The position numbers and the translations under genes were made by a program. DNA of 64,000 nt from Halomonas sp. H10-9-1 (lineage in GTDB: Bacteria > Pseudomonadota > Gammaproteobacteria > Pseudomonadales > Halomonadaceae): NCBI RefSeq assembly GCF_040147005.1, contig NZ_JAMSHO010000001.1:1550001-1614000 (forward strand). The letters run 5' to 3'. Under the pieces are notes generated by a model that ran no database searches, had not been told where the DNA came from, and was given only the letters and a program-made list of their open reading frames with translations. Shown in pieces: positions 1 to 64,000 of this stretch; position 1 is the first letter of the stretch; every line of letters starts with the position of its first letter.

Positions 1-108
1 CTGGTCATGGCGCTCGAGGAGGAGTTCGATACCGAGATTCCCGACGAGGAAGCCGAGAAGATCACCACCGTTCAGGAAGCCATCGACTACGTCAACGCCC
101 ACCAGTAA
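1..108 (+). CDS. acpP: acyl carrier protein AcpP (3' end only)
   Basis: Frame 1 is open from the window edge to a TAA and encodes the last 35 residues of acyl carrier protein, the phosphopantetheine-carrying hub of fatty acid synthesis. The fragment starts in helix II ([20 protein letters not shown]) and ends IDYVNAHQ, as in gammaproteobacterial AcpP. The Ser attachment site (DSL motif) lies upstream, outside the window. A strong terminator follows and fabF is next, the usual acpP-fabF order. Confidence 0.93.
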
Positions 109-170
109 GCCTGGTGGCGGTCGATACCGCTTGTTGATGCTCGGGCCGTCCTCGCCGGAACGGCCATTGG

Positions 171-196
171 AAAGCCGCCTTCAGGGGCGGCTTTTT
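171..196 (+). terminator. intrinsic terminator after acpP
   Basis: An 8 bp perfect stem (AAGCCGCC at 172-179 pairs with GGCGGCTT at 186-193) with a 6-nt loop runs into a T tract. It lies 63 bp after the acpP stop and before the fabF promoter, so it should separate the very highly expressed acpP from fabF. Confidence 0.9.
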
Positions 197-253
197 CGCA
201 CCTGGAAGGTGCGCTTGTGCCTTGTCGGGGCGGCATGTCTCGGGGAGACTCGT

Positions 254-259
254 TATAAT
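254..259 (+). promoter_or_regulatory. -10 element of a likely fabF promoter
   Basis: A perfect TATAAT lies 60 bp upstream of the fabF start and downstream of the acpP terminator. No good -35 hexamer is visible 16-18 bp upstream, so the promoter is supported by the -10 and the context only. Confidence 0.5.
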
Positions 260-319
260 GCGCCGAAACAGGCGGCCCGGTCGGGCCGCAATCATACCTG
301 GACGCCTGGAGGAACGCTG

Positions 320-1558
320 ATGACACGTAGACGGGTAGTGGTGACAGGCCTGGGCCTGGTCACACCGGTGGGGAATAGCGTGGAAGAGAGCTGGCGCAAC
401 ATCGTGGCCGGCAAGAGCGGCATCGCCCCCATCCAGCACTTCGATGTCAGCGGCTTCAACACGAGCTTCGGTGGTTCGGTGAAGGACTTCGATATCAGTC
501 CCTATCTGAACCCCAAGGACGCCCGCAAGATGGACCTGTTCATCCAGTATGGCGTGGCGGCCGGGAGCCAGGCGATCCAGGATGCCGGCATCGAGTGCAC
601 GGAAGAGAATGCCGATCGCATCGGTGTGGCCATCGGCTCCGGTATCGGTGGGTTGCCGATGATCGAGCACAACCACAACGCCCTGCTCAAGAGCGGGCCG
701 CGGCGCATCTCGCCGTTCTTCGTGCCCGGTTCGATCATCAACATGATCTCCGGCAACCTGGCGATCCAGCATGGCTTCCGCGGTCCCAATATCGCGATCA
801 CCACCGCCTGCACCACCGGCACCCATAACATCGGCTACAGTGCGCGAACCATCGCCTATGGCGATGCCGATGTGATGGTCTGCGGCGGCGCCGAGATGGC
901 TACCACGCCGCTGGGCCTGGGCGGCTTCTCGGCGGCCCGGGCGCTGTCCACCCGTAACGATGACCCCCAGGCCGCCAGTCGACCCTGGGATCGCGACCGC
1001 GACGGCTTCGTGCTCTCCGACGGTGCCGGCGTGCTGGTGCTGGAGGAGTACGAGCATGCCAAGGCGCGCGGGGCGACCATCTACGCGGAAATCGCCGGCT
1101 TCGGCATGAGCGATGATGCCTATCACATGACCGCCCCCCCCGAGGATGGCAGTGGCGCGGCCCTGTCCATGGCCAACGCCGTGCGCGATGCCGGCCTCGA
1201 GCCGGCGGCGATCGACTATATCAACGCCCACGGCACCTCCACGCCGGCCGGGGATCTCGCCGAGAGCCGTGCCGTTCAGCGCGTGATGGGCGAGGCGGCG
1301 AGGTCGGTGGCAGTGAGCTCCACCAAGTCGATGATCGGCCACCTGCTGGGCGCCGCCGGTGCCGTCGAGGCGGTGTTCTCGATACTCGCGATCCGCGACC
1401 AGGTCGCGCCGCCCACCATCAACCTGGACAACCCCCAGGAAGGTTGCGACCTCGACTATGTGCCGCATACCGCTCGAGAGATGAAGATCGACGTGGCGCT
1501 GTCGAACTCCTTCGGCTTCGGCGGCACCAACGGCACTCTGGTATTCACACGGGTCTGA
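320..1558 (+). CDS. fabF: beta-ketoacyl-ACP synthase II
   Basis: Condensing enzyme of fatty acid elongation: it joins malonyl-ACP to acyl-ACP in the cytoplasm. The 412-residue product is full length. The Cys-His-His triad is visible at C164 ([10 protein letters not shown]), H304 ([11 protein letters not shown]) and H341 (STKSMIGH, with K336). The frame is open further upstream, but [10 protein letters not shown] with a GGAGG at 308-312 is the normal FabF start. It follows acpP and precedes pabC, as in most gammaproteobacteria. Confidence 0.97.
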
Positions 1559-1574
1559 GGAGGGCGCGCCCCGC

Positions 1575-2378
1575 GTGAGCGAGCAGCCTGCCTGGCCCCT
1601 GGACGACCGCGGCGCCGCCTACGGTGACGGCCTCTTCGAGACCATCCTGGTCCGCGGTGGTCGCCCACTGCTGTGGGATGAACACCTGGCACGGCTGGCC
1701 CGGGGCTGCCACGTGCTGGGCATTCCCATGCCGCCCGAGCACGCGTTGGCAGCGCCCCTGGCCGAAGCGGGTCCGGGGCTTGAGGTACTCAAGCTGACGC
1801 TCACCCGGGGCAGCGGCGGGCGTGGCTATTGCCCGCCGGCGTCCCCGCGGCCACGGCTGCGCTGGCAGCTTGCCGAGTTTGTGCCCGTCGAGTCGCGCTG
1901 GCACTCGGGGGTGCGAGTGCGCCACTGTCGGCTACGCCTCGCCAGCCAGCCGCTGCTCGCCGGACTCAAGCACCTCAACCGCCTGGAGAACGTGCTGGCG
2001 CGTGCCGAGTGGAGCGACGACGGCATCGCCGAGGGGCTGCTCAGCGATGCCGACGGGCGACTGGTGGAGGCCACCGCCATGAATCTCTTCTGGCAGCGTG
2101 GCGGCCGCCTGGAGACCCCGTGTCTCGAGCGCTGCGGGGTGGCGGGAAGCCTGCGCGAGGCGTTGATCTCCCGCCTCGATATCCACGCGGTCGAGGCGGG
2201 AGACGAGGCGCTGGTGGGGGCCGAGGCGGTGTGGCTGGGCAACTCCATCCAGGGCGTCTGGCCGGTGGTGCGCCTCGATGATGCGGCGGGTGCCGAGCGG
2301 TACCGCTGGACGCTCGGAGCCGTACATCGCACCTTCCAGGCCGAGGCCCACGCGCTGCTGGGCTATCCCTGCCCCTGA
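1575..2378 (+). CDS. pabC: aminodeoxychorismate lyase
   Basis: PLP-dependent fold-type IV lyase that converts 4-amino-4-deoxychorismate to p-aminobenzoate and pyruvate for folate synthesis. The 267-residue protein carries the PLP lysine K132 in AGLKHLNRLENV, the family signature, and an N-terminal RGAAYGDGLFET typical of the branched-chain aminotransferase/lyase fold. It starts with GTG 16 bp after the fabF stop. Adjacency to fabF and mltG is the standard fabF-pabC-mltG order and supports lyase rather than D-amino acid aminotransferase. Confidence 0.93.
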   Translation: MSEQPAWPLDDRGAAYGDGLFETILVRGGRPLLWDEHLARLARGCHVLGIPMPPEHALAAPLAEAGPGLEVLKLTLTRGSGGRGYCPPASPRPRLRWQLAEFVPVESRWHSGVRVRHCRLRLASQPLLAGLKHLNRLENVLARAEWSDDGIAEGLLSDADGRLVEATAMNLFWQRGGRLETPCLERCGVAGSLREALISRLDIHAVEAGDEALVGAEAVWLGNSIQGVWPVVRLDDAAGAERYRWTLGAVHRTFQAEAHALLGYPCP

Positions 2379-2403
2379 ACCCTATCGACTCACGAGGACT
2401 CCG

Positions 2404-5218
<2,815 letters not shown>

Positions 5219-5249
5219 TGCGGCGCATGAGAACATCAAGGAGGGCCCC

Positions 5250-5585
5250 ATGGCCGCCCAGAAGGCGCTGTCGCTGAACATCCAGGACGTCCAGACGTTG
5301 CTGTCGGCCTATATGCCGGCGCTCGAGCGGGGCGGCATCTTCGTGCCCACCCGCGAGCGCTATGAGCTTGGCCAGCAGATCTATCTGCTGTTGACCCTGC
5401 CCGGCGAGAGCGAGCGGGTGCCGGTCACCGGCCAGGTGGTGTGGGTCTCGCCGGAGGGCGTCACCGGCCGGCGCATGCCGGGTGTGGGCATCCACTTCAG
5501 CGCCGCCGACCAGGGCGTTCGCGACCGCATCGAGAACCTGCTCGCCGGGCATCTCGACAAGGGCGTGCCCACCTATACACTCTGA
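5250..5585 (+). CDS. pilZ: PilZ-domain type IV pilus assembly protein
   Basis: A small PilZ protein (111 residues) of the type needed for type IV pilus assembly. LSLNIQDVQTLLSAYMPALE, GGIFVPT, GQVVWVSPEGVTGRRMPGVG and the C-terminal PTYTL match the pseudomonad PilZ closely. The RxxxR and (D/N)xSxxG c-di-GMP binding motifs are absent, as in canonical PilZ itself, so it is probably not a c-di-GMP receptor. A strong AAGGAGGG at 5238-5245 fixes the start. It sits between holB and tatD, the conserved context. Confidence 0.93.
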   Translation: MAAQKALSLNIQDVQTLLSAYMPALERGGIFVPTRERYELGQQIYLLLTLPGESERVPVTGQVVWVSPEGVTGRRMPGVGIHFSAADQGVRDRIENLLAGHLDKGVPTYTL

Positions 5586-5624
5586 GCCCCGCCCGAGCCA
5601 TTCACCCTATCGGTACTTCACTGC

Positions 5625-6473
5625 ATGTTCGTTGATTCCCACTGCCATCTCGACCGACTCGATTCCACCACCCACGGCGGAGATCTCGCTGCCACCCTGG
5701 ACGCCGCCCGGGCGCGCGGGGTCAAGCAGTTCCTGGCCATTGGCGTCACCCTGGATGACGTTCCGGGGGTCGCCGCCATCGCCCGGGAGCACGCCGACGT
5801 GGTGATCTCCGCCGGTGTCCACCCGTTGCACCGGGTGGCCGAGGAGCCGACCATCGAGGCGATCAAGGAGGCCACCGAGCGGCATGGCGCGGTGGCCATC
5901 GGCGAGTGCGGGCTGGACTATCATTACCTGGAGAAGGCGCCGGACCAGGTGCCGTCGCGGGAGGTCCAGCGCGAGCGCTTCCGTCGCCAGTTGGTCGCCG
6001 CCAGCGAACTGGAGCTACCGGTGATCATCCATACCCGGGAGGCCCGTGACGAGACGCTGGCGTTGATCCGGGAACATACCAATCCCGCGGTGGGTGGCGT
6101 GCTCCACTGCTTCACCGAGGACCTGGAGATGGCTCGGGAGGCGGTGCGCCATGGCTTCTACATCTCGCTCTCCGGGATCGTGACCTTCCATAGCGCCAAG
6201 GCCCTGCGCGAGGTTGCCAGGCGGGTACCCCTGGACCGGCTGCTGATCGAGACCGATAGTCCCTACCTGGCCCCGGTACCCCATCGCGGCAAGCCCAATG
6301 AGCCGGCCTGGGTGGTGGAGGTGGCCGAATGCATCGCCGCCGAGCGTGGGATCAGCGTGGAGGAGGTCGCCATGCAGACCACCGCCAACTTCTATCGGCT
6401 GTTCCGCGCCGCCGCCCCGCAGGCCACCCAGGAAATGCGTGACCTCCTGCAGGGCGCGGGACTGGTCAAGTAG
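5625..6473 (+). CDS. tatD: TatD-family metal-dependent hydrolase/DNase
   Basis: Amidohydrolase-fold metal hydrolase of 282 residues with 3'-5' exonuclease or deoxyribonuclease roles in the family. Metal ligands are visible: H6 and H8 (DSHCHLD), E in GECGLDYHY, H in VIIHTREA, H in LHCFTED and D in IETDSPYLAPVPHRGK. It begins 39 bp after pilZ. The paralogue could also be called YcfH; position after holB-pilZ favours that orthologue group. Confidence 0.93.
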   Translation: MFVDSHCHLDRLDSTTHGGDLAATLDAARARGVKQFLAIGVTLDDVPGVAAIAREHADVVISAGVHPLHRVAEEPTIEAIKEATERHGAVAIGECGLDYHYLEKAPDQVPSREVQRERFRRQLVAASELELPVIIHTREARDETLALIREHTNPAVGGVLHCFTEDLEMAREAVRHGFYISLSGIVTFHSAKALREVARRVPLDRLLIETDSPYLAPVPHRGKPNEPAWVVEVAECIAAERGISVEEVAMQTTANFYRLFRAAAPQATQEMRDLLQGAGLVK

Positions 6474-6483
6474 GAGGAAGACG

Positions 6484-7044
6484 ATGGACCTGGAGCCGCT
6501 GGTGGCACGGATCGACCCCGAGGGCGAGATTCCTCCGGTGGGGGACTGGCACCCCGAACACACTGGCGAGATGGACCTGATGATCGCCGCCGACGGCCGC
6601 TGGATCCACGAGGGTGCCGTCATGTCGCGCCCGCGACTGGTGCGCCTGCTCTCCACCATCCTGCGTCGGGAAACCGACGGCCGCCACGCACTGGTCACAC
6701 CGGTCGAGAAGCAGCTGATCCGCGTCGAGGACCGCCCCTTCCTGGTGGTCGATGCCGAGCGTGCCGATGAGGGTCTCTGGTGGCTGACCACCAACATGGG
6801 CGACCGCCTGCCCCTGGATGCCGACCATCCCTTCACCCTTAGCGAGACGCCGGCGGGCGAATGCGTCCCCGAGGTGGCGGTGCGCTTCGGCCTGGCCGCA
6901 CGCCTCGGGCGTAATGTCTTCTACCGGCTGGTCGAAGAGGCCGTGCCGTTCACCCTGGATGACGGGCGCGCTGCCCTGGGACTCGAGAGCGGCGGCGTCT
7001 GGCATCCGCTGGGCCTGGTCGATGGCGAGACCGCGTGCGGCTGA
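6484..7044 (+). CDS. DUF1285 domain protein
   Basis: A 186-residue cytoplasmic protein recognised as DUF1285 by DWHPEHTGEMDLMIAADGRW, HEGAVMSRPRLVRLLSTILR, VTPVEKQLIRVEDRPF and the FRLVEEA-like C-terminal region. Its function is unknown. The GGAGGAAGACG before ATG 6484 sets the start. It follows tatD by 10 bp and overlaps the helicase start by 10 bp, so it is probably co-transcribed and translationally coupled. Confidence 0.85.
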   Translation: MDLEPLVARIDPEGEIPPVGDWHPEHTGEMDLMIAADGRWIHEGAVMSRPRLVRLLSTILRRETDGRHALVTPVEKQLIRVEDRPFLVVDAERADEGLWWLTTNMGDRLPLDADHPFTLSETPAGECVPEVAVRFGLAARLGRNVFYRLVEEAVPFTLDDGRAALGLESGGVWHPLGLVDGETACG

Positions 7045-9230
7045 CCGATGAACAGCGCGCCGTGGTCGAGCATGGCGCCGGGCATGCGCGCGTCGCCGCG
7101 GTGGCGGGGTCCGGCAAGACCACCACCATGGTGGCGAGGGTGCTGCACCTGCTCGAACGCGGGGTGGCGCCGCAGCGTATCCTGGTGCTGATGTTCAACC
7201 GGTCTGCGCGAGCGGACTTCCAGGCGCGCCTGGCGGCCATGGCCCCCGTGGGCCGGCAGTTGCCGGATGTTCGCACCTTCCACTCCCTGGGCCACCGGCT
7301 GAGTGCCAGCCTGACGCGCTGGGGGGCACTGGCGCCTCGCCAGCTGCTCACCGCCGACTGGCAGCTCGAGCGCCTGCTGCGCCAGGCCACCCAACTCAGC
7401 CTGGGTGACCAGGATGCCGAGGCCAGGGAGTCGGCGCTGGATGCCGAGCGACTCGAGGCGCTCGCCCACTTCTGTGCCCTGGTGAAGGCCGAGATGTTGC
7501 CCGCCGCCGAGCTCCACGAGCGGCTGGATTACGGCGAGGAGACCCGCTACTTTCCGGCCGCTTTCGAGCAGGTCGAGGCGCTGCTGGAGCAGCATGGCCT
7601 GATGGGCTATGCCGACCTGCTCTATCGCCCCTTGCGCGTGCTGGAAGCGGATGGCGCCCTGCGCGGTCGCATCCAGGGCTACCTCGACCATGTGATCATC
7701 GACGAGTATCAGGACATCAACGTCGCCCAGCAGCGGCTGCTGGCGCTGCTCGCCGGCGAGCGTGCCGAGGTGATGGCGGTGGGGGATGCCAACCAGTGCA
7801 TCTACGAGTGGCGTGGGGCCCATCCGGAGACCATGCTCCAGCGCTTCACCGCCACCTTCGGGGTGGCGGTCGACTACCCGCTCTCCACCACCTTCCGCCA
7901 CGGACACGCCCTGGCGCTGGCGGCCAACCACGCCATCGAGGCCAATCGCCGACGCCCCGACCAGCAGTGTCTGGCGGCCCCCGGGAACCCGCTGACCCGG
8001 ATCGAGTCCGGTCAGGGCAGCCGTGGCCTGCTGGATGGCCTGGCCGCGTGGCAGCGGGAGGGGAGGGCGCTTGCCGAGGCCTGTGTGTTGGTGCGCAGCT
8101 GGGCCCTCTCCGTTCCGCTGCAACTGGCGCTGCTGCGCGAGGGCATCTCCTTCCGCCTGGCGCGGGAGGATCGCTTCGTCTACCGTTTGCCGCTGGTGCA
8201 GGCGCTGGCCGGCTACCTGCGCCTGGCATGTGACCCGAGCCTGCTGCGTGATCCCGCGCACCTGACACTGCTGTTCGGCCAGCCGACACCCTTCGTGGCC
8301 CGCGAGCGCCTCGAGGCGCTGGCCCGGCACCTGGCCCAGAGTCAGCGCTGGCCGGCGCCCCAGGACCCGCTGCTGGCTCCTTTGAAGCCCCACCAGAAGC
8401 GCACCCTCAAGAGGCGCTGGGCGTTGCTCTGCGAGTTGCCACGGCTGGCGGCCCGGCCCCCGGTCGAGTTGCTCGAGTACGTGGTGGCCGAGGTCGATGC
8501 CGAAAAGGTGCTCAAGCGTGCCGCGTCGCGTCGCGACAAGGGCGAGGAGGATGTGCGCCTGCTCGATGTGCTCAAGGAGCAGGCCGGCGAGCTGGGCAAC
8601 GATACCGAGGCCTTCGTCGAGCTGCTCAGCCGCCCGGTGGAGAACCGCGATGACGGCGTGCTGATCAACACCGTGCACGGTGCCAAGGGGCTGGAGTGGC
8701 CGCTGGTGGCAGTGGCAGGCGTCAATGAACAGGACTTTCCTCTCTACACCCGCGACAACCCGCTGTCGCCGCAGCGGCTCGAGGAGGAGCGCAGGCTCTT
8801 CTACGTAGCCATCACCCGGGCCCGGGAGCGGCTGCTCCTGCTGCATGATGGTGGCGATCATCGTCCCAGCCGTTTCCTTGCCGAGAGTGCCTGGCAGGAG
8901 TGTGATCACCTGGCCCGACGATTGGATGGGGAGGGCGAAGGGGCCATCGACGTATCCCGCCCTGCTCTGGTGCGTCACTACCTGGCGAGGCTGGGCCAGG
9001 ACCTGCCGCTGGTCGACGGCGGCTCGGGGGTCGCAGAGCCCAGGCGTGACTATCGTGCCTTCGACGTGGGGCAGCGCCTGCGCCATGCTGTGTTCGGCGA
9101 AGGCGAGATCGACCTGGTCGAGGGGGATCCTGACAACCCGGTGATCGAGGTGCGTTTTCGCCATGCCGGCCGACGACGGTTGATCGCTCGCCGGGCGCCC
9201 ATCGAACTGCTCAATGGAGAAAACGCATGA
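7035..9230 (+). CDS. UvrD/Rep-family superfamily I DNA helicase
   Basis: ATP-dependent 3'-5' helicase of the UvrD/Rep/PcrA type, 731 residues, GTG start. The motifs run in order: Walker A AGSGKTTT (24-31), TFHSLGHRL, Walker B/DEYQD, GDANQCIYEWRGA, STTFRHG, NTVHGAKGLEWPLV and ITRARERLLLL. The C-terminus has a small SH3/Tudor-like segment (VGQRLRHAVFGEGEID) like that of PcrA/UvrD. N- and middle-domain divergence from UvrD and Rep themselves suggests a third paralogue. It overlaps DUF1285 upstream and the rhodanese downstream (ATGA). Confidence 0.9.
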   Translation: MRLTDEQRAVVEHGAGHARVAAVAGSGKTTTMVARVLHLLERGVAPQRILVLMFNRSARADFQARLAAMAPVGRQLPDVRTFHSLGHRLSASLTRWGALAPRQLLTADWQLERLLRQATQLSLGDQDAEARESALDAERLEALAHFCALVKAEMLPAAELHERLDYGEETRYFPAAFEQVEALLEQHGLMGYADLLYRPLRVLEADGALRGRIQGYLDHVIIDEYQDINVAQQRLLALLAGERAEVMAVGDANQCIYEWRGAHPETMLQRFTATFGVAVDYPLSTTFRHGHALALAANHAIEANRRRPDQQCLAAPGNPLTRIESGQGSRGLLDGLAAWQREGRALAEACVLVRSWALSVPLQLALLREGISFRLAREDRFVYRLPLVQALAGYLRLACDPSLLRDPAHLTLLFGQPTPFVARERLEALARHLAQSQRWPAPQDPLLAPLKPHQKRTLKRRWALLCELPRLAARPPVELLEYVVAEVDAEKVLKRAASRRDKGEEDVRLLDVLKEQAGELGNDTEAFVELLSRPVENRDDGVLINTVHGAKGLEWPLVAVAGVNEQDFPLYTRDNPLSPQRLEEERRLFYVAITRARERLLLLHDGGDHRPSRFLAESAWQECDHLARRLDGEGEGAIDVSRPALVRHYLARLGQDLPLVDGGSGVAEPRRDYRAFDVGQRLRHAVFGEGEIDLVEGDPDNPVIEVRFRHAGRRRLIARRAPIELLNGENA

Positions 9231-10054
9231 GCCAACCGCTGATCGCCGCCTGGGAACTGGAAGAGGCCCTGGAGGGCAGGCGCCCCCCACGGCTGCTGGA
9301 CTGCCGGGCCCGCCTGGGGGACTCCGATGCCGGCCACGGCCTGTGGTGGAAGGCCCACCTGCCGGGCAGCCACCACCTCGACCTGGACCGTGACCTCGCG
9401 GGGCCGCCGGGAGAGGGGGGACGACATCCCCTGCCGCGACAGGAGGCGTTTACCGCGACGCTCCAGCGACTGGGGGTGGCGCCGGATATGCCGGTGGTGG
9501 TGTATGACGACATGGGCGGACAGCTGGCCGCCGCGCGGGCCTGGTGGATGCTGGCCTGCTGGGCCGGCCATCCCGATGTCCGGGTGCTGGATGGTGGCAT
9601 CCAGGCCTGGCTGGGACATGGTGGGGAGCTGCGCGAGGGCGATGCCGTGGCGTCGCGTCCCACCGACTGGACACCCGACTATCGTGATACGGCTTGGGTG
9701 ACGGCCGCCGCTGTCGCCTCCTCCGAGAGCGGACTGAAGCTGGATGCTCGCAGTCGCGCTCGCTTCCGTGGCGAGGTCGAGCCCATCGACCCGGTAGCGG
9801 GCCATATCCCGGGAGCGGTATGCCGCCCCAGCACCGAGAACCTGGGCGAGGACGGGCGTTTCAAGAACCCTCGGCGCCTGGCCGAGGAACTGCCCCGGGC
9901 CGAGGAGGGCGTGGCCTACTGTGGCTCCGGCGTCACCGCCTGTCACACCATCCTCGCCTATGCAGTGGCCGGCCGGCCGTTGCCGCGTCTCTATCCCGGC
10001 TCCTGGAGCGAGTGGATCCGCGACCCGGCGCGCCCGGTGGCGACCGGAGACTGA
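9227..10054 (+). CDS. sseA: two-domain rhodanese, 3-mercaptopyruvate sulfurtransferase-like
   Basis: Sulfurtransferase of 275 residues with two rhodanese domains. The N-terminal inactive domain starts LLDCRARLGDS and includes VVVYDDMGGQLAAAR. The C-terminal active domain has LDARSRARFRGE and the loop YCGSGVTACHT, whose Cys takes the persulfide. A CGSGVT loop is typical of mercaptopyruvate rather than thiosulfate sulfurtransferases. The start overlaps the helicase stop (ATGA at 9227). A convergent terminator follows. Confidence 0.87.
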   Translation: MSQPLIAAWELEEALEGRRPPRLLDCRARLGDSDAGHGLWWKAHLPGSHHLDLDRDLAGPPGEGGRHPLPRQEAFTATLQRLGVAPDMPVVVYDDMGGQLAAARAWWMLACWAGHPDVRVLDGGIQAWLGHGGELREGDAVASRPTDWTPDYRDTAWVTAAAVASSESGLKLDARSRARFRGEVEPIDPVAGHIPGAVCRPSTENLGEDGRFKNPRRLAEELPRAEEGVAYCGSGVTACHTILAYAVAGRPLPRLYPGSWSEWIRDPARPVATGD

Positions 10055-10108
10055 GCCCGACGTCGCCGGGCTCAAGCTTGAAGCCTTCAGCCTGAAGCTG
10101 GAAGGAAC

Positions 10109-10139
10109 ATCGCCCCCATGGCCTTGCCGTGGGGGCGAT
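10109..10139. terminator. bidirectional terminator between sseA and etfQO
   Basis: A 13 bp stem with one mismatch (ATCGCCCCCATGG at 10109-10121, partner 10127-10139) and a 5-nt loop lies between convergent genes. It is followed by TTGTCGTT on the plus strand and preceded by an A-containing stretch. It probably stops transcription from both sides. Confidence 0.75.
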
Positions 10140-10160
10140 TGTCGTTATGCAGCTTGCAGC

Positions 10161-11846
10161 TTACATATTCGGATAGTTCGGCCCGCCACCGCCTTCCGGC
10201 GCTACCCAGGTGATGTTCTGGGCCGGGTCCTTGATATCGCAGGTCTTGCAGTGCACGCAGTTCTGGAAATTGATCTGGAACCGCGGCTTGCCGTCGTCAT
10301 CCTCGACCACCTCGTAGACCCCCGCCGGGCAGTAGCGCTGGGCCGGTTCGGCATACTCGGGCAGGTTGTCACGGATCGGCAGTTCCGGATCGGTCAGCCT
10401 CAGGTGACAGGGCTGGTCCTCCTCGTGGTTGGTGTTGGACAAGAACACCGAGGAGAGCTTGTCGAAGGAGAGCTTGCCGTCGGGCCTGGGGTAGTCGATC
10501 TTCTCGAATTCGGCGGCCGGCTTGAGCGCCGCATGGTCCGGGATGGTGTCGTGAAGATTGGGGAGCTTGCCGCCCAGCAGCTGGTCGACGAAGTTGTAGG
10601 CCCCGCCCGCCCAGGTGCCGTACTTGTGGATCGCCGGCCCGAAGCTTGAGCTCTCCTTGAGCTCGGCATAGGCCCAGCTCGCTTCCCACTTCGTGGTGAA
10701 GGCGGTCAGCTCCTGGCCCCCTTCATCGCCTGCGGCTCTTGCTTCACGATCGTTTAGCGCCTCGAATACCGTCTCGGCGGCCACCAGGCCGGACTTCATG
10801 GCGGTGTGCAGCCCCTTGATCTTGGCGAAGTTGAGGGTGCCGGCGTCGCAGCCGATCAGCAGGCCGCCGGGGAAGGTCATCTTCGGCAGGCAGTTGAGGC
10901 CGCCCTTGGTGATGGCCCGGGCACCGTAGGCGACGCGCTTGCCGCCCTCGAGATGTTTCGCCAGCACCGGGTGGTGCTTCATGCGCTGGAACTCGTCGAA
11001 GGGCGACAGCCAGGGATTCTGGTAGGAGAGATCCATGATCAGGCCGACCACCACCTGCTGGTTGTCGCCGTGGTAGAGGAACCAGCCGCCGTGGGTGTGC
11101 TTGCCCAGCGGCCAGCCGGAGCCGTGCAGCACCAGTCCGGGCTCGTGCTGCTCGGCGGGCACGTCCCACAGCTCCTTCAGGCCGATGCCGTAGTGTTGCG
11201 GGTCCTTGCCGGCGGCGAGGTCATACTCCTGGATCAGGCGCTTGCCGATATGCCCTCGGGCGCCCTCGGCGAACAGGGTGTACTTGGCGCGCAGCTCCAT
11301 GCCCGGCATATGCCCGTCCTTGGGTTGCCCGTCGGCGCCCACGCCCATGTCGCCGATCAGGATGCCCTTGACCACGCCCTCCTCGACGATCGCCTCCTGG
11401 GCGGCGAAGCCCGGGAAGATCTCCACGCCCAGTCCCTCGGCCTGCTCGGCCAGCCAGCGACAGAGGTTGCCGGCGCTGATCACGTAACGCGTCAGCTCGC
11501 CACCGGTGTTGTGCATGGTCTTCGGCACCAGGGCGTTGGGTAGCTTCTGCCCCTTGTCGGCGTCCTTGAGCAGGTAGACCTCGTCGCGACTCGCCGGGGT
11601 GGTCAACGGGGCGCCGCGCTCCGCCCAGTCGGGGAACAGCTCGGCCAGGGCGCGGGGCTCGAAGATGGCGCCGGAGAGGATATGGGCGCCCACCTCGGAG
11701 CCCTTCTCCACCACGCAGACGGAGAGTTCCTGCTCTGCCTCATTGGCCTGCTGCATCAGCCGACACGCCGCGGCCAGGCCGGAGGGCCCGGCGCCGACGA
11801 TGACGACATCGAATTCCATGGATTCGCGCTCGATTTGTTCTTCCAT
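10161..11846 (-). CDS. etfD: electron-transfer flavoprotein:ubiquinone oxidoreductase
   Basis: Membrane-associated ETF-QO passes electrons from reduced ETF (fatty acid and amino acid oxidation) to ubiquinone. The 561-residue protein has an N-terminal FAD dinucleotide motif VIVGAGPSGLAAA (15-27). The C-terminal ferredoxin-like part has the four 4Fe-4S cysteines (YCPAGVYE and CVHCKTCDIKDP). ATG 11846 is preceded by AGGAGAG, so upstream in-frame starts are less likely. It is divergent from etfBA, its electron donor. Confidence 0.95.
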   Translation of the reverse strand: MEEQIERESMEFDVVIVGAGPSGLAAACRLMQQANEAEQELSVCVVEKGSEVGAHILSGAIFEPRALAELFPDWAERGAPLTTPASRDEVYLLKDADKGQKLPNALVPKTMHNTGGELTRYVISAGNLCRWLAEQAEGLGVEIFPGFAAQEAIVEEGVVKGILIGDMGVGADGQPKDGHMPGMELRAKYTLFAEGARGHIGKRLIQEYDLAAGKDPQHYGIGLKELWDVPAEQHEPGLVLHGSGWPLGKHTHGGWFLYHGDNQQVVVGLIMDLSYQNPWLSPFDEFQRMKHHPVLAKHLEGGKRVAYGARAITKGGLNCLPKMTFPGGLLIGCDAGTLNFAKIKGLHTAMKSGLVAAETVFEALNDREARAAGDEGGQELTAFTTKWEASWAYAELKESSSFGPAIHKYGTWAGGAYNFVDQLLGGKLPNLHDTIPDHAALKPAAEFEKIDYPRPDGKLSFDKLSSVFLSNTNHEEDQPCHLRLTDPELPIRDNLPEYAEPAQRYCPAGVYEVVEDDDGKPRFQINFQNCVHCKTCDIKDPAQNITWVAPEGGGGPNYPNM

Positions 11847-12220
11847 CAGTTCTCTCCTGACTGCCCGACTCGACGTTGAGGTCCATGCCACCAACGTCGA
11901 ATCAATTTAAAACGGTCGTTTGCTTCTAGCCTGTCCCCATGATAGGCATAATAGGCCAACAAGGTCACCCCTTGCGATTGGGCAATCACGGTGTCATGCC
12001 GATCAGGGGCCGGAGAGGGCCGATATTGAGATTGTTGCCATGCACAAGGGTATGGCACATTGACACAGTTTTTTCGATGCGACGGCTATCAAACGCCCGC
12101 ATGAAACCTAGAAGAGCATGTCACGCCGTTCTATGCGGCCTGTTCCAGGACGGTGCGGATGGCAGTGTCGCACCATTGGATTTGTGATGGTTCAACTCCC
12201 GAGCACCAAGCGAGGCAATC
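11847..12220. promoter_or_regulatory. 374-bp divergent control region between etfQO and etfBA
   Basis: No gene is seen here. It should hold both promoters. A TTGACA lies at 12060-12065 facing etfB, but only a weak -10 candidate (GGCTAT, 12084-12089, spacing 18) follows. A palindromic PsrA-like site lies at 11909-11923, nearer etfQO. Confidence 0.5.
11909..11923. promoter_or_regulatory. PsrA-like operator
   Basis: On the minus strand the site reads GCAAACGACCGTTTT, that is CAAAC-N4-GTTT, close to the (C/G)AAAC-N2-4-GTTTG(C/G) motif described for the fatty-acid-responsive TetR-family regulator PsrA of Pseudomonas. Control of ETF genes by PsrA is known there; control here is inferred from motif and position, 63 bp upstream of the etfQO start. 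Confidence 0.5.
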
Positions 12221-12970
12221 ATGAAAGTACTCGTCGCGGTCAAACGCGTCATCGACTACAACGTCAAGATCCGGGTCAAGCCGGATCACTCCGATGTCGA
12301 CCTCACCAACGTCAAGATGGCCATGAACCCCTTCTGCGAGATCGCCGTGGAAGAGGCGGTGCGCCTGAAGGAAAAGGGCATTGCCACCGAGGTGGTCGCC
12401 GTCACCATCGGTCCCAAGGCCGCCCAGGAGCAGCTGCGCACCGCCCTGGCATTGGGTGCCGACCGCGCCATTCATGTCGAGACCGATGAGCGCGTCGAGT
12501 CGCTGGGCGCCGCCAAGGCGCTGGCCAAGCTGGTGGAAGAGGAGCAGCCGGGCCTTACGATCCTCGGCAAGCAGGCCATCGATACCGACAACAACCAGAC
12601 CGGCCAGATGCTCGCCGCCCTGACTGGCCTGCCCCAGGGCACCTTCGCCTCGGAAGTCGTCATCGACAACGGCAAGGCCCAGGTGACCCGTGAGGTCGAC
12701 GGTGGCCTGCAGACCGTCGCGCTTTCCCTGCCGGCGATCGTCACCACCGACCTGCGCCTGAACGAGCCGCGCTACGCCAAGCTGCCCGACATCATGAAGG
12801 CCAAGAAGAAGCCGCTGGACGTCAAGTCCCCGGCGGAGCTGGGCGTGGAGGTGGCGAGCAAGATCAAGCTGCTCAAGGTCGAGCCGCCGGCCGAGCGCCA
12901 GGGTGGCATCAAGGTGGGCTCCGTGGACGAGCTGGTCGACAAACTCAAGAATGAGGCGAAGGTGATCTGA
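12221..12970 (+). CDS. etfB: electron-transfer flavoprotein beta subunit
   Basis: Small (AMP-binding) subunit of ETF, 249 residues, matching the family from [20 protein letters not shown] through [10 protein letters not shown] to the [13 protein letters not shown] and [14 protein letters not shown] motifs. Electrons from acyl-CoA and other dehydrogenases pass via EtfAB FAD to ETF-QO. A GAGGC precedes the ATG. The stop overlaps the etfA start by one base (TGATG). Confidence 0.96.
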
Positions 12971-13896
12971 TGAGCATCCTGGTACTTGCCGAACATCATG
13001 ACGGCGCCCTGGCCGGCGCCACCGCCCACGTGGTCGCGGCCGCCAAGGCCATCGGTGGTGATATCGACGTGCTGGTGGCAGGCGAAGGCGTCGCTGCCAT
13101 CGCCGAGGCCGCCGCCAGGCTCGACGGCGTGGCCCGCGTGCGGGTGGCCGACAACGCCGCCTACGCCCACCAGCTGGCCGAGCCGATGTCGGCGCTGCTC
13201 AATGAGCTCGCCTCCGACTACAGCCATCTGCTGGCCGCCGCCTCCACCACCGGCAAGAACGTATTGCCGCGCGTCGCCGCGCTCAAGGACGTCGCACAGA
13301 TCTCCGAGATCATCGCGGTGGAGAGCGCCGACACCTTCAAGCGGCCGATCTACGCCGGCAACGCCATCGCTACCGTGCAGAGCGACGACGCGCTGAAGGT
13401 GATCACCGTGCGCACCACCGGTTTCGATGCCGTCGCCGAGGGGGGCAGTGCCGCCGTCGAGGAGGTGGACTTCGTGGCCGACAACGCCCAGTCCACCTTT
13501 ATCAAGGAGGAGCTGGCCCAATCCGACCGCCCCGAGCTGGGTGCCGCCAAGGTGGTCATCTCCGGCGGCCGTGGCATGGGCAGCGGCGACAACTTCAAGC
13601 TCCTCGACGGCATCGCCGACAAGCTCGGCGCCGCCATCGGCGCCTCGCGCGCCGCGGTGGATGCCGGCTTCGTGCCCAACGACATGCAGGTGGGGCAGAC
13701 CGGCAAGATCGTCGCCCCGGAGCTCTACATCGCCGTGGGCATCTCGGGGGCCATCCAGCACCTGGCCGGCATGAAGGACTCCAAGGTGATCGTCGCCATC
13801 AACAAGGACGAGGAGGCGCCGATCTTCCAGGTCGCCGACTATGGTCTCGTCGGCGATCTGTTCGAGGTGCTACCGGAGTTGGAAAGCAAGCTGTAA
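12970..13896 (+). CDS. etfA: electron-transfer flavoprotein alpha subunit
   Basis: FAD-binding subunit of ETF, 308 residues. The C-terminal FAD domain shows [55 protein letters not shown] and [20 protein letters not shown]. It is coupled to etfB. A decayed duplicate of its last 25 or so codons follows within 12 bp, then a strong terminator. Confidence 0.96.
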
Positions 13897-13907
13897 GGAA
13901 GATCGGG

Positions 13908-13991
13908 ATCTTCAAGGTCGCGCTCTCGACAGTTACCGGCCTGGTGGCGGATCTCTTCGAGGCCCTGCCGGAACTCGAGAGCAAGTTGTAA
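13908..13991 (+). pseudogene. remnant 3' end of a second etfA
   Basis: Read in another frame from etfA, this stretch encodes [20 protein letters not shown] then PELESKL and a stop. It aligns with the true etfA C-terminus [17 protein letters not shown] then PELESKL. Nucleotides also align (GATCTTCAAGGTCG, GAGAGCAAGTTGTAAGG). There is no start codon or other part of the gene. It looks like a scar of a tandem duplication or of recombination with a diverged etfA. Confidence 0.8.
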
Positions 13992-14013
13992 GGGATTGCC
14001 CGATAGCATGAGC

Positions 14014-14043
14014 GAAAGCCGGTTCCGTCAGGAACCGGCTTTC
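14014..14043 (+). terminator. terminator of etfBA
   Basis: A perfect 13 bp stem (GAAAGCCGGTTCC at 14014-14026, GGAACCGGCTTTC at 14031-14043) with loop GTCA lies shortly after the etfA remnant. T-rich bases are part of the stem end; the A-rich foot means it could act in both directions. Confidence 0.85.
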
Positions 14044-14243
14044 TGCTCTCTGCAGGGCCGTCGCAGTTGTGCCAACCCCTTCGTGGCCGATCCTCGTCTG
14101 CCCTGCGCTAGACGGATTCGCGCTGGTTGGGGTAGGGTGGCCAGAGGATAAAAAGTGCGTGCGGTGCGGTTGAAATCCCTATGCGGCGACCGCATCTCAA
14201 TGAGTTGCAGCACAATGAAAGCCACCAAAAGGAGATGATCAAC
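14044..14243 (+). promoter_or_regulatory. sodA leader and probable promoter
   Basis: No gene is seen between the etfA terminator and sodA. A weak sigma-70 pair, TTGGGG (14127-14132) and TAAAAA (14149-14154) with a 16 bp spacer, is the best candidate. No clear Fur or OxyR site was recognised. Confidence 0.3.
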
Positions 14244-14855
14244 ATGGCACATACCCTCCCTGACCTGCCGTATGCCTACGATGCGCTCGAGCCCCATATC
14301 GATGCGCTGACCATGGAGATCCACCACTCGCGTCACCACCAGACCTACGTCAACAACCTGAACGCTGCCCTCGAGGGCACCGGCCTGGAAGATGTGCCGG
14401 CCGACGAGCTGCTGGCCGATCTGGACAAGGTGCCGGCAGAGAAGCGCCAGGCGGTGATCAACAATGGTGGCGGCCACTCCAACCACACCATGTTCTGGCA
14501 GATGATGTCGCCCAACGGCGGCGGTCAGCCCAAGGGCAAGGTGGCCGAGGCCATCGACAGCGAGCTGGGTGGCTTCGAGTCCTTCAAGGACGCCTTCACC
14601 AAGGCCGCCCTGGGTCGCTTCGGCAGCGGCTGGGCCTGGCTCAGCGTCACCCCGCAGAAGACGCTGGTAGTGGAGAACTCCCTCAACCAGGATAGCCCGA
14701 TCTCCAACGGCAACACCCCGGTGCTGGGTCTGGACGTGTGGGAGCACGCCTACTACCTCAAGTTCCAGAACAAGCGCCCGGACTACATCGCCGAGTTCTT
14801 CAACGTGGTCAACTGGGACGAGGTCGAGCGCCGCTACCAGGCCGCCACCGCCTGA
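14244..14855 (+). CDS. sodA: superoxide dismutase, manganese type
   Basis: Dismutes superoxide to peroxide and oxygen. The 203-residue protein has metal ligands H27, H81, D164 and H168 ([10 protein letters not shown]). Manganese rather than iron type is indicated by [13 protein letters not shown] (G75-G77) and LNQDSP (Q149), the positions that distinguish MnSOD from FeSOD. ATG 14244 lies 9 bases after GGAG; an in-frame ATG at 14235 abuts the GGAG and is unlikely. A strong terminator follows. Confidence 0.92.
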
Positions 14856-14885
14856 TCGACCGACCGACTCCTCGGTCTCACCACG

Positions 14886-14922
14886 CAGCGCCGCGGCCCT
14901 TGGGCCGCGGCGCTGTCTTTTT
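14886..14922 (+). terminator. terminator of sodA
   Basis: A perfect 14 bp G+C-rich inverted repeat (CAGCGCCGCGGCCC at 14886-14899, partner 14902-14915) is followed by TCTTTTT, a textbook intrinsic terminator. Confidence 0.93.
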
Positions 14923-14954
14923 CAGGTATCTGTCATCTCAGGTATCTGTCATCT
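14923..14954. repeat. tandem 16-bp duplication
   Basis: Two identical adjacent copies of CAGGTATCTGTCATCT occupy 14923-14938 and 14939-14954, directly after the sodA terminator T tract. Confidence 0.9.
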
Positions 14955-15010
14955 GCGCCCTGATATGATCTCGACGCCGCCAGGACGCCTCGTGGCGGCA
15001 TCCTGCCTTG

Positions 15011-15091
15011 CTTGCCCCTTGCCCCTTGCCCCTTGCCCCTTGCCCCTTGCCCCTTGCCCCTTGCCCCTTGCCCCTTGCCCCTTGCCCCTTG
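15011..15091. repeat. CTTGCCC heptamer array (about 11.6 copies)
   Basis: An uninterrupted 7 bp tandem repeat spans 81 bp with no variant units. On the minus strand it reads (GGGGCAA)n: four-G runs separated by three bases, an arrangement that can fold into G-quadruplexes. It lies between sodA and the nrd promoter, about 48 bp upstream of the first NrdR-like box. Copy number is likely to vary between strains. Confidence 0.95.
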
Positions 15092-15138
15092 TCATGCGGC
15101 CGACTGTGCGCCTCTCTTGTGTCAAAATGTCTTCTACA

Positions 15139-15154
15139 CCACAACATATGGTAT
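15139..15154. promoter_or_regulatory. third, weaker NrdR-like box
   Basis: CCACAACATATGGTAT matches the core of the NrdR consensus acaCwAtATaTwGtgt at most positions. It lies 30 bp upstream of the next box, near the helical phasing of the other pair. Confidence 0.45.
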
Positions 15155-15168
15155 TTCAAGGGTGACGA

Positions 15169-15184
15169 ATTCTATATATGGTGT
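15169..15184. promoter_or_regulatory. NrdR box 1
   Basis: ATTCTATATATGGTGT fits the NrdR consensus acaCwAtATaTwGtgt well. NrdR is the (d)ATP-sensing repressor of ribonucleotide reductase genes. A plausible -10 (TATGGT, 15177-15182) overlaps it. Confidence 0.8.
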
Positions 15185-15200
15185 ATCCTTCCCTTCGTAG

Positions 15201-15216
15201 ACGCCATATATAGTTT
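15201..15216. promoter_or_regulatory. NrdR box 2
   Basis: ACGCCATATATAGTTT fits the NrdR consensus. It starts 32 bp after box 1, three helical turns, the spacing typical for paired NrdR boxes upstream of nrd operons. It ends 22 bp before the nrdH start. Confidence 0.8.
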
Positions 15217-15238
15217 TCCTGCCACAGGGAGTGTCACC

Positions 15239-15466
15239 ATGGAAATTGAAGTCTATACCCGTCCGGCCTGCCCCCAGTGCACGGCCACCTGTCGCACCCT
15301 GGAGCGCCAGGGCATCGCCTACCGCCTGATCGACCTGGAGCGTGACCCGGACGCCCGCCAGCGTGTCGTGGCCCTTGGCCACCGCCAGCTGCCCGTGGTG
15401 GTTGCCGGCGCCGAGCACTGGTCCGGCTTTCGTCCGGACCGCCTCGGCCATCTGGCCCGGGCGTGA
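15239..15466 (+). CDS. nrdH: glutaredoxin-like NrdH
   Basis: Small thioredoxin-fold electron donor for class Ib ribonucleotide reductase, 75 residues. It has the redox pair C11-P-Q-C14 and the family signature [20 protein letters not shown]. The start follows AGGGAG at 15226-15231. It is the first gene of nrdHIEF and overlaps or abuts nrdI. Confidence 0.93.
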
Positions 15467-15468
15467 TC

Positions 15469-15894
15469 ATGCCCCCACCGTGGACTGCAGCGCCGGAGTT
15501 GATCTACTTCTCGACCCGCTCCGGCAATACCCATCGCTTTATCCAGAAGCTGGATCTGCCCGCGCGGCGCATCCCGTTCGAGCGCGCTGCGCCGCTGCCT
15601 GAAGCGACGCACCCCTTCATCCTGGTCACGCCCACCTACGGTGGGGGCCAGGCGAAGGGGGCGGTACCGGCGCCGGTGATCCGTTTCCTCAACGACGCCG
15701 CCAATCGGGCCCTGCTGCGCGGGGTGATCGCCGCCGGCAATACCAACTTCGGCGCCGCCTACGGGTTGGCCGGGCGCATCATCGCCGAGAAGTGCAGAGT
15801 CCCGCTGCTGTATCGATTCGAGTTGCTGGGCACGGACAACGACGTGACCCGGGTTTGCAAGGGAGTGAGAGAGTTTTGGACACGACAATCCTGA
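15469..15894 (+). CDS. nrdI: flavodoxin-like NrdI
   Basis: FMN protein that supplies the oxidant for assembling the Mn(III)2-tyrosyl radical cofactor in NrdF. The protein (141 residues from ATG 15469) shows the flavin loop [24 protein letters not shown] and [16 protein letters not shown]. An overlapping GTG at 15463 would add two residues and couple it to the nrdH stop. Position inside nrdHIEF supports the assignment. Confidence 0.92.
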
Positions 15895-18038
15895 CCCCGC
15901 CACGCCGCCAGGCGGAGAGCGCCGCGCGCGAACTGGACTACCATGCGCTGAACGCCATGCTCAACCTGTATGGTCCCGACGGGCGCCTGCAGCTGGCACG
16001 CGACCGGGAGGCGGTACGCCAGTACTTCCTGCAGCACGTCAACCAGAACACGGTGTTCTTCCACTCGCTGGAGGAGAAGCTCGACTACCTGATCGAGCAG
16101 GAGTACTACGAGCCGGAGGTGCTGGCACAGTACGATGCCAGCTTCATCAAGTCGCTGTTTGAGCAGGCCTATGCCTGGAAGTTTCGCTTCCCGAGCTTCC
16201 TCGGCGCCTTCAAGTACTACACCAGCTACACCCTGAAGACCTTCGATGGGCGCCGCTATCTGGAGCGCTTCGAGGATCGGGTATGCATGGTGGCCCTGAC
16301 CCTGGCTCGCGGTGACGAGACGCTGGCCCGGTCGCTGGTGGACGAGATCGTTACCGGTCGTTTCCAGCCGGCCACGCCCACCTTCCTCAATGCCGGCAAG
16401 CGTCAACGCGGCGAGCTGGTCTCCTGCTTCCTGCTGCGCCTCGAGGACAACATGGAGTCCATCGGGCGGGGCATCAACTCGGCCCTGCAGCTCTCCAAGC
16501 GTGGCGGAGGCGTGGCCCTGTTGCTCAGCAACATCCGCGAGGCGGGTGCCCCGATCAAGCGCATCGAGAACCAGTCATCGGGCATCATCCCGATCATGAA
16601 ACTGCTCGAGGATGCCTTCTCCTACGCCAACCAGCTGGGGGCCCGCCAGGGGGCGGGGGCGGTCTACCTCAATGCCCACCACCCCGACATCCTGCGCTTC
16701 CTCGACACCAAGCGCGAGAATGCCGATGAGAAGGTGCGCATCAAGACCCTCTCGCTGGGGGTCACCATCCCCGACATCACCTTCGATCTCGCCAGGCGCA
16801 ACGCGCCGATGTATCTCTTCTCGCCCTACGATGTGGAGCGTGTCTACGGCATCCCCTTCGGAGACATCAGCGTCACCGAGAAGTACCACGAGATGGTCGA
16901 TGACCGGCGTATCCGCAAGACCAGGATCGACGCCCGGGCCTTCTTCCAGGCCCTGGCCGAGGTGCAGTTCGAGTCTGGCTATCCCTATGTGATGTTCGAA
17001 GACAATGCCAACCGCGCCAATCCCATCGCCGGGCGCATCAATATGAGCAACCTCTGCTCGGAGATCCTGCAGGTCAACACACCCAGCGAATTCGGCGAAG
17101 ATCTTGGCTATCGCCGCGTAGGGGAGGATATCTCCTGTAACCTGGGCTCGCTGAACATCGCCCGGGTGATGGATTCGGGTGATATCGGCAGCAGTGTCGA
17201 GGTCGCCGTGCGCGGCCTGACCGCGGTGGCCGAGATGACCGAGATCGCCTCGGTGCCCTCGGTGGCCAACGGCAACGCCCGCTCGCGGGCCATCGGCCTG
17301 GGGCAGATGAACCTGCATGGCTTCCTGGCCCGGGAACATATCCACTACGGCTCGCCGGAGGCGCTGGAGTTCACCAGTGTCTACTTCGCCTGCGTGGCCT
17401 ACCATGCCATCGCCGCCTCCAACCGGCTGGCCAGAGAGCGCGGCGAGGCCTTCGCCGGCTTCGAGGCGTCCGCCTACGCCAGCGGCACCTTCTTCGACCG
17501 GTACACCGAGCGCGACTGGCTGCCGCGCATCGAACGTGTCCAAGCGTTGTTCAAGCGCTTCGGCATCACGCTGCCGACGCGCGCTGACTGGGCAGTGCTC
17601 AAGTCGGCGGTGATGACCCATGGGCTCTACAACCGCTACCTGCAGGCGGTGCCGCCCACCGGGTCGATCTCCTACATCAATCATGCCACCTCCAGCATCC
17701 ACCCGGTGGCCTCGCCGATCGAGATCCGCAAGGAGGGCAAGCTGGGACGGGTCTACTATCCGGCGCCCTATCTCGACGACGACAACCTGGCGTTCTATCG
17801 CGACGCCTACGAGATCGGACCCGAGGCGATCATCGATACCTACGCCGCGGCCTCGGAGCACGTCGATCAGGGGTTGTCGCTGACGCTTTTCTTCCCCGAT
17901 ACCGCCACCACCCGCGATATCAACCGCGCGCAGATCAGCGCCTGGCGCAAGGGGATCAAGACTCTCTACTACGTGCGCCTGCGCCAGAGTGCCCTGGAGG
18001 GTACCGAGGTCGAAGGCTGCGTCTCCTGCACACTCTAG
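15876..18038 (+). CDS. nrdE: class Ib ribonucleotide reductase alpha subunit
   Basis: Catalytic subunit reducing ribonucleoside diphosphates. No in-frame ATG suits the N-terminus; TTG 15876 with GGGAG at 15861-15865, overlapping nrdI by 19 bp, gives 720 residues starting (M)DTTILTPP, a normal NrdE length. There is no N-terminal ATP cone, as expected for class Ib. Visible active-site pieces are [34 protein letters not shown] and the C-terminal redox pair CVSCTL that NrdH would reduce. A 169 bp palindromic gap separates it from nrdF. Confidence 0.93.
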
Positions 18039-18069
18039 GAAAACATGATTCGCTACTGCGCTCGATATC

Positions 18070-18142
18070 CTGGCCCCCGGCGGTACTCGGAATCCTCATG
18101 TAGCAGGCTACATTCCGGTTCCTGCGTGCCGGCGGTGGCCAG
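18070..18142. repeat. long imperfect palindrome between nrdE and nrdF
   Basis: Nested inverted repeats fill the gap: outer arms 18070-18083 and 18129-18142 (14 bp, 2 mismatches), middle arms CGGAAT (18088-18093) and ATTCCG (18112-18117), inner hairpin ATGTAG (18098-18103), loop CAGG, CTACAT (18108-18113). No T tract follows. It may tune nrdE:nrdF expression or protect the nrdE mRNA end. Confidence 0.85.
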
Positions 18143-18201
18143 CCTCTCTTCGCTCGTTGCGCAAATCAGCGTTTCCCTGATCCCTTTATTTAGACAAGTG
18201 A

Positions 18202-19200
<999 letters not shown>

Positions 19201-19295
19201 TGCGATTGCCTCGCTCTTCCAGGGTTGGAGGGGGAGGCTATCTCCTGCGGCTGGCTGGATAACGGTGTGCCTCGGGTGTCTTTCGAGAGCGTGAC

Positions 19296-19688
19296 TTACC
19301 CGGCGCTGAGCCAGTAGCGCAGCCGTTGCACCGGGCCTGGCTGTGAGCGGGGCTGGTGCCTCTCCAGCCTGGCAATGGCCTCCAGCAGTGGCTGCCGGAT
19401 AGCCTGAAGATGATGCTGACAGAGCCGCTTGCCGAGGGCGCCTGGGCACTGCGCCATCAGCAGTCCGGCATGATAGACCGCCGTGCCCAGTGGTTCGGCC
19501 ACGTCGGGAGCCCCCTGGGCATCGCGCCGGCAGCGTTCCAGTTCGCTGGTGAGCAGGGTGAGGGTACGGGCATCCAGCCAGCAGGGCGTATCATCACCCT
19601 GCGTCTGCGCACTCACCCGCTCCAGAAGCTCCCTAAAGGAGACCTCGAGAAAGATGCAATGGTAGCGGAGCTGCGGGGAGGGTGGCAT
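19296..19688 (-). CDS. uncharacterised Fur-box protein
   Basis: A 130-residue soluble, mostly helical protein I do not recognise. It has no signal peptide or membrane helix, and scattered Cys and His (PCWLDARTL, ELERCRRD, QCPGALGKRLCQHH). A real gene is supported by AAGGAG just before ATG 19688 and a well-matched Fur box 12-34 bp upstream of the start. It lies convergent with nrdF and beside the siderophore locus, so a role under iron starvation is likely, but the activity is unknown. Confidence 0.75.
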   Translation of the reverse strand: MPPSPQLRYHCIFLEVSFRELLERVSAQTQGDDTPCWLDARTLTLLTSELERCRRDAQGAPDVAEPLGTAVYHAGLLMAQCPGALGKRLCQHHLQAIRQPLLEAIARLERHQPRSQPGPVQRLRYWLSAG

Positions 19689-19700
19689 GACTTGCTCCTT

Positions 19701-19723
19701 ATGATATTAATTCTCAATATCAT
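19701..19723. promoter_or_regulatory. Fur box of the 130-residue orphan gene
   Basis: A palindrome ATGATATT-N7-AATATCAT contains a 19-mer (19703-19721) that matches GATAATGATAATCATTATC at 14 of 19 positions. It lies directly upstream of the minus-strand gene and could also serve the plus strand. Confidence 0.8.
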
Positions 19724-19795
19724 TCTTATCCGGGAGCCTTCTCTTGTCAATGCCAAAGCCAGAGCTGTAATTAGCTCGGGTTGACATGCAAGGTA

Positions 19796-20038
19796 ATGTC
19801 ACCCAAACCAATAATCAGTAGCGATTACCAGTTGTATTTGATTGTGAGGGAAGATCTGCCGAAGGGTCTGCATAAAGAGGTGCAGGCCTATTCTGCCGTT
19901 AGCTCGATGATCTGCCAGACCCTGCTGTCGGAGGGGCCTTCATCGAGATCGGCGCAGGTATCGGCGGCCGGCGCCTGGTCTGTCGAGGCAGACTCCCCCG
20001 TGGAGTGGGCGGGGTGCATCGGGGGGCGTCAGCGGTGA
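19796..20038 (+). CDS. possible small protein of unknown function
   Basis: An open frame of 80 residues (TTG 19781 would add 5) with acceptable codon usage fills most of the otherwise gene-free stretch 19689-20060. It begins MSPKPIISSDYQLYLIV. I recognise no family and the ribosome site is weak (AAGG with short spacing). It starts 72 bp after the Fur box. It may be spurious. Confidence 0.3.
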   Translation: MSPKPIISSDYQLYLIVREDLPKGLHKEVQAYSAVSSMICQTLLSEGPSSRSAQVSAAGAWSVEADSPVEWAGCIGGRQR

Positions 20039-20060
20039 TATGTGCCGGGGTGGGGCCTGG

Positions 20061-22325
20061 CTAGAGCCGCCGCAGCCCCCACATGAAGTAGGCGCCCCCC
20101 AGCAGCGATGCCATCAGGCCGGCCGGGATCTCCTGGGGGAACAGCAGCTGTCGGCCGAGCCAGTCGGCCAGCACCATCAGCAGGGCGCCGACCAGGGCCG
20201 CGCCGGCAAGATGCGCCCGGGCGCGGGCGAAGCCCAGCAGGCGGGCCATATGGGGGGCCAGCAAGCCGACGAACGACAGCGGCCCCACCACCAGGGTAGC
20301 GGCGGCGGTGAGCAGGGCCAGCAGCAGCAGCAGGGCGAGTCGCGCCCGGCCCAGGTGGATGCCCAGGGCGGCGGCGGTAGCGCCGCCCAGCGGCAGGATG
20401 TCCAGCCAGCGGGCGAGCGGCGCGGCCGCCAGTGCCAGCAGCAGGGCCACGGCGGCCACGACCCCCGCGCTGGTGGCGTCGACGTAGTAGGTGGAGCCGG
20501 AGAGCCAGGCGATGATCTGTTGGCCGCGCGGGTCGCCGCCGGCCAGCACGATGGCGCGCACCGCATCGAACAGCGCGGTGATCGCCACCCCGGTGAGCAG
20601 CAGTCGCGCCGGCTGGAAACCGCTCTTGCGGTTGACCAGCACCAGCATCGCCAGTGCCGCCAGGGCGCCCAGGGTGCCGACGCCGACCAGGGGCAGGTTG
20701 CCGGGGGCGGGCAGCAGGAAGATCGCCCCCATCAGGGCGATGGCGCTGCCGCCGCTGATGCCGAGCACCTCGGGGCTGGCCATGGGATTGGCGGTCAGGC
20801 GCTGGATCAGGGTACCGGCGATGGCCAGCATCACGCCGCAGCCGGCGGCGGCCAGCAGGCGCGGCCATCGCCACTGCAGCAGCTCGCCATCGGCGGGGGA
20901 GGCCCACTGCCAGCCGCCAGCGCCCTGGCCGGCCAGGGCGGCGATCACCGCTACGCCGAGCAGGGCGATGGCCAGCCCGGTGGCCAGCCGCCGGGGTGCC
21001 GGATGCCGGCTGCCAATGGCATGGGCCTCGCGGGGGGGCGATTCGTTGGCAAGGCGCAGGCGGGGGATCAGCCACAGCAGCAGCGGGGCGCCAAGGGCGG
21101 CGGTGGTGGCGCCGGTGGGGATCAGCGTCGGCAGGATGCCGGCATAGCGCTGCAGCAGCTGGTCGGTGGTCGCCAGCAGCAGGGCGCCGAGCAGCGTCGA
21201 CCAGACCAGCCGCGCCCCCAGCCGGCGGGCGCCGGCCAGGCGCACGATGTTGGGCGCCGCCAGGCCGAGGAAGCCGATGATGCCGACCACGCTGACCACG
21301 CAGCCGGTCAGGAAGACCGCGAGGCCCAGCCCGCCCAGGCGCAGCCACTTGAGCGACACGCCGAGGCTCTTGGCGCTGGCGTCGTCCAGCTCCAGCATCG
21401 CCAGCGGGCGCAGCAGCCAGGCGGCGAGCAGGGCACCCAGCGCCAGGCGTGGGGCCAGGAAGGCGGCGTCCTGCCAGCCGTTCTGGGAAAGCGACCCCGC
21501 CCCCCAGATCAGCAGCCCCTTGAGTTCCTCCTGGTGGAAGAGCAGCAGCACCATGGCCAGCGCGCCGAGATAGAGGTTGACCACCAGCCCGCTGAGCACC
21601 ACCACCACCGGCGCCAGCCCGCGCCGCCAGGCCAGCAGAAACACCAGCCCCATGGCCAGGCCGCCGCCGGCCAGGGCCACCCACTCGCGACCCAGCGCCA
21701 CCAGGCGGTCGCAGTAGCGCGAGGCCATGTTGATGTCGTGGAGCACGATGATCACGCCGAGACCGAGCTCCTGGGACAGCCGGCGCGTCAGGGCCAGCAC
21801 CTCGACCTGGTGGGCGATGTCCAGCGCCGCCAGCGGCTCGTCGAGCAGCAGGAAGCGGCTGCCCTGGGCCAGCAGCATGGCCAGCCAGACGCGCTGGCGC
21901 TCGCCGCCGGAGAGGGTGTCCACCAGGCGGTCGGCGAAGGGCTCGGTATGGGTCAAGGCGATGGCGCGCTCGACCTGTTCGCGATCCTCCCGGGTATGGC
22001 GCCCCAGCAGGCCATGCCAGGGATAGCGCCCCAGTCCGATCAACTCGCGTCCGGTCAGCGACTCGGCGCTGGGCAGGTGCTGGGGCAGGTAGGCCACCTG
22101 GCGGGCGAACTCACGGTTGCCCCAGTCGCTCAAGGGGCGGCCATCGAAGCGGATCTCGCCGCCGCTGGCGGGCTGTTGCTGGGCCAGCAGCTTGAGCAGT
22201 GTCGACTTGCCCGAACCGTTGTGGCCGATCAGGCCATGGACCTGGCCTTCCTCGAAGCGCAGGTCGATGGGAGACAGCAGGTGTTTGCCGTTGACCTCGA
22301 AGGTCGCGGCCTGGGCGTCGAACAT
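20061..22325 (-). CDS. FhuC-FhuB chimera: ferric hydroxamate ABC ATPase fused to truncated permease
   Basis: One 754-residue frame. Residues 1-~211 are FhuC, the ferrichrome importer ATPase: Walker A GHNGSGKS (34-41), signature LSGGERQ (138-144), Walker B LLLDEP and H-loop [18 protein letters not shown]. There it switches to FhuB at [14 protein letters not shown], about residue 118 of a normal FhuB, and continues through both FecCD halves, with coupling motifs [12 protein letters not shown] and [12 protein letters not shown], to a normal C-terminus. Missing are ~50 FhuC C-terminal residues, all of FhuD, and the first FhuB helices. The native order is fhuC-fhuD-fhuB, so an in-frame ~1.4 kb deletion explains it. 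The junction is near 21685-21700. Transport function is doubtful. Confidence 0.9.
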
Positions 22326-22404
22326 GGTGGACTCCGTGGCTCGTAGAGTGCGCTGCGCCCCGCAAGGCAGCCGGGAACGGGCGACTGATCGAGGGTACCT
22401 GCGA

Positions 22405-22423
22405 TAGTAATGGTTATCAATAC
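22405..22423. promoter_or_regulatory. Fur box upstream of the fhuC-fhuB chimera
   Basis: On the minus strand GTATTGATAACCATTACTA matches the Fur consensus at 12 of the central 15 positions. It lies 80 bp upstream of the chimera start, in the gap to the receptor gene. Confidence 0.7.
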
Positions 22424-22479
22424 GGTTGTATTGGGCATCGGTCCATCGCGAGGATGAGCACTGTCGGACGTGGCGGGGC

Positions 22480-24558
22480 TCAGAAATCGTAGCTGAGGGT
22501 GGCCTTCACGCTGCGCTCGGCGCCGAAGTAGCAGTAGTTGAGGTCGTAGCAGGAGGCGACGTACTCCTTGTCGAGCAGGTTGCCGACGTTGAGTCGCGCC
22601 GAGACGCCGTCGAGGCCCACGCGGGAGAGGTCATAGCCGAGGGTGGCGTCGACCAGGGTGTAGTCCGGGACCTTCTCGGTGTTTTCCTCGTCGGCGTGGA
22701 TGTCGGCGTGATAGCGCACCCCGAGCCCGGCATCCAGGCCCGCCAGGGCGCCGCGGTCGAAGGCGTAGTTGGCCCAGACGCTGGCCTGGTGACGCGGCAC
22801 CTGGTTGGCGGCGTTGCCCTGGGTGTCGTCCTCGGTCTTGGCGTAGGTCACGTCGGTGAAGCTGTAGCCGGCCTGGAGACGCAGGTTGTCGGTCAGCTGG
22901 GTATGGGCCTCGAGCTCGACGCCCTGGGACTCGATCTCGCCCACCGCGCGGTAGAAGCTCTCGTTGGGGTCCTTGGTGGCGACGCTCTCCTGGGAGATGT
23001 GGAACAGCGCGAGGCGGTAGCGATCCCGGGTGCCATTGGGCTGGAACTTCAGGCCCGTCTCGAGCTGCTCGCCCTCGGTGGGCGCCAGCAGGTTGCCGTT
23101 CGCGTCGGTATAGGCATTGGGCGAGAACGAGGTGGAGTAGCTGACGTAGGGCGATACGCCGTTGTCGAAGCGATACAGCAGCCCGACGCGGCCGCTGAGC
23201 TGGGTGTCGTCCAGTTCGCTGGTGGTGCCGGTGCCCTCATTGGTGTTCTCGATATCGACCCAGTCGTGGCGCAGGCCCAGCACCAGGTGCCAGTGGCCGA
23301 CGGCCATCTGATCCTGCAGGTAGACGCCGGTCTGGCTCAGGTCGCGCTGCTGGTCGTCGGTCTGGTAGATCGAGACATCGCTGCCGTACTGAGGGTCTGT
23401 CACGTCGAGCGAGGCGGTGGTGCCGTAGTCCCAGAGCACGTCGTTCTCGCGCTGCTGGTAGTCGGCGCCGAACAGCAGGATGTGGTCGACGGCGCCGGTG
23501 GTGAGCTCGGCCTGGAGCTGGTTGTCGACGGTCCAGGCCTCGAGGTCCTCCTGGCCGCCGGAATAGTAGCGGGTGAGATCGGTGTCGTTGGCCCAGCCGT
23601 AGGCGTAGACCTGGTTCATGGTGACGTCCGCGTTCAGGTAGCGGGCGTTCTGGCGCAGGGTCAGGGTGTCGTTGAGGCGATGCTCCAGCGCATAGCCGAA
23701 CATCCTTTGCTCGCGCTCGAAGGCCTCGAAGTCCTCCTCGCCCTCGAAGAAGGTGTTGGAGAGCCGACGGCCGGCGTGATTCTTTATGGTGCCCTCGAAC
23801 GGCAGGCCGGAGTGGTAGCCGCCCTCGGGATCCTTCTGCAGGTAGGCGTACAGCGTCAGGCTGGTGGCATCGGTGGCATCCCAGGTGAGCGAGGGCGCCA
23901 GGGCATAGCGCTGCTCCTCGACCGGGCCGAACTGGGTGTCGGCGCTGCGCGCCAGGCCGGTCAGCCGATAGGCCAGGCGGCGCTCGTCGTCCAGCGGCCC
24001 GGTGAGATCGAAGGCGGCGCTCTTGTGGGCGTTGTTGCCGGCGCCCAGGCGCAGCTGGCCCGAGCGCTCGAACTCGGGGCGCTTGCCGGTCAGCGCCACC
24101 AGGCCGCCGGGGGAGGCGCGGCCATAGAGCACCGAGGCCGGCCCCTTGACCACCTCGATGCTGTCGAGGAAGTAGGGGTCGATGACCATCGAGCTGAACG
24201 AGCCCGCATCGCCCATCACCTTGAGGCCGTCGAGGAAGGTGTTGTTGATGCTGCCGTCGGAGAAGCCGCGCAGCACCAGATAGTCGTAGCGATTGGACGC
24301 ACCGATCTGGTTGGTGAAGACGCCGGGGGTGTAGTCGGCGGCGCGCTGCACCGTCTCGGCGCCGTGCTCTTCCCACGCCTCGCGCTGGATGACCGAGATG
24401 GCCTGGGGCGTCTCGCTGAACGGTGTCTCCGTCTTGGTGGCCGCGGTGCCGGTGACGGTCAGGGTGGAGAGCTGTTCGGTGTCCTGGGCCTGGGCCATGA
24501 ACGACGAGCCGGCGGCGGCGAGCGCTACCGCCAGCGCCAATGGGCGTGGGGTCGACAT
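22480..24558 (-). CDS. TonB-dependent hydroxamate siderophore receptor, FhuA-like
   Basis: Outer-membrane gated channel of 692 residues. A signal peptide (about 1-24, ending FMAQA) is followed by TonB box-like LSTLTVTG, a plug ([58 protein letters not shown]) and a beta barrel ending in Phe (KATLSYDF). The plug style matches the FhuA/FoxA (ferrichrome, ferrioxamine) group; the exact ligand cannot be read. Start ATG 24558 gives the signal peptide. It precedes the FhuC-FhuB gene on the same strand and has a Fur box upstream. Confidence 0.88.
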
Positions 24559-24591
24559 GAGGAAGATCCTTGGTGTGAATGAATAACGCTG

Positions 24592-24610
24592 AGTAATGAG
24601 AATTATTGCC
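24592..24610. promoter_or_regulatory. Fur box upstream of the FhuA-like receptor
   Basis: AGTAATGAGAATTATTGCC matches the Fur 19-mer at 12 positions, with the central TAATGAGAATTATT core intact. It lies 33 bp upstream of the receptor start, between it and the AraC regulator. Confidence 0.7.
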
Positions 24611-24662
24611 TTTAAGAGGCGGGTCGAGGTATGCGCAGCGCTCACCCATCTATGCGTGATGC

Positions 24663-25601
24663 TCAGTCGTCGTGGAGCAGGGAACTCGGCGCCACGCCGT
24701 AGCGGCGACGGAAGGCGGTGGCGAAGTTGGAGGCGTGGCGATAGCCGCAGAAGTGGGCGGCCTGCTGCACGCTGTAGCCACGTCGCAGATAGTCGTGGGC
24801 GAGGCGCAGTCGGCAGTCACGCAGGTAATCGAAGACGCTACGGCCGAAGGCGGCCTGGAACTTGCGCCGCAGGCTGGCGGGGCTCATGGCGGCAAGCCTC
24901 GCCAGAGCCTCCAGGCGATGCTCGGCGGCGGGGGCCTCCTCCAGCGCGGCGCGGACCCGCTCCAGGCGCTGATGCTCCCCGGGGGGCAGCGCGGAACCGG
25001 GCGCCCGGTCCCGCGTCGGGGGCAGGCCGTGGGCCAGTAGCTGCAGGCCGAGCCCTTCCAGCAGCAGGCCCTGGGCGCGCTCGGGCAGCGGCGAGGCCAG
25101 GGCCTGTTCGAGCCCCTGGTGCAGCGGGGTGGGCAGCTGCCAGGCATGCATGCGCGAACCCTCGTGGCTCGTAGGCGCCGCGCCCAACTCGGCCAGGCGC
25201 GACGCCTCGAGCCCCAGGGTCAGGGCGCGGATACGCTGCCCGGCGGGCTGGGTAGCCTGCAGGCCATCGCGGCGGTCGAGCTGCACGCTCAACGCCGTAC
25301 CCGGCGTCAGGACCAGGCGGCGGTCCGCCAGGCGAACCTCGGCCCGACCCTCCAGCATGACCACGATCGACAGCGGCGAGGGCGCCCGGGAGCGGGAGTC
25401 GTAGCGATGCAGCACCTCCACGTCGGAGGCCACCAGCTCCATGCCCTGGCCCAGGGCCATCTCGCGGACCGCGCCGCGCACCACCGGCTCCTCGGCCCTG
25501 GCGTGCAGCGCCGGCACCCGGTAATCGATGCCGTAACGCCGCCCGTAGGCCTGCAGGTCGCGGGCGGTATGCTGGCGCACCCGGGAGGCGATCGCGCTCA
25601 A
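24663..25601 (-). CDS. AraC-family transcriptional regulator (PchR-like)
   Basis: A 312-residue regulator with a C-terminal AraC double helix-turn-helix (LARLAAMSPASLRRKFQAAF and GYSVQQAAHFCGYRHASNFA), and an N-terminal sensing domain (VLHRYDSRSRAPSPLSIVVM). Regulators of this arrangement often sense an imported siderophore. TTG 25601 overlaps the stop of the upstream FhuF-like gene (TTGA), giving translational coupling; GTG 25580 is an alternative. It probably activates the adjacent receptor gene. Confidence 0.85.
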   Translation of the reverse strand: MSAIASRVRQHTARDLQAYGRRYGIDYRVPALHARAEEPVVRGAVREMALGQGMELVASDVEVLHRYDSRSRAPSPLSIVVMLEGRAEVRLADRRLVLTPGTALSVQLDRRDGLQATQPAGQRIRALTLGLEASRLAELGAAPTSHEGSRMHAWQLPTPLHQGLEQALASPLPERAQGLLLEGLGLQLLAHGLPPTRDRAPGSALPPGEHQRLERVRAALEEAPAAEHRLEALARLAAMSPASLRRKFQAAFGRSVFDYLRDCRLRLAHDYLRRGYSVQQAAHFCGYRHASNFATAFRRRYGVAPSSLLHDD

Positions 25602-26347
25602 GAGACTGCCTTTGCCGCCGGGGCAGCGCGTCGGCATTCGAGCGGGCAGTTGCCGCAGTAGCCGAGCTCGTCGATCAGGTAGCGGATGCAGCATAGCCGG
25701 CGCACCCGACGCGGTGCCTCGGCGTCGTTGGGTTCGACGTAGCGCACCGGACGATACAGCGGGTTGCGGCGCCCGTCGGCCAGCTGGCGGCTGGCCAGCA
25801 GCCGCTGGGCCTCGTCGGCGCCGTGGGGCGAGGCCATGGGATGGCTCGGCAGGGCGTTGGCGAAGTACTCGAAGTAGTTGCCGGCGTTGCTCCAGAAGAC
25901 CTTGGGCGAGGCCCCGGTAAGGGAGGCCAGGGCCTCGATCAGCGGCGTGAGGTGACCATCGAGCAGGGTGGCGAAGCGGGACAGGCCGTCGAGTTCAGCG
26001 AGCGGGCGGCCGGCGTGGAACAGGTGAAGCCCGGTGGTCTGGCCCTCCGGCGATTGAGCGAGGTGCAGCTCGTCCAGCCCCAGGGGGAGGTCGCGCTCCA
26101 GCAGCAGGTTGGCGGCCAGGCCATGGGCGCAGAGCGCGCTGAAATGCCACTTGGACCACAGCGAGGCCACGGCCCGGCGATCGCCGTTGCCGTACTGGAC
26201 TCCGAAGCGCTCGAGCAGCGCGGCCAGATAGGCCGGGTCGAGCAGCCGGCGAGCGGGCACGCTGTCGGCCGCGGGCGTCGCCGCGACCTGCGGGGGTGGC
26301 AGGTGCTGCAGGGGGCCGATATAGAGCTGCGACAGCGCGAGAGTCAT
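25598..26347 (-). CDS. fhuF: FhuF-like siderophore-iron reductase
   Basis: A 249-residue cytoplasmic protein with the FhuF C-terminal 2Fe-2S motif CC-x10-C-x2-C (CCIRYLIDELGYCGNC). FhuF-type reductases release iron from imported hydroxamates. The body shows SKWHFSALCAHGLAANLLL and KVFWSNAGNYFEYF, typical of the family. A near-consensus Fur box lies 39 bp upstream. It overlaps the downstream AraC gene. Confidence 0.88.
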   Translation of the reverse strand: MTLALSQLYIGPLQHLPPPQVAATPAADSVPARRLLDPAYLAALLERFGVQYGNGDRRAVASLWSKWHFSALCAHGLAANLLLERDLPLGLDELHLAQSPEGQTTGLHLFHAGRPLAELDGLSRFATLLDGHLTPLIEALASLTGASPKVFWSNAGNYFEYFANALPSHPMASPHGADEAQRLLASRQLADGRRNPLYRPVRYVEPNDAEAPRRVRRLCCIRYLIDELGYCGNCPLECRRAAPAAKAVS

Positions 26348-26385
26348 GGCACATCCATCGCCGTGGGAAACGTCGGTATCTTAAA

Positions 26386-26404
26386 TCAAATGGTAATCAT
26401 TATC
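26386..26404. promoter_or_regulatory. Fur box upstream of fhuF
   Basis: TCAAATGGTAATCATTATC matches the Fur consensus at 15 of 19 positions, the best 19-mer match in the region. Confidence 0.85.
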
Positions 26405-26428
26405 AAAATGTCGGGCCGGCATACGCAA

Positions 26429-26450
26429 GCGCCCACCGAGGGGTGGGCGC
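26429..26450. terminator. hairpin between iutA and fhuF
   Basis: A perfect 9 bp stem (GCGCCCACC, GGTGGGCGC) with loop GAGG. It is downstream of iutA and upstream of the fhuF Fur box on the minus strand, so it likely ends iutA transcription. There is no T tract. Confidence 0.55.
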
Positions 26451-26486
26451 GGGGTAGGGCGAGAGCCCTCAGGTGTCGTATAGAGC

Positions 26487-26633
26487 CTAGGCTTTGTCTG
26501 AAAAGTCGGCGAGCGAAGGTCAAACAAGGCAAAAATCGGCGAAAAGACGGAGTTTACGGGGGGTAAATGAGTACTTTGAGTCGATTTTTAACGCCGTATG
26601 GCCGAGCGCAGCCAGTTTTCGGACATAGCCTAG
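26487..26633. mobile_element. MITE-like element at the iutA 3' end
   Basis: 147 bp bounded by an 18 bp terminal inverted repeat with 2 mismatches (26487-26504 begins CTAGGCTTTGTC; 26616-26633 ends GACATAGCCTAG). Similarity continues inward (AAAAATCG on both arms), making the whole element an imperfect palindrome. It is AT-richer than its surroundings and has no coding capacity. Its right end overlaps the iutA stop codon. Confidence 0.75.
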
Positions 26634-28750
26634 TAGTCCATCGACCAAGTCAGGGTATAGGTCCGACCGCGACCCTGGTAATCGTAGAGGTATTCCGGGC
26701 CGTAGTAGGGGGAATAGAACATCGCGGCGCGCTGCCCCCAGACGGTGGAGTACTGCTTGTCCAGCAGGTTGGCCACGCCGAGGCTGACCTCCCCGACCGG
26801 CAGGGCCTGGCGGAGGTTAAGGTCCAGGGTGGTGAAGCCGTCGATCCGGCGCTCGTTGTCGTCCTCCAGGTCGAAGGCGTGGTTGGCCTGCAGGCGCGCC
26901 GAGCGCTCGCCCTGGAGGTCCTGCCAGCCGAGGAAGGCGGTGGCGGAGGACAGCGAGGCGTAGCGGGCGTCACGCTTCTCCCATTCGCCGTCGGCGTTCT
27001 CCTGCTCGGAGCGCACCAGGTGCAGGGTCGCGCCGGCTTCCAGGCCGCTGTCGAAGTAACGGGTCACGGCGCCCTCGAGGCCGTAGTCGCGCTTCTTCTC
27101 CTCGACCACGCTGACGCTGAGGTCCTCGGCGTTCTCCACGGCCTTGTCGGACCAGGCGTAATAGAGGGCCGCCTGGGTCATCCAGGCGCCGTCGTTGTAG
27201 CGCCAGCCCAGTTCGACCTGGTCGGTCTTGATGGCAGACAGCGGGTTCCCGTCGACGCTGACCTCCGCGCTCTTGCCGTAGTACTTGGCCGGGTCGGGCA
27301 GTTCGAAGCCCTGGCTGAACTGCAGCCAGTTCTGGTGGCCGTTGCCGTAGTTGTACAGGACACCGGCGTTGACCAGGGTGGCGTCGTAGTCGTTCTCGCC
27401 GCCGGGGATGCCCCGGAACTCCTCGACCTCGACGTCCATGTGCTGGCGACGCACGCCAGCAGAGAGCTGCAGCCCCTCGGTGGCCTGCCACTCCCCCTGG
27501 GCGAAGGCCGAGATGCCGTCGACCCGGTAGCCGGGATAGCGCGGCATCACCTCGGACTCTTCCTGCACCAGGCCCCCGCTGGCATCCGAGACGACCTTGT
27601 CGAAGGTCATCTGGCTGGCGTCGAACGACTCGCGGTCCAGGTCCAGGCCATAGGTCAGCGACAGGGAATCGGTGAGGTCGGCCGCGAACAGCGCCTTGAG
27701 GCCCGAGAGGTCGGTGTTCTGCTTCGAGGCGCGGAACTCCGAACCGCCGGCCACCGGGTAGGGGAAGGCCTGGAAGCTGGCTTCTTCCTCGCGGTGGAAG
27801 GCCTGCAGGTAGAAGTCCTGGCCGAGCAGGTCGGCGTGGTGATACTGCAGGTTGACCATCTTGCGGTCGGTGGCCGGGTCGCGGTCGGAGGCATAGCCGT
27901 CGCGGATCTCGGCGTCGTTCAGGTCGGGGTTGGCGGCGTCCAGGTGCGGGAAGTAGACCCCGCGATCCCCTTCGTAGCCGGAGCGGTAGAGCTGGGCGCC
28001 GAACTGCAGGCTCTGCTGCTCGGTCAACTGCACGTCCAGGCTGCCCATGACGTCGATGCTGCGGTTGTCCTGCAGGTCGGTCTGGGCGATGTCGGGGAAG
28101 ATCTCGTCGCCGCCGGCAGCGAAGTGGCGGCCGTTGTCCTGGTAGGCCACGGCGAGGCGGCCGCGGAGGGTCTCGGTGCCGCCGCTCATCGACTGGGCGA
28201 GGCGGTAGTCCAGGTCGTCGGCGCCGTTGAAGCCGGAGGTCATGCCGGCCTCGGTGGCCAGGTGGATGCCCTCTCGATCCCCTTTCTTGGTGATGATGTT
28301 GATCAGGCCGCCGGTGGCGCCTCCACCATAGAGGCTACTGGCCCCCGAGAGCACCTCGACGCGCTCGATGTTGAAGGGGTCGATGGCATCGAACTGGCGC
28401 GACAGGCCCCGGGAGCTGTTCAGCGACACGCCATCGATCAACACCTGTACGCTGCGCCCGCGCATGTTCTGGCCGTAATTGGTGCGCCCCTGGGGCGCCA
28501 GGTCCAGGCCGGGCACCAGCTTGCCCAGGGCCGTCTTCAGGTCGGCGCCGGTGCGCAGCTGTGTCTGCAGTTGCTGCTGGTCGACGATCCAGACGGCGCC
28601 GGGAATCCGGCTGATCTCCGTGGGAGTGCGCGAGCCGACCACGATCATGGTCTCCTGAGCCTCGATCGTGCCGGCATCCTGGGCCTGGGCGGGGAGTGCC
28701 AGAGTGCCAGCCAGGATCGTAAACCCTGTCGTGATATTGCGTGAGCTCAT
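26630..28750 (-). CDS. iutA: IutA-like ferric aerobactin receptor
   Basis: TonB-dependent outer-membrane receptor of 706 residues with signal peptide (ending PAQAQ), plug (GRTNYGQNMRGRSVQVLIDG, IDPFNIERVEVLSGASSLYG, LINIITKKG) and barrel. Many segments match E. coli IutA: SQGFELPDPAKYYG, YSTVWGQRAAMFYSP, LYDYQGRGRTY. Hydroxamate-citrate siderophores are the likely ligands. No iuc biosynthesis genes are present. ATG 28750 has AAGG upstream. The stop codon overlaps a MITE-like repeat. Confidence 0.88.
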   Translation of the reverse strand: MSSRNITTGFTILAGTLALPAQAQDAGTIEAQETMIVVGSRTPTEISRIPGAVWIVDQQQLQTQLRTGADLKTALGKLVPGLDLAPQGRTNYGQNMRGRSVQVLIDGVSLNSSRGLSRQFDAIDPFNIERVEVLSGASSLYGGGATGGLINIITKKGDREGIHLATEAGMTSGFNGADDLDYRLAQSMSGGTETLRGRLAVAYQDNGRHFAAGGDEIFPDIAQTDLQDNRSIDVMGSLDVQLTEQQSLQFGAQLYRSGYEGDRGVYFPHLDAANPDLNDAEIRDGYASDRDPATDRKMVNLQYHHADLLGQDFYLQAFHREEEASFQAFPYPVAGGSEFRASKQNTDLSGLKALFAADLTDSLSLTYGLDLDRESFDASQMTFDKVVSDASGGLVQEESEVMPRYPGYRVDGISAFAQGEWQATEGLQLSAGVRRQHMDVEVEEFRGIPGGENDYDATLVNAGVLYNYGNGHQNWLQFSQGFELPDPAKYYGKSAEVSVDGNPLSAIKTDQVELGWRYNDGAWMTQAALYYAWSDKAVENAEDLSVSVVEEKKRDYGLEGAVTRYFDSGLEAGATLHLVRSEQENADGEWEKRDARYASLSSATAFLGWQDLQGERSARLQANHAFDLEDDNERRIDGFTTLDLNLRQALPVGEVSLGVANLLDKQYSTVWGQRAAMFYSPYYGPEYLYDYQGRGRTYTLTWSMDY

Positions 28751-28812
28751 TGAATACCTTACGTAAGTCGTTATCTTTTGGCGGCAGGCAGTATATTGGA
28801 AGTCAATGCTAA

Positions 28813-28827
28813 CGAGAAGTATTTTCA
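28813..28827. promoter_or_regulatory. probable Fur box for iutA
   Basis: CGAGAAGTATTTTCA matches the 7-1-7 Fur motif TGATAAT-N-ATTATCA at 10 of 14 positions. It lies 63 bp upstream of the iutA start. Confidence 0.5.
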
Positions 28828-28898
28828 TTAAACTTCTTTAGGCTCCATCCGGGCTTCCGCTGGTCGAGGTCGTTGCTTATATTCCGAGTCTTTGCAGT

Positions 28899-28919
28899 GA
28901 TTGATAATTGTTATCAATC
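28899..28919. promoter_or_regulatory. Fur box for the TonB2-type operon
   Basis: A near-perfect palindrome; the core TGATAATTGTTATCA (28902-28916) matches the 7-1-7 Fur motif at 13 of 14 positions. It lies 47 bp upstream of the DUF3450 gene, in the region shared with divergent iutA. Confidence 0.88.
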
Positions 28920-28965
28920 GTGAGAGCATCCGCTCGCCATTCGTCACGGAACCAGGGAGCCTGAC

Positions 28966-29745
28966 GTGAAGAGGAACCGATCAACTCTGATAGTGGGGGC
29001 GGCTGCCCTGCTGCTTGTTACCCCCCCGCTGCTGGGCCAGGACCTCTTGCAGGAGGCCGGCGAGGCCCAGCGCGCCCAGGCCGAGCTGCAGGCGCGCATC
29101 GATGCCACCGACGAGCAGGGGCGCGAGATGCTCGCCGAGCTGCGCCGCCTGGAGGCGGAGACTCGTCGCCTCCGGGCGCAGGGCGAGGCCCAGGCGCCGC
29201 GCCTGGAGCGCTGGGCCGAGCGGCTCGACGAGCGCGAGGCCGCCCTGGAGACCCTGGCCGAGACCCGCGAGAGGCTGCCGGCACTCGAAAGCGCGCTGGT
29301 CTCGCGCCTGCAGGCCTGGGTCGAGCGCGATCTGCCGTTTCTCGTGGAGGAGCGCCTGGCGCGCGTCGCGGGCCTCGAGCAGGGGCTGGCCGACCCGGGC
29401 GTCTCGGCCGCCGAGCGGCTGGATCGGATCCTGGCGGCCTGGCGTGTCGAGCTAGAGTACGGTCGCCAGCTCGACGCCTGGCGCGGCACCCTGGACGAGG
29501 GCGGCAAGCGCCGCGAGGTGGACTTCCTGCGCCTCGGGCGGGTGGGGCTCTACTACCTGACGCCGGATGGTCGGGAGGCCGCCGTCTGGCGCGCCGACGA
29601 GGCACGCTGGCAACCGCTGGATGAGGCCGGGCGGGTCGAGCTTCGCCACGGCCTGCGCATCGCTCGGGACCAGCGAGCGCCGGAGCTGCTGACCCTGCCG
29701 GTCTCCCATCCCGTCACTGCCGCCACCCCCCAGGAGGCCTCATGA
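28966..29745 (+). CDS. DUF3450 periplasmic coiled-coil protein of a TonB2-type system
   Basis: A 259-residue exported protein: signal peptide (about 1-24), a long coiled coil (residues 26-110, QARIDATDEQGREMLAELRR), then the DUF3450 domain (ERLDRILAAWRVELEYGRQL, VDFLRLGRVGLYYLTPDGRE). The gene heads the energising operon, as in Vibrio and Shewanella TonB2 clusters. GTG start with GGGAG at 28955-28959. A periplasmic partner of the TtpC-like channel is inferred; its function is not established. The stop overlaps the next start (ATGA). Confidence 0.85.
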   Translation: MKRNRSTLIVGAAALLLVTPPLLGQDLLQEAGEAQRAQAELQARIDATDEQGREMLAELRRLEAETRRLRAQGEAQAPRLERWAERLDEREAALETLAETRERLPALESALVSRLQAWVERDLPFLVEERLARVAGLEQGLADPGVSAAERLDRILAAWRVELEYGRQLDAWRGTLDEGGKRREVDFLRLGRVGLYYLTPDGREAAVWRADEARWQPLDEAGRVELRHGLRIARDQRAPELLTLPVSHPVTAATPQEAS

Positions 29746-31130
29746 TCCCCCTCGTCATGCCGGGTGCCCGACGTCTCGCCGTGGCTGCCCTGGCCACGCT
29801 GCTGCTTGCCGGCGTGCTGCCCGCCGCGGCCCAGGACGACCCCCTGGCCACCCTGCGTGCCGAGCGCGAGGCCGCCGAGGCCCGCGATGCCGAGCGGCTG
29901 GCCGGGCTGGTCGAGGATCGTGACGCGCTGGCCGCTGCCCTCGAGGAGGCCCAGGCCGCCCATGCGCAGGCCGAGGCGCGCGCCGCGGCCCTTGAGGAGC
30001 GCCAGGACGCGCTGCAGGCGCGCGAAGGCGCGCTGGTTGCCCGCCAGGCAGAACAGGGGGAGGACCTCTCGGCGGTGCTGGACACCCTGGCGCGTCACAG
30101 TGGCGAGCTGCGCGATGCCCTGGCCGAGAGCTGGGTCACGGTGGGCGGTGCCGCGTCGCCGCCGCGCCTGGATAATGCCGAGGTGCTGCGTCCCGAGCAC
30201 CTGGAGACCCTGGGCGATGCGTTGATGGCGCTGACCGCCGAGACCGGCCGCATCCGGACCTTCACGGCAGCGGTGGCCGGAGGCGACGGGGAGATCGCCC
30301 CGCGCGAGGTGGTGCGCTTGGGTGACCTGGCGGCATTCAGTGGCGGCGAGCTGCTCGAGCGCGGTGCCGAGGAGGGCGTGCTGGCCACGCTGGCGCGCAC
30401 CCCCGGCGAGGCCGCCACGCGGCTGACAGCCTTTCAGGCAGGCGAGGGGGAGAGCGTTGTGCTGGACCCTACCGGTGGCGATGTCTTGGCCGCCCTGGCC
30501 CAGCGGCCCGGCCTGGTGGAGCGTTTCCATCAGGGCGGCGCCGTGGGCTATGTCGTGGTGGGGCTCGGTGCATTCGGCCTGCTGGTGGCGCTTGCCCAGT
30601 ACGCCTATCTGCTGCGCGTCAGCCTGGCGGTCAGGCGTCAGCGCCAGAACGTGGGCGACCTGCGCCGGGATAACCCGCTGGGTCGCGTGCTGCTCCGCTT
30701 CCGGGCGCTCAGCGACGAGCCGGTTCCCGAGGCACTGGAGGCGCGACTCGACGAGGCGGTGCTGGCCGAGATGCCGCGCCTGGAGCGCGGTCAGCCGCTG
30801 GTCAAGCTGCTCGCTGCGGTGTCGCCGCTGCTCGGCCTGCTGGGCACGGTGACCGGCATGATCGTCACCTTCCAGGCGATCACCGTGTTCGGTACCGGCG
30901 ACCCTCAACTGATGGCCGGTGGCATCAGCCAGGCGCTGGTGACCACCGTGCTGGGACTGATCACCGCGGTACCGCTGCTCTTCGCCCACACGGCCCTGGC
31001 CGGGCGCAGTCGTCGACTCATCGGCGTCATCGAAGGGCAGGCCAGCGCCGCCCTGGCCGAGCGCCTGGAGTCCCAGCACCCGGTGGCCGGTATACAGGGA
31101 AAGACCTCGCATGCTGCCGCTTTGGCTTGA
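29742..31130 (+). CDS. ttpC: TtpC-like MotA/TolQ/ExbB proton channel protein
   Basis: A 462-residue inner-membrane protein: signal peptide (1-30), periplasmic coiled coil (about 33-105), then a TM (near GYVVVGLGAFGLLVALAQYA) and an ExbB/MotA domain with GLLGTVTGMIVTFQAITVFG and LVTTVLGLITAVPLLFAH. Extended ExbB homologues of this build (TtpC) are required for TonB2 activity in Vibrio. It overlaps exbB by 20 bp. Confidence 0.87.
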   Translation: MIPLVMPGARRLAVAALATLLLAGVLPAAAQDDPLATLRAEREAAEARDAERLAGLVEDRDALAAALEEAQAAHAQAEARAAALEERQDALQAREGALVARQAEQGEDLSAVLDTLARHSGELRDALAESWVTVGGAASPPRLDNAEVLRPEHLETLGDALMALTAETGRIRTFTAAVAGGDGEIAPREVVRLGDLAAFSGGELLERGAEEGVLATLARTPGEAATRLTAFQAGEGESVVLDPTGGDVLAALAQRPGLVERFHQGGAVGYVVVGLGAFGLLVALAQYAYLLRVSLAVRRQRQNVGDLRRDNPLGRVLLRFRALSDEPVPEALEARLDEAVLAEMPRLERGQPLVKLLAAVSPLLGLLGTVTGMIVTFQAITVFGTGDPQLMAGGISQALVTTVLGLITAVPLLFAHTALAGRSRRLIGVIEGQASAALAERLESQHPVAGIQGKTSHAAALA

Positions 31131-31647
31131 GCCCCTGGCCCGGCTGATCGATGCCGGCGGCGTCGTGCTGCTGGGCATCGTTGCGGTGGCGGCGCTGCTC
31201 TTCAGCCTGGCCCTGGAGCGGGTGCTCTTCTTCCGCCTCACCTATCGCCGTGCGCGGCGCACGCTGATCCGACGCTGGGCCGCTCGGCGGGACCATCACA
31301 GCTGGAGCGCCCTGACCCTGCGCGAGGTATGGACCCGCGAGCTGATCGGTCGGCTGCGCCGGCCGCTACCCTGGCTCAAGCTGCTGGTGGCGCTCTGCCC
31401 GCTGCTCGGCCTGCTGGGCACCGTGACCGGCATGATCGCGGTGTTCGACAGCCTGGCGCTGAGCGACACCGGCCAGGCGCGGGCCATGGCCGACGGCGTG
31501 GCGCGCGCCACCCTGCCCACCCTGGCCGGCATGGCCGTGGCGGTGGTGGGGTTGTTGTTTACTAGCCGGCTCGAACAGATCATCCGGCGCGAGGACCAGC
31601 GGCTGCACGACCGCCTGGCTCGCGCCGTGGAGGAGAACGATGCGTAA
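31111..31647 (+). CDS. exbB: ExbB-type proton channel subunit
   Basis: A 178-residue ExbB/TolQ/MotA protein: N-terminal TM (GVVLLGIVAVAALLFSLALE), then LLGLLGTVTGMIAVFDSLAL and TLPTLAGMAVAVVGLLFTS as the second and third helices. It forms the proton-conducting stator with ExbD for TonB. It starts inside the ttpC-like gene and overlaps exbD by 8 bp. Confidence 0.92.
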   Translation: MLPLWLEPLARLIDAGGVVLLGIVAVAALLFSLALERVLFFRLTYRRARRTLIRRWAARRDHHSWSALTLREVWTRELIGRLRRPLPWLKLLVALCPLLGLLGTVTGMIAVFDSLALSDTGQARAMADGVARATLPTLAGMAVAVVGLLFTSRLEQIIRREDQRLHDRLARAVEENDA

Positions 31648-32050
31648 ACGCCGCATGACCGTCGGCGAGACGGGTGACGCCGGGGAGGTCAACCTGACCC
31701 CGATGCTCGACGTGGTCTTCATCATGCTGATCTTCTTCATCGTGACCACCAGCTTCATCAAGGAGAGCGGGATCGAGGTCGAGCGTCCCGAGTCGAGCGC
31801 CGCCACGCCACGGCCGGACGCCCAGCTGATGGTGGCCATCACCCCCGAGGGGGCGGTATGGGTCGATGGCGAGCCGGTGGATGCCCATCGGGTCGGGGAC
31901 GCCGTTGCCGCGCTGGTGAGCGACGAGGGCGGCGTGGTGATCCAGGCCGACCGTGACGCCACCACGGGGCTCTTGATCGAGGTGATGGACCGCATTCGCG
32001 AGGCCGGCGTGGAGAAGGTCGCGGTGGCGGCCACCCGAGGCGCACCATGA
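31640..32050 (+). CDS. exbD: ExbD-type stator subunit
   Basis: A 136-residue ExbD/TolR protein with one N-terminal membrane helix carrying the essential Asp (D24 in NLTPMLDVVFIMLIFF) and a periplasmic domain (VWVDGEPVDAHRVG, VVIQADRDATTGLLIEVMD). It works with ExbB to convert proton flow into TonB motion. It overlaps tonB by 4 bp. Confidence 0.94.
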   Translation: MRKRRMTVGETGDAGEVNLTPMLDVVFIMLIFFIVTTSFIKESGIEVERPESSAATPRPDAQLMVAITPEGAVWVDGEPVDAHRVGDAVAALVSDEGGVVIQADRDATTGLLIEVMDRIREAGVEKVAVAATRGAP

Positions 32051-32832
32051 CCCGGGTGGCGGTCGCCACCCTGGCCGGCGTGCTGATGGCGCTGGGGCTC
32101 TTCTGGCTGCTGGCGCTGCTGGTGGCGCCGCCGGAGCAGGAGATCGAGGTGCTGGAGATGCCCTTGACAATGACGCAACTGGCGGCGGCGCCGCCCGAAG
32201 CGGCCGAGCCCGCCTCCCCGCCGCCCCCCGCGGTGCCGCCTGCCGCCACTCCGCCGCCGCTGCCGGAGCCCGCTCCCCTGCCGGACAGCGCGCTGGCGCT
32301 GCCGGAGCCGGAGTTGCCGGCCGAGCGGGCGGAGCCGGTGGCGCTGGACAGCTCGCTCCCCGAGCTGACCGAGGTGCGCCCCGACCCGCCACCCGCCCCA
32401 CCACGTGAGCCGCCGCCCCCCGAGCCCCGCCCCGAGCCGCGGCCGGCACCGCGCGCGGCGCCGAGCCCTGACCCGACACCCTCACCGACCCCCGCGCCGA
32501 CGACCTCCCCGGCGGCGGAGAGTCCCGTCGACGCGGTGGCCCAGGCGCCCGTCAGCCGTGAGCCGGTCGAAGTGGGGCGGCTCGCTCCCACCCGCCGCGT
32601 ACCGCCGGAGTATCCGTCGCGGGCCCAGCGACGTGGCCTGGAGGGTTACGTCGAGCTCGGGTTCGTCATCCGCCCCGACGGTGGCGTGGAGCCGGGTAGC
32701 ATCCGGGTGCTCTCGGCGCGCCCCGCCAACGTCTTCGACAAGGCGGCGCGCCAAGCGGTATCGCGCTGGCGCTTCGAGCCCGCCCAGGGGCTGCGGCGGG
32801 CGCGCCAGCGCCTGGAGTTCCAGCTGAGATGA
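32047..32832 (+). CDS. tonB: TonB energy transducer
   Basis: A 261-residue protein: N-terminal membrane anchor (about 5-28), a Pro-rich spacer (about 50-185) and a C-terminal TonB domain (PPEYPSRAQRRGLEGYVELG, FDKAARQAVSRWRFEPAQG). It spans the periplasm to open TonB-dependent receptors, presumably the FhuA-like and IutA-like ones next door. It overlaps the TPR gene by 4 bp. Confidence 0.94.
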   Translation: MTRVAVATLAGVLMALGLFWLLALLVAPPEQEIEVLEMPLTMTQLAAAPPEAAEPASPPPPAVPPAATPPPLPEPAPLPDSALALPEPELPAERAEPVALDSSLPELTEVRPDPPPAPPREPPPPEPRPEPRPAPRAAPSPDPTPSPTPAPTTSPAAESPVDAVAQAPVSREPVEVGRLAPTRRVPPEYPSRAQRRGLEGYVELGFVIRPDGGVEPGSIRVLSARPANVFDKAARQAVSRWRFEPAQGLRRARQRLEFQLR

Positions 32833-33902
32833 ATCGCCAGGAGTCTCTCTTGCGTCGACGCTTGCCCCTTCTCGTCGTTGTGCTGCTCGGCCTGGTCGCC
32901 GTGTCGTCGGCCCAGGCCGCTCCCCCGCTCGAGGCCACCTTCATCGAGGACCTGCAGCGGCTGGAGGCGCGCCTCCAGGGCGGCGAATCCGCCGCGGTGG
33001 AGCGGCGAGCCCTGGAGCAGGCGCGGCGCCTGGCTGGCGGCAATGCGGCCGACCGCTGGGCCCGCGCGCTCTATCTGCAACTGGCGGCCGGCGCCGCTTC
33101 GCGACAGGACGAGCCGGCGCGGGCCGCCGATCTTCTCGCCGAGGCGCGTGGTCTCGACGGTCTCGAGGCGGCGCAGCACGATCGCTGGCTGTACGACGAG
33201 GCACGCCTGCGCCTGGCCGCCGGCCAGCACCCACAGGGCAGCGAACTGCTGACGGAGTGGCTGGCGCGTCACCGGGGCGAACCGCGGGACCGCTGGCGCC
33301 TGGCGCGGGCGCTGGCCGAGCTCGAGCGCTGGGAGGCCGCGGCGACCTGGGTGGAGGAGGCCCTGGCGGTGACGCCCCGGCCCGATGCCGGGCAACGAAC
33401 CCTGGCCGGCACCGTGCTGCGGCGTGCCGGACGCGAGGGGCAGGCGCTCTCCCTGCTCGTGGGTGGGCTGGCCGACAGTCGCGAGCCGGTGCGCTGGCGC
33501 GAGGCGGCCGCCCTGGCCCAGCGCGCCGGGGATGACGGCCAGGCCGCGGCGATCTGGGAGGCGGGGTGGCGCGCCGGGATACTCAGCGGCTCCGATGACC
33601 TTCGGCGTCTGGCCGAGCTGCATCTGGTCGGCGGCACCCCGGCGCGTGCCGCCGAGTACCTGGAGACGGGGCTGGCGTCGGGAGAGTTGGTGGACGGCGA
33701 GGCGAACCGACGCCTGCTGGCCCAGGCCTGGGAGCGGGCGCGCGATCGCGAGCGCGCCCTGGCCGCCTGGCAGGCGGTGGCGGAGCTCAGCGAGAAGGAG
33801 GAGGACTGGGCGCGGCTCGCTCGCCTGGCCCGCGCCTACCGCCTCACCCCGTCGATCTCGCGCACGAAGGGCGGTAGCGAGTCGAGCAGTGCCCGCCCGT
33901 AG
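32829..33902 (+). CDS. exported TPR-repeat protein of the TonB2-type operon
   Basis: A 357-residue protein with signal peptide (about 1-30, ending SSAQA) and helical TPR-like repeats throughout (RWRLARALAELERWEAAATW, REAAALAQRAGDDGQAAAIW). A TPR gene closes similar TonB2 clusters in Vibrio and Shewanella; its role is unclear. Its last 22 codons overlap the 3' end of convergent dinG by 67 bp, and the C-terminal tail (TPSISRTKGGSESSSARP) looks like read-through of the dinG antisense strand. Confidence 0.82.
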   Translation: MNRQESLLRRRLPLLVVVLLGLVAVSSAQAAPPLEATFIEDLQRLEARLQGGESAAVERRALEQARRLAGGNAADRWARALYLQLAAGAASRQDEPARAADLLAEARGLDGLEAAQHDRWLYDEARLRLAAGQHPQGSELLTEWLARHRGEPRDRWRLARALAELERWEAAATWVEEALAVTPRPDAGQRTLAGTVLRRAGREGQALSLLVGGLADSREPVRWREAAALAQRAGDDGQAAAIWEAGWRAGILSGSDDLRRLAELHLVGGTPARAAEYLETGLASGELVDGEANRRLLAQAWERARDRERALAAWQAVAELSEKEEDWARLARLARAYRLTPSISRTKGGSESSSARP

Positions 33903-35974
33903 CGCCGGGTGAGCACGCGCCTGTCGAGCAGGGTGATGCGACCGTGGTCGGCCTCCTTGCGGATCAGGCGGCCGCAGGCCTGGACCAGCTTGATGGAGGC
34001 GTCCGGCACGCTGATGCGCATGAAGGGGTTGCCGCCGCGGCTCTCGATCCATTCGGCCAGGGTGGCACCTACCGGGTCGTCAGGCACCGCGAAGGGCAGC
34101 CGGGTGATGACCACATGGGTCAGGTAGTCACCGGGCAGGTCGATCCCCTCGGCGAAGCTCGCCAGGCCGAAGATGATGCTGCCCTCGCCGGCGTCGACCC
34201 GCTCGCGATGACGGACGATCAGCTCGCGCTTGGGCAGGCGGTCCTGGGCCAGTACCCGCTCGGCCAGCGGCCTGGGCAGTGCCTTCTCCACGGCACGCAG
34301 CTGGGCCCGGGAGGAGAACAGCATCAGCACCGCCTCCTGCTTGCCTAGCCCCTGAACGAAGTCGACGATGGCCCGCTCATGGCCCTCGCGGTCGGCGGGG
34401 TCGACCGCCTCCCTGGGCACGCTGAGCACCGCGCGGGAGTAGTCGAAGGGGCTGGGCAGGCGCTGGTAGCGATAGCGGTTGGCCAGCCCGGCGCGCTCCT
34501 GCAGCCGCTCGAAGCGCCCCAGGGCGGTCAGTGTCGCCGAGGTGACCACGGCACCGAAGGTGGTGCCCCACAGGCTCTTGGCCAGCGTGTGGGCGGCCGA
34601 CACGGGGCTGGCCGAGAAGGTCAGCTCCGGCTCGCCGCCGAAGCGTTCCAGGGTCAGCCAGCGTGCCCGCGGAGGTTCGCCCTCGGGGTCGGTCGCGCCG
34701 AAGGCCTGCCACAGGGCGTGGGCCTCCAGGGCGCGGCCGTAGAGCAGCGCCACCAGCGGCAGCCACGCCTCGGCGGCGTCCCGGGGCAGGCCGGTATGCT
34801 TCTCGGGGTCGAGGCTCTCGCGCAGGATGTCGGCCATGCTCTCCAGGGTGCGGGAGAGCTCGGCGAACAGCGTGACCAGCGCCGCGGCGTGCTCGCGCAG
34901 CGCCTGCGGGGCGCGCCCCATCTCGAAGCGGTGCTGATGAAACTCCTCGCCGTCGCCGAGTCCCTGGGGGCGTTCAGCCAACTGGTGGCCCAGGGCGAAG
35001 GCCTCGCCCAGTCGCGGCTCGGCGGCATCCATCGCCTGGGGCAGGGTGGCCAGCAGCCGCGCCAGGGTGGGCTGGCCACCCAGGGCGGCGTTGAGCTCGG
35101 TGAGCGACTTCCTGAGATTGCGCATCCAGCGCAGGCCGGCATTCACACCGAAGCGATAGGTGAAGTGGTTGAGCGCCTTGTCGGGCAGGTGGTGCCCCTC
35201 GTCGAAGACGTGGATGCAGTCGCCCGGGTCGGGCAGCACTACGCCGCCGCCCAGGGAGAGGTCGGCCAGCACCAGGTCATGGTTGGCGACGATGATGTCG
35301 GCCTGTTCCATGTCGCGGCGGGCGCGAAAGAAGGCGCAGGCGCCGAAGTGGCCGCAGCGTCGGTTGGTGCACTGGCGGTGGTCCACGGTCAGGCGCCGCC
35401 AGTGTTCATCCTTGATGGCCTCGGGCCAGCTATCGCGGTCTCCCTCCCAGCGGCCGCTGCCGTAGGCATCGCCCAGCGCCTTGACCAGCGACTGCCAGTC
35501 GTCGCCACCCCCCTCGAGGGCCTGCTCGAACATCGACAGGGTGGGGTTCTCCTCGCCGCCATCGAGGGCCTGGTCGAGGCGCGCCACGCACACATAGCGG
35601 CCACGCCCCTTGGCCAGGGCGTAGCTGAAGTCGATCCCGCTGTGGGCCTTGAGCGCCGGGAGGTCCTGATGGAGTACCTGCTCCTGCAGCGCCACCGTGG
35701 CGGTGGAGATCACCAGCCGCTTGCCGCGGGCCTTGGCCACCGGCAGGGCGGCGAGCAGGTAGGCCAGGGTCTTGCCGGTGCCGGTGCCTGCCTCGAGCAC
35801 GCAGACATGCTCGTCGCTTGTGCGCTTGCCGGACTCGTCGGCCTCGATGCCCGCCAGGGTGCGGGCGATCTCGGCGATCATCAGGCGCTGGCCATAGCGG
35901 GGCGTGAGCCCGAGGCCCTCCAGCGCATGGCGGTAGGCGGTCTGGATCTCGCTCTTCAGGGCCTCGTCGAGCAT
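33836..35974 (-). CDS. dinG: ATP-dependent DNA helicase DinG
   Basis: XPD-like superfamily 2 iron-sulfur helicase of 712 residues, active on R-loops and D-loops. Motifs: Walker A LEAGTGTGKT, DEAH-type VFDEGHHLPD, motif VI VQACGRLIRKEADHG. The FeS-domain cysteines appear in GRYVCVARL and CTNRRCGHFGACAFF. It lies 5 bp downstream of the rhlB-like gene on the same strand. Its 3' end overlaps the TPR gene. Confidence 0.94.
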   Translation of the reverse strand: MLDEALKSEIQTAYRHALEGLGLTPRYGQRLMIAEIARTLAGIEADESGKRTSDEHVCVLEAGTGTGKTLAYLLAALPVAKARGKRLVISTATVALQEQVLHQDLPALKAHSGIDFSYALAKGRGRYVCVARLDQALDGGEENPTLSMFEQALEGGGDDWQSLVKALGDAYGSGRWEGDRDSWPEAIKDEHWRRLTVDHRQCTNRRCGHFGACAFFRARRDMEQADIIVANHDLVLADLSLGGGVVLPDPGDCIHVFDEGHHLPDKALNHFTYRFGVNAGLRWMRNLRKSLTELNAALGGQPTLARLLATLPQAMDAAEPRLGEAFALGHQLAERPQGLGDGEEFHQHRFEMGRAPQALREHAAALVTLFAELSRTLESMADILRESLDPEKHTGLPRDAAEAWLPLVALLYGRALEAHALWQAFGATDPEGEPPRARWLTLERFGGEPELTFSASPVSAAHTLAKSLWGTTFGAVVTSATLTALGRFERLQERAGLANRYRYQRLPSPFDYSRAVLSVPREAVDPADREGHERAIVDFVQGLGKQEAVLMLFSSRAQLRAVEKALPRPLAERVLAQDRLPKRELIVRHRERVDAGEGSIIFGLASFAEGIDLPGDYLTHVVITRLPFAVPDDPVGATLAEWIESRGGNPFMRISVPDASIKLVQACGRLIRKEADHGRITLLDRRVLTRRYGRALLDSLPPFVREIDGVRR

Positions 35975-35979
35975 CGTGG

Positions 35980-37254
35980 CTACAGCAGGCCTTCGGGAGG
36001 ATGCTCGCAGGGCAGCTTGTCGCCGATGAAGCGCTCGATCTCGGGCAGCGAGAAGGCATCCTCCTCGCCCACGAAGCTGATCGATATGCCCTTGGCGCCG
36101 GCCCGGCCGGTGCGGCCGATACGGTGGACGTAGTCCTCCGGGTCTTCCGGCAGGGTGTAGTTGATGACGTGGCTGACATCCTCGATATGGATGCCGCGGC
36201 CGGCCACATCGGTGGCCACCAGCACCTGGATCTCGCCGGCGCGGAACTTCTCGAGGGTTTCGATGCGCTGGTTCTGCGGCACGTCCCCGGAGAGCATGGC
36301 CACGTCGATGCCCGTCTTGCGCAGCAGGTCGTCGAGCTTGCGCACCAGGTCGCGGCGATTGCCGAAGACCATCACGCGGTCGAAGCTCTCCTGCTGGAGG
36401 AGCTTGACCAGCAGGCGCTGCTTGTCGGCATCGCCGACCATGTAGACCCGCTGGTCGATGTCGGCGGCGTTATCGATGGTGACCGCGATCTCGACATGGG
36501 CCGGCTCATGGGTCCACTGGCTGGCCAGCGCCAGGATATCCTCGCTGAAGGTGGCCGAGAACAGGAAGGTCTGGCGCTCCTCCTTCTTCGGCGTGTGGCG
36601 GATGATCCGCCTGACGTCGGGAATGAAGCCCATGGAGAGCATGCGGTCGGCCTCATCGAGCACCAGCACCTCGACCTGGGTCAGGTCGACGTCGCGCTTC
36701 TGGTGGAAGTCGAGCAGGCGCCCCGGGGTGGCCACCAGGATGTCCAGCTTGCCGCCGAGGGCGTCGCGCTGCTTCTGGTAGTCCATGCCGCCCACCACGC
36801 TTGCCACCTTGAGATCGGTGAAGCGGGCCAGGGCCTTGGCATCCTTCTCGATCTGCAGGGCGAGCTCGCGTGTCGGCGCCACGATCAGCGCGCGGGGGGC
36901 GCCGTCCTTCTGGCCGTTGGGGCGCTCTTCCTCGAGGAAGTAGGCGATGATCGAGATCAGGAAGGCGGCGGTCTTGCCGGTGCCGGTCTGGGCCTTGCCG
37001 ACGATATCGCCGCCGAGCAGGGCGTGGCCGAGGGCCTCGGCCTGGATCGGCGTGCAGTACTCGAAGCCCAGCGCATGGATGGCATGCATCAGCGGCAGGG
37101 GCAGGTCGAAGTCGTGAAAGCGCCACTTGCCGGCCACCGGGGGGACCTGGAACTGGCGTAGATCCCAGTTCGACTGGCGACGGCGCGGCTTGCGACGACG
37201 ACGCTTGGGCTTGCGGTTCTCGGCCGGGGCCGTGGTCTGTTCCGACTCGCTCAT
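35980..37254 (-). CDS. rhlB: DEAD-box RNA helicase RhlB-like
   Basis: A 424-residue DEAD-box helicase: basic N-terminal tail ([14 protein letters not shown]), Q motif ([14 protein letters not shown]), Walker [27 protein letters not shown] in FLFSATF and the [12 protein letters not shown] motif. The [14 protein letters not shown] ending resembles RhlB, the degradosome helicase. ATG 37254 is preferred; upstream in-frame ATG 37299 lacks a ribosome site. It is divergent from the small basic protein gene. Confidence 0.88.
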
Positions 37255-37354
37255 AGGCTTGCTGTCTTTCCGTATCGATAGGGTAGTCGTGAGATGCAAA
37301 CGGGCATTGTACCAGTCTATGCGACGAAGGGCGCGTCTCGCCGCGAAGGGCTGG

Positions 37355-37360
37355 TAGAAT
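37355..37360 (+). promoter_or_regulatory. -10 element upstream of the small basic protein gene
   Basis: TAGAAT lies 26 bp upstream of ATG 37387, in the divergent gap to rhlB. No convincing -35 is seen. Confidence 0.4.
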
Positions 37361-37386
37361 GCGCGCCAAAGCAGAGGAGTTTATCC

Positions 37387-37644
37387 ATGACACGTCGCAA
37401 GAAGACCCGTTCGTTGGCCGACAAGGTGCAGATCCGCACCGGTCGACGCAAGGATTACAAGAAGTGGCGCCACGAGAACCCTGACCAGGTGGTCTCGTCG
37501 ACCCGCTATACCCAGAAGAAGCGTCAGCAGCGCAAGCTGCAGGCCGCTCGCAAGCAGGCCCGCCAGGAAGCCGGCCAGGAGATCGCCATCCACCCCGAGC
37601 GCGAAGGCGGCGAGGGGCCGGAGCAGGGAGGTACGTCGAGCTGA
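37387..37644 (+). CDS. small basic protein, unknown function
   Basis: An 85-residue, Lys/Arg/Gln-rich protein ([40 protein letters not shown]) with a likely long helix and acidic tail. GAGGAG precedes the start by 9 bases. It overlaps xthA by one base (TGATG) and so is co-translated with it. Charge suggests nucleic-acid or ribosome binding; I do not recognise a family. Confidence 0.75.
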
Positions 37645-38471
37645 TGCGCCTGGTTTCATTCAATATCAACGGCATTCGTGCGCGTCTCCATCAGCTGGAA
37701 GCGTTGGTGGCGGCTTGTCGTCCGGCGGTGATCGGGCTGCAGGAGACCAAGGTGCAGGACGCCGAGTTTCCGCGCGAGGCGGTGGAAGCCCTGGGCTACC
37801 GGGTCGTCTACCACGGGCAGAAGGGCCACTACGGGGTGGCCTTGATGATCGATGTCGCCCAGTGCGGTGAGCCCCGGGCGGTGCACTACGGCTTCCCCGA
37901 CGACGGCGAGACGTCCCAGCGGCGCATGATCGGCGTGGTCCTGGAGCCGGCCGCCGGTGAGCCGTTGACGGTGTGGAACGGCTACTTCCCCCAGGGCGAG
38001 AACATCGAGCATCCACTGAAGTTTCCCCACAAGCGTGAGTTCTATGCCCAGCTCCGGCGCCTGCTGGAGGGCGCCCATCGCCCCGACGAGCGCCTGGCGG
38101 TGATGGGCGACTTCAACATCTCTCCCGAGGATATCGATATCGGCATCGGCGAGCCCAACCGCCGGCGCTGGCTGCGCGAGGGCAAGACCAGCTTCCAGCC
38201 CGTGGAGCGCGAGTGGCTCGCCGGGATCAAGGCCTGGGGGCTCACCGACAGTTACCGCCTGCACTATCCGACGGTGGACGATCGCTTCAGCTGGTTCGAC
38301 TATCGTTCGAAGGGCTTCGACCGGGAGCCGAAGCGCGGCCTGCGCATCGACCATATCCTGGTCACCGCACCGCTGGCGGAAAGGGTGGTCGACGCCGGTA
38401 TCGACTATGAGCTGCGCGGCATGGAAAAGCCCTCCGACCACGCCCCGGTATGGGCCGAGCTGGCGCTGTAG
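37644..38471 (+). CDS. xthA: exonuclease III
   Basis: AP endonuclease/3' exonuclease of the EEP superfamily, 275 residues. Catalytic pieces are visible: [37 protein letters not shown], and the C-terminal [11 protein letters not shown] and [12 protein letters not shown]. It repairs abasic and oxidised DNA ends. It is coupled to the small basic protein gene. Confidence 0.94.
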
Positions 38472-38492
38472 CGCCGCTGGCCAAACACAGCA

Positions 38493-38524
38493 AACCCCAC
38501 GCCCGGCAGCCGGGACGTGGGGTT
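38493..38524. terminator. convergent terminator between xthA and the DAHP synthase gene
   Basis: Outer arms AACCCCAC and GTGGGGTT plus inner CCCGG and CCGGG form a long hairpin between converging genes. Flanking T and A runs are short. Confidence 0.65.
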
Positions 38525-38573
38525 CACGTTGATGCGGTGGCGCGTCGCCAGCGTGTCGCTCCGGGCGGCTCGA

Positions 38574-39650
38574 TCAGCCCTCGATCCGCTTGGCCAGGAC
38601 CGGTGCCAGCTTCTCGTTCATCTCCCTGAATGCCTGCTCGGTGGTCTCCCAGTCGATGCAGGCGTCGGTGATGGAGACACCGTACTCGAGCTGGCTGGGA
38701 TCCTCGGTCAGCTTCTGGTTGCCCCAGCCGATGTTGGACTCGACCATCAGGCCGATGATCGAACGGTTGCCGTCGAGCAGTTGGTTGGTGACGTTCTCCA
38801 GTACCAGCGGCTGCAGTGCGGCATCCTTGTTGGAGTTGGCGTGGGAGCAGTCGATCATGATGTTGGGCTTGATGCCGGCCTGGTTGAGCTCCTGCTCGGC
38901 CAGTGCCACGCTGACGCTGTCGTAGTTGGGCTTGCCATTGCCGCCGCGCAGTACCACGTGGCCGTATACGTTGCCGCGTGTGCGAATGATCGCCACTCGG
39001 CCCTTGTAGTCGATGCCCAGGAAGTTGTGGGGGTGTGCCACCGACTGCAGGGCGTTGACCGCGACATCCAGGCTGCCGTCGGTGCCGTTCTTGAAGCCCA
39101 CCGGGCAGGAGAGGCCGGAGGACATCTCGCGGTGGGTCTGGGACTCGGTAGTGCGCGCCCCGATGGCCGACCAGCTGATGCAGTCCTGGATATATTGCGG
39201 CGAGATCGGGTCGAGTGCCTCGGTGGCCAGCGGCAGGCCCATCTCGGCGAGCTCCACCAGCAGCTTGCGGGCGATATGCAGCCCTTCCTCGATCTCGAAG
39301 GAGCCATTGAGGTGGGGGTCGTTGATCAGGCCCTTCCAGCCCACGGTGGTGCGCGGCTTCTCGAAGTAGACGCGCATCACGATATACAGGCTGTCCTTCA
39401 CCTCATCGGCCAGGCGGCGCAGGCGGCGCGCGTAGTCGAGGGCGGCGTCCACGTCGTGGATGGAGCAGGGGCCGACCACGACCAGCAGGCGTGGATCCTC
39501 GCCGTCGAGGATGCGCTGGATGGTGTGGCGCCCCTCGATGACCGTCTTCTCGGCGGCGTCGGTAAGCGGAATCTCCTGCTTGAGGGCTTCCGGGGTGATA
39601 AGCACGTCCTGGGAGAGGACGTTGAGGTTGCTGACCTGCTGATCTGTCAT
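38574..39650 (-). CDS. 3-deoxy-7-phosphoheptulonate synthase, class I
   Basis: First enzyme of the shikimate pathway, condensing PEP and erythrose 4-phosphate. The 358-residue product matches the E. coli AroF/G/H type: VVVGPCSIHD, MRVYFEKPRTTVGWKGLIND, ATEALDPISPQYI, SWSAIGARTTESQTHREMSS, MIDCSHANSNKD and ITDACIDWETTE. Which amino acid inhibits it cannot be read safely. AAGG precedes ATG 39650. Confidence 0.93.
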   Translation of the reverse strand: MTDQQVSNLNVLSQDVLITPEALKQEIPLTDAAEKTVIEGRHTIQRILDGEDPRLLVVVGPCSIHDVDAALDYARRLRRLADEVKDSLYIVMRVYFEKPRTTVGWKGLINDPHLNGSFEIEEGLHIARKLLVELAEMGLPLATEALDPISPQYIQDCISWSAIGARTTESQTHREMSSGLSCPVGFKNGTDGSLDVAVNALQSVAHPHNFLGIDYKGRVAIIRTRGNVYGHVVLRGGNGKPNYDSVSVALAEQELNQAGIKPNIMIDCSHANSNKDAALQPLVLENVTNQLLDGNRSIIGLMVESNIGWGNQKLTEDPSQLEYGVSITDACIDWETTEQAFREMNEKLAPVLAKRIEG

Positions 39651-39971
39651 TCGAGTACCTTGTGTTGTGTCTGCGCTGATGGCCTGACGGCGTGACCCTG
39701 GTGGCCCTACTATATACCGGCCGGGGCATGCCGGATCAATCACGGGAACCTGTGGGGCATTCGCATTGTCTCAGCGCCCGCGTCCGCTATCGACCGCGGC
39801 TTGATGGATGAACTGGAAAAAGGAACACTTGTGCGATTCTTGTTGACGGTCATTGACCCCCATCCGCCCAGGCTCCAGGTAGACGCTATGCAAGCACGCC
39901 ACGCTGTTGACGTTTCAAGGCATTCCGGACGACGCCGCCTCTCCCGTCGCCTGATGACGGGGAGGGGCTAG
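39651..39971. promoter_or_regulatory. divergent region between DAHP synthase and algU
   Basis: No gene is seen. For the minus-strand gene there is a candidate -35 TTGATC (complement of 39734-39739) with -10 TATATA/TATAGT (complement of 39709-39716). For algU, GAACT-like sequences occur around 39809-39820 but no convincing sigma-E TCTGA partner, so autoregulation is not shown. Confidence 0.35.
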
Positions 39972-40577
39972 ATGGGTGCCAGGGAAACCGACCAGCAGCT
40001 CGTCGAGCGTGCCCAGAAGGGCGATACTCGCGCCTTCGACCTGCTGGTGAAGAAGTATCAGCACAAGATCATCGGCCTGATCGGTCGCTATGTGCACGAT
40101 CATGCCGAAGTGCAGGATGTGGCCCAGGAGGCCTTCATCAAGGCCTATCGTGCCCTGGGCAAGTTCCGCGCCGAGAGTGCGTTCTATACCTGGATGTACC
40201 GTATTGCCATCAATACGGCGAAGAACCATCTGGTGTCCCGGGGACGGCGTCCGCCGGGCAGCGATCTGGATATCGTCGATGCCGAGATCCTCGACCAGAG
40301 CGGGCGTCTCTCAGATACCGAGACCCCCGAGGCGGCCATGGCCCGCGACCAGCTGGAGGCGGCCATCTTCGAGGCGATCGAGGCGCTGCCCGATGACCTG
40401 CGCACGGCGATCACGCTGCGCGAGCTGGATGGCCTCTCCTACGAGGACATCTCCAATATCATGGAATGCCCGGTCGGCACGGTACGTTCGCGTATCTTCC
40501 GGGCACGGGAGGCGGTGGATGCGCATATCCAGCCGCTGGTCACCACCGCGCGCAATCGCGAGGCGGGAGATGAGTGA
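39972..40577 (+). CDS. rpoE: sigma-E/AlgU extracytoplasmic-function sigma factor
   Basis: ECF sigma factor of 201 residues controlling envelope stress genes. Region 2 is GDTRAFDLLVKKYQHKIIGL with VQDVAQEAFIKAYRAL; region 4 is LDGLSYEDISNIMECPVGTV. A GGAGGGG at 39961-39967 precedes the ATG. The following mucA, mucB and mucD homologues confirm AlgU/RpoE identity. Confidence 0.96.
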   Translation: MGARETDQQLVERAQKGDTRAFDLLVKKYQHKIIGLIGRYVHDHAEVQDVAQEAFIKAYRALGKFRAESAFYTWMYRIAINTAKNHLVSRGRRPPGSDLDIVDAEILDQSGRLSDTETPEAAMARDQLEAAIFEAIEALPDDLRTAITLRELDGLSYEDISNIMECPVGTVRSRIFRAREAVDAHIQPLVTTARNREAGDE

Positions 40578-40678
40578 CAGGTGTCGGGAAATTGCCGATT
40601 TCTTGTCGATTCGCTGAACTGTCCGGCGCCTTTGGCGTCACATGCAGTGTTCGATCCGCCCATGGCGGTTCACAGTGT

Positions 40679-40710
40679 CGGCATTCCCGGAGCCGTTTCC
40701 GCGAATGCCG
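40679..40710. other. hairpin in the rpoE-rseA gap
   Basis: A perfect 8 bp stem (CGGCATTC, GAATGCCG) with an inner CGGA/TCCG pair lies in the 189 bp gap, with a second small hairpin (CCGCC-CAT-GGCGG) about 20 bp upstream. No T tract follows. The gap is long for an operon normally tightly packed at this point. Confidence 0.6.
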
Positions 40711-40766
40711 ATATCTGGCTGATAACGGATGCAAGGCCACGGCCTTGCCAGGCTGAGGTGTTGAGA

Positions 40767-41471
40767 ATGAGTCAGAACGCACGGGAATCGCTTTCTGCCC
40801 TGATGGACAACGAGGGCGACGAGCTGGAGCTTCGCCGCGTACTGAAGTCGCTGGACGACGAACCGGATGCCGCCGAGGCGTGGCGACGCTATCACCTCAT
40901 GCGCAGCCTGATGCGGCGCGAGACGGAGGTGGATGTCAGCGTCGACCTCTCCGCAGGCATCCTGGCGCGTCTCGAGAGCGAGCCGGCGCCGGTCCTCGAC
41001 GCCGGCACTGCACCCGCCGCCCGCCGCCGCGCGCTGCCATTCGCGCGCAGTGCCGGCATCGCCGCCGCCGTATCGCTGATGGTGATCAGCGGCGTGCAGT
41101 TCTACAACGGTGGCGGCATACCCGCCGAGGGCGGGGCATCCGAGCTGGCCGCCGGCGCCGGAGAGGGGGGGCAGGCCTCTCCCGCGGGCCTTTCGAGTCA
41201 AGGTATCCAGCGCCCCTCGCTGGCCGACCTGCCGCTCTTCCAGTTTCCCCAGGGGGGGGGCAGTGGCCTGATGACCGTGGGTGCCGGAATGCAGAGCACG
41301 CCGATGTTCATGGTCCCCAGCCAGCGGCAGTCGCTGATGGCGGACGAGGAGCAGGCGCGTCTGCTCCAATCCTACCTGGATCGCCACGCCGAGGGCGCCG
41401 CCTATCGCAGCGGCGACGCCTGGATGCCGCTGCTGCGCGCCAGCGGGGGCGATAACCTGGGCCAGCGCTGA
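40767..41471 (+). CDS. rseA: anti-sigma-E factor (RseA/MucA-like)
   Basis: A 234-residue single-pass inner-membrane protein that holds sigma-E inactive. The cytoplasmic N-terminal domain (SLSALMDNEGDELELRRVLK, AWRRYHLMRSLMRRE) is followed by a membrane helix (SAGIAAAVSLMVISGVQF) and a periplasmic Gly/Ser-rich region. The open frame extends upstream, but ATG 40767 gives the canonical MSQNARESLSALMD start. It is followed by rseB. Confidence 0.92.
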   Translation: MSQNARESLSALMDNEGDELELRRVLKSLDDEPDAAEAWRRYHLMRSLMRRETEVDVSVDLSAGILARLESEPAPVLDAGTAPAARRRALPFARSAGIAAAVSLMVISGVQFYNGGGIPAEGGASELAAGAGEGGQASPAGLSSQGIQRPSLADLPLFQFPQGGGSGLMTVGAGMQSTPMFMVPSQRQSLMADEEQARLLQSYLDRHAEGAAYRSGDAWMPLLRASGGDNLGQR

Positions 41472-41485
41472 GCGGGAGGCGGGCG

Positions 41486-42454
41486 ATGCGCGTTCTTCGC
41501 AGCTGCGCCGCGGGCCTTCTGCCGTTTCTGCTGGCGACCTCGGTGCCGGCGGTGGCGATGCAGGCGACGCCCGAGGTGGAGCGCTTCGACTGCCGTGCAC
41601 TCGCGGAGGAGCCTGCCCCCCAGAGTGCGCGCGACTGGTATGAGCTCAGTCTCTGGGCGGGTCACTGTTACCGCTATGACGCCCACGCGGTGCGTATCGG
41701 TTTCGACGGCGTGCGTACCCTCGTGCTCAGTCACGAGGTCAGTGAAGGCGTCGAGCATGGCCGGATCCGTTTCCTCGATGGCCCCCCCATGGCCGTCGAG
41801 CGGCACAGCCGCATCGGTCGCCTGGGCTGGTCGGGGGGCAACCAGGCGCCCGCCACACCAGAGGGCATCGCTGCCAGCATCGACTCCCACTACCGACTGA
41901 GTCTGGGCGGCGAGGAGCGCATCGCCAACCGGCGCGCCCGACGCCTGGATGTTTCACCGCTCGACAGCTTCCGCTACGGGAAGCGGCTGTGGCTCGATGT
42001 CGATACCGGCTTGACCCTCAAGCAGAGCCTGCTCGACGAGACCGGGCGGGTCGTGGAAACCTTCCAGCTGACGGTGCTCGAGCGGCCGCGGTTGCACCAG
42101 GGTGAAGTGAGCGTCGACGCCCCCCGCGAGGCGCCCCGGGATGCGTGGCGTCCCGGCTGGCTGCCCGCGGGCTTCCGGTCGCTGCCGGTAGAGACCGGAA
42201 GCGGGCCCCATGGCAGTGAAGTGACCCATCGCCTCTACAGCGATGGCCTGTCCACCTTCAGTGTCTTCGTCTCACCCCTCGATGGCATCGCGTCCCTGGC
42301 TCCCGGCCTGCATCGGCTCGGCGTCTCCCATGCCGTGGTGCGTCATCGCGACCTGGGTGGTGCCCCGCGCCAGGTATTGGTCATGGGCGAGATGCCGCCG
42401 CGGGTGCTGCTGCGGGTCGCCGATGCCCTGAGCTGGGAGGCCACCGATTCCTGA
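41486..42454 (+). CDS. rseB: sigma-E regulator RseB/MucB
   Basis: Periplasmic protein of 322 residues that binds RseA and senses lipid or LPS signals. A signal peptide (about 1-25, ending PAVAMQA) is followed by the MucB/RseB domains (YRYDAHAVRIGFDGVRTLVL, RLWLDVDTGLTLKQSLLDET, HRLYSDGLSTFSVFVSPLDG). It is downstream of rseA by 14 bp. Confidence 0.93.
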   Translation: MRVLRSCAAGLLPFLLATSVPAVAMQATPEVERFDCRALAEEPAPQSARDWYELSLWAGHCYRYDAHAVRIGFDGVRTLVLSHEVSEGVEHGRIRFLDGPPMAVERHSRIGRLGWSGGNQAPATPEGIAASIDSHYRLSLGGEERIANRRARRLDVSPLDSFRYGKRLWLDVDTGLTLKQSLLDETGRVVETFQLTVLERPRLHQGEVSVDAPREAPRDAWRPGWLPAGFRSLPVETGSGPHGSEVTHRLYSDGLSTFSVFVSPLDGIASLAPGLHRLGVSHAVVRHRDLGGAPRQVLVMGEMPPRVLLRVADALSWEATDS

Positions 42455-42524
42455 CCCGTGACAACTCGCTGTCGCTACCCACCAGATCTTCGCATTGCCC
42501 AACCCAAACTACGCAGGAGTCAAC

Positions 42525-43940
42525 ATGATGCGAATGCTGCGATACCTTTCCCAGTGGATGCTGCTGGCCGCGGCCTTGCTGGCCTGGCAGAGTGCCATGG
42601 CCCGCGAGCTACCCGACTTCACCGAGCTGGTGGAGGAGGCCGCCCCCGGCGTGGTGAACATCTCGACGACCCGCCTGGTCGAGAGCCGCAATCCCTTCCA
42701 GGGGTTTGGCAGCGAGGAGATCCCTGAGATCTTCCGCCACTTCTTCGGCGACCGTTTCCCGATGCCGCCTGGCCAGGCCCCGGGAAAGCCCCAGGAGCGT
42801 CAGTCGCTGGGCTCCGGCTTCATCATCAGCGATGACGGCTACATCATGACTAACGCCCATGTGGTCGATGGCGCCGATGAAATCCTGGTGCGCCTCAACG
42901 ATCGCCGCGAGCTGCCCGCGGAGCTGGTGGGCAGCGACGAGCGCACCGACGTGGCGGTGCTCAAGGTCGATGCCGGCGACCTGCCGGCGTTGCGGCTGGG
43001 CGACTCCGATAGCCTCAGGGTCGGCGAGTGGGTGGCGGCCATCGGCTCCCCCTTCGGCTTCGATCATTCGGTTACCGCGGGCATCATCAGCGCCATCGAC
43101 CGTACCCTGCCGCGGGATGCCTATGTGCCGTTCATCCAGACCGATGTGGCGATCAATCCCGGCAACTCCGGTGGGCCGCTGTTCAATCTCGATGGCGAGG
43201 TCGTGGGCATCAACTCCCAGATCTTCACCCGCAGCGGTGGCTTCATGGGACTGTCGTTCGCGATTCCCATCAACGTCGCCATGGACGTTGCCAACCAACT
43301 GCGCGATGGTGGCGAGGTGCGCCGCGGCTGGCTGGGGGTGATGATCCAGCCGGTATCGCGTGACCTGGCCGAGTCCTTCGACATGGACGAGCCGCGTGGT
43401 GCGCTGATCGCCGACCTCGACCCCGAGGGGCCAGCGGCGGAGGGCGGCCTCCAGGCCGGCGACGTCATTCTCGCCGTGGATGGTGCACGGGTACATGACT
43501 CCAGCACCCTGCCACGCCTGATCGGGCGCATCGCGCCGGGCAGCGATGTCGAGCTCGAGCTGATGCGCGACGGCGAGCGCCAAACCCTGGAGCTGACCCT
43601 GGGAGACTGGCCCGACAGCGGCAGTGTCGCCACAGGAAAGAGCCGCGATAGCCAGCAGTCGCGCCTGGGCATCTCCGTGGTCGAGCTGGATGCCGCCGAA
43701 CGCGAGCGCCTGGGCATCGAGGGCGGTGTGCGCATCGCCGAGGTCGACTCCAGCGGCGCCGCAGCATCGGCGGGCCTGCAGCCCGGCGACATCCTGGTCA
43801 GCATCGATCACCGGACCGTCAACAGCGCATCACAGCTGGTCTCCCTGGTGAGCGAACTGCCCGCGGATCGCGCCGTGCCGGTGCGCCTCTATCGTGATGG
43901 CCACTCGCTGTTCGTGGCCCTGCGCCTGACCGGCGATTGA
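42525..43940 (+). CDS. mucD: periplasmic serine protease MucD (DegP/HtrA family)
   Basis: Envelope quality-control protease, 471 residues. Signal peptide (about 1-25, ending SAMA), trypsin-like domain with His in MTNAHVVDG, Asp in [10 protein letters not shown] and Ser in [10 protein letters not shown], then two PDZ domains ([40 protein letters not shown]). AGGAG precedes ATG 42525; an upstream TTG is disfavoured. Its place after rseB matches algU-mucABD. Confidence 0.95.
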
Positions 43941-43964
43941 CCCCAGCATTACCCTCCGCCACCC

Positions 43965-43993
43965 GCAGCCCGACGGTCCTCCCGTCGGGCTGC
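43965..43993 (+). terminator. terminator of the rpoE-mucD operon
   Basis: A perfect 12 bp stem (GCAGCCCGACGG, CCGTCGGGCTGC) with a 5-nt loop lies 24 bp after mucD. The T tract is weak (TGTATCT). Confidence 0.75.
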
Positions 43994-44016
43994 TGTATCT
44001 GACACCCGCATCCCGG

Positions 44017-44022
44017 TACAAT
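44017..44022 (+). promoter_or_regulatory. -10 element of a likely lepA promoter
   Basis: TACAAT lies between the mucD terminator and lepA, 76 bp before the lepA ATG. No good -35 at the right spacing. Confidence 0.4.
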
Positions 44023-44097
44023 GCGTCCATCCTGGCCGCCGGCTCAGCGTTGCTGCGCCCGGCCCCGGCTCGAACTCCATCAGGCAGAAGTCCACCG

Positions 44098-45915
44098 ATG
44101 TCCCAAGACACCTCCTCCGACAAGCTCAAGCATATCCGCAATTTCTCGATCATCGCGCATATCGACCATGGCAAATCCACGCTGGCCGACCGGTTGATCC
44201 AGAGCTGTGGAGGCCTGACCGAGCGCGAGCTCAAGGAGCAGGTGCTGGACTCCATGGAGCTTGAGCGCGAGCGGGGCATCACCATCAAGGCCCAGTCGGT
44301 GACGCTCGACTACCACTCGCCGGACGGCAAGACCTATCAGCTCAACTTCATCGACACCCCCGGACACGTCGACTTCTCCTATGAGGTGTCGCGCTCGCTG
44401 TATGCCTGTGAAGGCGCCCTGCTGGTCGTGGACGCCGGTCAGGGTGTCGAGGCGCAGTCGGTGGCCAACTGCTACACCGCCATCGAGCAGGGCCTCGAGG
44501 TGCTGCCGGTACTCAACAAGATGGACCTGCCCCAGGCGGACCCCGATAAGGTCTCCCACGAGATCGAGGAGATCATCGGCCTGGACGCCACCGATGCCTG
44601 CCAGGTCTCGGCCAAGAGCGGGATGGGAATCGACGCGCTGCTCGAGCGGCTGGTGCGTGACATCCCGCCGCCCAAGGGAGATCCCGATGCTCAGCTGCAG
44701 GCGCTGATCATCGACTCCTGGTTCGACAACTACCTGGGCGTGGTCTCGCTGGTGCGAATCTTCGACGGCACCCTGAAGAGGGGCGAGAAGATCCGCATCA
44801 AGTCCACCGGTCGCGACTGGCAGGTCAATGAAGTGGGCATCTTCACGCCGCTGCGCAAGGAGACAGGTGTGCTGCGCGCCGGCGAGGTGGGCTTTATCGT
44901 CGCCGGCATCAAGGAGATCCAGGGGGCGCCGGTGGGGGATACCATCACCCACACCAAGACCCCGGATGTGGCCCGCCTGCCCGGTTTCCAGAAGGTCAAG
45001 CCACAGGTCTATGCGGGCATGTTCCCGGTCTCGGCCGACGACTACGAGGACTTCCGCGACGCGCTCGAGAAGCTGGCGCTCAACGACGCCTCCCTGGAGT
45101 ACGAGCCGGAGAACTCCGATGCCCTGGGCTTCGGCTTCCGGGTCGGCTTCCTGGGCACCCTGCACATGGAGATCATCCAGGAGCGCCTCGAGCGCGAGTA
45201 TAACCTGGACCTGCTGACCACCGCGCCGACGGTGGTCTACGAGCTGGCACTCAAGAATGGCGAGGTGATCTACGTCGCCAACCCCTCCAAGCTGCCCGAC
45301 ATGGCCGACGTCGAGGAGATGCGCGAGCCCATCGTGCGTGCCAGCATCCTGGTGCCCCAGGAGTTCGTCGGCAACGTCATCGCCGAGTGCGAGAATCGGC
45401 GCGGCACCCAGAAGGACATGCAGTTCCTGGGGAGCCAGATCCAGCTCACCTACGAGCTGCCGATGTCGGAGGTGGTGATGGACTTCTTCGACCGCCTGAA
45501 GTCGATCTCCCGAGGCTATGCCTCGTTGGATTACAACTTCGAGCGCTTCGAAGCGGCCAGGCTGGTGCGCCTGGACGTGCTGATCAACGGCGACAAGGTC
45601 GATGCCCTGGCGGTGATCATCCATCGCGATCATGCACACTCCCGCGGTCGCCTGCTGGTGGAAAAGATGAAGGAGCTGATCCCGCGCCAGATGTTCGACG
45701 TGGCGATCCAGGCGGCCATCGGCGGCCAGGTGGTGGCCCGCTCCACTGTCAAGGCGCTGCGCAAGAACGTCACCGCCAAGTGCTATGGCGGCGATGTCTC
45801 CCGCAAGAAGAAGCTGCTCGAGAAGCAGAAGGCGGGCAAGAAGCGCATGAAGCAGGTGGGCCGGGTGGAAATCCCCCAGGACGCCTTCCTCGCCGTGCTC
45901 CGGGTCAACGACTGA
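44098..45915 (+). CDS. lepA: elongation factor 4 (LepA)
   Basis: Ribosome-associated GTPase of 605 residues. G motifs [17 protein letters not shown] and [12 protein letters not shown] are visible, as is the LepA-specific C-terminus ([39 protein letters not shown]). ATG 44098 gives [20 protein letters not shown]. It is followed by lepB, as in E. coli. Confidence 0.96.
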
Positions 45916-45943
45916 TACCACCAGCTAGGGACAAACAACCGCC

Positions 45944-46747
45944 ATGGACTTCTCACTGCTGCTGGTGATCGCCGTCGCCGTCACCGGCGTGATCACCCTG
46001 CTCAACCTTATCTGGTGGCGCCCGGCGCGCCGTCAGTCACTGCAGGCCGCCGAGGCCGGCACGACCGAAGGCTTGACGCCCCAGGCCCGGGAGCAGGTGA
46101 TGAAGGAGCCGTGGCCGGTGGATTACGCCCGCTCCTTCTTCCCCGTGCTGTTGGTGGTGCTGGTGCTGCGAAGCTTCGTGGTGGAGCCATTCCAGATCCC
46201 ATCCGGCTCCATGCGCCCGACCCTGGAGATCGGTGACTTCATCCTGGTCAACAAGTTTGCCTATGGACTGCGCTTGCCGGTCGTGCACACCGAGATCGTC
46301 GACCTGGGCGAGCCCGAGCGCGGCGACGTCATGGTGTTCCGCTTTCCCAGCGACCCCTCGGTCAACTTCATCAAGCGCGTGGTGGGCCTCCCCGGGGACC
46401 GCATCCGCTACGAGGGCAAGCAGCTCTACATCAACGGCGAGGCGGTGCCCAAGGCGCTGCTGGAGGAGGGGCTGGCGGCCGCTCCCGGTGAGCTGCTGTT
46501 CGCCGAGCAGCTGGGCGAGGTGGAGCACCGCATCTACAATAATCCTCGGGATCTTGGGCCTCAGATGCGCGAGCTGGTGGTGCCGGATGGTCACTACTTC
46601 ACCATGGGCGACAACCGCGACCACTCCAACGACAGCCGCTACTGGGGCTTCGTGCCGGAGGGCAACGTGGTGGGTCGCGCCTTCGCCGTATGGATGCACT
46701 GGGACGGCGGCCTGCCCAGCTTCACCAGCATGCGGCGCATCCTCTGA
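45944..46747 (+). CDS. lepB: signal peptidase I
   Basis: Inner-membrane serine-lysine protease that removes Sec and Tat signal peptides. The 267-residue product has two N-terminal membrane segments (about 3-25 and 64-80), the nucleophile S89 in IPSGSMRPT, the general base K144 in NFIKRVVGLPGD and the GDNRDHSNDSRYWG motif. It lies between lepA and rnc. Confidence 0.96.
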   Translation: MDFSLLLVIAVAVTGVITLLNLIWWRPARRQSLQAAEAGTTEGLTPQAREQVMKEPWPVDYARSFFPVLLVVLVLRSFVVEPFQIPSGSMRPTLEIGDFILVNKFAYGLRLPVVHTEIVDLGEPERGDVMVFRFPSDPSVNFIKRVVGLPGDRIRYEGKQLYINGEAVPKALLEEGLAAAPGELLFAEQLGEVEHRIYNNPRDLGPQMRELVVPDGHYFTMGDNRDHSNDSRYWGFVPEGNVVGRAFAVWMHWDGGLPSFTSMRRIL

Positions 46748-46813
46748 GCGAGCCTTGCACCATCGGAGCCAGACGCACAGAACCAGACGACAGCAACAGA
46801 CAACAGGATTTTC

Positions 46814-47503
46814 GTGAGCCAAACCCTCAACGCCTTTAGCCGACGCCTCGGCCACGACTTCAGCGACGACTCGCTGCTCGAGCTTGCCATGACCCACCGC
46901 AGCTTCGGTGGCCGGAACAACGAGCGCCTCGAGTTCCTGGGAGACTCCATCGTCAACTTCGTCATCGCCGAGGCCCTGTTCCGGCGCTTCCCCGAGGCCC
47001 GGGAGGGACAGCTCTCCCGCCTGCGCGCGCGGCTGGTCAAGGGGCAGACCCTGGCCGAGCTGGCCCGTGAGATGAGCTTCGGCGAGCACCTGCGCCTCGG
47101 TTCCGGGGAGATGAAGAGCGGCGGGCACCGCCGCGAGTCGATCCTCGCCGATGCCGTCGAAGCCATCATCGGTGCCATCTACCTGGATGCCGGCATGGAG
47201 ACGGTACGCGCCCGGATACTCTCCTGGTACGCCACGCGGCTCGAGGAGATCAGCCTGCAGGATACCCAGAAGGATCCCAAGACGCGGCTTCAGGAATTCC
47301 TGCAGTCGCGCCAGGTGCCGCTGCCACGTTACGAGGTGGTCAGCGTGGAGGGCGAGGCCCATGCCCAGACCTTCACCGTGGAGTGCCACGTGGAGTTGCT
47401 GGACGATCACACCACCGGTATCGGTGCCAGCCGCCGTCACGCCGAGCAGCAGGCCGCCGAGATGGCCCTCAAGCAACTCGAGCCGAAAGGAGTCCGGTCA
47501 TGA
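46814..47503 (+). CDS. rnc: ribonuclease III
   Basis: Double-strand RNA endonuclease for rRNA and mRNA processing, 229 residues. The signature [16 protein letters not shown] and the second acidic set ([13 protein letters not shown]) are followed by a C-terminal dsRNA-binding domain ([32 protein letters not shown]). GTG start. It overlaps era by 4 bp. Confidence 0.95.
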
Positions 47504-48399
47504 CCCAGACCTGTGGTTTCGTGGCCATCGTCGGCCGCCCCAATGTCGGCAAGTCCACGCTGATGAACCGTATCCTCGGCCAGAAGGTCTCGATCACCTC
47601 GCGGCGGCCCCAGACCACTCGCCACCAGGTGATGGGCATCAAGACCGAGGGGGAGGCCCAGTTCATCTACGTCGACACCCCCGGCATCCACATTCAGACC
47701 CGCGATCGCAACAAGGCGATCAACCGCTTCATGAACCAGGCGGCCACCCAGGCCCTGCGCGATGTCGACTGCGTGGTCTTCATCATCGACCGCACCCGCT
47801 GGAGCGAGGAGGACCAGATCGTACTGCAGCGTCTCGAACACGTGGAGGCGCCGGTGATCCTGGCCGTCAACAAGGTCGACCGCCTGCAGGACAAGGCCTC
47901 GCTGCTGCCCTGGCTGGAGGAGGTCGGCGCGCGCCGCGATTTCGCCGCCATCGTGCCGATCTCCGCCAAGCACGGCACCAACGTGCCGGAGCTTGAGGGC
48001 GAGGTGGCCAAGCACCTGCCGGAGAGCGTGCACTTCTTCCCCGAGGACCAGATCACCGACAAGAGCCAGCGCTTCCTGGCGGCGGAGCTGGTGCGCGAGA
48101 AGGTGATGCGCCAGCTCGGCGACGAGCTGCCCTACCAGATGACCGTGGAGATCGAGGAGTTCCGTGACGAGGGCAGGGTGGTGCATATCAGCGCCCTGAT
48201 CCTGGTGGAGCGCCAGGGCCAGAAGAAGATCCTCATCGGTGAGAACGGCGAACGCATCAAGAGCATCGGTCGCGAAGCACGCCTGGACATGGAGCGCGCC
48301 CTGGGCGCCAAGGTGATGCTCAACCTGTGGGTCAAGGTGAAGCGCGGCTGGTCCGACGACGAGCGGGCCCTGAAGAGCCTCGGCTACGACCTCGACTGA
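47500..48399 (+). CDS. era: GTPase Era
   Basis: Essential GTPase for 16S rRNA maturation and 30S assembly, 299 residues. G1 GRPNVGKST (12-20), G3 VDTPGIH, G4 NKVD and the C-terminal KH domain ([19 protein letters not shown]) are visible. ATG 47500 overlaps the rnc stop (ATGA). A palindromic repeat lies between era and recO. Confidence 0.96.
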
Positions 48400-48419
48400 T
48401 GCTGCGGCGGCGGAATCCC

Positions 48420-48506
48420 TTCGCGGTCAGACCCCGGCGGCGGGCAGTATCTCGGGAAGCGGGCACGATGATGGGCCGTGTGGCTTGGCTGGGGTCTGAC
48501 CCCGAA
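48420..48506. repeat. palindromic GTCAGACCCC element, copy 1 (before recO)
   Basis: Terminal inverted repeats of 19 bp with 2 mismatches (48420-48438 starts TTCGCGGTCAGACCCC; 48488-48506 is GGGGTCTGACC-type). It shares ends and part of the interior, same orientation, with the copy at 49253-49341. It ends 26 bp before the recO ATG and replaces any obvious ribosome site region. Confidence 0.85.
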
Positions 48507-48532
48507 AGGGCGACACGGTACTGGCCCCTTGC

Positions 48533-49231
48533 ATGACCCCCGAACCCGCCTTCCTGCTGCACAAGCGGCCCTACCGCGAGACCAGCGCCCTGGTGGATCT
48601 GCTGACCCTGCATCACGGGCGCATCAGGGCCGTGGCCCAGGGGGTCCAGCGCCCCGGATCGCGTGCGCGTGGCCGGTTGCAACCCTTCGCTCCACTGCAT
48701 GTCACCTGGGGTGGTGAGGGCGAGCTCAAGCGGCTGCGCTTGATGGAGAGCCGCGGCGCGGTGGCGCTGCTGGCCGGCGAAGGCCTGCTGTGCGGCCTCT
48801 ACGCCAACGAGCTGCTGACCCGCACCCTGCCGGTGGAGCTGCCGGTGGATTCGGTGTTCGCCTTCTACACCGCCCTGCTCGAAGCGCTGCCGCGGCCCGA
48901 TGCCCGCGCCGGCAGCCTGCGACGGCTGGAATTCGCCCTGCTCGAGGCGCTGGATGCTGCGCCGCGCTTCCTCCAGGCCGACGGCGCCGAGCTCGACCCC
49001 CAGGCCCGCTATGTCTTCGACGCCGCGACCCGCGCCTTTCGCCCCGGTCGGCCGGGGCTGGATGGGCGTACCCTGCGCCTGCTGGCCGCCGGCGACTGGG
49101 ACGCCCCGGGGCTCGCCGGTCCCGCCAAGGCGGTGGCCCGTGCGGCCCTGGCCCCGCTGCTGGGCGCACGTCCCCTGCGCTCCCGGGAGCTGATGCGCCA
49201 GCTGGCGGCCCGGCGTCGCCGGTCGCTGTAA
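48533..49231 (+). CDS. recO: DNA repair protein RecO
   Basis: Recombination mediator loading RecA with RecR, 232 residues. N-terminal OB fold: AFLLHKRPYRETSALVDLLT, HHGRIRAVAQGVQRPGSRAR, LQPFAPLHVTWGG. The later Cys-poor helical domain is normal for this group. No clear Shine-Dalgarno is seen; a repeat sits just upstream. Flanked by two copies of that repeat. Confidence 0.93.
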   Translation: MTPEPAFLLHKRPYRETSALVDLLTLHHGRIRAVAQGVQRPGSRARGRLQPFAPLHVTWGGEGELKRLRLMESRGAVALLAGEGLLCGLYANELLTRTLPVELPVDSVFAFYTALLEALPRPDARAGSLRRLEFALLEALDAAPRFLQADGAELDPQARYVFDAATRAFRPGRPGLDGRTLRLLAAGDWDAPGLAGPAKAVARAALAPLLGARPLRSRELMRQLAARRRRSL

Positions 49232-49252
49232 ACCATGAGCTTGACGCTGAGC

Positions 49253-49341
49253 CTTTTGGGGTCAGACCCCGGCGGGGGGTAATATCGTCGCTGTAGTGCT
49301 CCAAGATGGGCAGGGTGGCCTGGCCGGGGTCAGCCCCCAAA
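49253..49341. repeat. palindromic GTCAGACCCC element, copy 2 (after recO)
   Basis: Terminal inverted repeats of 20 bp with 2 mismatches (49253-49272 TTTTGGGGTCAGACCCCGGC; complement at 49322-49341). Interior resembles copy 1 (AATATCGTC, ATGGGC, GTGGC-TGGC). A short direct repeat CCCCAAAAGAC follows twice. Confidence 0.85.
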
Positions 49342-49400
49342 AGACAAGGCCCCAAAAGACACGCTGCCTCCCGACTTCCTGCATACTCAAGGATCGTGCC

Positions 49401-50210
49401 ATGCATCCCCCCCGTATCCTTCTCGGCGTCAATATCGACCATATCGCCACCCTGCGTCAGGCCCGCGGCACGCGCTACCCCGACCCGGTCCAGGCAGCAT
49501 TGCTGGCCGAAGAGGCCGGTGCCGATGGCATCACCATCCACCTGCGCGAGGATCGTCGGCATATCCAGGAGCGCGATGTGCGCCTGCTGGCCGAGGTCCT
49601 CAACACTCGCATGAACCTCGAGATAGCCGTGACCGAGGAGATGATCGCCCTGGCCGAACAGGTGCGCCCGGCCCACGTCTGCCTGGTGCCCGAGAAGCGC
49701 GAGGAGCTCACGACCGAGGGCGGTCTCGACGTGGTGGGCGGCTTCGACGCGATCCGTGCCGCCTGCCGCCGCCTGGCCGCCGCGGGCTGCGAGGTATCGC
49801 TGTTCATCGATCCGGAGCCAGCCCAGATCGAGGCCGCTGCCAAGGCGGGAGCACCGGTCGTCGAGCTGCATACCGGGGGCTATGCCGAGGCCACGGGAGA
49901 TGCGGCGGCCCGCGAGCATGCGCGACTCTCGGCGGCTGCCGAGATGGCCCTGGAACTCGGCCTGGTGGTGAATGCGGGGCACGGGCTTCACTACCACAAT
50001 GTGGAGGCGGTGGCCGCCATCCCGGGCATTCATGAGCTCAATATCGGCCATGCCATCATTGCCCGGGCGCTGTTCGTGGGCCTCAAGGAGGCGGTGGCCG
50101 AGATGAAGCGACTGGCCATCGCAGGCCAGGAGGCCGGGTTCGTCGCCGCCCTCGAGGAGCATGACCACGATCACGAACATGCCCATGAGCATGACGATCG
50201 CGTGCACTGA
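49401..50210 (+). CDS. pdxJ: pyridoxine 5'-phosphate synthase with His-rich tail
   Basis: Makes pyridoxine 5'-phosphate from 1-deoxyxylulose 5-phosphate and amino-acetone phosphate. The 269-residue protein shows [66 protein letters not shown] and [17 protein letters not shown]. After the normal end it adds [18 protein letters not shown], a His/Asp/Glu tail that could bind metal. AAGGA precedes ATG 49401. acpS begins 3 bp later. Confidence 0.95.
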
Positions 50211-50536
50211 ACCATGATTGTCGGGATTGGCACCGATATTGCCAGGGTGGCGCGCTTCGAGGCCGCCCTGTCACGCCGGGGTGAGCGCCTGAGCGAGCGC
50301 CTGTTGGGGGCGGTGGAGCGGGAGCGTTTTCAGGCCCAGGCCCAGGCCCGGCCCGCGGCCTTCCTGGCCAAGCGCTTCGCGGCGAAGGAGGCCTTCGTCA
50401 AGGCGCTGGGTACCGGGTTGCGCAACGGCATGCGCTGGACCGAGATTCAGGTGGTCAATGACACGCTCGGCAGGCCCTCGCTGCTGCTCGCCGGCAGGGC
50501 TCACGAGCTGGCGCGAGCCGCCGGGGTGCGTGCCAC

Positions 50537-53260
<2,724 letters not shown>

Positions 53261-53333
53261 GGGAACTCTCGAGTGTGGATGGCACCAAATGCCACGCGGC
53301 CGCGGACGCCTGTCCACCCCGGAGCCACGCGGA

Positions 53334-53339
53334 TATAAT
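53334..53339 (+). promoter_or_regulatory. -10 element of the cysM promoter
   Basis: A perfect TATAAT lies 31 bp upstream of the cysM ATG. An in-frame ATG at 53338 overlaps it and is therefore unlikely to be the start. The -35 (TGTCCA region, 53311-53316) is weak. Confidence 0.55.
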
Positions 53340-53370
53340 GGTGAAAATACCTTTAGAGAAGGATGCTTGC

Positions 53371-54267
53371 ATGCATTTTCCCACCGTCGAGGAGATTATC
53401 GGCCACACCCCGCTGGTGCGCCTCAAGCGGATCGCTGCCGGCCGCAACAATGTGCTGCTGGCCAAGCTCGAGGGCAACAACCCGGCGGGTTCGGTGAAGG
53501 ACCGTCCGGCACTCACCATGCTCGAGCAAGCCGAGGCCCGCGGCGAGATCGTCCCGGGTGACACCCTGATCGAGGCTACTTCGGGCAATACCGGCATCGC
53601 CCTGGCCATGGCCGCGGCGATCAAGGGCTATCGCATGGTGCTGATCATGCCCGATAACTCCTCGGAGGAGCGCAAGCAGTGCATGGCCGCCTATGGCGCC
53701 AGGCTGATCACGGTCAGCAAGGAGGGGGGCATGGAGGAGGCCCGCGACCTGGCTGACGCCATGATCGCCCGCGGTGAGGGCAAGCGTCTCGACCAGTTCG
53801 CCAATCCCGACAACCCGCTCTCCCACTACCGCGGCACAGGCCCGGAAATCTGGGCGCAGACCGGCGGCACGGTGACCCACTTCATCAGCTCCATGGGTAC
53901 CACCGGCACCATCATGGGCGTCTCCCAGGCGCTCAAGGAGCGTAATCCCGAGGTCGAGATCATCGGCCTGCAGCCCGAGGACGGCGCCAGCATCGCCGGC
54001 ATCCGTCGCTGGCCGACGGAGTACCTGCCGAGCATCTTCGATGCCAGTCGCCTCGATCGCGTGCTCGATATCGGCCAGCACGAGGCCGAGCTGCATATGC
54101 GCCGCCTGGCCCAGGAGGAGGGCATCCTGGCCGGCGTCAGCTCCGGTGGCGCCCTGGCCGGTGCCCTGCGCGTTGCCGAACAGGTCGAGAACGCGGTCAT
54201 CGTGTTTATCGTCTGCGATCGCGGCGACCGCTACCTCTCCACCGGCCTGTTTGCCCCGGAGGCCTGA
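53371..54267 (+). CDS. cysM: cysteine synthase B
   Basis: PLP-dependent O-acetylserine sulfhydrylase, CysM type, 298 residues. The PLP lysine lies in NNPAGSVKDRPAL; EATSGNTGIALA and the phosphate-binding SSMGTTGTIMGVS are visible. AAGGA precedes ATG 53371. It is divergent from the sensor kinase and leads cysM-rlmD-relA-mazG. Confidence 0.94.
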   Translation: MHFPTVEEIIGHTPLVRLKRIAAGRNNVLLAKLEGNNPAGSVKDRPALTMLEQAEARGEIVPGDTLIEATSGNTGIALAMAAAIKGYRMVLIMPDNSSEERKQCMAAYGARLITVSKEGGMEEARDLADAMIARGEGKRLDQFANPDNPLSHYRGTGPEIWAQTGGTVTHFISSMGTTGTIMGVSQALKERNPEVEIIGLQPEDGASIAGIRRWPTEYLPSIFDASRLDRVLDIGQHEAELHMRRLAQEEGILAGVSSGGALAGALRVAEQVENAVIVFIVCDRGDRYLSTGLFAPEA

Positions 54268-54270
54268 GTC

Positions 54271-55728
54271 ATGGCGATGCTGGGCAAGCGGCGGCCGCCC
54301 CGCGAGCGGTCGGGTGTCTCCGGGCTCCAGGGCCGTCAACCACCTACCCGGGCGGTGGCCAGGGCGACGCATGACGGTGAGGCGCCGGGCCTGCGGATCG
54401 AGCGCCTGGCCCATGACGGCCGAGGGGTTGCCCACGACGCCGCCGGCAAGGCGCTGTTCGTCGAGGGGGCACTGCCCGGCGAGCGGGTCGAGGCGGCGGT
54501 CCATCGCACCCGCAAGCGCTTCGACGAGGCCCATGTGCGCGAGGTGCTCGAGGCCTCGCCGGAGCGCGTCGAGCCGCCCTGTGGCCACTATGCCCGCTGC
54601 GGTGGCTGCGACCTCCAGCACCTGGCGGTCCCCGCCCAGCGTCGCCACAAGCAGGCCGTGCTGATCGACCTGCTGGCCCGCCAGGGCATCGAGATCGACG
54701 GCGAGCCCGAGCTGCTGGCTGGCGCCAGCCACGGCTATCGCCGGCGTGCGCGGCTGGGGGTGAAGCGGGATGCCGAGGGCCGCCTGCACCTGGGGTTCCG
54801 GGCGCGGCATACCCACCGCCTGGTGGATATCGAGCACTGCACCATCCTGGTGCCGGAGCTCGATGCGCTGCTGGCCCCCCTGCACCGCCAGGTGGCATCG
54901 CTCCAGGCGCCACGCCAGGTGGGGCACCTGGAGCTGCTGGCCGGCGACCAGGGCACCACCCTGGTGGTGCGCCAGTTGAAGGAGCACGCCGCGGATCGCG
55001 AGGCCTGGCGTGCCTTCGGCAGCGCACACGGGGTGCACCTTGCCTGGCTGGCGGGGCGAGAAGCCCCCGTGCTCGAGTGGTTGACCCCTGCGCCGGCGCT
55101 GAGCTATCGGGTGCCGGGTGCCGGCGTTGAACTGACCCTGGGCTTCGCGCCAGGAGAGTTTCTGCAGGCCAATGCCGAGGTCAACCGACGGCTGGTCTCG
55201 ACCGCCCTCGAGTGGCTGGGCGGCCTCGCTGGCGTCGCGCTGCTCGACCTCTTCGCCGGGGTGGGTAACTTCAGCCTGCCGCTGGCCTCCGCCGGGGCCA
55301 GGGTGACCGCGGTGGAGGGCAGCCCGTCCATGGTCGAGCGCCTGGAGCGCAACGTCCTGGCCAATGCTCGCGGGCCGGCCCTTACGGTCACGGCTCGCCA
55401 GGCCGACCTGGCGCAGGCGGGCGCCGTGGCGGCGCTGCTCGCGGAGACCCACCCCGAAGTGGTGGTGCTCGACCCGCCACGGGACGGCGCCGAGGAGGCC
55501 GCCCGGGCGCTGGTAGCCGCGCCGGTCCCGCGGCTGCTCTATGTCTCCTGTGATCCGGCCACCCTGGCCCGGGATGTGGCACACCTCGTGCATGGTGGGT
55601 ATCGGATCACCCGCATCGCCGTGGCCGACATGTTCGTGCACACCTCACACCTGGAGTCGATGCTGCTGTTCGAGCATTCACGGGCTCAGCGGCAGTGGCA
55701 GCGGCAAGGAGCATCAGCCGATGGTTAA
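54271..55728 (+). CDS. rlmD: 23S rRNA (uracil-1939-C5)-methyltransferase
   Basis: SAM-dependent RNA m5U methyltransferase with an FeS cluster, 485 residues. TRAM domain (RIERLAHDGRGVAHD), cluster cysteines in PCGHYARCGGCDLQH and EHCTIL, SAM motif LLDLFAGVGNFSLPLA, and the nucleophile in LLYVSCDPATLARD. It follows cysM by 3 bp and overlaps relA by 8 bp. Confidence 0.95.
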   Translation: MAMLGKRRPPRERSGVSGLQGRQPPTRAVARATHDGEAPGLRIERLAHDGRGVAHDAAGKALFVEGALPGERVEAAVHRTRKRFDEAHVREVLEASPERVEPPCGHYARCGGCDLQHLAVPAQRRHKQAVLIDLLARQGIEIDGEPELLAGASHGYRRRARLGVKRDAEGRLHLGFRARHTHRLVDIEHCTILVPELDALLAPLHRQVASLQAPRQVGHLELLAGDQGTTLVVRQLKEHAADREAWRAFGSAHGVHLAWLAGREAPVLEWLTPAPALSYRVPGAGVELTLGFAPGEFLQANAEVNRRLVSTALEWLGGLAGVALLDLFAGVGNFSLPLASAGARVTAVEGSPSMVERLERNVLANARGPALTVTARQADLAQAGAVAALLAETHPEVVVLDPPRDGAEEAARALVAAPVPRLLYVSCDPATLARDVAHLVHGGYRITRIAVADMFVHTSHLESMLLFEHSRAQRQWQRQGASADG

Positions 55729-58006
55729 AGTCCGCGAGGACCAGCCCCTCACCACGTCGGGACGCGTGGATATCGACCTGTGGGTGGCGCGCCTGCAGGA
55801 GGACGTCAAGCTGCGCGACCCGGCCAGTATGGTCGAGGCCTGCCGCCTCGCCGAGCGGCTGGAGTGCGAGTCTGAGCGTCCCCACCGCGACTGGCTGGCA
55901 GATGGCTCCAGCTTTCGCATGGGCCTGGAGATGGCCGATATCCTGGGGGAGCTCAGGCTCGACCAGGCGGTGCTCGAGGCCGCCGTGCTCTATCGTGCGG
56001 TGCGCGAAGGGCTGACCGGCCTGGAGGCCGTCGCCAAGCAGTTCGGCACAGAGGTGGCCGGCCTGATCGACGGCGTGCTGCAGATGGCGGCGATCAGTGC
56101 CACCCAGCTGCCCAGCCACGAGATGAGCCAGCATGACCAGCAGGACAACCTGCGCAAGATGCTGGTCAACATGATCGACGATGTGCGCGTGGCGCTGATC
56201 AAGATCGCCGAGCGCACCTGTGCGCTGCGCCAGGTCAGGGATGCCCCGCGCGAGAAGCAGCAGCGCGTGGCCCGTGAGGTGTTCGACATCTATGCTCCCC
56301 TGGCGCATCGCCTGGGCATCGGCCACCTCAAGTGGGAGCTGGAGGACCTTTCCTTCCGCTACCTCCACGAGGACGACTACAAGGCCATCGCCCGCCAGTT
56401 GGCCGAGAAGCGCCTCGATCGCGACCGCTACATTGCCGATGTGGTCGACACCCTCAAGGCGCTCCTCGAGGCCCAGGGCATCAGCCGCTATGACGTCGAT
56501 GGCCGGGCCAAGCACATCTACTCGATCTGGCGGAAGATGAAGCGCAAGCGCATCGACTTCTCCCAGGTCCACGACATCCGCGCGGTGCGCATCCTGGTGC
56601 CCGAGGTGGCCGACTGCTACACCGTGCTGGGGCTCGTGCATTCGTGCTGGCACCACGTGCCCAACGAGTTCGACGACTACATCGCCAACCCCAAGAAGAA
56701 CGGCTACCAGTCGCTGCATACGGCGGTGATCGGCCCCGAGAACAAGGTGCTGGAGATCCAGATCCGCACCTTCACCATGCACGAGGAGGCGGAGCTCGGG
56801 GTGTGTGCCCATTGGCGCTACAAGGGCCACGACGCCAAGGCCAAGAGCAGCAGCTACGAGGAGAAGATCGCCTGGCTGCGCCAGGTGCTGGAGTGGCAGG
56901 AGGAGGTCGGCGACTTCGGCGACCTGCGCGAGGGCCTCTCGAGCGACGTCGCCCCCGACCGCATCTACGTCTTCACGCCAGACGGCCATGTCATCGACCT
57001 GCCGCGCATCGCCACCCCCATCGACTTCGCCTATCGGGTGCATACCGAGGTAGGCCATCGTTGCCGGGGCGCCAAGGTCAATGGCCGCATCGTACCGCTC
57101 ACCTACCGTCTCAAGACCAGCCAGCAGGTGGAGATCCTTACCGCCAGCAAGAGCGGCCCCAGCCGCGACTGGCTCAACCCGAGCCTTGGCTATGTGCGGA
57201 CCTCTCGTGCCCGCGCCAAGATCCAGGCCTGGTTCAAGCACCAGGCCCGCGACCAGAACCTCGAGGAGGGGCGTGCCCTCTTCGAGCGCGAGATGAAGCG
57301 CCTCGACCTCGAGGACATGGATCTCGATACCCTGGCCCGCAAGGTCAACTACCAGAGCCCGGACGACATGTATGCGGCGCTGGGGGCGGGCGACCTGCGC
57401 ATCGGCCAGGTGCTGCATCAGGCCCAGCAGCTGTTCGGCGAGAACGACGACCAGGAGCAGCTCGAGCGGCTGCTGGCCAAGCCCAGGCGTTCGCCGGCCA
57501 AGGGGGCGCAGAGCGATATCACCGTGCTCGGGGTCGGCAACCTCAAGACCAGCATGGCCAACTGCTGCCACCCGGTGCCCGGCGAGCCCATCGTCGGCTT
57601 CATCACCCAGGGGCGCGGCGTCACGGTCCATCGCCAGGACTGCCCTAACATCCTCCAGCTACGCCTCGACGAGCCCCAGCGCATCATCGAGGTGGAGTGG
57701 GGCGAGCGGGCCCGCACCCAGTATCCGGTCAATATCGAGGTGCAGGCCTGGGACCGCTCTGGCCTGCTGCGCGACGTCACCGGGGTGCTCGGCAACGAGA
57801 AGGTCAACGTGCTGGCGGTCAACACCCTCACCGACAGCGACGACGGCATCGCTCGCCTGACCATCACCGTGGAGGTGGATGGCCTGGAGACCCTGGGGCG
57901 ACTCTTCTCGCGCATCCAGCAGCTCACCAATGTCATCGAAGTGCGGCGCCTGCGCAGTGCCGGCGGTGGCAGCCGCAAGGGCAAGAAGAAGGAGCGCGGG
58001 TCATGA
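55721..58006 (+). CDS. relA: (p)ppGpp synthetase RelA
   Basis: Ribosome-associated stringent-response synthetase, 761 residues. The N-terminal HD domain is degenerate (no HD pair in EAAVLYRAVREGLTGLEAVA), as in RelA and not SpoT. The synthetase domain shows DGRAKHIYSIWRKMKRK, DIRAVRILV and NPKKNGYQSLHTAVIGPE; then TGS (IYVFTPDGHVIDLP), zinc-finger region (NCCHPVPGEPIVGF) and ACT. AAGGAG precedes the ATG. Overlaps mazG by 4 bp. Confidence 0.95.
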   Translation: MVKVREDQPLTTSGRVDIDLWVARLQEDVKLRDPASMVEACRLAERLECESERPHRDWLADGSSFRMGLEMADILGELRLDQAVLEAAVLYRAVREGLTGLEAVAKQFGTEVAGLIDGVLQMAAISATQLPSHEMSQHDQQDNLRKMLVNMIDDVRVALIKIAERTCALRQVRDAPREKQQRVAREVFDIYAPLAHRLGIGHLKWELEDLSFRYLHEDDYKAIARQLAEKRLDRDRYIADVVDTLKALLEAQGISRYDVDGRAKHIYSIWRKMKRKRIDFSQVHDIRAVRILVPEVADCYTVLGLVHSCWHHVPNEFDDYIANPKKNGYQSLHTAVIGPENKVLEIQIRTFTMHEEAELGVCAHWRYKGHDAKAKSSSYEEKIAWLRQVLEWQEEVGDFGDLREGLSSDVAPDRIYVFTPDGHVIDLPRIATPIDFAYRVHTEVGHRCRGAKVNGRIVPLTYRLKTSQQVEILTASKSGPSRDWLNPSLGYVRTSRARAKIQAWFKHQARDQNLEEGRALFEREMKRLDLEDMDLDTLARKVNYQSPDDMYAALGAGDLRIGQVLHQAQQLFGENDDQEQLERLLAKPRRSPAKGAQSDITVLGVGNLKTSMANCCHPVPGEPIVGFITQGRGVTVHRQDCPNILQLRLDEPQRIIEVEWGERARTQYPVNIEVQAWDRSGLLRDVTGVLGNEKVNVLAVNTLTDSDDGIARLTITVEVDGLETLGRLFSRIQQLTNVIEVRRLRSAGGGSRKGKKKERGS

Positions 58007-59013
58007 GCCATCGCCACTCCCTGGAGGATCTGCTGACCCTGATGGCGGTGCTGCGCGATCCCGAGCAGGGCTGTCCCTGGGACCTCGCCCAGGGCTGGGA
58101 CTCCATCGTCCCCCACACCCTGGAGGAGGCCTACGAGGTCGCCGACGCCATCGAGCGTCGCGCCTGGAACGAAGTGCCGGGAGAGTTGGGTGACCTGCTC
58201 TTCCAAGTGGTCTATTACGCCCAGTTCGGCGCGGAGGAGAAGCGCTTCGACTTCCATGACGTCGTGGATACCCTGACCGCCAAGATGCTGCGCCGCCACC
58301 CCCATGTCTTCCCCGCTGGCACCCTGGCCACGCGGCGCCCGCCGGGGGTGACGGCAGAGGAGATCGAGCGCCGCCAGGTGCCCGAACTCGAAAACATCAA
58401 TAGGCGCTGGGAGGCACTCAAGGCGCAGGAGCGCGCCGCGCGGGCCGCCCAGGTAGAGGGCACCTCGGGGTCTGGCTCGGCGTCGGTGCCGGATAGCGCC
58501 GCGGCTTCGGTGTTGGATAGCGCCGCGGCTTCGGTGTTGGATGACGTCCCGCGCACCCTGCCGGCCCTCTCCCGGGCCGCCAAGCTCTCGAAGCGTGCCG
58601 CCCGGGTGGGCTTCGACTGGCCCGACGCCCGCGGGGTGATCGCCAAGATCCGCGAGGAACTGGATGAGGTGGAGGAGGCGCTGGCCGCGGGTGACCGGGA
58701 GCACGCCGCCGAGGAGGTCGGTGACCTGCTGTTCGCGGTGACCAACCTCGCCCGCACCCTCAAGGCCGACCCGGAGCGATGCCTGCGCGCCACCAACGCC
58801 AAGTTCGAGCGTCGCTTCCGCCATGTGGAGGCGGCCCTGGCTGCCGAAGGGATTAGCCCCGAGGCGTCCGATCTCGATACCATGGAGCGTTACTGGCAGG
58901 CCGCCAAGCGCAGCGAGGGCCGGCGCTCGGACAGCGCTGCCGACATCGACACTGACACTGATACTGATACTGACAACAACGCCACCGCCATCCCCGGAGA
59001 GACACGGCCATGA
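58003..59013 (+). CDS. mazG: nucleoside triphosphate pyrophosphohydrolase MazG with long linker
   Basis: Hydrolyses NTPs and dNTPs; lowers (p)ppGpp effects in E. coli. Two MazG domains: the first (CPWDLAQGWDSIVPHTLEEA, ELGDLLFQVVYYAQ) and the second (IREELDEVEEALAAGDREHA, EEVGDLLFAVTNLAR). At 336 residues it is about 70 longer than E. coli MazG: the linker carries a perfect in-frame 24 bp duplication and the tail a DTDTDTDTDNN run. It is coupled to relA and to ppc. Confidence 0.94.
   Translation: MSHRHSLEDLLTLMAVLRDPEQGCPWDLAQGWDSIVPHTLEEAYEVADAIERRAWNEVPGELGDLLFQVVYYAQFGAEEKRFDFHDVVDTLTAKMLRRHPHVFPAGTLATRRPPGVTAEEIERRQVPELENINRRWEALKAQERAARAAQVEGTSGSGSASVPDSAAASVLDSAAASVLDDVPRTLPALSRAAKLSKRAARVGFDWPDARGVIAKIREELDEVEEALAAGDREHAAEEVGDLLFAVTNLARTLKADPERCLRATNAKFERRFRHVEAALAAEGISPEASDLDTMERYWQAAKRSEGRRSDSAADIDTDTDTDTDNNATAIPGETRP
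58492..58539. repeat. tandem 24-bp repeat in the mazG linker
   Basis: Two identical 24 bp units encode DSAAASVL twice, in frame, between the two MazG domains. Confidence 0.95.
58942..58977. repeat. hexamer repeat at the mazG 3' end
   Basis: Six diverged GA(C/T)ACT-type hexamers encode the DIDTDTDTDTDN tail. Their length is a multiple of three, so copy changes keep the frame. Confidence 0.85.
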
Positions 59014-61658
59014 GCCACGATCTGCACGAATCCCTGCGCGACAACGTCCGTATCCTGGGTGACGGCCTGGGACGCACCATCGCCGACGACCTGGGCCATG
59101 GCTTCGTCGATCGGATCGAGGCGATCCGTGGCTTCGCCAAGCGCGGCCGCCAGGGCGATGCGGCGGCCCAGCGTGAGCTGATCGACTACCTGCGCTGCCT
59201 GCCCGACCGCGACCTGCTGCCGGTGACCCGGGCCTTCAACCAGTTCCTCAACCTGGCCAACATCGCCGAGCAGCACTACCGGGCGCGCTTCCGCCGCGTG
59301 GAGGACTATCGCCCGGGCTCACAGCCGGTGCTCTCGGAGCTGCTGGAGCGGGCGCGCGCTGCCGGCAACTCGCCGCGCAGGCTGGTGGAGAGCCTGGCCG
59401 GGATGCGTGTCGAGCTGGTGCTGACCGCCCACCCCACCGAGGTCATCCGGCGGACCCTGATCCAGAAATATGACGCCATCGACGACTGCCTGACCGCCAT
59501 CGAGTCCTCGGCGGATTATCCCGAGCGCGGTGCCCGGGCCAAGGGGCGCCTGGAAGAGCTGATCAGCCAGGCGTGGCATACCGACGAGATTCGCCATGAG
59601 CGTCCCTCGCCGGTGGATGAGGCCAAGTGGGGCTTCGCGGTGATCGAGAACTCGCTGTGGCAGGCGGTGCCCGACTTCCATCGCGACCTGGACAACCTGT
59701 TGCTGGAGACCGCCGGCGAGCGCCTGCCGCTGGATGCCGCGCCGCTGCGCTTCGCCTCCTGGATGGGGGGCGACCGGGATGGTAACCCCAATGTCACCTC
59801 CCGGGTGACCCGCGAGGTGCTCCTGCTCGGGCGCTGGATGGCGGCCGACCTCTATCTGCGCGACCTGGAGCAGCTCAAGGCCGAGCTCTCCATGTGGAAG
59901 GCCAACAGCGCCCTGCAGGCCGAGGTCGGCGATGCGGCGGAGCCGTATCGCGAACTGCTGCGCCGGCTGCTGGCGCGGGTCGAGGCGACCCGCGACTGGG
60001 CCAAGGCGAGCCTCGACGGCAAGCCCTACGACGGTGGCCCGATCATCGAGAGCCGCGACCAGCTCTATTCGCCCCTGCTCGCCTGTTACCGCTCGCTGTG
60101 CGACGTGGGGCTAGACACCATCGCCAACGGCGCGCTGCTCGACACCCTGCGCCGGGTGGCGGTGTTCGGCGTCACCCTGACCAAGCTCGATATCCGTCAG
60201 GAGGCGGGACGCCACGCCCAGGTGATGGAGGAGCTTACCGACAGCCTGGGGCTCGGGCACTATCGCGATTGGAGCGAGGAGCAGCGCCAGGCCTTCCTGC
60301 TCGAGGAGCTCGCCTCGCGGCGGCCACTGATTCCGCGGCGCTGGGAGTGCTCGCCGGAGTCCCGGGAGGTGATCGATACCTTCCGGGAGATTGCCGCCGA
60401 GCAGCCCGAGGCGCTGGGCACCTATGTCATCTCCATGGCGGCAGAGCCCTCCGACGTGCTGGCCGTGGCGCTGTTGATGAAGGAGGTCGGGGGCGAGGTC
60501 AAGCTGCCCATCGCGCCGCTGTTCGAGACCCTCAACGATCTCAACCATGCCGGCGAGGTGATCGACCGGCTGCTGGCGCTGCCCGGCTACCGTCGCCACG
60601 CCGGGGATCGCCAGGAGGTGATGATCGGCTACTCGGACTCGGCCAAGGATGCCGGCCAGTTGGCCGCAGCCTGGGCCCAGTACCGTGCCCAGGAGAGCCT
60701 GGTGGAGGTGTGTCGTCGCCATGCGGTGGACCTGACCCTGTTCCACGGCCGCGGTGGCACCGTGGGGCGCGGCGGTGGCCCGGCCCATGCCGCCATCCTC
60801 TCCCAGCCGCCAGGCTCGGTGAACGGCAGTTTGCGAGTGACCGAGCAGGGCGAGATGATCCGCTTCAAGTTCGGCCAGCCGGAGATCGCCCTGCGCTCCA
60901 TGGAGATCTACGCCTGTGCGGTGCTGGAGGCGACCCTGCTGCCGCCACCCGATCCGGAGCCTCGCTGGCGCGAGGAGATGGACCGCCTGGCCGAGATCGC
61001 CCATGGCGCCTACGTGGGAGTGGTGCGCGAGGACCCCGACTTCGTGCCCTACTTCCGGGCGGTGACCCCGGAGGGCTCGCTGGGACGGCTGCCACTGGGC
61101 TCACGGCCCACCAAGCGCCGCCAGGACGGCGGGGTGGAGACCCTGCGGGCGATCCCCTGGATCTTCGCCTGGACCCAGGTCCGGCTGATGTTGCCGGCCT
61201 GGCTGGGCAGCGGCGAGGCCTTCGCCACGCGTCTCGAGGAGGAGGGCGGTCGTGAGGTGCTCCAGGAGATGCGGGATCGCTGGCCCTTCTTCGGCACCTA
61301 TCTGGACATGCTGGAGATGCTGCTGGCCAAGGCCGACGTGGGCATCGCCGCCTACTATGAGCATCGCCTGGTCGACGAGCCGGCGCTCAAGGCGCTGGGT
61401 GAGCGCCTGCGCGCCCGCTTCGAGCGTCTCAACGGAGTGCTGCTGGAGATCCTTGAACAGCAGGAGCTGCTGGAGAAGACGCCGCTGATCTACCAGGCGA
61501 TTGCCGTGCGCAACCCCTATATCGACCCGCTGCACGGCCTGCAGGCGGAGCTGCTGCAGCGTAACCGCGATGCCGACGGTGCGATCAGCGCCGATCTCTC
61601 GCGGGCGCTGATGGTGACCATGGCGGGCATCGCCGCGGGGCTGCGCAATACCGGCTGA
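59010..61658 (+). CDS. ppc: phosphoenolpyruvate carboxylase
   Basis: Anaplerotic carboxylation of PEP to oxaloacetate, 882 residues. Catalytic H141 lies in VLTAHPTEVIRRTL; GYSDSAKDAGQLAAAW, FHGRGGTVGRGGGPAH (mobile Gly loop), the allosteric/activity region KFGQPEIALRSMEIYACAVL and the C-terminal RNTG are all present. It overlaps mazG (ATGA). A composite palindromic repeat follows. Confidence 0.96.
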   Translation: MSHDLHESLRDNVRILGDGLGRTIADDLGHGFVDRIEAIRGFAKRGRQGDAAAQRELIDYLRCLPDRDLLPVTRAFNQFLNLANIAEQHYRARFRRVEDYRPGSQPVLSELLERARAAGNSPRRLVESLAGMRVELVLTAHPTEVIRRTLIQKYDAIDDCLTAIESSADYPERGARAKGRLEELISQAWHTDEIRHERPSPVDEAKWGFAVIENSLWQAVPDFHRDLDNLLLETAGERLPLDAAPLRFASWMGGDRDGNPNVTSRVTREVLLLGRWMAADLYLRDLEQLKAELSMWKANSALQAEVGDAAEPYRELLRRLLARVEATRDWAKASLDGKPYDGGPIIESRDQLYSPLLACYRSLCDVGLDTIANGALLDTLRRVAVFGVTLTKLDIRQEAGRHAQVMEELTDSLGLGHYRDWSEEQRQAFLLEELASRRPLIPRRWECSPESREVIDTFREIAAEQPEALGTYVISMAAEPSDVLAVALLMKEVGGEVKLPIAPLFETLNDLNHAGEVIDRLLALPGYRRHAGDRQEVMIGYSDSAKDAGQLAAAWAQYRAQESLVEVCRRHAVDLTLFHGRGGTVGRGGGPAHAAILSQPPGSVNGSLRVTEQGEMIRFKFGQPEIALRSMEIYACAVLEATLLPPPDPEPRWREEMDRLAEIAHGAYVGVVREDPDFVPYFRAVTPEGSLGRLPLGSRPTKRRQDGGVETLRAIPWIFAWTQVRLMLPAWLGSGEAFATRLEEEGGREVLQEMRDRWPFFGTYLDMLEMLLAKADVGIAAYYEHRLVDEPALKALGERLRARFERLNGVLLEILEQQELLEKTPLIYQAIAVRNPYIDPLHGLQAELLQRNRDADGAISADLSRALMVTMAGIAAGLRNTG

Positions 61659-61692
61659 CCCCGCCGGACTTTGCTCACGGCTGCCGCCAGAG

Positions 61693-61815
61693 TTGTAGGA
61701 GGGAGGCTCTGCCTCGCGACTGGCGCCGTCAGGCGCCCGGCGGTGTTGCAGATCTCTTTGGCGCTACAGGGAGGCCTTCGGCCTCCATTCGCCCGGGGGA
61801 CCCGGCCTCCTACAG
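61693..61815. repeat. composite palindromic (REP/BIME-like) element after ppc
   Basis: Ends GTAGGAGG (61695-61702) and CCTCCTAC (61806-61813) enclose hairpins: GAGGC-TCT-GCCTC, GGCGCC-GTCA-GGCGCC (61722-61737) and GGAGGCC-TTC-GGCCTCC (61770-61786). It may end ppc transcription or stabilise its mRNA. Confidence 0.8.
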
Positions 61816-61858
61816 GGTGGCGGAGGCGCCAATGGGTGCCGACATCCTGACGGCCAGC

Positions 61859-62491
61859 TCAGAAGGGAATATTGATCGAGGCGGTCAGCAGGTTGAGGTG
61901 GGCCATGTCGGGGGCGTCGTACTCCTCGATCTCCAGGCGGCTGGTGAAGCCCGGGAACTGCAGCCGGGCGCCGAACCCCTGCACCCGGGTGGTGCCGGCC
62001 TCTTCGAAGTCGCCGCGGGGAATCACGGCATCCCCTTCCCAGCCCACCAGGCCGGATTTGGCATACAGGCCGAAGTGCCCCAGGCGCACGCCCGCCACCA
62101 GGCTGCCGCCGAGGCTGACGGTGTTGACCAGCATCTGCTGGTCGCCGAGGCGCGTGGGCACCTCATCGCTCTCGCGGTAGCTGAACTCGGCAGCGAGATC
62201 GAGCCTGGGTAGCTGGAAGGGGCTGAAGCCGGCGATCAGGCGAAAGCCGGAGGTGTAGCCGTCGGGGGTTTCGATGTCCTGGCCGTCGATGATGACGCCG
62301 TTGTCCAGGCGCACGATATCTTCCGTGTGACCGACATAGGCGGGGCTGTCGTCATTGGCGTATCTGGCCTTGCTGGCCAGGTCATCTCTGGCCTTGCCGG
62401 CCATGTCGTCCGCGGCGGCGCTCGCCCCCTGCGCCGCGACGAGGGCAAGGCAGGCCAGTAGTAGTAGGGCGGTAGTGTGACGGGATGTCAT
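61859..62491 (-). CDS. putative outer-membrane beta-barrel protein
   Basis: A 210-residue exported protein: signal peptide (1-~27, TTALLLLACLALVAAQGASA), a charged linker (DDMAGKARDDLASKARYAND) with a repeated motif, then alternating beta strands (GFRLIAGFSPFQLPRLDLAA, LGGSLVAGVRLGHFGLYAKS) and a final Phe (ASINIPF), the usual outer-membrane barrel signature. Porin-like OmpA/OmpW-type fold is likely but ligand and role are unknown. ATG 62491 gives the signal peptide. Confidence 0.78.
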   Translation of the reverse strand: MTSRHTTALLLLACLALVAAQGASAAADDMAGKARDDLASKARYANDDSPAYVGHTEDIVRLDNGVIIDGQDIETPDGYTSGFRLIAGFSPFQLPRLDLAAEFSYRESDEVPTRLGDQQMLVNTVSLGGSLVAGVRLGHFGLYAKSGLVGWEGDAVIPRGDFEEAGTTRVQGFGARLQFPGFTSRLEIEEYDAPDMAHLNLLTASINIPF

Positions 62492-62665
62492 GTGTCCCTG
62501 TCCTTGCGCTACGGCCTGACCCACGAAGGGGCAAGCCGCAGGGCGAGTCGCGATGAGATCCTCCAAGGCTAGCAAGTTGCCCCGGGATCCGCCAGCCATT
62601 GAGGCGCCAGCCCCTCCATGACGCCCGATGGCCGGGCTTGAATATGCCTGGAAGCGAGCCCCCTG

Positions 62666-62702
62666 GCCCTTGGGGATCGCCCTTGGAGTCTGCCCCAAGG
62701 GC
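62666..62702 (-). terminator. hairpin after panE
   Basis: A perfect 10 bp inverted repeat (GCCCTTGGGG, CCCCAAGGGC) with a 17-nt loop lies 3 bp past the panE stop on the minus strand. No T tract, so termination is only likely. Confidence 0.5.
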
Positions 62703-62705
62703 GTG

Positions 62706-63599
62706 CTACCTCATGGTGGCAAGCAGCGCCTCCAGCCGCGGTGTGGCCAGGCCGTGGCGGGTGGCGGCCGACACCAGGGGGGCCAGGATCGCCTCATGCT
62801 CGGTGGCGCGGCCCGCCAGCACATCCTGAAGCATCGAGGCGCGGTTATTGGCGGTGGCACCCACCACTCGCCAGACCAGGGCCCGCCAGCCATCGAGCCC
62901 CGCGCCGGCGGGCGGGGCTATCCCTTCGGCCTGCATCACCCCCGCCACCTCAGCGATGACCGCCTCCACCTCGGCCCGGTAGGGGGCATCGCGCAGCTCG
63001 CCATTGCGAATCCGGTAGCGAGCGACCAGCGGGTTGATGGCGGCGTTGACGGCCAGCTTCTGCCACAGTCGGTGCCGAATGTCCGGCACCGCCGCGGCTG
63101 GCAGGCCGGCCTCGCTCAATAGGGCTGCTAGTGACTCGGCGAGGGCAGCATGGCCGCCGTCCAGGCAGCCGATGGCGGTGTCGCCATGTCCCGCGTGGAC
63201 CACTCGGTCATCGCCCTCCACATAGGCGCCTTCGGTGGTGGTGGCGCACAGCACCGGGCCGGCGTGACAGGCGCCGAGCCGCGGCTGGGTGAAGAAACCG
63301 TTCTGCCACAGCACCAGCGGGGTGTGCCCAGGGAGGTGCCCTGCCAGCGCCGCATAGGCCGCCTCGGCGGCGTAGGCCTTGGTGGTCAGGTGCACCATCT
63401 CCGGGCAGTCCTGGGGTGGGCAGTCACGGGTGGCCACCTCGAGGGTCGCCGCTGCACCCTCGGGTGTGACAAGGGTCTGGCGGCCGGGGAGGGCGCGACG
63501 ACCGATCAGCGTCACCCCATGGCCGTGCTGGACGAGGCGCAGGGCGAGCAGTCGGCCGATGGCTCCCGGGCCGACGATCCAGTGGGTTCGCCGGGTCAT
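62706..63599 (-). CDS. panE: 2-dehydropantoate 2-reductase family protein
   Basis: NADPH-dependent reductase family, 297 residues. N-terminal Rossmann motif VGPGAIGRLLALRL (9-22), HLTTKAYAAEAA (ketopantoate-binding K), LWQNGF and the C-terminal helix region KLAVNAAINPLVARYRIRNG are as in PanE. Pantoate synthesis is the likely role, although several paralogues reduce other substrates. Its start overlaps the topB stop (ATGA). Confidence 0.85.
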   Translation of the reverse strand: MTRRTHWIVGPGAIGRLLALRLVQHGHGVTLIGRRALPGRQTLVTPEGAAATLEVATRDCPPQDCPEMVHLTTKAYAAEAAYAALAGHLPGHTPLVLWQNGFFTQPRLGACHAGPVLCATTTEGAYVEGDDRVVHAGHGDTAIGCLDGGHAALAESLAALLSEAGLPAAAVPDIRHRLWQKLAVNAAINPLVARYRIRNGELRDAPYRAEVEAVIAEVAGVMQAEGIAPPAGAGLDGWRALVWRVVGATANNRASMLQDVLAGRATEHEAILAPLVSAATRHGLATPRLEALLATMR

Positions 63600-64000
63600 C
63601 GGCTGCCCTCCTGGCGGCGGCGTGGCGCGCGTCGCTTGCTGCCCCTGGCCGGCGTGCGGCCGTTGCTGCGGCGGCGTGACGCCCGCTGGGGTGGCGAGGC
63701 TTCCTCGCCCTCGGCACTCTGCAGTGCCTGGCGCAGCCGGTCGGCATCGGCGGTGCCGAGTAGCGCATGCAGGTCGGCCACCAGTGAGTCGAGGAAGGGG
63801 GCGGGGGCGGCGTCCTCCTCGGCGATGGCGGTGAGGCGCTGCTCCCATAGCGCGGTGCGCTCGGGGCGGCCCACCGCCTCGGGCAGCGAGGCGATCAGCG
63901 CGCTGCCCAGGCGGGTGGCGCGTAGCGCCTTGCCCTGGCGCACCAGGTAGCCGCGCTCCACCAGGGTCTCGAGGATGCCGGCTCGCGTCGCCTCGGTGCC
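63596..64000 (-). CDS. topB: DNA topoisomerase III (C-terminal part only)
   Basis: Type IA topoisomerase that unlinks replication intermediates. The frame runs to the window edge; the visible 134 residues begin GTEATRAGILETLVERGYLV, the conserved TopB segment after the catalytic domain, followed by RQGKALRATRLGSALIASLP and a basic C-terminal tail (SRRRSNGRTPARGSKRRAPR). The active-site Tyr is outside the window. Confidence 0.88.
   Translation of the reverse strand, partial: GTEATRAGILETLVERGYLVRQGKALRATRLGSALIASLPEAVGRPERTALWEQRLTAIAEEDAAPAPFLDSLVADLHALLGTADADRLRQALQSAEGEEASPPQRASRRRSNGRTPARGSKRRAPRRRQEGSR

Follow-up and report, generated by a model that had tools for sequence, protein, structure and literature searches.

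The window analyzed in our study is a stretch of 64,000 nucleotides from the genome of a Halomonas strain (G000), and it contains an fhu locus whose central feature is a single open reading frame that joins part of the ATPase FhuC to part of the permease FhuB (Table 1). This frame starts with ATG and runs for 754 codons without any internal stop. In the Pfam annotation, an ABC_tran domain at residues 17-166 is followed by two FecCD stretches. The NCBIfam model for FhuC (NF007863) covers residues 2-213, with a match that ends at model position 223 of 265 and a score of 321.6; the intact FhuC of L050, the closest genome found, scores 382.5, and both values fall below the cut-off of 433. The corresponding FhuB model (NF007866) covers residues 204-753 from model position 112 of 666, and its total score of 691 passes the cut-off of 554. 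Reading the FhuC part directly, we assign residues 34-42 to Walker A, 138-145 to the signature, 159-164 to Walker B and His196 to the H-loop. In an alignment with E. coli FhuCDB (structure 7LB8), the FhuC chain pairs with residues 6-217 of the fusion, and residues 114-657 of the FhuB chain pair with residues 210-753; both coupling-helix regions of E. coli FhuB (209-226 and 542-559) are retained in this alignment, at fusion residues ~305-322 and ~638-655. The open reading frame, both domain resources and the structural alignment therefore agree with the original prediction of one uninterrupted frame that passes from FhuC into the middle of FhuB at about residue 211, and the motif reading and the 7LB8 alignment likewise confirm its statement that the ATPase core and both coupling motifs are kept. 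Nevertheless, the fusion is neither a complete FhuC nor a complete FhuB. Although it has the ABC ATPase motifs of an FhuC, it does not form a separate chain of ~255-265 residues, since 211 residues are followed directly by FhuB. Counted on P0001, an intact FhuB of the Halomonas type, the FhuB portion starts near residue 126. Its first FecCD repeat is partial, with a match to positions 100-309 of the 311 in the profile, and the second covers 32-311, so that the two complete FecCD repeats of ten transmembrane helices (TMs) each that define FhuB are not present.

Table 1. Features of the fhu locus in the window and of the two operons in other genomes with which it is compared.
Feature	Position	Strand	Remarks
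In-frame FhuC'-'FhuB fusion ORF, 754 aa	20061..22325	-	Probably a pseudogene left by the fhuCDB operon
Part derived from FhuC, residues 1-211 (usual length 255)	21693..22325	-	C-terminal 44 residues gone
FhuB-derived part, residues ~212-754 and stop	20061..21692	-	TM4 onward kept; TM1-TM3 missing
Junction, 8-bp microhomology TGGCGCTG	21693..21700	-	Present in L050 at both breakpoints, in fhuC and in fhuB; switch from FhuC to FhuB at 21700-21693
Fur-box-like palindrome upstream of the fusion	22403..22418	+	In the interval that separates receptor gene and fusion; 2 mismatches to the search consensus
TonB-dependent siderophore receptor, intact	22480..24645	-	Pfam/NCBIfam
AraC-family regulator ORF	24663..25694	-	Family match
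FhuF-type siderophore-iron reductase	25598..26347	-	Family match
Intact operon of L050	fhuC 4107-4874; fhuD 4893-5810; FhuB end at 7806		Order fhuC-fhuD-fhuB
Broken fhu operon of G006	L162 (G006:C1:980000-992000), ~5298-9065		Receptor ORF and FhuD ORF kept

The neighboring genes for the receptor, the AraC-family regulator and FhuF have open frames that match their own families. The best NCBIfam model for the receptor is FoxA, the ferrioxamine B receptor, rather than FhuA, with a score of 1053.6 that lies below the cut-off of 1300. Three Fur-box-like matches were found in the window versus 0.10 expected, and the one upstream of the fusion suggests that an iron-regulated promoter has probably been kept there. 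A second such site, with three mismatches to the same consensus, lies just upstream of fhuF at 26389-26404. Between its receptor gene and fhuC, L050 has an ABC exporter gene (L050:2038-3882, minus strand) that is absent from the window, where positions 22469-22477 correspond to L050:1917-3963; the only match of this exporter in G000 at E<=1e-200 (84% identity) is found at C1:689436-691229, beside a second FecCD locus. The fhu locus may be prone to rearrangement.

The record of L050 is labelled Halomonas organivorans strain CECT 5995, a species label that must be considered unreliable because P0005, another FhuB under the same species name, is only 85% identical. Over the aligned segments, the window and L050 share 97.4% identity in the receptor gene, 94.1% in fhuC and 92.8% in fhuB, and the FhuC part of the fusion is 99.5% identical to the FhuC of L050 at the amino acid level over 211 codons. 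As the original prediction proposed checking in the closest genomes, L050 has fhuC, fhuD and fhuB intact, and when the two halves of the fusion are placed on it their offsets differ by 1435 bp, which bears out the predicted deletion of about 1.4 kb from the middle of fhuC to the middle of fhuB. The two breakpoints share the 8 bases TGGCGCTG, a microhomology read in L050 and not in the strain's own ancestor. At least 8 shared bases occurred in 0.0895% of 200,000 random joins between fhuC and fhuB of L050, so the join resembles an ordinary microhomology deletion. The genes fhuC and fhuB of L050 lie in different frames and 1435 equals 1 modulo 3, which indicates that the deletion itself brought the remnants into one frame, a one-in-three accident. 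We also considered the near-identical repeats GGTGGCGCTGG and GGTGGCCCTGG, which had been suggested as possible mediators of the deletion. They are real, but they lie 21 bases apart in the surviving sequence; since both copies survive and the second is ordinary fhuB, they are not the repeats that recombined, and that part of the proposal fails.

Special attention was given to the distribution of the fusion in relatives of the strain, of which the named ones are mostly Halomonas or renamed Halomonas-group genera. The fusion does not recur in many independent genomes, the pattern that the original prediction had named as contrary to a deletion: a search for the junction 32-mer that allowed up to 3 mismatches hit a single genome out of the 275 of the family, G000 itself. 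The fusion protein is matched at E<=1e-80 in 217 of these 275 genomes, G000 included, and among the matches listed all except that of G000 begin at residue 201 or later, corresponding to a separate FhuB; a fused homologue would be expected to score above a separate FhuB and thus to lead the match list. A smaller search of 58 genomes gave matches at E<=1e-60 in 32, again with G000 included; 30 of the other 31 have separate fhuC and fhuB matches, and G043 has FhuB only. Where fhuC and fhuB lie on the same strand in relatives, fhuC stops after 255-256 codons, before fhuB, in 44 of 44 pairs. At the protein level, the best 120 of 1453 matches are all 632-680 residues long and none of them is fused. 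The best among the matches listed, P0001, is an intact FhuB of 667 residues that is 97% identical over 74% of the fusion; it represents a cluster of 16 sequences with the source tag lgn, which we take to be metagenomic. Among the papers listed by literature searches, none gave an account of this fusion. These observations complete the picture expected of a microhomology deletion scar: the closest genome found keeps the operon intact, a single clean deletion accounts for the difference, a few bases are shared at the join, and no other carrier was found.

Two irregularities among the relatives deserve mention. Open frames of 1234-1280 residues seemed to surround fhuC in six of them, and a direct check of four of these loci (L139, L142, L144 and L146) revealed no fusion, with fhuC frames of 267-293 codons; in L139, fhuC and fhuB happen to lie in one frame, and there the larger figure is the span from the start of the fhuC frame to the end of fhuB, which seems to have been read through the stop. 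The same check discards the idea that the long frames are antisense to a neighboring gene. In addition, FhuB of G031 appears in two overlapping pieces (G031:C1:1885387-1887026, L155) that match residues 208-412 and 409-754, which suggests a frameshift or a sequencing error.

The gene fhuD is absent from the fusion locus, and an FhuD query yielded 0 matches in the whole of G000. The same query matched 7 of 10 genomes, G000 being among the 10; the matches were strong in G006 and in the five genomes that carry fhuC together with fhuB, and weak (5e-12) in G018. The locus therefore does not encode the cognate FhuD that defines an FhuCDB system, as had been predicted. Apart from the fusion itself, the best FecCD matches in G000 are 37-39% identical to it, which means that the genome has no second FhuB of this kind, and the suggested search for fhuD or another fhuB elsewhere in the genome thus found neither. 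Three other binding proteins of family PF01497 are present: one BtuF-like (at L149), one FecB-like (at L150, the second FecCD locus), each scoring below the cut-off of its own model, and a third located in a cobalamin gene cluster. This last one, an orphan binding protein at C1:2311223, was considered as a spare FhuD and rejected, since it lies among cobalamin genes and is not matched by the FhuD query. L149 and L150 are the two other strong FecCD loci, each with an adjoining ABC ATPase frame, and a weak FecCD match occurs at C1:2180761. Two hydroxamate biosynthesis families, PF04183 and PF13434, were looked for in G000 and not found, so the locus probably served the uptake of foreign siderophores.

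The complete genome G006, a two-contig assembly of the same genus, has a broken fhu operon of its own. It was not matched by fhuC or fhuB at the cut-offs of either fusion search (E<=1e-60 and E<=1e-80). At its fhu locus, fhuC matches residues 1-99 and 179-255 only, with ~100-178 missing, and the FhuB part is reduced to 35 matching residues, nearly all of fhuB being gone. G006 has thus lost its pieces of fhuC and fhuB independently and by other deletions, with the receptor again retained.

In order to estimate the age of the event, we compared rates of change. Relative to L050, the FhuC part has a dN/dS of 0.019, compared with 0.183 in the FhuB part and 0.372 in the receptor. When majority-assigned sites are counted, the nonsynonymous changes of the FhuB part are split evenly between the window side and the other side (16 each), with 5 unassigned; in the receptor, taken as a control, the window side has the larger share (13 versus 8), also with 5 unassigned. 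The changes were assigned with 16 outgroup rows for the receptor, 65 for FhuC and 89 for FhuB. For private changes, the alignments were thinned of near-identical sequences to 57 rows for FhuC and 83 for FhuB, with the window included; at otherwise invariant FhuB sites the fusion has 1, in comparison with a mean of 0.61 and a maximum of 7 over the 83 rows. Accelerated decay of the fusion, which we had considered, is thus not seen in dN/dS, in the side-by-side changes or in the private-site counts, and this means that the event is recent or that the frame has been maintained. The data fit a recent deletion and favor neither long maintenance nor decay.

According to the E. coli structure paper (PMC8660799), FhuB has 20 TMs, the TM10-TM11 loop lies at the cytosolic opening, the TM2-TM3 loop forms a cytoplasmic gate, and the pathway is made up of TM3, TM5 and TM15. 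The alignment with the fusion begins at E. coli FhuB residue 114; the pathway residues T91, T92, A96, T97 and Q100 given in that paper are therefore on the deleted side. Three hydrophobic segments precede the equivalent point in intact FhuB and none does so in the fusion, so that TM1-TM3 are missing, and with them the gate loop between TM2 and TM3 as well as TM3 itself, a helix of the pathway. With 20 TMs and a cytosolic TM10-TM11 loop, TM4 would run from the periplasm inward, and the FhuC domain would consequently be tethered, almost without a linker, to the periplasmic end of this helix. An AlphaFold model of the fusion (alignment A2, 22 rows) reached a mean pLDDT of 34.7 and was uninformative. 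The coupling-helix regions and the ATPase motifs are kept; the binding protein is lost and, by analogy with the E. coli structure, so would be the channel and its topology.

Taken together, these results make it highly probable that the locus is the scar of a recent microhomology deletion in an fhuCDB operon, with a dead importer as its product; most likely, this is ordinary gene loss and not a new kind of transporter. On this reading, and as the comparison with L050 shows, a recent deletion of about 1435 bp at the 8-bp microhomology took away the last part of fhuC, the whole of fhuD and the first part of fhuB in this Halomonas lineage, and the remnants landed in one frame by a one-in-three chance. 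The product would be a non-functional remnant of an FhuCDB-type importer, as its topology in the light of the E. coli structure suggests. Against this reading stand the lack of sequence decay in the remnant and the FhuB model score, which still passes its cut-off. Since the receptor, the regulator and FhuF remain, foreign hydroxamates could still enter the periplasm, although they would not reach the cytoplasm by this route. The main rival is an artefact of assembly or library, in which the organism has an intact operon and the join is a chimera or a misassembly. The junction is indeed known from one assembly only, and nearly all of the other matching relatives keep separate genes. This explanation is nonetheless improbable, as the assembly consists of 2 contigs with 99.99% completeness and 0.1% contamination, no fhuD was found anywhere in it, and the join sits at a microhomology; an 8-bp repeat would also be far too short for an assembly collapse, and for this reason the collapse that the original prediction listed as an option is not favored, though we leave it a small chance.

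It is important to consider as well whether the fusion could work. In a single-polypeptide importer, the FhuC domain would energize the FhuB remnant with a borrowed binding protein, a possibility to which the open frame, the ATPase motifs, both coupling-helix regions and the lack of signs of decay lend some appeal, as does the existence of a natural chain with an ATPase followed by a FecCD domain (P0208, 626 residues). However, the loss of TM1-TM3 and the location of the ATPase at the periplasmic end of TM4 make a working importer very unlikely; the FecCD domain of P0208 is complete (3-311 of 311), the matches listed from the 275 family genomes include no fused relative, and the other three PF01497 proteins are BtuF-like, FecB-like or part of a cobalamin cluster. 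The chance that a single chain made under iron limitation moves a siderophore through TM4-TM20, using a borrowed binding protein or none and with TM4 inverted or dropped, is in our view minimal. The novel one-polypeptide transporter of the original prediction is thus not supported, and its alternative of a dead importer gains from the missing helices, the position of the ATPase and the absence of FhuD. It is just as improbable that the truncated FhuC domain acts as a shared ATPase for the other FecCD permeases of the cell. Its strong conservation would agree with such a role, and FhuC has been reported to govern Isd-dependent heme acquisition in S. aureus (PMC10147376), but the domain is 44 residues short at its C-terminus and continues directly into hydrophobic helices, and L149 and L150 have ATPase frames of their own.

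If the deletion scar is the correct reading, the locus offers a clear example of how a deletion between short repeats can produce a gene fusion that is in frame by chance. It also calls for caution in annotation, given that even a broken system may present an extended open frame in which two domains match well, one of them passing a curated permease model. The sequence leads us to predict a strain that would not use hydroxamate siderophores while its outer receptor remains, and G006 represents a second genome of the genus with the same kind of loss through different deletions.

Other fusions between neighbors of a single fhu operon are present in the databases, including FhuC-FhuD (P0139, an E. 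coli record of 562 residues) and FhuA-FhuC (P0146 and P0130), which involve gene pairs other than the FhuC-FhuB of the window. The length of P0139 is close to that of two whole proteins together, so it probably reflects a lost stop codon. These cases, together with P0129 and similar ones, mostly have one member sequence each, which suggests that accidental fusions recur in fhu operons. Single-chain ATPase-FecCD proteins make up 3 of the best 120 of 381 matches (P0155, P0165 and P0208). P0208 has the ATPase first, as in the fusion, whereas P0165 (664 residues) and P0155 have the permease first; the FecCD domain of P0165 (2-311) is complete like that of P0208, and P0155 is a single sequence and itself incomplete (FecCD 38-254, ABC 53-136). 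The fusion differs from the complete chains of this type in that the FecCD repeat next to its ATPase begins at profile position 100. Its closest resemblance is to the FhuCDB system itself (7LB8; NF007863 and NF007866), with pieces of FhuC and FhuB in the usual order and, as in L050, a receptor gene upstream; it departs from that system by the loss of FhuD, the C-terminus of FhuC and TM1-TM3 of FhuB, and by having its remnants in one chain.
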